Source: a virus
Length of the DNA stretch: 24,785 nucleotides
Virus record (IMG/VR): IMGVR_UViG_3300046535_000680
Coordinates: 1-24,785 of that record
Strand: one strand, 5' to 3'
Shown: positions 1-24,785 of the stretch, piece by piece
How the letters are laid out: each line of letters opens with the position of its first letter
How positions within the stretch are numbered: the first letter of the stretch is position 1
Translations under genes and position numbers: made by a program
Notes under the pieces: model-generated
Seen by the model: only the letters and a program-made list of their open reading frames with translations
Databases searched by the model: none
Told to the model about the DNA's origin: nothing

Positions 1-405
1 CGACGCTGTCGGACATTCGGCGCGACTGCCTGGCGCCGCCACCAACGTCTCGGTGCCAGCGCCCTCATGCGCCACGCTCGAGCTGGCCGGCACGGCGCCG
101 ACGTTGTTGACCGTCGTCCCGGTACCGGTGCCAGGGTAAGTGCCCTCGGTGCCGCCGGCCGTGGCGCCAGATCCAGACGCCAATGCCGTAGTGTTTGCAG
201 CAAACGTCGTCAGCGGACCCGCGGCACCGTCATCGAAATAGGGCGGCGGAAAATCTTTCGGATTGACGCTGCTCCAGTTCTTTGGGTCGTTCATCGTGTT
301 CTTGGTGAAGTTTGGCACGTTGGTTGGTGGCGTCCCGCCGGTGCAGGGAAAATTGGTTGGCGGTGTCGGATTAGGCGGTGTCACGGTTAGTGCGCTTTGA
401 GCCAT
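1..405 (-). CDS. Proline/threonine/glycine-rich phage protein, C-terminus beyond left edge (partial)
   Basis: An open frame of 135 codons starts at ATG 405-403 and runs off the left edge without a stop. A good ribosome site (AGGAGG) lies about 6 bases before the start, 16 bp after the stop of the 746-residue gene, so it belongs to the same late operon. The N-terminus is rich in Pro, Thr and Asn (MAQSALTVTPPNPTPPTNF), followed by a block with DPKNW and NPKDFPPPYFDDG and then a Gly/Ala/Thr/Ser-rich low-complexity stretch. No enzymatic motif is visible. Its place downstream of portal suggests a virion protein such as a capsid decoration or head protein, but that is inference from position and the family is not recognised. 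Confidence 0.8.
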   Translation of the reverse strand, partial: MAQSALTVTPPNPTPPTNFPCTGGTPPTNVPNFTKNTMNDPKNWSSVNPKDFPPPYFDDGAAGPLTTFAANTTALASGSGATAGGTEGTYPGTGTGTTVNNVGAVPASSSVAHEGAGTETLVAAPGSRAECPTAS

Positions 406-420
406 GCGGCCCTCCTATGG

Positions 421-2661
421 TTAGTCGTATTGATCTTGCCGCGCCAGGTCACCCATAGCGCCACCGGCAACAAGGCCGCCTGCCGTGAACAGCGGGAAGC
501 CTTTCTTGAGCGCCATCTCGCGCAGTTGCGGGGTGATGGTGACAGAGTGGACGATCGGCGTCGTTTGCTTAACGACATCGGCTTGCCGTTGCTTCAGATA
601 AGCCTCTGCCAATTCCCTGTTGTTAAAATCCCTCAACATGGTTCCGTTCTGATCGCGCACGACCCAAGGGCCATGACCTTCCATGCTAAACTGCGGAATG
701 GTGCCGCCCAATTGAGCCTGCTCAACCCTCGCCCCATGCTTCTTCACCAGCTTATTGACCGTGGCGGGCAGGATTTCGTCATAGAAGCCCTTCATGCCCT
801 CGCCGCCAACTTTGAGGTCAAGGCCGGATAGTTCACGCACAGGACCATGATGCTCGTGCGCCAGCAACCGCTTTTGATTTACTTCGTCGGCAGTCTTGTT
901 CAAATATCTTTCAGCATAGTCCAAAGCCTCACCTTCACTGCCAACCGTGCCTTTCCCGATATTCACCCCGCGACCATCTGGATTTGTAACGTGATACTGA
1001 TGCTCGGACTGCTCGACTTTTAAGTCACCACGATTAACGTAAGTCAGGCGCGAAAAGTCTTTCGGCGTCTGATCCAGCATCTTTTGCGCGACATCCTTGC
1101 CAAGATAGTCTGCTAATTTCTCCGGGGTCACTCCTACTTGTGCAATGACCTCCTTGCCATTGTGGTCGAAGGCGTGAAGGTAATCGTTATTGGTGTAGCG
1201 TACCTTGCTAACCTGCTTGCTCAGATCATACCGATCCGCCTGCACACTGCCCGGCGTCCACGCCACCTTGTCGTAGCCCTTCTCCGCCGCCTCGCGGATG
1301 ACGCGCTTCATGGCGAGATCGGGCCAAGTGGTTTTGAACGGGGCGTCGGGCGGCCCTTTCGACACCACAACTTGACGGTCATGAACTAAATTCCACCATT
1401 TGGTTGCCAGATTATAATCACCGCCAGCATCAGTGATCATCTTGGATGAAATGTTGTTTGGGTCTTCACTGATGCCTAATTTGCGAATTTCAGGCATCAG
1501 GCTTTCGGCTTCTGGCGTGATTTGTAGGCCATACCCTTCCCGCTTGCCCTTCTGGTGCCAATCGCTCTGCACCTCCTCGACAAACAGCGTCTTCTTGCCG
1601 TCGATGACGCGGTCGTTGGTGCGAATGTGCGCGAGGATGTTGGGTTCGTCGAAGTGGGAGGATTTGAACGCGCCGCCAGTATCACCATAGGCATTGATCT
1701 GATTATCGATGTAAGCGCGTTCAGCATCTGTCATCGGCATTTGACCAAGCGGCTTGTCGCCGTACTTTGCCTTCAGCTTGTCAACAGCCGCAATGTAGTT
1801 GTCATTCGGCGTCGGCAACGTCAGCAGCGTCTCCCGGTAGTTCTCGCCGCCGGGGAGGGTATATTGGGAGAATTTGGTAGGCTGACCCTGTGCAGAAATA
1901 ATTTGATCAGTAAGAGCCCGATCACGATCAGCAAGTTCACGAACTCGCTCGACCCTTCCTTCTCTTTCCCCCGGACCCTGACCGCGAGCAATTTGCGAAC
2001 GCGCTTCATTTAGCTGCGTCCTAACCAAAGCACGCTCTGTTTCAAGACCAGAGGTTAAGTCATAATCTGGACTACCCTTCACCACCTCGCCCAGTTGCAC
2101 CTTGTTCGCCGCGATGTGATCCAGCAGATCCTGCTTGGTCACAGCTCCTGTCTGGTCGAACAGGTCGCCCAGTTTGAGCGTGTTTATTTCTTCCGGCTTC
2201 ACGCCCGGCTGGTTGCTTAAGAAACCGCGCCACTGCTGGCCCGGTGCGGTGGTCTGCTTGGCTCCCTGCACCGCCTGCTCGACGGCGGAATAGAACGGCG
2301 GGGCGTGAGGCGCGAGATCGGCAAGCGCGCCCAGTTTGCCTTCAACACCCTTGATATTGCCGCCAAAACCGCCCGCGAGATCCTGCTCGCCGCTGCTGTC
2401 TTCCGCCAACTGACCCATCATCGCAGGCACGCCGCCCTGCTGGTACGTCGCAACATCACGCCGCGCCAGATCGCCCGCCTTCTGTAGCCAACTTTGCGGC
2501 GGAACGTAATCGTACGTTGCTGCCGGTGGCTGCTGGCCCGACATCATCCAGTCTTCCGGCGTCAGGCCACCGACAGCGTTCTGCGGCGGCTGCATCTGCG
2601 TCTCGTCGGGATAGAGATCCGACCGCGCCAGCTCGCCCATGATGTAGTCGTCGTCAGCCAC
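421..2661 (-). CDS. 746-residue phage polyvalent-type protein with EEVQSDW motif
   Basis: Start is GTG 2661, overlapping the portal stop by 8 bp. Residues 1-130 are Pro/Gln/Gly-rich. From about 140 the protein carries blocks that recur in large phage and mobile-element proteins: QQWRGFLSNQPGVKPEEI (143-160), a TKQDLLDHI segment (175-183), and a conserved core HFDEPNILAHIRTNDR followed by LFVEEVQSDWHQKGKREGY (about 336-377). A second block near 449-473 (AMKRVIREAAEKGYDKVAW) and GMKGFYDEILPATVNKLVKK (622-641) follow, and the C-terminus has the typical ITPQLREMALKKGFPLF ending (709-725) before a short glycine-rich tail. Such proteins resemble the large polyvalent protein class, multi-domain proteins thought to be injected with DNA; biochemical role unknown. 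Its position right after portal in the late operon fits a virion or ejected protein. Confidence 0.85.
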   Translation of the reverse strand: MADDDYIMGELARSDLYPDETQMQPPQNAVGGLTPEDWMMSGQQPPAATYDYVPPQSWLQKAGDLARRDVATYQQGGVPAMMGQLAEDSSGEQDLAGGFGGNIKGVEGKLGALADLAPHAPPFYSAVEQAVQGAKQTTAPGQQWRGFLSNQPGVKPEEINTLKLGDLFDQTGAVTKQDLLDHIAANKVQLGEVVKGSPDYDLTSGLETERALVRTQLNEARSQIARGQGPGEREGRVERVRELADRDRALTDQIISAQGQPTKFSQYTLPGGENYRETLLTLPTPNDNYIAAVDKLKAKYGDKPLGQMPMTDAERAYIDNQINAYGDTGGAFKSSHFDEPNILAHIRTNDRVIDGKKTLFVEEVQSDWHQKGKREGYGLQITPEAESLMPEIRKLGISEDPNNISSKMITDAGGDYNLATKWWNLVHDRQVVVSKGPPDAPFKTTWPDLAMKRVIREAAEKGYDKVAWTPGSVQADRYDLSKQVSKVRYTNNDYLHAFDHNGKEVIAQVGVTPEKLADYLGKDVAQKMLDQTPKDFSRLTYVNRGDLKVEQSEHQYHVTNPDGRGVNIGKGTVGSEGEALDYAERYLNKTADEVNQKRLLAHEHHGPVRELSGLDLKVGGEGMKGFYDEILPATVNKLVKKHGARVEQAQLGGTIPQFSMEGHGPWVVRDQNGTMLRDFNNRELAEAYLKQRQADVVKQTTPIVHSVTITPQLREMALKKGFPLFTAGGLVAGGAMGDLARQDQYD

Positions 2662-4987
2662 CTGGCATCACCGGTCGTTGCGGTTGTGTCATCTTGAACT
2701 GTGCCTGCGCGCGCTGCTGCTGCATCTTCTCGGCCATCTGCGCGCGCGAAGCGATGCTCTTTTGAATGTCGGCCTCAGCCTTTTCGCGGTTAATCTGCAT
2801 GTCCTGTTGGCCCTCGAGCATCTGCATCTGGTGCGCCTCGCGGCTCTCCATCGCCTTCTGGTTCTGCACCTGCACCTTGGCTTGCTGGTCACCTTGCTTG
2901 GTCGACAGTCGCATTTGCTCGATGCGCTGCGCGTTAAACAGCTCCATCTTCTTGTGATCGTCCTTCTGCTTCAGCTCGGCCGCCGTCATCGCCTGGTCCA
3001 TCTGGTCCTTGTCGCGCTGGCGCTTGTCTTTCATTTGCTCGATCTGTAGCGCAGTCTTGGCATTGATCTGCGCTGGGTTGTTATCAGTTTGGTTCTGACT
3101 GCCCTGCTGCTCCATCTGCGCCACCAAGTCATCAATCGCACCATCGAGCGATCGGCCAGCACGGAATGGTGCGGTGGCGAACTTGAGCAGCTCACCACAG
3201 AATGTTGCACACTGCGGCTGTGCTGCAATCATCTGCGCCAGTTGCGGCAGTAGGCCGCCCAAAACGCCAACGAACTCAGAGCGCCGCTGCTTCTCGGCAT
3301 TCTCGTCGGCTTGAATGGTGCTGTCGGTTTCAATGTCGAGCACGAATGATTTGGTGCGGTTATCCTTGAGAAATTCCAACACCTGCTCGATGGTCGGCTT
3401 TTCCTGCAGCTTGATGATCGTGCCGGACGCCGCCTGCTGCATTTGCTGAAACTGCTGCTGCAGCTGCTGCGCCTGCTCGGGGTTTTGCTGCGCCATCTGC
3501 TGGATTTGTGGCTGCTGGATCATCGTCAGCGCCTGCTGATGATGTTGCTGCATCTGCTCGACCACCTGCTGGATCTGCCGCTGCACCATCTGTTTCGTCG
3601 GCAACTGCGTCTGCGACATTTCAATCATCGTCACCGGTGAAAACTTTTCGGTGATGATCTCGGCGACAATCTCCGCAAGATCGCGAGCCACGCGCACCAA
3701 CTCCGACTGCTTGTCACGCACCCGCGTGGATCCGTAATCGGTTTTGAGTTCTTGCGCGCCAAGCGTCTCTTGCGGATCGGTCTGCCCGCGCATGATGTCG
3801 GAGAGGCCGATGATTTGATAAACGTCGTCGATCACTTGCTTGCGCAGTGCCACCAGGGCGGTGATGGTTTGCGCAATCATGTCGATTGGCAGCCAGATGA
3901 TCACCTCTTTGCTGCCGCCAAATGCAGCCCAGTTGGAAATCGGCACCAACATCCGCCCTGGTGTCTTCATCTTGATCGCCGCCTGCACTGCATCGGAGAT
4001 CTCGGCGCCGCCGGCGGGATAAAATCCTTTCGCCTCGAGCGCATCGGAGAGCGCGTGGATCCTGCCCGTGAGCAGGTTCACTTCCTCGAGCTGGTCCTTG
4101 TATTGCAACACGTCGGGCACCGGCACGAGCGAATTGCGCTGACACGTTCCGTACGCCGGCTTGGGACACGGGAAGAAGTTTTGTAAGTCTAGGTGCGGAT
4201 CGTCCTCGTCCAGGATGTCTTCGCAACCCTCGCCAACCCAGACGACACGCCGCTCTGACTTGTGCCAGATCTCCCAGAACTTGGCGCGCTCGCGCTTGTC
4301 GGCGCCGCCAACTTCTTTCGTATCTCTATCAACTTTGTAGTCGGCCTCCTGATAGGCGTCGCCGCTGCTTTCGTAAAAGCGTTTGCGCGCCTCGCCTCTG
4401 GTCAAGTAGCTGGCGGCCGCAACCCACGTCACCTCCTGCCAGCAGCGACTGATCGAATGCAGAAAGTCGCGCCGGTGCTTGAAGTCGATGCAGACGCGCT
4501 CGGTTGAGTAGTAGCCGGTTGTATCCTTCTTGGCCTCGTACCGACACCAGGGAACGCCGCGGCCGATCAGTGCGACGTCGTCGCGCAACAGCATCATTAC
4601 GTCATTGATACGGGTCAGGTCGAAGGCAACAACCGTACATCGCTCGAGCAGCTCGCTGGCAGCTTGGGGGACAGCTCGCCTGTCCTTGAACTTGGGCACC
4701 ACAACGGGGACAGGCGGCTTGGCGTAGATCGATGGCTTGAGCACCTCACAATTCGCCCAGAATATCTGGTACTCCTTGTCGCGCGCCATATTCGACAGAC
4801 GCTCGAGCGATGCATACTGCTTGTCGATCTTGTCGCAGTGATCGTGCCACTTCTCGAAAACCTTCTCGCTCTCGGTCAGCAAGTTGAGCCAAGCCTTGGC
4901 CTTCTTGGGTTCGATCGCCGGATTATATTCCAGGTCGTCGTGCCGCACGTCGGGATCGGCCGCTGCATTTGGTTTCTTAACTGCCAT
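2654..4987 (-). CDS. Phage portal protein (P22/podovirus-like, long form)
   Basis: The 777-residue product looks like a long podovirus-type portal, the dodecameric ring at the capsid vertex through which DNA is packaged and ejected. Characteristic blocks are ANCEVLKPSIYAKPPVPVVV (78-97) with FKDRR just after it, DDVALIGRGVPWCRYE (136-151), the SLVPVPDVLQYKDQLEEVN segment (286-304, stem/clip region) and QIIGLSDIMRGQTDPQETLG (391-410). Residues about 459-520 are extremely Gln-rich and 620-777 are a charged, Gln/Met-rich helical tail that could form the long C-terminal barrel known from P22. Start ATG 4987 has GGGGTGG upstream. It is preceded by tiny ORFs and followed by the polyvalent-type gene with an 8-bp overlap. 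Identification as portal is strong; assignment to P22 type is inference. Confidence 0.92.
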   Translation of the reverse strand: MAVKKPNAAADPDVRHDDLEYNPAIEPKKAKAWLNLLTESEKVFEKWHDHCDKIDKQYASLERLSNMARDKEYQIFWANCEVLKPSIYAKPPVPVVVPKFKDRRAVPQAASELLERCTVVAFDLTRINDVMMLLRDDVALIGRGVPWCRYEAKKDTTGYYSTERVCIDFKHRRDFLHSISRCWQEVTWVAAASYLTRGEARKRFYESSGDAYQEADYKVDRDTKEVGGADKRERAKFWEIWHKSERRVVWVGEGCEDILDEDDPHLDLQNFFPCPKPAYGTCQRNSLVPVPDVLQYKDQLEEVNLLTGRIHALSDALEAKGFYPAGGAEISDAVQAAIKMKTPGRMLVPISNWAAFGGSKEVIIWLPIDMIAQTITALVALRKQVIDDVYQIIGLSDIMRGQTDPQETLGAQELKTDYGSTRVRDKQSELVRVARDLAEIVAEIITEKFSPVTMIEMSQTQLPTKQMVQRQIQQVVEQMQQHHQQALTMIQQPQIQQMAQQNPEQAQQLQQQFQQMQQAASGTIIKLQEKPTIEQVLEFLKDNRTKSFVLDIETDSTIQADENAEKQRRSEFVGVLGGLLPQLAQMIAAQPQCATFCGELLKFATAPFRAGRSLDGAIDDLVAQMEQQGSQNQTDNNPAQINAKTALQIEQMKDKRQRDKDQMDQAMTAAELKQKDDHKKMELFNAQRIEQMRLSTKQGDQQAKVQVQNQKAMESREAHQMQMLEGQQDMQINREKAEADIQKSIASRAQMAEKMQQQRAQAQFKMTQPQRPVMPGG

Positions 4988-5057
4988 AACGTGTCCACCC
5001 CAAATAAATGCCGGCCGCCAGGATCAATACCAACAATGCAATCAGTGACCAATCCAT
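4977..5057 (-). CDS. Candidate 26-residue single-helix membrane peptide
   Basis: A short frame starts at ATG 5057 and ends at TAA 4979-4977, overlapping the first 11 bases of the portal gene. The peptide (MDWSLIALLVLILAAGIYLG then WTRYGS) is almost wholly one hydrophobic helix with a cationic end. No convincing ribosome site is seen (CCGGGACTTCTGGCA upstream), so expression would depend on coupling to the overlapping upstream small frame. Tiny membrane peptides are common between terminase and portal in phages, but this could be chance. Function unknown. Confidence 0.4.
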   Translation of the reverse strand: MDWSLIALLVLILAAGIYLGWTRYGS

Positions 5058-5125
5058 TGCCAGAAGTCCCGGTTACTTTGCTCGGGCACCATCACAAACC
5101 AACGCCGCAGCTCGTGCTCAACCAT
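5042..5125 (-). CDS. Candidate 27-residue peptide between small late genes
   Basis: ATG 5125 overlaps the stop of the 88-residue gene by 8 bp (ATGGTTGA), and the frame ends at TGA 5044-5042, 16 bp inside the next tiny frame. The peptide begins MVEHELRRWFVMVPEQSN and ends RDFWQWIGH, with a residue mix that looks protein-like (four aromatic Trp/Phe in the last third). There is no separate ribosome site; translation would be by coupling. It bridges the gap between two accepted genes in the same direction, which is the main reason to list it. Function unknown. Confidence 0.35.
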   Translation of the reverse strand: MVEHELRRWFVMVPEQSNRDFWQWIGH

Positions 5126-5384
5126 CGCGAAAGCCGGTATGGCGCGCCCTAGGCGGGTACGTGCTTTCCACCGGCGCTTGCTCGTACGCTTTTTCATTAC
5201 GCGCCTCGTTGATCAGCTCGGCGATGCGCTCTGGCGTCTCCTTCACAAAAGCAGCCAGGCCGCCAAAGCGCAGCAGTGTGATGTCGTCCTTCGTCACCTC
5301 GAAGCCGACAATGGACAGAATGCTGACCCACAGCGGTTTCGTTGGTTGTCTCGCTTCGTCGCATTGCGTTAGTTTAATGATCAT
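5118..5384 (-). CDS. Small phage protein, 88 residues, unknown
   Basis: ATG 5384 overlaps the stop of the Cys-rich gene by 4 bp (ATGA) and has GGGGGAATTGGT before it. The N-terminal half is a compact beta-like region (MIIKLTQCDEARQPTKPLWV, then SILSIVGFEVTKDDITLLRF), followed by a short helix around FVKETPERIAELINEAR and a disordered charged tail. It lacks signal peptide or membrane segment. It sits in the terminase-portal gap of the late operon. The family is not recognised; a small virion or host-takeover protein are both possible. Confidence 0.7.
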   Translation of the reverse strand: MIIKLTQCDEARQPTKPLWVSILSIVGFEVTKDDITLLRFGGLAAFVKETPERIAELINEARNEKAYEQAPVESTYPPRARHTGFRDG

Positions 5385-5566
5385 ACCAATTCCCCCACAG
5401 CTGCGATCGCGGCGATAGCCGCATCGTCATAGCCGCCTTTCTTAACCGGACACTCGACGCGACCGCGGTTGGCCGGATGCTGACAACAGCTCGAACCCTC
5501 GCACGATCGTGACATGCAGATTGCTTCGGCGACACGGCGCAATCCGTCATCAGTAAACAACTTCAC
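5381..5566 (-). CDS. Small cysteine-rich phage protein, 61 residues
   Basis: Start is GTG 5566, overlapping the terminase stop by 4 bp (GTGA). The middle of the protein carries five cysteines and one histidine close together: C17, C22, C27, C28, H30 and C39 (CMSRSCEGSSCCQHPANRG then VEC). This spacing could bind zinc, although it matches no finger I can name. The N-terminus (LFTDDGLRRVAEAICMSR) is helical and the C-terminus is Ala/Ile-rich. Small proteins of this kind are frequent beside terminases in phages of rhizobia. Function unknown. Confidence 0.65.
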   Translation of the reverse strand: MKLFTDDGLRRVAEAICMSRSCEGSSCCQHPANRGRVECPVKKGGYDDAAIAAIAAVGELV

Positions 5567-6939
5567 AGCCGGATCCCCTTGCGCTCTTCTACCGGCAACG
5601 GAATGTGCCAGCCTGGTTCTGGTTCTTCAGCCACCTGGCGCCGCTCTGCCTGACGCCATGCGAGCGATAGGTAACGAAACGCCGCGGCCGGATGCGCTGT
5701 CCAATCGTGCACGTCGGATTGTCGGAAGGCTTTCTTCTCATCATCCCACTCGCGACGGTATTGTTCGAGCGCGCTGATGCCGGTTTCTTCCGTCCTCGGA
5801 TGAAACACGCACAACGGCAACGTACGGCGGGCTGCGTTGATGCCGTCCTGAAACGTCGCGAACGGAACGAGTTGGGGTTTGAGCCCCAACGCCGACATGG
5901 TTTCGACGCGCGTCTTGCCAGTGCCCCACTCTTTTATTTTCGCATCATGAGGAACATAGTCCGTGCCATGCATCCACCCGTATTTGCGCTCGCGTTCCTC
6001 AATGACCGTTGCGTAATGCTCAACGCCGACGCCACTAGCCGCGTAGTGGTCAAGGATGAAGAGCTGCGCGCCGACGATCTGAAACCACCAAATGCTCGTA
6101 TCGTCTTTCACTCCCAAGTCCCACGCGCGATGTACGAACTGGCCTGGAATGGCCTCAACCTCAACAATTCGCCCTTCATTGCGGACATCGGCCATTTCGA
6201 GCGCAAAGTACGCACCCAAGATGGAAGCCTGCCAATCACAATAATACTCTTGAAGATATTGGGCGCGGCCGACATCGGCCCCGTATAGCGCCGTGTACTC
6301 CTTCAGCGTTTCTGCGAGAGCAGCCTTAGTGAGTGCATGCGTATCATCAACGGTGAGGAGTTGGGAGAACCACTCTGATGATTGAGCCGAATGCCGAAAC
6401 ATCTCGAACGCATGATTGCGTCCGCGGGGAGTAGTGATGAATGCCGCCCAGCCGTTGTTCTCCTCGAGCATCGGTCGGTGATAGGCCCAGGCGCTTGGGT
6501 TGGCGAGCGCCCACTCTGAGTAGACAATGCCGGCGACTGAGGCGCCGACGGTGGCGTTGTAGGTATCACTGCCAATGCATTGCCAGGTTGATCCGTTTCT
6601 AAGCCTGATAAACATCTCGTTGTCGTTAGTGCTGTCGCGGATCTGTTTGGGAAAAACTTCATCAATTCTCCTCTTGCCGGTGTGTGCGTTGATCGCTGTC
6701 CAGATCGCTTTGCGTGACTGTGCATACTCGGGAAGACAGTGCCAGTAATTGCCGACACGCTCCATCATCGACACCGCAGTGTGGTGCAAGCACACTTCAT
6801 CTTTGCCAGCACGACGATGCCACACAGCCATCGCGCGCTTACCGTCACGCGCCAAGTATTGCCACAACTTTTCCTGGTGCGGCCGCGGATGCCAGTTGTT
6901 GTATGGCACATCGATCTTAAGTTTTACCGTCGTCGTCAT
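5563..6939 (-). CDS. terL: Terminase large subunit (DNA-packaging ATPase/nuclease)
   Basis: The 458-residue product is a large terminase: it powers DNA translocation into the prohead through the portal and cuts the concatemer. The ATPase half has an adenine-binding NNWHPRPHQEKLW region (14-26), a deviant Walker A HRRAGKD (41-47), a Walker-B-like IVYSE (138-142) and a coupling motif FITTPRGRN (168-176). The RNase H-like nuclease half shows AWDLGVKDD (272-280, Asp274 likely metal ligand) and a late SDVHDWTAHPAAAFRY (408-423, Asp409/Asp412). Start ATG 6939 lies 23 bp inside the small-terminase-like gene with GAAGG just before it. Length is typical of this family. The Walker motifs deviate from textbook form in a way usual for these terminases. 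Confidence 0.93.
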   Translation of the reverse strand: MTTTVKLKIDVPYNNWHPRPHQEKLWQYLARDGKRAMAVWHRRAGKDEVCLHHTAVSMMERVGNYWHCLPEYAQSRKAIWTAINAHTGKRRIDEVFPKQIRDSTNDNEMFIRLRNGSTWQCIGSDTYNATVGASVAGIVYSEWALANPSAWAYHRPMLEENNGWAAFITTPRGRNHAFEMFRHSAQSSEWFSQLLTVDDTHALTKAALAETLKEYTALYGADVGRAQYLQEYYCDWQASILGAYFALEMADVRNEGRIVEVEAIPGQFVHRAWDLGVKDDTSIWWFQIVGAQLFILDHYAASGVGVEHYATVIEERERKYGWMHGTDYVPHDAKIKEWGTGKTRVETMSALGLKPQLVPFATFQDGINAARRTLPLCVFHPRTEETGISALEQYRREWDDEKKAFRQSDVHDWTAHPAAAFRYLSLAWRQAERRQVAEEPEPGWHIPLPVEERKGIRL

Positions 6940-7174
6940 CCTTCAACATTTTCCTGATTGTTATTTCGATCGCACCAGCGCCGTCGGCGCCGGCAACAGG
7001 CTGGATAGCTTTGCCCCAACCGCGGTCCATCAGGATCTGCGCGGCCGCAACGCTAATGCTGTTGGATTGATCTTTACCAGGATCAAGCATGAGCCCTCCC
7101 AGGCGCAGGATGCACTGCTTGGTGTAGCCGCGCGCTAGCGACCTGACGTCAGGCGGTATTTTTTTGCGTGGCAA
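6917..7174 (-). CDS. terS: Probable terminase small subunit
   Basis: An 85-residue protein directly upstream of, and overlapping, the large terminase. It starts MPRKKIPPDVRSLARGYTKQ, has a helical segment ending in AAQILMDRGWGKAIQP (48-63) and a C-terminal EITIRKMLKDDDD. The DRGWGKA..QP block recurs in short proteins preceding large terminases in alphaproteobacterial phages, where it looks like an HTH-derived DNA recognition subunit; call rests on this resemblance and on position. The first codon is TTG at 7174; no in-frame ATG precedes it and the nearest purine-rich ribosome site (GGAGGGGG) is rather far, about 13-18 bases away, so the start is the weak point. Confidence 0.7.
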   Translation of the reverse strand: MPRKKIPPDVRSLARGYTKQCILRLGGLMLDPGKDQSNSISVAAAQILMDRGWGKAIQPVAGADGAGAIEITIRKMLKDDDDGKT

Positions 7175-7178
7175 TGAT

Positions 7179-7382
7179 TTAAGGGGTCAACCCCCTCCCT
7201 GCTTGGCCGCCATTGACCATGTTGAAGCGATCCTCAAGTTCGCTAATGCGCTCGCGCAGCTGCTCGATCATCTCGCGATCGCGAATGAAGTCGTTTTTGA
7301 TTTGCAGCGCCAGTTGACCAAAGCCGGATGCAATGAAGGCCTTCAGCTGCTTTTCCATAGCAGCGTAGTAGTCGTTCTGCAT
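7179..7382 (-). CDS. Small coiled-coil phage protein, 67 residues
   Basis: I chose ATG 7382 (MQNDYYAAMEKQLKAF), which has CGGGGTAAG upstream, over an in-frame ATG at 7415 that lies inside the terminator hairpin. The product is one long amphipathic helix with charged heptads (REMIEQLRERISELEDRF) and a flexible Gly-rich C-terminus. It is the first gene of the packaging block, 5 bp before the small terminase, and immediately follows a Rho-independent terminator, so it may mark the first late gene. No enzyme motif; a packaging or scaffold helper is only a guess. Confidence 0.65.
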   Translation of the reverse strand: MQNDYYAAMEKQLKAFIASGFGQLALQIKNDFIRDREMIEQLRERISELEDRFNMVNGGQAGRGLTP

Positions 7383-7401
7383 GCGCTTACCCCGAAACAA
7401 A

Positions 7402-7427
7402 AGAGGGCGCCACAATGGGCGCCCTCT
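7402..7427 (-). terminator. Rho-independent terminator after the HTH/membrane-protein pair
   Basis: A perfect 10-bp stem (GAGGGCGCC 7403-7411 with GGCGCCCTC 7418-7426, plus an A-T pair) closes a 6-base loop. Read on the minus strand it is followed by TTTTGTTT. It ends the 7918-7455 transcript just before the packaging genes, so late transcription must start after it or read through it. Confidence 0.7.
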
Positions 7428-7454
7428 CGTACCTTGGTCAAGTTGGACGCTGGT

Positions 7455-7682
7455 TCAGTCTTCAGGATACTCATGCGAAAACGGCACTTCGCCGGCCAAG
7501 AGTTTTCGGAAATAAGCGTCGCGCTCGGCCTTTCGCCGCCCCGCCTCGATCATTCCCCTGATGCTGGCGACAACGATAACCGGCACAAGAACAACCACCC
7601 AGAAGATCACTGCCAACGCTGGATGCACAAAACCCAACGCCACACCGATCAGGAATGTAATCGGACCCCAGATCCCCGTCAT
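7455..7682 (-). CDS. Small two-helix membrane protein, 75 residues
   Basis: ATG 7682 shares one base with the stop of the HTH gene (TGATG), so the two are translationally coupled. Residues about 5-21 and 23-42 form two hydrophobic helices (IWGPITFLIGVALGFV and ALAVIFWVVVLVPVIVVA), followed by a cytoplasmic, charged helix with EAGRRKAERDAYFRKLLAGE. There is no signal peptidase site. Being cotranscribed with a repressor-like gene, it could be an immunity or superinfection-exclusion protein; this is inference. A holin is less likely given its early-region position. Confidence 0.7.
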   Translation of the reverse strand: MTGIWGPITFLIGVALGFVHPALAVIFWVVVLVPVIVVASIRGMIEAGRRKAERDAYFRKLLAGEVPFSHEYPED

Positions 7683-7918
7683 CAGTTATCCCCCCGTTTC
7701 CACTTAGGTACCACCGGCGTCTCACCATGCGCCACCAGCGATCGCAGCAGCAGCGCCGTCGCGATCGGTATCTCGGCATCACCACTGACGTAGCGATGCG
7801 AGGTACGGCCAGACACGCCCACATAACGACCGGCCGACGCCTTGTTGAGCCCTAACTCCTTGATAATCATCTTGTATTGCCGCGGCGTCATCAACCGCTC
7901 TTTCTGCCAATCAGACAT
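7682..7918 (-). CDS. Small HTH DNA-binding protein (repressor/Cro candidate)
   Basis: The 78-residue protein contains a helix-turn-helix-like core from about residue 12 to 48: MTPRQYKMIIKELGLNKASA, then GRYVGVSGRTSHRYVSGDAE, in which Ala-Ser-Ala-Gly-Arg-Tyr-Val-Gly-Val-Ser resembles the turn and recognition helix of XRE/Cro-type regulators. ATG 7918 has AGAGGAGC upstream. It is transcribed divergently from the plus-strand operon at 8044, and the gap holds facing promoters with palindromic GACAG-CTGTC sites. This arrangement is that of a phage switch: it likely represses both itself and the early operon. Proof of binding is absent; the size suits a Cro-like protein rather than a two-domain CI repressor. 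Confidence 0.75.
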   Translation of the reverse strand: MSDWQKERLMTPRQYKMIIKELGLNKASAGRYVGVSGRTSHRYVSGDAEIPIATALLLRSLVAHGETPVVPKWKRGDN

Positions 7919-7945
7919 TTTTCAGCTCCTCTGTTGCGATGCCCT

Positions 7946-7974
7946 TATTTAGGCCACCCAGACAGGGCTGTCAA
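7946..7974 (-). promoter_or_regulatory. Promoter for the HTH gene
   Basis: On the minus strand a perfect -35 TTGACA (7974-7969) is followed after 17 bases by TAAATA (7951-7946), a weak -10. The -35 overlaps the palindrome GACAGGGCTGTC, suggesting autoregulation. Confidence 0.5.
7961..7972. promoter_or_regulatory. Operator-like palindrome 1
   Basis: GACAGGGCTGTC: inverted GACAG/CTGTC half-sites, overlapping the -35 of the minus-strand promoter. Same half-sites recur at 8001, 9891 and 19182. Confidence 0.5.
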
Positions 7975-7989
7975 TATGTCAGAACCCAC

Positions 7990-8018
7990 TTGACAGGGCT
8001 GACAGTCTGTCCTATATC
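7990..8018 (+). promoter_or_regulatory. Strong sigma70-type promoter of the plus-strand early operon
   Basis: TTGACA (7990-7995), 17-base spacer, TATATC (8013-8018). The spacer contains GACAGTCTGTC. A near-copy is found at 19180, identical at 25 of 29 positions. Transcript would start about 8025, roughly 20 bases before the first ATG. Confidence 0.75.
8001..8011. promoter_or_regulatory. Operator-like palindrome 2
   Basis: GACAGTCTGTC, a perfect 5-1-5 palindrome inside the promoter spacer, where a bound repressor would block RNA polymerase. It differs only in its central base from the site at 9891-9901. Confidence 0.55.
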
Positions 8019-8043
8019 AGCCTCATCGCAACGGAGAAAACAC

Positions 8044-8331
8044 ATGTCCAACCTGACCAAGACCATTGATGCCCTCGGCGAGATCAAGGCGCAGATCGCC
8101 GCGCTCAAGGCTAAGGAAGACGAACTCAAGGCCGCGCTCGGCGACCTCGATGTCGGCGCCTACGAGGGCGACCTCTTCCGTGTCTCCATCTCAGAGACAA
8201 ACCGCGAGACGCTCGACATGAAGGCGGTCCGCGCCCACCTCTCGCGCCAGTTCATTGCGGCGCACACCAACGTCACCCCGGTGCGGACCCTCAAGGTCAG
8301 CGCCCGTACCGGCAAGGATCTGGCAGCGTAA
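8044..8331 (+). CDS. Small early phage protein, 95 residues, unknown
   Basis: Starts at ATG 8044 (MSNLTKTIDALGEIKAQIAA) with CGGAG upstream and lies about 20 bases after the predicted transcription start of the 7990 promoter. The N-terminal 40 residues form a charged alpha-helix or coiled coil (EIKAQIAALKAKEDELKAAL), followed by a compact region with YEGDLFRVSISETNRETLD and a basic C-terminus (TLKVSARTGKDLAA). Proteins of this plan, a helix followed by a small beta domain, are frequent in phage early regions; no function is established. First gene of the three-gene operon ending with the methyltransferase-like gene. Confidence 0.75.
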   Translation: MSNLTKTIDALGEIKAQIAALKAKEDELKAALGDLDVGAYEGDLFRVSISETNRETLDMKAVRAHLSRQFIAAHTNVTPVRTLKVSARTGKDLAA

Positions 8332-8351
8332 GCTGCCGTTTCCTCCCACCA

Positions 8352-8362
8352 GTTCATCACAA
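8352..8362 (+). repeat. Leader motif GTTCATCACAA, copy 1
   Basis: Eleven-base motif directly before the CCGGAG ribosome site of the 8378 gene. Exact copies at 14843-14853 (minus), 19215-19225 and 20171-20181. Confidence 0.6.
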
Positions 8363-8377
8363 CCGGAGAACGCGACC

Positions 8378-8653
8378 ATGACCAAGGCAACCATCAACAA
8401 CCAGCACGACTACATCACTCTGCGCATCAGGTTCGATGACGGCACAAAACTGAACATAACCAAGTCTTTCAGCGGCATGAAACTGTCGGGCGACCATGCC
8501 AACAAGGACGGCCTCAACTTCTTCAGCGCCTACCTGAAGCAGAGAGGTAAAGGCGAGGGCCGCACTCTCGGCACCGCCTTTGAAGAACTGCGTATAGCCG
8601 CGACCAAAAGCACAGACATCCTCTCGTTCCTCGATGGACTGAAACAGGCATGA
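8378..8653 (+). CDS. Small phage protein, 91 residues, unknown
   Basis: ATG 8378 follows CCGGAGAACGCGACC; an in-frame upstream extension to 8255 lies inside the preceding gene and is rejected. The product (MTKATINNQHDYITLRIRFD at its start) has a short beta-hairpin-like N-terminus and an alpha-helical second half (GTAFEELRIAATKSTDILSF). It is neither membrane-bound nor exported. The stop overlaps the next ATG by 4 bp (ATGA), coupling it to the methyltransferase-like gene. No family recognised. Confidence 0.7.
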   Translation: MTKATINNQHDYITLRIRFDDGTKLNITKSFSGMKLSGDHANKDGLNFFSAYLKQRGKGEGRTLGTAFEELRIAATKSTDILSFLDGLKQA

Positions 8654-9309
8654 AAATCCTCATCGGCTGTGAACACACCGGATCCGTGCGCCGCGCTTTT
8701 GCGGCGCACGGTCATGACGCTTGGTCTTGCGACCTGCTGCCCGCCAGTGATGGTGGCCAGCATTTGCAGTGCGACGTCCTCACCATCCTCGATCAGGGCT
8801 GGGATCTCGCCATCTTCCACCCAGACTGCACCTACCTCACGGTGTCAGCCGAATGGGCCTATGGTCCCGGTCCATATCACCAGAAACTCAAACCAGAGAC
8901 CCTTGTCGGTAATGCCCGCAAGGCTGCACGTCTTGCGGCCGTTGCTTTTGTCCGCCAGCTGCTGGCGGCCCCTATCCCACGCATTGCCATGGAAAACCCG
9001 ATCGGCCACCTGTCAACAGCCATCGGCAAGCCACAGCAGATCATCCAGCCGCACTGGTTTGGTGATGATGCCAGCAAGGCAACCTGCCTCTGGCTCAAGA
9101 ACCTGCCGCCACTAGTACCGACCCTGCACATCGCCCCGCGTATAGTCGCCGGCCGGCCACGCTGGGCCAACCAGACCGACAGTGGACAAAACCGCCTGTC
9201 GCCCTCGGATGACCGCTGGGCGCTGCGCGCGGCTACCTATCCGGGGATCGCCGCCGCCATGGCGGCACAATGGAACGACGCGCCCGATCCGCAATTCCGC
9301 CTCTTCTAG
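8650..9309 (+). CDS. C5-cytosine DNA methyltransferase-like protein, compact phage type
   Basis: The 219-residue protein matches the compact phage family related to C5 cytosine methyltransferases. An SAM-site-like MKILIGCEHTGSVRRAFAAH begins the protein, HDAWSCDLLP (22-31) follows as the second strand, the catalytic-loop position is FHPDCTYLT (56-64, Cys60), and a motif resembling ENV is AMENPIG (113-119). IQPHWFGD and KATCLWLKNLP (132-153) are typical of the family. It lacks the long target-recognition domain of classical enzymes, so specificity and even activity are uncertain; the usual Pro before the catalytic Cys is Asp here. Possible roles are self-modification against host restriction or a nucleotide-modifying activity. 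Third gene of the plus-strand operon. Confidence 0.75.
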   Translation: MKILIGCEHTGSVRRAFAAHGHDAWSCDLLPASDGGQHLQCDVLTILDQGWDLAIFHPDCTYLTVSAEWAYGPGPYHQKLKPETLVGNARKAARLAAVAFVRQLLAAPIPRIAMENPIGHLSTAIGKPQQIIQPHWFGDDASKATCLWLKNLPPLVPTLHIAPRIVAGRPRWANQTDSGQNRLSPSDDRWALRAATYPGIAAAMAAQWNDAPDPQFRLF

Positions 9310-9383
9310 GCACCGGTGGCGGTGGCGCCGGCGCCGTTTTCTTCCTGCCACGCGCGTCCCTGACAGCCGCGGCAAACAACCAG

Positions 9384-9872
9384 CTAACATCCCTCGCCAG
9401 CATAACGCTCCACCACCTCGGCGCCGGGGAACTTACGCTTGATCGCCGCCACCGTCATAAAAGCCTCAGAGGAGGCCATCAGCGTTGCCACCTCGTCGGG
9501 TGAAATCCACACGACGTCCTGGCCGTGCAGCTCGACCACACGGGGTTGGCTGGCCTTCTGGATGCCGATCGCCACCTTAAACCCGGTCGTCGGGCACACC
9601 CCCAGCAAGTAGCTGTCGTCGGGAATGTCGGCCTCCTCCATTGCCTTAACCGCGGCCGCATAGCCGCGGACCAGGGCAGCACCCTGGACCTGCACCTCGT
9701 TCGGCTCGCCTGTGGCACACGCCTCGGCGAAGATCTCCCGCTGCTCGTGCAGCCGCACCGCCAGCTCATGGTCGTGCCGGCGCAGCCCGATAACCGTCCA
9801 CCGCGCCTCAAACTGCGCGGCCGCCTCATTGACGTCTTTCACCCATCGTTTTCGCAGCTCGCTTGGTGTCAT
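9384..9872 (-). CDS. 162-residue phage protein, unknown
   Basis: ATG 9872 is preceded by CAGGAGGC, a strong ribosome site. The N-terminal half is helical (SELRKRWVKDVNEAAAQFEA, RLHEQREIFAEACATGEPNE); residues about 67-145 look mixed alpha/beta with GVCPTTGFKVAIGIQ (91-105) and VVWISPDEVATLM (119-131). No catalytic signature is visible. It follows the primase-helicase and the noncoding region on the same strand, and the palindrome GACAGCCTGTC lies 19 bp before its start, so it could be under the HTH regulator. It converges with the methyltransferase-like gene across 74 bp. Confidence 0.75.
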   Translation of the reverse strand: MTPSELRKRWVKDVNEAAAQFEARWTVIGLRRHDHELAVRLHEQREIFAEACATGEPNEVQVQGAALVRGYAAAVKAMEEADIPDDSYLLGVCPTTGFKVAIGIQKASQPRVVELHGQDVVWISPDEVATLMASSEAFMTVAAIKRKFPGAEVVERYAGEGC

Positions 9873-9884
9873 TTTCAGCCTCCT

Positions 9885-9901
9885 GTTTTTGACAGCCTGT
9901 C
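9885..9901 (+). repeat. Direct repeat A flanking the noncoding region, contains operator palindrome
   Basis: GTTTTTGACAGCCTGTC; copy B lies exactly 300 bp away (10185-10201) with one mismatch. The core GACAGCCTGTC is a perfect 5-1-5 palindrome of the same type as the switch-region sites. Confidence 0.6.
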
Positions 9902-10184
9902 ACCCCACTAAAGCGGTTTCGGCACCGCTCTCTACCCCCGCCCCTATACACACTACTTTTCCTCCTTTTTGTTCTCTATATACCCCCTTTTTTATATATC
10001 TCTCTCTCTAAGAGGAGTATAAGTGATTTATTGCTTTGAACCCGCCGGTAGCGCCTGTGCCGCAGGCACAACTTGCAAAGCAGTTGTCTGGTTGCCGGTG
10101 CTTTGCTAAGTGCTGGTTTGCTTTGGTTCAAAGCAGTTTGTCAGCAGTTTGAAACCGCCAAAAATCAGTTCAAAAACGTGATTG
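9902..10184. other. Noncoding AT-rich, inverted-repeat region (candidate replication origin or regulatory RNA)
   Basis: Includes 283 bp without a credible gene (the last 15 bp overlap the primase end). The left part, about 9950-10020, is pyrimidine-rich on the plus strand with TATATA-rich patches and a TCTCTCTC run. The right part, 10032-10135, is nested inverted repeats: TGCTTTGAACC (10032-10042) with GGTTCAAAGCA (10125-10135), GCAAAGCA (10075-10082) with TGCTTTGC (10099-10106), and hairpin TGTGCC-GCA-GGCACA (10056-10070). The CAAAGCAGTTTG-like words repeat further up to 10155. It is flanked by the 17-bp direct repeats and adjoins the primase-helicase gene, an arrangement typical of initiation sites; a structured RNA or promoter leader is the alternative. 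Confidence 0.45.
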
Positions 10185-12725
10185 GTTTTTGACATCCTGT
10201 CCATCCTGTCCATCTGGCAGATTGATCTGGTTGATGTCGGCTGAGGTCGCCGCAAAGCCTCCCGGCTTGGCCGACGCCTTGGCGTAACTGTCCCAAGCCG
10301 CTTTGCCGACATCGGTTAGTTTGATACCGGTGATGTAGCGCCGGCCACCATCACCTTGGATGTCACCGAGGCCGGGAATGCGCGCGCGCAGCTTGGGCAG
10401 TAGCCAGCGGCCGCCGACCGTGCGCGCCTCGTCGCCCTCCATGTCGGTTTCCCAGCCATTGTACGACCGCACCAAATCGCGCCGTTCCACCTTCATACCC
10501 TTCGCCACCGCGACGGCCTCGCGCGCCCACTCGCCGACCGGATTGTTCTCGTCCTTGAAATGCTGCAGCGCCGTCGCGACGCTCTCGGGGATGTCGTAGA
10601 ACCCACGCCGGCGCAGCCGCGCCAGCCCCAGGATCGCCCAATTGAGGATCCCGGCGCTTTCCTTCTCGAACACACCGGCGCCTAGGCTGACGTCGCCGGC
10701 CTTGCCCAGGATCTCGGTGCGCGCGCGCTTTGCTTCCTCATCGGCAACGACGCTGGTCATCTCGAGAACGATCGACCGATTGAAGATCGCATCGGAGCCG
10801 TCGCGCGCTCGCGGCAGGCTGTTGCAGGTCAGCAGCACTGGCGTATTGAGCCGCACGTTCTGGATAACATGCCTGCCTTTCAGCTCGATGTTGATCGGCT
10901 CGCCGGTGACGATCGTCTTGAACCGTTGCGGGTCGAGCTTGTCGCCCTCGTTGATGGCATCGTCGCGGATCCAGGCCGTAGCGCCATAGAGGCTCGAGAG
11001 GCCGAAACGCTCGCCCAGCTCCGACACGGCCGGCGTTGCAATCGGGTCGCCCAGGAGCAGGGCGAAGATCCTGGCCAGTTCGGTCTTGCCTGTCCGCGAT
11101 GGACCGACCAGGACCAATGCGCGGCGCTGCTCGCGCGACAGCGAGCTGATCGCTAGCGCAGCACCGGCCCACTCTTGGATCAGGTTAATCAGCGCGATCG
11201 CGTCCGGCCGATCGCAGAACATGCTGGCCAGCAGCCGCTCGAACACGGGGCATGTTTCACCCGGCGTGAATGTCGCGCCGACATGCCGCCGCGCGTAGGT
11301 GTCGGGTTGATGCCTGTCGAAATGCCCGGTTTCGATACGTAGCACTCCGTTGCGGCAGACGATCATGCCGGCGTCGGCCCAGGGGACGTCCTGTTGGTAA
11401 AGTTTTGGGTGTTGCGTCAGCCGCGTCCAAGCGAGCGCCAGCTGTGCACCGCGCGGCTGCACCTCGATCGTCTCGAACCCGGTCTGGATCAGCCCACGCA
11501 GCCGCTGCTCGTCGCTGGGGGTAAGGATCCGCCAGAACCCATCCTGATATAGCCACACCTCGCCCTCGGTGAGCATCAGGTCTTCGCGGTTGTCATGTAG
11601 CGCTTGGATGACGCCATCGGCCACGATGTACGGCGTGTCGCCAGTGGTCGGCTTGGGTTTCGGTTTGCGCTTGGCGCGCGCCTCGCCCAGGTCAACGACG
11701 TTTTCTGTGCCGGCCGACAGATTTAAATTAGTCGCTTTTTTACGGTCAGGCTGTCCGTCTTTTTGCTTCTCGAGCAGCTCGGGGTGCTTCTCCAGCCACC
11801 GCCGGCACTCACGGCGCCACTTCCGTTCCTCGTGTTTCCACTTGTAGGTAGCACCGTGCTTCTCGGCGCAGGTGCGGAAGGCGGCCATGGCAGCCGCCAG
11901 CACCTCCTCGAGCGGTTCCCCGCGCGACAACAAGGCGGCCGTGCACCGTTCCAAGGTTTCATTGATGGTCCCCGGCACCATGGCCTCGAGCATGGCCTCG
12001 ACGTCGATCGGCGGTTTGTAGCCCTGCGCGGCTGCGGCCGCCAGGAAAGGGTTCGGCGCGCCGCCGGGGTCGGGGGGACCGATAACGGCGCGCCGCTGGA
12101 GTAGCGGTCTAGTGTTGGTGAGTAGCCACCCCTCCAGATCGTTAAGCGAGTACCGATTACCGTGGGTGATCTCGGCTGTCACCGGCACCCAGCTGTCGTA
12201 CTTGGTGTTGTGCGTCCCAGGGAGCCGCATCAGGCGGCTAATCTCAGCGACCTGGGGGTCGCCCCCAAAATGGACCGCCAACGCACGGAGCAGACTTTCT
12301 AGCCTGTCACGGTAGGTCTGGCTGTTGACCGCGGCGTGGAACAAATACCAAACGTGGTAGCCGTGTCCGGTGCTGACCACGATCGAGGGCGGCAACTTGG
12401 CGCGGCCAATGGCAGTGCGGATAGCCTCCGCCGGGACGCCAGGGTGGTCTTTAAAGTCGATGTCGGTGTAAATGGCCGCGCTTTCGAGGATATTGTCCTT
12501 GTTGCGCTTGCCGTTGACCGTGCCGGCGCAGACGAAAATGCCGCGGCCAGGGCGATCGTTTTTCTTGATGAACATGGCGACCTGCTCCTGGTCGCGCGTC
12601 GAAAGGCGGATCTCACCTGATCCATCGCGCTCGTTGGCGAGGCTGGAGAAGTAGATCGGCCCTTGAGTAATCGGGTCGCCGAATACTTCAGCGACAAAAG
12701 CAATGGCCCCTTCCGCTTCAGTCAT
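10170..12725 (-). CDS. Bifunctional primase-polymerase (AEP) / SF3 helicase replication protein
   Basis: The 851-residue protein joins two replication domains. Residues 1-200 are an archaeo-eukaryotic primase fold: metal-binding YTDIDFKDH (86-94, Asp88 and Asp90), STGHGYHVWY (118-127) supplying the nucleotide-binding His, and RLMRLPGTHNTK (164-175). After a linker with a basic KRKPKPKPT stretch (352-360), residues 490-690 form a D5/SF3-type AAA+ helicase: Walker A GPSRTGKTEL (541-550), Walker B ATAWIRDD (582-589), and sensor-like motif C PVLLTCNS (629-636). Such fusions make primers and unwind DNA at phage or plasmid origins. Start ATG 12725 has GGGGGAA upstream. Transcription may depend on read-through of the terminator at 12750. 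The last codons contain repeat B of the flanking noncoding region. Confidence 0.9.
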   Translation of the reverse strand: MTEAEGAIAFVAEVFGDPITQGPIYFSSLANERDGSGEIRLSTRDQEQVAMFIKKNDRPGRGIFVCAGTVNGKRNKDNILESAAIYTDIDFKDHPGVPAEAIRTAIGRAKLPPSIVVSTGHGYHVWYLFHAAVNSQTYRDRLESLLRALAVHFGGDPQVAEISRLMRLPGTHNTKYDSWVPVTAEITHGNRYSLNDLEGWLLTNTRPLLQRRAVIGPPDPGGAPNPFLAAAAAQGYKPPIDVEAMLEAMVPGTINETLERCTAALLSRGEPLEEVLAAAMAAFRTCAEKHGATYKWKHEERKWRRECRRWLEKHPELLEKQKDGQPDRKKATNLNLSAGTENVVDLGEARAKRKPKPKPTTGDTPYIVADGVIQALHDNREDLMLTEGEVWLYQDGFWRILTPSDEQRLRGLIQTGFETIEVQPRGAQLALAWTRLTQHPKLYQQDVPWADAGMIVCRNGVLRIETGHFDRHQPDTYARRHVGATFTPGETCPVFERLLASMFCDRPDAIALINLIQEWAGAALAISSLSREQRRALVLVGPSRTGKTELARIFALLLGDPIATPAVSELGERFGLSSLYGATAWIRDDAINEGDKLDPQRFKTIVTGEPINIELKGRHVIQNVRLNTPVLLTCNSLPRARDGSDAIFNRSIVLEMTSVVADEEAKRARTEILGKAGDVSLGAGVFEKESAGILNWAILGLARLRRRGFYDIPESVATALQHFKDENNPVGEWAREAVAVAKGMKVERRDLVRSYNGWETDMEGDEARTVGGRWLLPKLRARIPGLGDIQGDGGRRYITGIKLTDVGKAAWDSYAKASAKPGGFAATSADINQINLPDGQDGQDVKNQSRF
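10185..10201 (+). repeat. Direct repeat B flanking the noncoding region
   Basis: GTTTTTGACATCCTGTC, 16 of 17 bases identical to 9885-9901 and on the same strand. It lies within the 3-prime end of the primase-helicase gene; on the plus strand TTGACA and CTGTCC keep the spacing they have in the 7990 promoter. Confidence 0.5.
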
Positions 12726-12744
12726 GGTCGTTCCCCCGACAGAA

Positions 12745-12776
12745 AAAGACCTTGGCGGAGGCCGGCCCCGCCAAGG
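12745..12776 (-). terminator. Rho-independent terminator between the 259-residue gene and the primase gene
   Basis: CCTTGGCGG (12750-12758) pairs perfectly with CCGCCAAGG (12768-12776), loop 9 bases; on the minus strand TCTTTTTC follows. Situated in a 66-bp gap, it would attenuate the primase gene. Confidence 0.65.
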
Positions 12777-12791
12777 GTACGAATGGCGGCT

Positions 12792-13571
12792 TTAGAACCG
12801 CGGCTTGGTCTTACCCTTCGCCGGCTGCGCCTTGGCGGCAACTGCGGCAGCAGTCATGACCTTTTTTGCCTGCTTTGCTTTTTTCTCGACCGTCTCGGGC
12901 GTGTCGAACGGCGCATCAGGTTCGCTCACCTCGTTGGCTGTCCGTTCGTCGCTGGCCGTCTCCACGAACGCCGACTTTTTCACCCACCCGACAATCTCGA
13001 ACGTCGGGTACTTGATGCGGCCGTACGACTTGTTCTGGTGCATGTACGAGCCGGTGCCGATCTTGATCACCGGGTAGTCGTTGGGGTGCTGGCGCAGCAG
13101 CTTGCCGTACTTCACGCACAGGTCGCCGACGGCATTGATGCCGCCTTTGCTCGAGGTGGTGAAGGTGTAGAGATCGTCCTCCGATCCTTGCAGCAGCAGG
13201 TAGTTGGTAAGCTGCCAGGGATCCCGGCTAATGCCGTCGTCGCCGACTTCCCATTGGTCCTGATCATTGTCGCCCAGCTCATTGCGCCGCGGCGGCTGGT
13301 AGCCAGTAACGACCTTGCCCATGACGTGATCGGTTGGCTTGTTCTGCGACCAGCGCACCCAGCCAACCAGCAGCTCGTCCATGTTGGCGATCAACTGCGT
13401 TCCCTCCTCGATCGGCATGTCGTCCTGGCCGGCCGTCCAATCGCCCTTGGAAAACTTCAGCAGTTGCCCGACGATCGCCGTCTGTCGGGTTGCTTCGCCG
13501 TATTGTTGAAAGAAGTTCAGCCCAGTTGTCGCAACATCTGTGCTTCCGTTCTTTTTCAAAAGTTCGTTCAT
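12792..13571 (-). CDS. Conserved 259-residue phage protein of the replication block (possible ssDNA-binding-type protein)
   Basis: I chose ATG 13571 (MNELLKKNGSTDVATTGLNF) because AGAGGAAT precedes it; an upstream extension to 13724 would run through a structured leader. Recognisable blocks are GQLLKFSKGDWTAGQDD (35-51), GTQLIANMDELLVGWVRW (57-74), KPTDHVMGKVVTGYQPPRR (78-96), and a DPWQLTNYLLL segment. The C-terminal 40 residues are Lys/Ala-rich and disordered (KKAKQAKKVMTAAAVAAKA). Proteins with these blocks appear in rhizobial phages beside primases and nucleases but have no proven role that I know. Position and the basic tail suggest DNA binding; this is inference only. A terminator separates it from the primase-helicase downstream. 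Confidence 0.75.
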   Translation of the reverse strand: MNELLKKNGSTDVATTGLNFFQQYGEATRQTAIVGQLLKFSKGDWTAGQDDMPIEEGTQLIANMDELLVGWVRWSQNKPTDHVMGKVVTGYQPPRRNELGDNDQDQWEVGDDGISRDPWQLTNYLLLQGSEDDLYTFTTSSKGGINAVGDLCVKYGKLLRQHPNDYPVIKIGTGSYMHQNKSYGRIKYPTFEIVGWVKKSAFVETASDERTANEVSEPDAPFDTPETVEKKAKQAKKVMTAAAVAAKAQPAKGKTKPRF

Positions 13572-13595
13572 TGTTTTATTCCTCTGTTGTGTTTT

Positions 13596-13617
13596 CTCGC
13601 CAACGAATGTTGGCGAG
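13596..13617 (-). other. Leader hairpin before the 259-residue gene
   Basis: CTCGCCAAC (13596-13604) and GTTGGCGAG (13609-13617) form a perfect 9-bp stem with a 4-base loop. No U-run follows on either side, so it is not a terminator; it ends about 25 bases before the start codon and could protect the transcript or set translation. Confidence 0.55.
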
Positions 13618-13624
13618 GTAGTGC

Positions 13625-13658
13625 GGGGTGCAGTGGGACTTGAACCCACCGGCACCCC
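13625..13658 (-). ncRNA. tRNA-like minihelix (acceptor + T-arm mimic) in an mRNA leader
   Basis: Read on the minus strand: a 7-base arm GGGGTGC (13658-13652), CG, T-stem GTGGG, loop TTCAAGT, CCCAC, T, then GCACCCC (13631-13625). This is a 7-bp plus 5-bp stacked hairpin with the invariant-looking TTCAA loop of tRNA T-arms, but no D or anticodon arm can be found: the 5-prime acceptor strand is only two bases from the T-stem. It lies in the 205-bp gap between the Cas4-like nuclease gene and the 259-residue gene. It is not a complete tRNA. A processing signal or a tRNA-derived attachment core are possibilities. Confidence 0.45.
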
Positions 13659-13679
13659 TAGACGGAGGGATGACCCCAA

Positions 13680-13726
13680 GAATGCAAGGTTGTCGGGCAC
13701 ATCGTAGGAGCAGATGCTTTGCATTC
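13680..13726. repeat. Inverted repeat in the 13.6 kb leader
   Basis: GAATGCAA (13680-13687) and TTGCATTC (13719-13726) are exact inverted copies 31 bases apart; ATGCAAAGCAT lies in the right arm as a further small hairpin. Together with the minihelix this makes the whole gap structured. No promoter with a good -35/-10 pair was found in it. Confidence 0.4.
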
Positions 13727-13776
13727 GGCAGAGCTGCTCGCGTCCAAGGCGCGATGGCCAAGGCTTTCCTCCGTTT

Positions 13777-14832
13777 TCATGTGCTGACCGAAATCGTCAG
13801 CCGATCTGTTGGTTCTCCCACTGTTTGATACTGCTCGACATCGACGCCAGCCTTGGCGGCCGCCTCGCGGATCGCCTTGTTGTCGTAGCTCTCGCGCCCC
13901 TTCACATTTGTCCAGGCAACAACACCAGGCACCTTGCGGATGCCTTTCTCGCGCAGGCGGTTTTTCATGGCGTCTTGTGTGGTCCGCATCAGCGCGTCGC
14001 AGGCGTCGCGGCTTCCTTCCGCGGACTTGATGACTTGCGCCATGTCTGTGATCTCAGCGACGAACTGCCTATCGAGCGGCTTTTCGTCATCGGTGAACGG
14101 CAAATTGCGCCGCTCGATGCCGCAGGCCTTGGTGAACGGGCAGTACTTGCATTCGTGGCCGCCGGCGATCCAGCCCTCGGGCGGGATGCGCTCGAGCGTC
14201 GTATCGGTCATGATCACCGTCGCGCGCCAGTGCGCCGCCTCGTAGATGTCCTGGTCGAACGGCACCACGAATTCTTTACCCTCCGACCAGAACGAGGCGT
14301 CGGTGTAGGAGAGCAGCGCATGCGTCGGCTGGTAGTGCGTCGTATCGCGGATCAGTCCCAGCTGGACGATCGTCTGGTAGACGTTTTCGGCCTTAGCGTT
14401 TGTCAGGTTCGAGCGCGGATCTGCGGTCTTGCATTCAGCCGTGACGCTGGTGCCGCAATCGATGGCGATCTCTTCGCGCTCGCGCTCATTGAGGTTGACG
14501 ATCAATGCGTCTGGCGTGGCCGATAAATAATCTTTGGTAAACGTGCGCTGCGACTTGCCGGCAAATTTCAATCGCTTGCCGAAACGCTTGCGCATCGCCG
14601 GCACCCAGAAGTGCTGCTCGAACGCCGTCCCGCGCCGCCGTGCGCCCCAGCTGTCGACAAAGCCTTCGTCGCGCGGCACCGCCAGGCGCTTGTCGTCCTC
14701 GTTCTTCGTCCAGAAGATCTTGCGAATGCACTGGCCAATCTCGGAGGCGCCGACGGTCGACGCGCGATCGTCCTTGGAGAACACCGGCTGCGTCGCGTTG
14801 GCGTACGCATGCAGGGCATCGGATATGATCAT
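13777..14832 (-). CDS. Cas4/RecB-like PD-(D/E)XK nuclease with iron-sulfur cysteines
   Basis: The 351-residue protein has the layout of a Cas4/AddB-type nuclease. ASEIGQCIRKIFW (29-41) supplies the first cysteine (Cys35); metal ligands are in LSATPDALIVN (103-113, Asp108) and the ExK motif TAECKTAD (131-138, Glu133/Lys135); HECKYCPFTKACG (226-238) supplies Cys228, Cys231 and Cys237, completing a likely 4Fe-4S site. Such enzymes trim DNA ends, often with a recombinase or helicase partner. There is no CRISPR array or cas1/cas2 in the window, so a role in replication/recombination is favoured. ATG 14832 follows AAGGGAAATCTC and the leader motif GTTCATCACAA. Followed by the structured leader of the 259-residue gene. 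Confidence 0.85.
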   Translation of the reverse strand: MIISDALHAYANATQPVFSKDDRASTVGASEIGQCIRKIFWTKNEDDKRLAVPRDEGFVDSWGARRRGTAFEQHFWVPAMRKRFGKRLKFAGKSQRTFTKDYLSATPDALIVNLNEREREEIAIDCGTSVTAECKTADPRSNLTNAKAENVYQTIVQLGLIRDTTHYQPTHALLSYTDASFWSEGKEFVVPFDQDIYEAAHWRATVIMTDTTLERIPPEGWIAGGHECKYCPFTKACGIERRNLPFTDDEKPLDRQFVAEITDMAQVIKSAEGSRDACDALMRTTQDAMKNRLREKGIRKVPGVVAWTNVKGRESYDNKAIREAAAKAGVDVEQYQTVGEPTDRLTISVST

Positions 14833-14842
14833 GAGATTTCCC

Positions 14843-14853
14843 TTGTGATGAAC
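14843..14853 (-). repeat. Leader motif GTTCATCACAA, copy 2 (minus strand)
   Basis: Exact 11-base copy, immediately before the AAGGG ribosome site of the Cas4-like nuclease gene. Confidence 0.6.
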
Positions 14854-14855
14854 GA

Positions 14856-15335
14856 TTAAAGCTTCTGCCGGGTCGTCTGCCTTGTCAACATGTCGCGGAT
14901 CGTAATGAACGCCGTCGGCCCTTCGCCAGGGATGCCGTCATCGTACGGCTCGTAGCCGTTGACGATACGCAGGCGAACGATGGCGGACGCAACGACACTC
15001 AGCAGGACATGCTTGGCCTCGGCGTCCAAATCGTGGATCCACGCGGCGCCGCGCACATAGCTGATGAGCTTGTCGCTGTCTTCGATCGTCATCGTGCGCA
15101 GCAATCGCGTCAATGTTTTCCACTGCTCTTTTTGCTGGCCCATTAGTTGTGTCCTGATCAGCGATCGCTTCCACCGGTAGTAGTGGCGCACTTGCTTGTA
15201 CTGGTCAGCCATCTTCTTTTCTGCCGGCGTCGGCACCATCGGCGCCTTCGCCGCGCGCTTTTCTGCGGCGCGATACTTTGCCTTGGTGGCGGCAACAACC
15301 TGGCGCAGGCCTTGTGCTTCAAACGGATTTGTCAC
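14856..15335 (-). CDS. Phage protein of the DNA-metabolism operon, about 159 residues, unknown
   Basis: I prefer GTG 15335 (after GAGAGGCTGC) over ATG 15365, which has no ribosome site; either way the start overlaps the upstream gene, by 17 or 47 bp. The N-terminal 60 residues are a basic Ala/Lys-rich helix (VVAATKAKYRAAEKRAAKAP), followed by RHYYRWKRSLIRTQLMGQQK and a helical domain ending in TAFITIRDMLTRQTTRQKL. It has no visible catalytic motif. Between a VRR-NUC-nuclease block and the Cas4-like nuclease, and with so basic an N-terminus, nucleic-acid binding is plausible but unproven. Confidence 0.65.
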   Translation of the reverse strand: MTNPFEAQGLRQVVAATKAKYRAAEKRAAKAPMVPTPAEKKMADQYKQVRHYYRWKRSLIRTQLMGQQKEQWKTLTRLLRTMTIEDSDKLISYVRGAAWIHDLDAEAKHVLLSVVASAIVRLRIVNGYEPYDDGIPGEGPTAFITIRDMLTRQTTRQKL

Positions 15336-15579
15336 GCAGCCTCTCAACCTCGTCGACCAGGTCATCGATGCGATCGTGCAGCGATTTGTTGTGTTCGATT
15401 ACGCGCAGGCCGGTCCAACTTGGTCGCACGTCCTCGAGGCGCCAAGCTTGTGCCGCCTCGCGTAACTGCGCGATAGGAATTGTTTCGAGGCTTACTTTAG
15501 CGCGCCGATCGTCAGCAGGAAGCCGATCGCTTCTTGTAGCGTTCGCACGATGGTGTAGCGGTGGCCTAATCTTTGGCAT
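15319..15579 (-). CDS. Small phage protein overlapping the VRR-NUC gene, 86 residues
   Basis: The frame from ATG 15579 has TTGAGGCGCG before it but overlaps the nuclease gene by 88 bp; a shorter start near 15492 would need a rare codon, so the longer form is given with caution. The part beyond the overlap is convincing: an Ala/Arg helix (IAQLREAAQAWRLEDVRPSW) and a C-terminal coiled-coil HDRIDDLVDEVERLRDK. It ends 17 bp inside the next gene. Residues 1-30 (Pro/Arg-rich) may not be translated. Function unknown. Confidence 0.55.
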   Translation of the reverse strand: MPKIRPPLHHRANATRSDRLPADDRRAKVSLETIPIAQLREAAQAWRLEDVRPSWTGLRVIEHNKSLHDRIDDLVDEVERLRDKSV

Positions 15580-15857
15580 CGCGCCTCAAATCCTTTCTGG
15601 TTGTCCGACTGCCGCCCCTTGGCGGTCTTCGTCTCCATCCACGCGCATTTGCCACCCGGCAGCAGGACACAGAGGTCGGCCGCACCGGGCGTAAGCCCTT
15701 CCTCTTTCATCCTGGCGCCCATGCGGCCACTGCGCTTGCCGGCGTTGGGGATGGCGACTGCGAACACGTTTGGCGCGGCGTTGTAGTACAGGTAGTTGAG
15801 GATTGCCGCTTGGATCAGGTGCTCGTCGGCGAGCGAGCGATACTCGCCCGGCTTCAC
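15492..15857 (-). CDS. VRR-NUC domain nuclease
   Basis: A short (121 residues from GTG 15857) PD-(D/E)XK-fold nuclease of the VRR-NUC family, which act on branched or flapped DNA and are common in phage replication/recombination blocks. An N-terminal helix LADEHLIQAAILNYLYYN is followed by the hallmark AIPNAGKRSGRMGARMKEEG, then GLTPGAADLCVLLPGGK (Asp likely metal ligand) and AWMETKTAKGRQSDNQKGF carrying the Glu-x-Lys pair and conserved Gln. GTG 15857 overlaps the stop of the GcrA-like gene by 4 bp (GTGA); a longer frame to ATG 15971 is Arg-rich and lies inside that gene, so it is rejected. Family identification is strong, start moderately so. Confidence 0.85.
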   Translation of the reverse strand: MKPGEYRSLADEHLIQAAILNYLYYNAAPNVFAVAIPNAGKRSGRMGARMKEEGLTPGAADLCVLLPGGKCAWMETKTAKGRQSDNQKGFEARCQRLGHRYTIVRTLQEAIGFLLTIGALK

Positions 15858-16270
15858 AGGCGTCGCTGCCAATTTTGATACGCCATCTGTGCGTGATGCC
15901 GGCAATAGGGCTTGTCTTCGACAACGGCGGCGCCGCAGAATGTAAACGGCGACCGATCTCCGGTCGGCCATCGGCAGTCGCCGGGGCCCAGCTTCTCGAG
16001 CAGGTAGGCGCCACTCGGCAACGCCTCCCTGACGTTTCGCGGCGGCTTGGTCCTGGCGATCTGCACAGCGGTTTTCTTTCGCCGTTGCGGCCGCAAGCGC
16101 ACGGTAGGGCGGGACATGCCCTCTCTGTTGGCACGGCCAATGATAGCGCTGCGGGTGAAAGGAATGCCGAATTCGGCCGATAACCGGCTGGCGATGTCGG
16201 AGAAAGCGAGGCTAGCGTCCTGCATGAGCTTGCTAAATCGGTTTATCACGGGCGGTGTCCAGTTCGACAT
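15854..16270 (-). CDS. GcrA-like transcriptional regulator, phage-encoded
   Basis: From ATG 16270 the product has 138 residues. The N-terminal domain (MSNWTPPVINRFSKLM, then SDIASRLSAEFGIPFTRSAI with IGRANREGM) follows the GcrA HTH pattern, where the cell-cycle regulator binds sigma70 and methylated GANTC promoters in alphaproteobacteria. The C-terminal GDCRWPTGD (97-105), FTFCG (109-113) and DKPYCRHHAQMAY (119-131) match the conserved GcrA tail with three cysteines and two histidines. A TTG extension to 16336 is possible but less likely. It is the first gene of the nuclease-replication operon and diverges from the accessory operon at 16355, so it may tune either one or host cell-cycle genes. 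No cell-cycle methylase of the CcrM type is seen. Confidence 0.8.
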   Translation of the reverse strand: MSNWTPPVINRFSKLMQDASLAFSDIASRLSAEFGIPFTRSAIIGRANREGMSRPTVRLRPQRRKKTAVQIARTKPPRNVREALPSGAYLLEKLGPGDCRWPTGDRSPFTFCGAAVVEDKPYCRHHAQMAYQNWQRRL

Positions 16271-16354
16271 GAGGGGTACCCCGGCTAAGTGTTTTTGTTG
16301 CCCTTGCACGTTAGTCCAAAACGTGTGATTGTCCAAACATAAATGGAGGGCTGA
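16271..16354. promoter_or_regulatory. Divergent gap between the GcrA-like gene and the accessory operon
   Basis: Both transcripts must start here or upstream, yet no strong -35/-10 pair is seen on either strand. It holds palindrome GGGGTACCCC (16273-16282), which covers the ribosome site of the minus-strand gene, and a direct repeat GTCCAAA (16314-16320 and 16331-16337). No GANTC site is present. Confidence 0.35.
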
Positions 16355-16756
16355 ATGACTGACGCTACGTTGAGAGAATTACGCCGCAACGGCAAACCGC
16401 CGGCACCACCGCCACCCTTACAACCCACACCGGAAGAACTGGCGGTCAAGACCGCGGTCGAGCATCACGTCGCCAGCTATCAGCGGCTGCAGCTCGAGCG
16501 CGACGAGGCGCGTACCCTGGCGAACAAGCAAGAGCAGATGCTCACCGTCGCGCGCATCGAGATCGAAGGCCTGCGCGCTGAGTTGTCCGCTTCGCAGTCG
16601 CGCATCGCCTCCTACCAGCACGAGCGGGATGACGCCATTGCGGTCTCTGCCAGCTGGGAAGGACTGTTCATCGATGTCAGCGCCATGATGCGCGCGCGCG
16701 GCATTCCGGCCGGCCCACACATCAGGGAAAAAATTAGTGACAAAGCGCCTGATTGA
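16355..16756 (+). CDS. Coiled-coil phage protein, 133 residues
   Basis: ATG 16355 has a strong GGAGGGC ribosome site. Residues 12-27 are Pro-rich (GKPPAPPPPLQPTPEE) and about 35-100 form a long charged coiled coil (QRLQLERDEARTLANKQEQM, IEGLRAELSASQSRIASYQH). No membrane segment. It is the first gene of the plus-strand accessory operon and overlaps the next by 20 bp. Coiled-coil proteins of this type appear in many phages without known role. Confidence 0.75.
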   Translation: MTDATLRELRRNGKPPAPPPPLQPTPEELAVKTAVEHHVASYQRLQLERDEARTLANKQEQMLTVARIEIEGLRAELSASQSRIASYQHERDDAIAVSASWEGLFIDVSAMMRARGIPAGPHIREKISDKAPD

Positions 16757-16937
16757 TCGCGACGAGCTGTGGACGCTGTTCGTCATGCACTACTGGGACA
16801 GCTTCCAAAAAGATCGCGACCTGATCCTGTCGCATATCAACGACGTGATGATGATGGTGAAAGATGAAACCCCTGCCCCCCGACGTTCCACGGTGCCGCG
16901 GCCTGCGCCCAGGAATGCCATGCCCCGTGCCAGATGA
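16737..16937 (+). CDS. Small phage protein, 66 residues
   Basis: Starts GTG 16737 with CAGGGA upstream, inside the end of the coiled-coil gene. The first 42 residues are a good helical protein-like stretch (KRLIDRDELWTLFVMHYWDS, KDRDLILSHINDVMMMV); the remainder is Pro/Arg-rich and overlaps the next gene by 74 bp, where the other frame is used at the same time. Function unknown. Confidence 0.6.
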   Translation: MTKRLIDRDELWTLFVMHYWDSFQKDRDLILSHINDVMMMVKDETPAPRRSTVPRPAPRNAMPRAR

Positions 16938-17439
16938 CTGCGATTGCAAGCGCATGGATGCGGAGATGGATGCCGCGTTCAGCATGACCAAGCCAGACGA
17001 TCGCATCCTGCTCTACGTCGCGCTCGTTCTGGCGCTGGCGACCGCCATCAGTTTCTTTGCCGTCTGGAAGGCGATGGGCGCCGATATCGATCGCGCCTGT
17101 CTCACCAAGGCAGAGGCGCGCGCCAAGTATCAGACAAGCCATTTGTATTGGCATAGCGCGCGGCATTGCTGGGATAACCGCTCGATGCGGGCGACCCCTA
17201 AGGCCGATCGCCTGCCACTGCACCGGCCCAAGCTGGAGCCGGATGGTGCGCTTGTTCAGAAAGCAATCGTCGCCCACGGCCCGACCGTGGCTTATCCAGA
17301 TCTCATGCCGGGAGGCGGCACGGTCGTTGCCATGCTGCAGCCAGAAGCGATGACGCGGTGGCCGTTGGTCGTGGACCTCGATGTCGATCCACCATCGTTT
17401 GCGCCATGGCGCGAGCGTGTAGCGCCGCTGGGACACTAA
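16864..17439 (+). CDS. Single-pass membrane protein with exported C-terminal domain, 191 residues
   Basis: ATG 16864 follows GGTGAAAG. The N-terminal 46 residues are Pro/Cys-rich (CPVPDDCDCKRMDAEMD), then a single hydrophobic helix (about 48-68, ILLYVALVLALATAISFFAV) leads to a 120-residue C-terminal part containing ACLTKAEARAKYQTSHLYWH. The helix and its short N-terminal side favour an N-in, C-out topology with the larger domain in the periplasm; the C-domain has Cys79 and Cys101 that could pair. Function unknown; an envelope-acting accessory protein is the inference, given the membrane and exported proteins next to it. Confidence 0.7.
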   Translation: MKPLPPDVPRCRGLRPGMPCPVPDDCDCKRMDAEMDAAFSMTKPDDRILLYVALVLALATAISFFAVWKAMGADIDRACLTKAEARAKYQTSHLYWHSARHCWDNRSMRATPKADRLPLHRPKLEPDGALVQKAIVAHGPTVAYPDLMPGGGTVVAMLQPEAMTRWPLVVDLDVDPPSFAPWRERVAPLGH

Positions 17440-17449
17440 CCGCCGCACA

Positions 17450-17608
17450 ATGACTGAGAACGAATTAATCGAGGAACTGCAACGCGGGGCCGGAATCGGT
17501 GCCGCGTTATCTGGAAATCCCGAGTACATAATGGACTTAATGCGAAAGGCTGCGCGCAAGATCAAAAAGCTACGCAAAGAACTTAATGGCCCTACAGGAG
17601 ATAACTGA
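17450..17608 (+). CDS. Small phage protein, 52 residues
   Basis: A complete frame from ATG 17450 to TGA 17608 fills the gap between two accepted genes and shares its last base with the next start (TGATG). The peptide begins MTENELIEELQRGAGIGAAL, has a central YIMDLMRKAARKIKKLRKEL helix and a polar end. It is a mostly helical, basic C-terminal protein and has no strong ribosome site, only a purine-poor CCGCCGCACA before the start. Function unknown. Confidence 0.6.
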   Translation: MTENELIEELQRGAGIGAALSGNPEYIMDLMRKAARKIKKLRKELNGPTGDN

Positions 17609-17862
17609 TGGCTTTGGATCACATTACGCTGCCAGACTGGAACAGTCTCTCAAATGACGAGCGTACCGAGCTTGTTAAAATTGTTAGCTGGTTTAGTTGG
17701 CCTCCGGGGAATGACGGACAGTTTGCCCTTGAGTTCTACAACGCAGTTAAAAAAATGGCATACGAACATCGTCCAAAAATCTTAATGGTTGGCGATGTCC
17801 AATACCGAGGCAACAAACCCCTTCCTGGTGGCTGCGGCCGCGCAGGGTTACTTGTTGGCTAG
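17608..17862 (+). CDS. Small phage protein, 84 residues
   Basis: ATG 17608 follows ACAGGAGATAAC, a strong ribosome site. The N-terminus is MALDHITLPDWNSLSNDERT, followed by a helix and a Trp-rich turn (ELVKIVSWFSWPPGNDGQFA), a second helix (LEFYNAVKKMAYEHRPKIL) and a Gly-rich end. No membrane segment or catalytic motif. Base composition looks somewhat AT-richer than its neighbours, which may indicate a separate origin. Function unknown. Confidence 0.65.
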   Translation: MALDHITLPDWNSLSNDERTELVKIVSWFSWPPGNDGQFALEFYNAVKKMAYEHRPKILMVGDVQYRGNKPLPGGCGRAGLLVG

Positions 17863-17865
17863 AAA

Positions 17866-18162
17866 ATGAAACCAGACATCGACATGGTTGCGATAGCGGC
17901 TGTCATCATTGTGGTGATGTTTGTCAGCATGCGCCTGCTCTACGGCTACTGGCCGTGGCGGTTTCACCCGCAGGTTAAGCGCATGCGCGAGATCGTCATC
18001 GAGCAGGTGAAAGCTGACGGTGGAATTAGTTTTGAGCCAATTACCGCGTCTCCAATTCTTGGGGTGGCAAACGAGAACGGAGATACGTTCGTCCGGCAAA
18101 TGGGAGGCGGGCCGGAACAATCGCCACCCAAGGGGACCAACCGTACAGAGGAAACTACATGA
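17866..18162 (+). CDS. Membrane-anchored small protein, 98 residues
   Basis: ATG 17866 lies 3 bp after the previous stop; the ribosome site is weak. Residues 7-27 form one hydrophobic helix (MVAIAAVIIVVMFVSMRLLY), then an aromatic/basic segment YWPWRFHPQVKRMREIV and a polar C-terminal tail. Its stop overlaps the start of the VPLPA-CTERM gene by 4 bp (ATGA), so the two are translated together. Together with the 191-residue protein it makes a small set of inner-membrane proteins beside an exported one. Function unknown. Confidence 0.65.
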   Translation: MKPDIDMVAIAAVIIVVMFVSMRLLYGYWPWRFHPQVKRMREIVIEQVKADGGISFEPITASPILGVANENGDTFVRQMGGGPEQSPPKGTNRTEETT

Positions 18163-18926
18163 AGAAAGTCTTACTACTCGCTGCCGTGGCCATGCTGGCT
18201 GCGACGGCTGCGAAAGCTGACATTACGCTTGGAGGGACGAACTGGTCCTTCAACGGAGTGGACAATCTCGTCCTGTCTCCGGTTGTGCCGGGCGGCAACC
18301 AGCCACAGAACATCCAGTGCATTATCTGCGGCGCCAACCAGCCGCAGCAATCGAACACCTTCGGCTACACCAACTTTGGCAACGCCGGTAATCAAACCAG
18401 CGAGGTGTACTTCTCGACCAACGTGATCGGTGGCGGCAATCCCGGCACCAACACTGTCGGTACCGGCTATGACGGTTCGTTCTTGCGGGCTTATCTGCTC
18501 GCAACTGGTGATCCGACATTGACGTTCACGATCGGTATCGACGCCAACGATGCCAACAACCCGCAGACGCTGTCGTCGTTCTTCCTGCTCAACCTCACAA
18601 CGCATACCGTGTTGTCAGCATTTACCGGCGGGACGACCGGCAACATCGCGACGCAGAACAACGGCACGGGGTTTCCTGACTATACGCTGGGTGAGTTCAA
18701 CATCACCATCGGTCAGGACATTCATGCGGGCGACCAACTGATCTTCTTTGCCAACATCCAGAACGCGAACGACGGTCCTGACAGCTTCTTCATCCAGCCG
18801 CTTGCAGCACCATCAGAGGTTCCGTTGCCGGCAACCGTATGGTTGTTCGGCGCCGGCATGGGCGGACTAGCCATGCTGATGCGCAAGCGCAAGAAGCAAC
18901 TCAGTCAGGATATGACTGTAGCGTAG
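18159..18926 (+). CDS. Secreted protein with VPLPA-CTERM (exosortase-type) sorting signal
   Basis: The 255-residue product has an N-terminal signal peptide (MKKVLLLAAVAMLAATAAKA, likely cut near residue 20) and a body rich in Asn, Thr, Gly and Phe (NTFGYTNFGNAGNQ, DGSFLRAYLLATGDPTLTF) typical of beta-sandwich exported proteins. The end is a textbook PEP/VPLPA-CTERM tail: VPLPATVWLFGAGMGGL (221-237), a hydrophobic helix, then basic RKRKK (242-246) before a short polar extension. These tails are recognised by exosortase/archaeosortase systems in bacteria that export extracellular-matrix proteins. No exosortase is in the window, so a host enzyme would be needed. ATG 18159 follows GAGGAAAC and overlaps the preceding gene by 4 bp, which argues that it belongs to the phage operon. 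The extension after the basic cluster is longer than usual. Confidence 0.85.
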   Translation: MKKVLLLAAVAMLAATAAKADITLGGTNWSFNGVDNLVLSPVVPGGNQPQNIQCIICGANQPQQSNTFGYTNFGNAGNQTSEVYFSTNVIGGGNPGTNTVGTGYDGSFLRAYLLATGDPTLTFTIGIDANDANNPQTLSSFFLLNLTTHTVLSAFTGGTTGNIATQNNGTGFPDYTLGEFNITIGQDIHAGDQLIFFANIQNANDGPDSFFIQPLAAPSEVPLPATVWLFGAGMGGLAMLMRKRKKQLSQDMTVA

Positions 18927-18937
18927 CGTAACGAGTA

Positions 18938-18969
18938 CCCTGGCGCGGCGTTTGGCACCCGCGCCAGGG
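18938..18969 (+). other. Long hairpin after the VPLPA-CTERM gene
   Basis: CCCTGGCGCGG (18938-18948) pairs with CCGCGCCAGGG (18959-18969), 11 perfect pairs with a 10-base loop, in the 58-bp gap before the AP2 gene. It lacks a U-run (ATTAAGG follows), so it is not a standard terminator; mRNA protection or partial termination are possible. Confidence 0.5.
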
Positions 18970-18984
18970 ATTAAGGAGAGACGA

Positions 18985-19173
18985 ATGCCGCGCAGAGCTG
19001 CTGGCGTTACCCAAGTCACGGTCAAGTATACGACGCGATCCGGCCGGCCGCGCATTTACAAGTATTGGAAGAGCCGTATTTACGTCGACGGCCGCAACAT
19101 GGCGCTGGGTCATTACAAGACCAGGGAAGACGCGCTCTACGCCTATCAGCGGGCGCAGAAACTCTACAGATAG
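18985..19173 (+). CDS. Mini AP2/ERF-like DNA-binding protein, 62 residues
   Basis: ATG 18985 follows AAGGAGAG; an upstream extension to 18952 is rejected because it runs through the hairpin. After a basic start (MPRRAAGVTQVTVKYTTRSG), residues 25-62 follow the AP2 pattern: KYWKSRIYVDGRNMALGHYK then TREDALYAYQRAQKLY, i.e. an aromatic strand with W/R, a G-x-x-x-LG-x-Y/F turn and an amphipathic helix ending in A-Y-x-x-A. In phages this domain usually sits on HNH homing endonucleases; here no nuclease part exists. It may be a stand-alone DNA-binding protein or a remnant. Confidence 0.7.
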   Translation: MPRRAAGVTQVTVKYTTRSGRPRIYKYWKSRIYVDGRNMALGHYKTREDALYAYQRAQKLYR

Positions 19174-19179
19174 GACCGC

Positions 19180-19208
19180 TTGACAAGGCTGCCAGACTGT
19201 CCTATATT
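19180..19208 (+). promoter_or_regulatory. Second copy of the early promoter/operator
   Basis: TTGACA (19180-19185), 17-base spacer, TATATT (19203-19208); 25 of 29 bases equal the 7990 promoter. The spacer has a near-palindrome GCCAGACTGTC (19191-19201). It is followed by leader motif and the 57-residue gene. Confidence 0.75.
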
Positions 19209-19214
19209 GCTCCT

Positions 19215-19225
19215 GTTCATCACAA
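19215..19225 (+). repeat. Leader motif GTTCATCACAA, copy 3
   Basis: Exact 11-base copy directly before AAGGAGC, the ribosome site of the 19237 gene, in the leader transcribed from the 19180 promoter. Confidence 0.6.
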
Positions 19226-19236
19226 GGAGCTGATCA

Positions 19237-19410
19237 ATGACACGAGCACTACCCTACAACGAGAGCCTAATTATCGGCCTGGGCTGGTTCTACGACCTGC
19301 ACATTGCCGGCGGCTGGACGCACATGGACGTGCGTGACGACGAGGGTCGTCGCATCCCGTTCAACACGCCAGCTGACGTCGTTCGCTATCTCGACATCGA
19401 GGGCGAGTAA
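19237..19410 (+). CDS. Small early-type phage protein, 57 residues
   Basis: Starts at ATG 19237 with a good ribosome site (AAGGAGC), right behind the 19180 promoter and ends at TAA 19410. The product begins MTRALPYNESLIIGLGWFYD and contains LHIAGGWTHMDVRDDEGRR, with PFNTPADVVRYLDIEGE at the end; it looks like a small globular protein with both beta and alpha parts. No family recognised. First gene of a three-gene operon (57, 126 and 64 residues). Confidence 0.7.
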   Translation: MTRALPYNESLIIGLGWFYDLHIAGGWTHMDVRDDEGRRIPFNTPADVVRYLDIEGE

Positions 19411-19411
19411 C

Positions 19412-19792
19412 GTGGAACGCTCGGTCGCTATCAAAAAGCTTGGCAAGTTGCTTGGCAAGAAACTGGGCTATCGCATCAACACCAAGGCGCCGACACAGGA
19501 AGAAAAGGCCGCGGCGGCAGCTGAGTTGCCGGCAGCAGTGGAGGAGCGCCGCAGGCTCAAAGAACAAAAGGACGAGCGCTACCGGACCATCATTGCGGCG
19601 GATGCGGAGTACCAACGCCTGTTTGCTGAACACCGCGTCGCCAGCGACAGGACCGATCGGCTGTCGTCCATCACCCGCTGCCACAAGATCACCGTTGGTG
19701 TCTCTGAGAGCATGTTCTTCCTCGTCAAAGCTGAAGGCGACAGCTGGGAAGAGGTCATCGAAAAAGTATCAAGAAAGGGGGTGACTAAATAA
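19412..19792 (+). CDS. Charged helical phage protein, 126 residues
   Basis: Start GTG 19412 follows GAGGGCGAG, one base after the previous stop; an upstream ATG (19304) lies in the preceding gene and gives an implausible Ser/Arg/Thr-rich extension. The body is a long basic helix (SVAIKKLGKLLGKKLGYRIN) and EERRRLKEQKDERYRTIIAA coiled coil, then a compact end (ITRCHKITVGVSESMFFLVK). Function unknown; the cationic coil suggests nucleic-acid or membrane interaction. Confidence 0.7.
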   Translation: MERSVAIKKLGKLLGKKLGYRINTKAPTQEEKAAAAAELPAAVEERRRLKEQKDERYRTIIAADAEYQRLFAEHRVASDRTDRLSSITRCHKITVGVSESMFFLVKAEGDSWEEVIEKVSRKGVTK

Positions 19793-19987
19793 ATGGGAGC
19801 TGAAAAAAAACCGTTCGAGGACGACTGCCGCAAGTTGGCTGAAATCGTCCTCGCTGACGAGTTTGTTTTTTACAGCCAGGTCGATCGCAACGACCTGGCT
19901 GCTGAGATCCAGAACACGCTCGAGAACTGGGTTAATCGCAGGAACAGCGAGCACGAGCCTCACGGGAATATTCCCGGCGAGACTTGA
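19793..19987 (+). CDS. Small acidic helical phage protein, 64 residues
   Basis: ATG 19793 follows AAGGGGGTGAC, directly after the TAA of the previous gene. MGAEKKPFEDDCRKLAEIVL and DLAAEIQNTLENWVNRRNSE indicate two amphipathic helices; the last residues are polar. The gene is the last of its operon and is followed by the hairpins and terminator ending at 20100. Function unknown. Confidence 0.65.
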   Translation: MGAEKKPFEDDCRKLAEIVLADEFVFYSQVDRNDLAAEIQNTLENWVNRRNSEHEPHGNIPGET

Positions 19988-19993
19988 CTGCAA

Positions 19994-20029
19994 CTGGCGG
20001 CCGCTAGTCCCCGAATAAGCGGCCGCCAG
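19994..20029 (+). other. Strong GC hairpin after the last plus-strand gene
   Basis: CTGGCGGCCGCT (19994-20005) pairs perfectly over 12 bp with AGCGGCCGCCAG (20018-20029), 12-base loop. A second palindrome GCCCCTCGCGAGGGG-like block (20034-20047) follows. No T-run directly follows, so these precede the real terminator. Confidence 0.55.
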
Positions 20030-20078
20030 CCAGCCCCTCGCGAGGGGTGCCATCAGGCCCGCGGGGGCTCACACCATC

Positions 20079-20100
20079 AAGCCGGCGCAAGCCGGCTTTT
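20079..20100 (+). terminator. Rho-independent terminator of the accessory operon
   Basis: AAGCCGGC (20079-20086), GNRA-type GCAA loop, GCCGGCTT (20091-20098) and further Ts. Terminates the plus-strand transcript ending at 19987. Confidence 0.75.
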
Positions 20101-20114
20101 CATTGACCTACGTC

Positions 20115-20152
20115 AAAAAACAAACGCCACCGGGGGCTGAGGCCGGTGGCGT
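20115..20152 (-). terminator. Rho-independent terminator of the lysis block
   Basis: ACGCCACCGG (20124-20133) with CCGGTGGCGT (20143-20152), 10 perfect pairs; read on the minus strand it is followed by TTTGTTTTTT (20123-20115 is the T-run). It ends the transcript of the 20443-20219 gene, facing the plus-strand terminator. Confidence 0.75.
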
Positions 20153-20170
20153 CTGATCACAACACAGCTC

Positions 20171-20181
20171 GTTCATCACAA
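20171..20181 (+). repeat. Leader motif GTTCATCACAA, copy 4 (no gene follows)
   Basis: Exact copy followed by CGGAGC, as in front of a gene, but the only start nearby gives a 17-codon frame at 20207 with poor spacing. May be a decayed gene start. Confidence 0.5.
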
Positions 20182-20218
20182 CGGAGCTGGCGCACTATCG
20201 CAGCGCATGACGTCTGCG

Positions 20219-20443
20219 TCAAACCAGCAGCGGCAACACGCCTCCCAGGAGCCGCCCTGAGTGAGGAAGAAGTAACCTCACAAGAATGAGAATGCAGACC
20301 AAGGCAAAAATGATCCAGATAATCTGGACGACCTTGGGTGGCAGGGCAATGCCGGCCACCGTCTGCAGTACCCAGATGATCAAGTAGATCACCAACGCCA
20401 GCAAGCAAATGTAAATCAGCGCATAGATGATTGCTTCGATCAT
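20219..20443 (-). CDS. Two-helix small membrane protein (holin candidate)
   Basis: ATG 20443 follows GGAGTAATCGCC. The 74 residues are almost all hydrophobic: helix 1 about 2-30 (MIEAIIYALIYICLLALVIY and onward), a short PPKVVQ turn, helix 2 about 40-62 (IIWIIFALVCILILVRLL), then LPHSGRLLGGVLPLLV. This plan is that of class II holins, and it is encoded downstream of the endolysin in the same direction, the last gene before a terminator. The holin role is inferred from size, topology and position; no known holin motif is seen. Confidence 0.65.
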   Translation of the reverse strand: MIEAIIYALIYICLLALVIYLIIWVLQTVAGIALPPKVVQIIWIIFALVCILILVRLLLPHSGRLLGGVLPLLV

Positions 20444-20448
20444 GGCGA

Positions 20449-20877
20449 TTACTCCGGTGGCCGCTCGAGGACGAACATTTCCTTCTCGTCGCGCAAGTAA
20501 ACGTGTGTCACGCCATCAGCCCGCACGGTAACGTAAATGACGTGCGCCGGGTTCACCCAGACCGACTGCTGGCGGACGCCTTCGCTGTCGCACCGCGTCA
20601 GCTTGACGAGATCGAACACCGCCTTGTCATATTCAAAGTGTGCGACCAGCTCGGTGTTGGTGGTGAGCGTGAATGTGTAGGAGGCGTCGGTGCTCGCCTC
20701 GAGGCCGTTGATGTAGGACCAGTGCGTGAAGGCGTAGTCGGGGTACGCCCTGGCGACGATCGTGACCTCGGTGCCTTGCGGAAACGAGCCGTCGCCGGCT
20801 GTATCGCCACCGATGGCGGGGAAGGCACTCGTTGTGAGCGTCGACATTACCGGGCGCGGTTCGCCTGTGTCAGACAC
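20449..20877 (-). CDS. Protein with InlB-type B-repeat domain, 142 residues
   Basis: Residues about 23-82 match the divergent InlB B-repeat fold: GGDTAGDGSFPQGTEVTIVA, YPDYAFTHWSYINGLE (46-61) and SYTFTLTTNTELVAHF (66-81), an Ig-like module common on bacterial and phage surfaces. A second C-terminal part (VNPAHVIYVTVRADGVTHVY) looks like a small beta unit. No signal peptide is seen. Start GTG 20877 has weak AAGG upstream; ATG 20844 is the alternative. It lies between endolysin and holin candidate, and may be a virion adhesin or accessory to lysis. Confidence 0.7.
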   Translation of the reverse strand: MSDTGEPRPVMSTLTTSAFPAIGGDTAGDGSFPQGTEVTIVARAYPDYAFTHWSYINGLEASTDASYTFTLTTNTELVAHFEYDKAVFDLVKLTRCDSEGVRQQSVWVNPAHVIYVTVRADGVTHVYLRDEKEMFVLERPPE

Positions 20878-20961
20878 CGTACAGCAACCTTTTCTGGTTC
20901 ACGGTATTACCACCTCGTGGGGCGGCTCCTTCACCCCGATGGTCGTCTCATAACCTTAAAG

Positions 20962-20993
20962 GCCGCGGCGTTGTCAGGCGTCGCGGCTTTTTT
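20962..20993 (+). terminator. Terminator-like hairpin between InlB-repeat and endolysin genes
   Basis: GCCGCGGCG (20962-20970) and CGTCGCGGC (20979-20987) form 9 pairs including one G-U; TTTTTT follows at 20988. The U-run is on the plus strand, where no gene precedes; read on the minus strand the tail is only CTTTAAGG. Probably bidirectional or weak for the lysis operon. Confidence 0.5.
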
Positions 20994-20995
20994 AA

Positions 20996-21592
20996 TTAAA
21001 TCCAGGCCGGCGCCGCCGTTTCGCGTTCGTACTGCGCCGGCGGATCCAACCGGTGTACTGCATACAGCAGGCCGCTGCATCCCGGCTGTTGGTCCATCGT
21101 ATCGGCATCGAACTTGCCGTCAGCCACGTACTTGCCAGGCTCCTGGATTGTCGTGCCGGCCCACAAATAGGGCGATGGCAGGCCTTTGTTGTAGTAGCCG
21201 GTGCCGTTGTACTTCTCGAGGTGAAACAGCATTTTCTCCAGCCGCCAATCGGTGACCTCGGTCAGCCCGTCATACTCGAGCGCGTCGATCGCGCCCTCCT
21301 CCCAGCTGTCAAACGGCCCGCGGCCGGCCGGCACCAGCTCGGTGACCTCGTTAAGCGGCTCGCCGTTCCCCAGATAAGTATCGAAGTCGCAATCGCTTTC
21401 CCTGCGATGTATGGCCGCGATCATCATCCAGGGAACGCCAGTGTCGCGCTCGACGCCCTGGTAGCGCGATTTATTACTTATTGCGTGTTGCCCCAGCTCC
21501 TTGAACATCGCCGCCCAATCGGCGTCGATCGCCTCCATGGCATCCCACTGCTGGGCGTAGAGCGGCCACATGGTGCCGTAACTGAACGACAT
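20996..21592 (-). CDS. Phage endolysin (lysozyme-like muramidase/transglycosylase family)
   Basis: A 198-residue cell-wall hydrolase. After a helical MWPLYAQQWDAMEAIDADW start, it carries the catalytic-type AAIHRRESDCDFDTYLGNG (59-77; Glu65 probable acid), VPAGRGPFDSWEEGAIDAL (87-105), a LEKYNGTGYYNKGLPSPYLW segment and a KYVADGKFD loop near the end. These blocks recur in lysozyme-like lysins of phages infecting Gram-negative bacteria. No signal peptide is seen, so release needs a holin. ATG 21592 follows AGGAGGACGCC, the best ribosome site of the window. It degrades peptidoglycan at the end of infection. Confidence 0.85.
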   Translation of the reverse strand: MSFSYGTMWPLYAQQWDAMEAIDADWAAMFKELGQHAISNKSRYQGVERDTGVPWMMIAAIHRRESDCDFDTYLGNGEPLNEVTELVPAGRGPFDSWEEGAIDALEYDGLTEVTDWRLEKMLFHLEKYNGTGYYNKGLPSPYLWAGTTIQEPGKYVADGKFDADTMDQQPGCSGLLYAVHRLDPPAQYERETAAPAWI

Positions 21593-21601
21593 GGCGTCCT
21601 C

Positions 21602-21904
21602 CTAGCAACTCTGTGGCGACCACTTGAGCGCGTCGACGCGAGCGCGCTGATACGCAACAATAGAACTCTGCATGCCGGCTGCGGCGCGCGCCGGCTGCTG
21701 GTGCGGATCCTTGAGCCAACCGGTGAACAGGTGTCCGACGTTTTCCCGAAACGCATCATCGATCGCCGCCAGAACCTGCGCGCGAATGTGGACGCGGTCC
21801 TCGTCAGTCACGCAAACCGGTGTCGGCGGTGCTGCACTTTGCGCGTAGAGGAAGGTGCCGACCAGCAGCACGATCACGAATATCGTGGCGATCGCCCTGG
21901 TCAT
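21602..21904 (-). CDS. Exported or signal-anchored small protein, 100 residues
   Basis: ATG 21904 overlaps the stop of the glycine-rich gene by 4 bp (ATGA). A hydrophobic N-terminal helix (MTRAIATIFVIVLLVGTFLY, then AQSAAPPTPVC) is either a cleaved signal (AQSA) or a membrane anchor. The remaining periplasmic part is helical (DEDRVHIRAQVLAAIDDAFR) and has two cysteines, one near the anchor and one as the last residue, which could pair. Standing between the tail and endolysin genes, it may be a spanin-like or lysis accessory protein; no spanin-type coiled coil is evident. Function unknown. Confidence 0.65.
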   Translation of the reverse strand: MTRAIATIFVIVLLVGTFLYAQSAAPPTPVCVTDEDRVHIRAQVLAAIDDAFRENVGHLFTGWLKDPHQQPARAAAGMQSSIVAYQRARVDALKWSPQSC

Positions 21905-22848
21905 GGTCCCCACTTAACGACGATCAAACCTGGCGCGCCGGGACCGCCGGGACCGGATATAGCACCGCCCCCACCGCCCCCACCGTAATAGCCGCCATAG
22001 CCGCCGTACCACGAAGATCCGAGAAACCCGCTGGCACCACCACCGCCACCGCCACCCGATCCAAGGTTGGCTTGGCCGAAATCAGGACCGTTGCCGCCAG
22101 TGCCGCCTTGTCCAGCATTGTTGGGATGGTTGTAACTGTCCCAGACGGCTCCACCACCACCGCCACCATCGACACCCGGGTTACCAGCATGGCCGCCATC
22201 AAGATTAGAGCCACCGATCGCCGCACCGCCGCCGTAGCCGGCGTAATTGTTGCCGCCAGCGCCGGACACGTATGACGGCGCACTGTCGCCACCCCTGCCG
22301 CCACCGCCATTGCCGCCGCCACCTGGTGCCGCGTAACTAACGCTACTGCTGTTGCCGCCAAAACCGCCGCCGCCATTGGGGCCAGCAGCACCACCACCAC
22401 CTGCGCCGCCGGCAGCCTGAAAGGCGCCACCATATCCGGTGCCGCCATTGCCGCCGTTGTACTTCACGTCACCAATGCCATTGGCGACATTGCCGCCGGC
22501 GCCCCCAGAATTGCCGCTGCCGCCGGCGCCAGGAGCAGCCTGACACAGCGTTGCGCCATCGCTCCTGATGAACAGCGTGTAGCCAGCGGGGCCATCAATG
22601 CGGATGGTGACGACAGATCTTGGTAAGAGGATGCAATTGATAACGCGGGAGTAGGCGCCGCCACCACCACCGCCGCCCGATTGCCCGCCTGCGCCTGCGC
22701 CTCCGCCGCCGATGCAGTGGATCTCGTTCTTGTCGTCAGTCCAGTTATCGGGGACTGTCCACGTCGTGCCGCTGCCCCACGCTGCGACTTGTTGCGTTGC
22801 CGGCCGCGGCCGACCTCCAATCAGCATTGCCTGAATACCGGGGAGCAT
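21901..22848 (-). CDS. Glycine-rich tail protein, about 315 residues
   Basis: Start ATG 22848 shares a base with the stop of the tail-fibre gene (TAATG); an in-frame GTG/ATG-type extension to 22974 overlaps the fibre and is rejected. After a short N-terminus (GSGTTWTVPDNWTDDKNEIH, a module found in Gly-rich phage tail proteins), most of residues 60-300 are Gly-Gly-x repeats with Asn, Ser and Tyr. The end GPGGPGAPGLIVVKW returns to a small strand. Polyglycine-II-like glycine-rich domains of this kind are used in phage fibre tips for receptor binding. It probably forms the distal part or adhesin partner of the fibre encoded just before. Confidence 0.75.
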   Translation of the reverse strand: MLPGIQAMLIGGRPRPATQQVAAWGSGTTWTVPDNWTDDKNEIHCIGGGGAGAGGQSGGGGGGGAYSRVINCILLPRSVVTIRIDGPAGYTLFIRSDGATLCQAAPGAGGSGNSGGAGGNVANGIGDVKYNGGNGGTGYGGAFQAAGGAGGGGAAGPNGGGGFGGNSSSVSYAAPGGGGNGGGGRGGDSAPSYVSGAGGNNYAGYGGGAAIGGSNLDGGHAGNPGVDGGGGGGAVWDSYNHPNNAGQGGTGGNGPDFGQANLGSGGGGGGGASGFLGSSWYGGYGGYYGGGGGGGAISGPGGPGAPGLIVVKWGP

Positions 22849-23945
22849 TAACTGAGTGCCGATGCCGTTGAACAGAGAATGTTGCTGGCATCCCAGACAA
22901 TGTACGAAATAACATTCCAAGTGCCTGTTGTTGTTGGCTTGATGCCATTGGCAAACTTGTAGGCAGTCCCCCAAGTAGCAGTCGGACCGACAATCATGAA
23001 AACACCCTTCTGACCTACTTTCGTATTGACCGGATTTGCAACCGTAACTGACCCTCCACCAGATATTTGAAAATCAAGACCAAGCGAAAAATCTGGCGCT
23101 ACTCCACTCACCAGAAGTACCGGCGCAGCCGCCCCCCACACCGTGCCGACATCGACAACGTGCGTTGGCGCAGAGTTGGCGCGAAATTCGGCAACGGTGG
23201 CGTGAACTGTTGCCGCGGCGGCAATGGCAGCGTTCACGAACTTGGTGTTGGCAATGCTTTGGTCATTATCACCAGCTGTCTGATCCGGCGCTTGCGGATC
23301 TCCGGTCAGTACTGGCGAATTGATTGGCGCCTTGGTGTCGATGCTGGTCTGCAGCACCGTTCCCATTGCGATGAGGCTGTTTGCTACGAACTCCGTATTA
23401 GCAATGCTCTTGTCATGATCACCCGATGCCGGTGTCGGCACCTGAGGATCTCCTGTAAGCACGGGGCTGTCGAGCGGCGCCTGCGCTGCGGCCGGTTTCG
23501 TCCACGGTCCCCACACACCGCCCTTCTTCTCGCGCACCCACAGGCTGCCGGGGACAACGGTGTCGTTCTGGTCGCGCGCCTCGACCACCAGGTTGTTATT
23601 GGCCGGCGGCACGGCCGGCGGATCGGAACTGTAGACCCACCCGACAAAAGCGTGTCCGGCTACTGGCGAGCTGGTGGCGGTGCTGGCCGCATAAAACGAT
23701 CCTGGATACCAAAGCTGGCTATCGAAATTAGTGACGATCTGTGACGCCTTCTCACCACCCATTGTGTTGAGCGCGTCATCGACATTGGTGGCGCCGGTGC
23801 CGCCAGCGATGATTGGACGCGGGATATTAAGATCCTGCTCAACGTCGGCGATGAAAATGTTGTACTTGTTACTCTCGATCGACTGATCGGGAATACCCTG
23901 AGTGCCGGCCGGGATATGATAGACGTTTGAACCGTCGCGCGGCAT
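22848..23945 (-). CDS. Tail fibre protein with internal repeats
   Basis: ATG 23945 follows AGGGGGGTCAGTA and overlaps the upstream stop (TAATG). The first 50 residues (MPRDGSNVYHIPAGTQGIPD, IIAGGTGATNVDDALNTMGG) are a fibre base commonly seen in phages. The middle holds two copies of a phage fibre repeat: APLDSPVLTGDPQVP with SIANTEFV (156-187) and APINSPVLTGDPQAP with SIANTKFV (206-237). The C-terminal 120 residues (WGTAYKFANGIKPTTTGTWN) have the beta-rich composition of a receptor-binding domain. It recognises the host surface. No chaperone or enzymatic spike motif is visible. Confidence 0.82.
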   Translation of the reverse strand: MPRDGSNVYHIPAGTQGIPDQSIESNKYNIFIADVEQDLNIPRPIIAGGTGATNVDDALNTMGGEKASQIVTNFDSQLWYPGSFYAASTATSSPVAGHAFVGWVYSSDPPAVPPANNNLVVEARDQNDTVVPGSLWVREKKGGVWGPWTKPAAAQAPLDSPVLTGDPQVPTPASGDHDKSIANTEFVANSLIAMGTVLQTSIDTKAPINSPVLTGDPQAPDQTAGDNDQSIANTKFVNAAIAAAATVHATVAEFRANSAPTHVVDVGTVWGAAAPVLLVSGVAPDFSLGLDFQISGGGSVTVANPVNTKVGQKGVFMIVGPTATWGTAYKFANGIKPTTTGTWNVISYIVWDASNILCSTASALS

Positions 23946-24785
23946 TACTGACCCCCCTGCTGATTGATCAGCGCCTGCGTAATCGCGTTGCGCATGACAA
24001 AGTTTTGCGCTGGTGTTCCTGGGTAATAGAGCGGATCAGCATCGCTAGCGGCCTGCGCCTCGCGAAACATCGGCGAGCGTTGCCGTACCAGATTGCCAGC
24101 CTCTTCAGCGGCGCCGCGTCGCAACGAACCAGCGCCAGCGCGCATGCCGCTGGCAGTAGCACCAGGCAAAGCAAAACCGATAGCACCACCGACCGGGCCA
24201 CCGACAGCATGACCAAGGTAGGCCATGCCTGTACTGATTGGAGTAAGACGCGACAAGGCGCCGACAATCCCACCACCGCCGGTGAGCGCGTTGGCGCCGC
24301 CCTCGAGCGCGCGCACCCCGCGAGATCCGGTTTTTGCGGCATCGAGCGCAGCAATCTCTTCTGGGACGAAACCACGCGGGCGCTGCGTCGTGCTCTCGAC
24401 GGTGCTGCGCAGCTGATTGGTCAATGCGCGTTCTGGATCAGAGGCGTTGGCTGACTTGCGCAAGATAGTGTCGACAATGCTGCCGCGTTTGCCGGCGGCG
24501 TAATCGGCAACGCCTTTCTGCAAGGCATCGTTGCCGGTCTTGTCGAGATGATCGTAGAGCATCGAACGCGCCTGCATGGCGCCGCTTTCGCCTTTCTTGC
24601 TGCCGGCGCTCGTTGCTTGGCGAAACTCATCGATGTCCGCTGGCGTGATCAGTGGCCGGGTCTTGGTCTTGTCGAGCAAGACATCGATCGCCTCGTGCGT
24701 GACCGGCGCTGCTTTTTCGTACTGGCCGCTCGAGGCAAGCTTGGCCTTCATGTCGTTGGCGAGCTGCGCGATCGAGTCCGGCGAG
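23945..24785 (-). CDS. Probable virion/ejection protein, N-terminus beyond right edge (partial)
   Basis: The frame is open from the right edge to TAA 23945 (280 codons visible), so it starts outside. Visible parts include helical charged stretches (DIDEFRQATSAGSKKGESGA, DHLDKTGNDALQKGVADY), a Gly/Ala-rich hydrophobic region (GGANALTGGGGIVGALSRL, GGPVGGAIGFALPGATASG), and a C-terminus MRNAITQALINQQGGQ. Hydrophobic Gly-rich segments close to the end are usual in internal (ejected) virion proteins, which sit just before the fibre genes in podovirus-like genomes. Function is inferred from position and composition; no domain is recognised. Confidence 0.75.
   Translation of the reverse strand, partial: SPDSIAQLANDMKAKLASSGQYEKAAPVTHEAIDVLLDKTKTRPLITPADIDEFRQATSAGSKKGESGAMQARSMLYDHLDKTGNDALQKGVADYAAGKRGSIVDTILRKSANASDPERALTNQLRSTVESTTQRPRGFVPEEIAALDAAKTGSRGVRALEGGANALTGGGGIVGALSRLTPISTGMAYLGHAVGGPVGGAIGFALPGATASGMRAGAGSLRRGAAEEAGNLVRQRSPMFREAQAASDADPLYYPGTPAQNFVMRNAITQALINQQGGQ

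Follow-up and report, generated by a model that had tools for sequence, protein, structure and literature searches.

A phage-encoded protein with a VPLPA-CTERM tail, probably addressed to the exosortase sorting route of the host

The window, that is, the whole stretch of DNA analysed here, is an IMG/VR virus record of 24.8 kb (24,785 nucleotides) which clearly derives from a phage, as it encodes a portal protein, a large terminase subunit (TerL), a primase, a RecE-like exonuclease (a recombination nuclease) and a tail fibre. Between its minus-strand replication and tail genes lies a plus-strand group of small ORFans (16355-19990), which includes the gene considered here, an open reading frame at 18159-18926 (+) that starts with ATG, ends with TAG and is open throughout. 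The relevant features are as follows.

2654-4987, minus strand: phage portal protein, marking the contig and its lineage (phrog_12082, 1.4e-183)
5563-6939, minus strand: terminase large subunit (phrog_2472, 4.7e-30; phrog_2, 3.5e-20)
17866-18162, plus strand: upstream ORFan of 98 aa with one TM segment, sharing ATGA (18159-18162) with the CTERM gene; not conserved beside relatives
18147-18153, plus strand: AGAGGAA, resembling a ribosome-binding site, 5 nt before the ATG
18159-18926, plus strand: phage-encoded coding sequence of 255 aa, exported protein with a VPLPA-CTERM sorting tail (open reading frame and translation; relatives on 220 viral contigs)
18159-18218, plus strand: signal peptide, residues 1-20, cleavage between AKA and D, without a lipobox (sequence; 59 of 60 distinct relatives have one of this type)
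18219-18800, plus strand: ectodomain, residues 21-214, predicted jelly-roll-like beta sandwich (AlphaFold2)
18318-18329, plus strand: invariant CxxC (C54-I-I-C57) in the motif GNQPQNxQCxICG (alignments; distant bacterial relatives retain both Cys)
18657-18683, plus strand: conserved motif NNGTGFPDY, residues 167-175 (alignments)
18819-18893, plus strand: VPLPA-CTERM domain, residues 221-245 (TIGR03370, 26.5 bits, cut-off 25.35)
18831-18881, plus strand: C-terminal hydrophobic helix, residues 225-241 (sequence; helix 225-251 in the predicted model)
18882-18896, plus strand: basic cluster RKRKK, residues 242-246 (sequence)
18985-19173, plus strand: small ORF downstream of the CTERM gene (weak matches to HNH-endonuclease PHROGs: phrog_99, 2.3e-6, for the longer reading 18952-19173)

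The N-terminus of the protein, MKKVLLLAAVAMLAATAAKA followed by D, is a signal of the signal-peptidase-I type according to our own scoring rules, by which the signal peptides of the relatives were also judged. The body between the signal peptide and the tail is rich in Asn, Thr and Gly. The C-terminal tail, VPLPATVWLFGAGMGGLAMLMRKRKK, passes the NCBIfam model TIGR03370 for VPLPA-CTERM domains (E=4.7e-6) by a margin of just 1.2 bits, and it comes close to, but does not reach, the cut-offs of the generic PEP-CTERM models TIGR02595 (15.9 against 16) and PF07589 (18.0 against 20.7). Thus, the protein has a signal peptide, and its motif, TM helix and basic cluster together score above a curated cut-off for exosortase substrates. 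An earlier note on this DNA had described a signal peptide, an Asn/Thr/Gly-rich body and a VPLPAT motif followed by a helix and RKRKK, all of which are confirmed; the 4-bp ATGA overlap with the upstream gene that it reported is present as well. The structure predicted with AlphaFold2 is a jelly-roll-like sandwich of good confidence (ectodomain pLDDT 83.9, pTM 0.85), but neither the full-length nor the ectodomain model had a Foldseek match at E<=0.001, and no relative was found by sequence among solved structures. Many carbohydrate-binding folds, including an Akkermansia blood-antigen enzyme, CBM27, concanavalin A and Fbs1, appear in the list of weak matches (best E 0.012, TM <= 0.36), a mere hint, from a predicted model, that the ectodomain might be lectin-like. 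Several other assignments were rejected, namely, u-spanin, given that the protein has no lipobox and that the gene lies between TerL and head genes, not in a lysis cassette, in 22 relatives; a phage lipoprotein of the Llp/Cor type, as AKA is followed by D and not by Cys; and membership of the PepA family (NF033554; 8.1 against 80 bits).

Relatives of the protein were detected in IMG/VR on 17 viral contigs with a single-sequence search and on 220 with an alignment search; 80 of these contigs, which are predictions from metagenomes, were kept. By contrast, tblastn detected the family in none of the 50,697 named phages and in no plasmid, and the named phages nearest by portal (RHph_I3_18, ppBjS10J-1 and Mwe-JY13) encode no ORF that combines a signal peptide with a CTERM tail. 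Two peptide patterns, which would miss distant relatives, matched nothing in the genomes of 84,980 bacterial and archaeal species. In 385 Alphaproteobacteria, a profile search recovered two distant ectodomain relatives (L176 and L177; hhalign 97% and 93%), which have the two cysteines, FxIGxDVN, NxGNGFSD and a terminal FF/YF in common with the phage family and carry CTERM tails themselves, VPLPA and VPEP; the lack of matches to profile A7 in 399 Pseudomonadota genomes is uninformative, as this search had no positive control. Judged by these searches, the family is phage-enriched, its bacterial occurrence amounting to rare, distant and likewise CTERM-tailed relatives. Since the latter combine related ectodomain motifs with CTERM tails, the phage family probably descended from bacterial exosortase-class surface proteins.

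Given that CTERM proteins are normally bacterial (Haft 2006, PMC1569441), the gene could be imagined to come from a host, either through a chimeric or contaminated contig or through recent capture. Two other contigs, L019 (99.93% identity over 16.6 kb) and L020 (99.97% over 11.5 kb), are colinear with the window through the CTERM gene; this excludes a chimera, as the earlier note had argued when it dismissed an assembly error, and, together with the 220 viral contigs, the lack of close relatives in the pattern scan and the occurrence of distant ones in only two of the 385 profiled genomes, leaves the host-gene reading with a negligible chance. The description of the locus as a phage operon was right, but the genes directly beside it are ORFans, and its position varies between lineages. 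A scan for promoters and terminators around the CTERM gene gave results near chance, and no integrase or repressor of the RHph_I3_18 type was matched in the viral loci. Elsewhere in the window, the gene following the portal gene (421-2661, minus strand) encodes a 746-aa protein with a local match to the endolysin-labelled, 2564-aa profile phrog_7348, which may be polyvalent or associated with the virion.

The family gene is present in two or more phage lineages that are unrelated by TerL and portal. In phages of the window type (L017, L023 and L049), whose portals are about 71-75% identical, the location of the CTERM gene varies, whereas in 22 loci of HK97-type phages it begins 12-48 bp after TerL (phrog_9), and on contigs that extend further the next genes are a protease-head fusion (phrog_617) and then the portal gene (phrog_2271). 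The adjacency to the terminase in these 22 loci suggests late co-expression of the CTERM gene in the HK97-type lineage. Because the gene position differs between lineages and the immediate neighbours are ORFans, the CTERM gene is best described, on genomic position, as movable cargo and not as a fixed operon member.

The conserved ectodomain, the signal peptide and the tail of motif, helix and Arg/Lys residues are found in practically all 60 distinct proteins. A combined signal peptide and CTERM pattern was matched by 56 of these 60 and by 4 of the 1159 other ORFs that reach 80 aa in the same phage loci, which excludes chance occurrence of this architecture; the four exceptions are further CTERM proteins, from three phages. 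The ectodomain, in which GNQPQN, NNGTGFPDY and NDGPDSFF are nearly invariant, is conserved as well as the tail or better. The tail, on the other hand, comes in different classes: among 51 aligned members, 29 end in VPGPxxGxGxPG, 13 in VPLPA/TPLPA, six in PEP-S and three in PEPxxWA. Three of these classes are covered by NCBIfam, with 13 members matching TIGR03370, seven matching TIGR02595 and three matching the PEPxxWA model NF035944 (best 5.9e-10), but the commonest, the VPGPxxGAGxPG type, has no matching model. On a quick ectodomain tree of moderate support, the tail class changed at least seven times, the minimum possible being three, and the proteins of the window and of L023 are 81% identical in the ectodomain against 32% in the tail. 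In all four phages with a second CTERM protein (L023, L028, L030 and L053), both proteins carry the same tail class. The reverse exchange is suggested by a DNA alignment of L018:459-1235 with L031:9941-10702, which spans the flanks, the signal peptide and the tail and breaks in mid-ectodomain, as if the ectodomain body had been swapped between fixed ends by allelic replacement. Phage contigs also encode a second family of about 205-225 aa with a signal peptide and a VPGPxxGAGxPG tail (L181, L184, L190, L191, L207, L209 and about 30 further loci), marked by LNGQNDEVVRF, GAANGNDIKI and DFEH[YF]RIDV, and a third, small family (L198, L199, L201 and L242).

Tails of the VPGP type recur in bacteria. 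A scan of host genomes, isolates and MAGs mixed, found them in Bradyrhizobium and other Alphaproteobacteria, where a genome has several, carried by unrelated proteins with signal peptides. In G086 and G026, the VPGP-tail genes cluster in an exopolysaccharide (EPS) locus with an EPS sugar transferase and with apparent genes for a UDP-glucose dehydrogenase, a glycosyltransferase and a Wza-like lipoprotein. The tails of phage loci L035, L047 and L051 are 93-96% identical to those of G026 and G086 in amino acids and only 73-79% in nucleotides, so that, from this comparison, silent sites have diverged and the amino acids of the tag are under selection. As to the enzyme, a TPR protein resembling PrsT (TIGR02917, 418 bits) adjoins, in the G086 locus, a multi-TM exosortase-like protein (L137:1394-2377, minus strand) which scores 23.1 with TIGR04178 as a protein, against a cut-off of 23, and 26-28 bits in the genome scan. 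In an alignment of this divergent family (L137, L141-L147, Bradyrhizobium), a PCSSLAN-type Cys, the Arg of NVTRI and a His are invariant. Its similarity to the classical exosortases of PF09721 is not significant (hhalign 0.1%), and the PF09721 model likewise misses the family; TIGR04178 detects the protein in G026, G086 and G027, which have the strongest tail matches, and not in more divergent genomes. Among 61 Bradyrhizobium genomes, the VPGP tail was found in all nine that encode the divergent protein as opposed to two of the 52 that do not (G049 and G076; Fisher p = 3e-9, or 1.4e-7 under strict cut-offs), and in G082, G044, G087 and G071 the exosortase-like gene adjoins one for a protein of 77-80 aa with an (A)PGPxAGAGL tail. 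By model score, the assignment of this protein as a divergent exosortase is marginal, and we base it on the residues, the neighbours and the co-occurrence. A classical PF09721 exosortase as the partner of the VPGP tail was rejected for want of association (1/11 against 7/50, p=1); PF09721 is absent from the VPGP-tail EPS-locus genomes G086 and G026.

For the VPLPA class to which the window protein belongs, three VPLPA genes surround an exosortase in G317, a TPLPA-CTERM gene of G056 (L148:264-2211) lies beside a second, very divergent exosortase-like gene that scores under the TIGR04178 cut-off, and three of five VPLPA-tailed genomes of the same order have a TIGR04178 exosortase. The statement of the earlier note that no exosortase is visible holds beyond the window, as none was found with PF09721 in 25 phage records and five host exosortases had no tblastn match in about 84 viral loci; the enzyme must hence be supplied by the host.

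Taken together, these observations indicate, with a probability that we put at roughly 0.7, that the window protein, encoded by a phage of a soil bacterium, is a substrate of a host exosortase which passes its ectodomain to the cell surface or matrix. That the protein is addressed to the exosortase route is strongly inferred, because the tail passes a curated model, is kept across the family and is exchanged between classes on a conserved ectodomain, and because the VPGP class is nearly identical in amino acids to host EPS-locus tails and co-occurs with an exosortase-like protein; the core of the earlier proposal, that the phage uses host sorting, is strongly supported by these comparisons. 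During infection, the protein would be secreted by Sec, as its signal peptide implies, cut by signal peptidase I, with the C-terminal helix then keeping it in the inner membrane, whereupon the host exosortase would recognise the VPLPA motif and remove the tail. The jelly-roll ectodomain would then be passed to the outer surface or the exopolysaccharide matrix, the destination of host CTERM proteins, as has been proposed for such systems (PMC1569441). Both the cleavage and the delivery, as well as the nature of the host, follow by inference. At its destination, the ectodomain would most likely coat or remodel surface sugars, and so lessen the binding of rival phages, and of the progeny of the phage itself, to infected cells and debris. 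Sugar binding and a role in masking or exclusion, which the earlier note had proposed beside a change of the biofilm, are, however, tentative suggestions to which we give somewhat less than even odds. Late expression argues against an early block of superinfection, and a late, possibly lectin-like surface protein would best fit protection of the progeny from sugar receptors on debris, with tuning of the matrix as the next best fit.

Such tuning would also proceed through exosortase sorting: instead of masking receptors, a PepA-like protein would hold EPS on the cells or displace host matrix proteins, and the phage could gain from altered flocs or biofilm, from hosts retained near the burst or from dispersal. 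The EPS-locus position of the host VPGP-tail genes and the CTERM tails of the distant cellular relatives accord with this idea, as does the finding that overexpression of PepA raises bound and lowers soluble EPS (PMC9850573), but the window protein scores 8.1 against 80 bits with the floc_PepA model and its binding of EPS is conjecture, which makes this function unlikely, if still a serious contender. A different use of the route would be a decoy, an abundant tailed substrate that saturates the host exosortase and leaves host surface proteins or EPS assembly unfinished, easing lysis or release. Such a competitor would be expected to share its tail with host proteins and to be encoded in a late operon, which accords with the phage VPGP tails and the HK97-type loci, but it would need the tail alone, whereas the ectodomain is conserved as much as the tail or more, and we consider a decoy quite improbable. 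The same topology, of signal peptide, C-terminal helix and basic residues, would suit a plain periplasmic protein fixed in the membrane, such as a factor for lysis or exclusion, whose helix would serve as an anchor without the help of a sorting enzyme; that no exosortase was found in the phages would agree with this. A mere anchor, however, would have no need of motifs that are specific to a type and correspond to host sorting classes, nor would its tail stay close to the amino acids of the host despite divergence at synonymous sites or agree in class between two proteins of one phage, and this explanation appears improbable too. Sorting by the host exosortase remains the reading that we prefer.

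More generally, we favour, if only by a little over even odds, a strategy whereby tailed phages that infect soil Alphaproteobacteria, though unrelated to one another, equip several of their phage-enriched surface proteins with interchangeable host tags, so that host exosortases install these proteins in the EPS coat, with the tag class tracking the exosortase type of the host and predicting both the host and the exosortase specificity. In the literature searched, by title and abstract and with most subscription journals and preprints outside its coverage, phage-encoded exosortase substrates are not described and nothing was found on PEP-CTERM in connection with auxiliary metabolic genes; the closest candidate paper, on Microcystis and its viruses, speaks of host genes. 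Exosortase/PEP-CTERM sorting is widespread in environmental Gram-negative bacteria and little characterised experimentally. If true, the present case would be, to our knowledge and within that literature, the first exploitation of exosortases by a phage. Retention of the cargo while the tag is swapped provides a natural set of domain swaps that shows which residues make a tag and how tags pair with exosortases, including the apparently unmodelled VPGPxxGAGxPG class and the divergent Bradyrhizobium enzyme, and the swapping of tags by phages hints at the purpose of exosortase-sorted surface proteins.

Phage use of exosortases would parallel both lipoprotein-mediated exclusion by coliphages and the sortase-anchored prophage proteins of Gram-positive bacteria. 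Among the latter, SasX of staphylococci is a prophage-encoded LPXTG protein anchored by the host sortase and, as the window protein would, combines a gene on a mobile element with a product anchored by the sorting enzyme of the host; SasX, however, depends on a Gram-positive sortase and the cell wall and is unrelated in sequence, whereas the window protein points to a Gram-negative exosortase. The substrates of the PEP-CTERM/EpsH system, including the VPLPA class TIGR03370, for which delivery to the surface or matrix has been proposed (Haft 2006, PMC1569441), share with the window family the signal peptide, the tail of motif, helix and basic residues, a body with little known homology and the link to exopolysaccharide loci, but the proteins described here are phage-encoded, display several tail classes on one ectodomain family and rely on a host enzyme in trans. 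PepA (NF033554; PMC9850573) is an exosortase-class surface or matrix protein of similar size, yet the window protein falls far under the cut-off of its model, and PepA is bacterial and has no reported phage link. Finally, Llp of phage T5, an exported protein of a lytic phage and one of several phage lipoproteins by which receptors are blocked, stops superinfection as well as adsorption to fragments of lysed cells (PMC9586334). The window-family protein is similarly phage-made, exported and meant for the outer envelope, and could stop superinfection and adsorption to debris; unlike Llp, an early-expressed lipoprotein, it has a CTERM tail and no lipobox, exceeds Llp in size and, in one lineage, occupies a late position. 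Collectively, the components are of known kinds, and it is their combination that is new.
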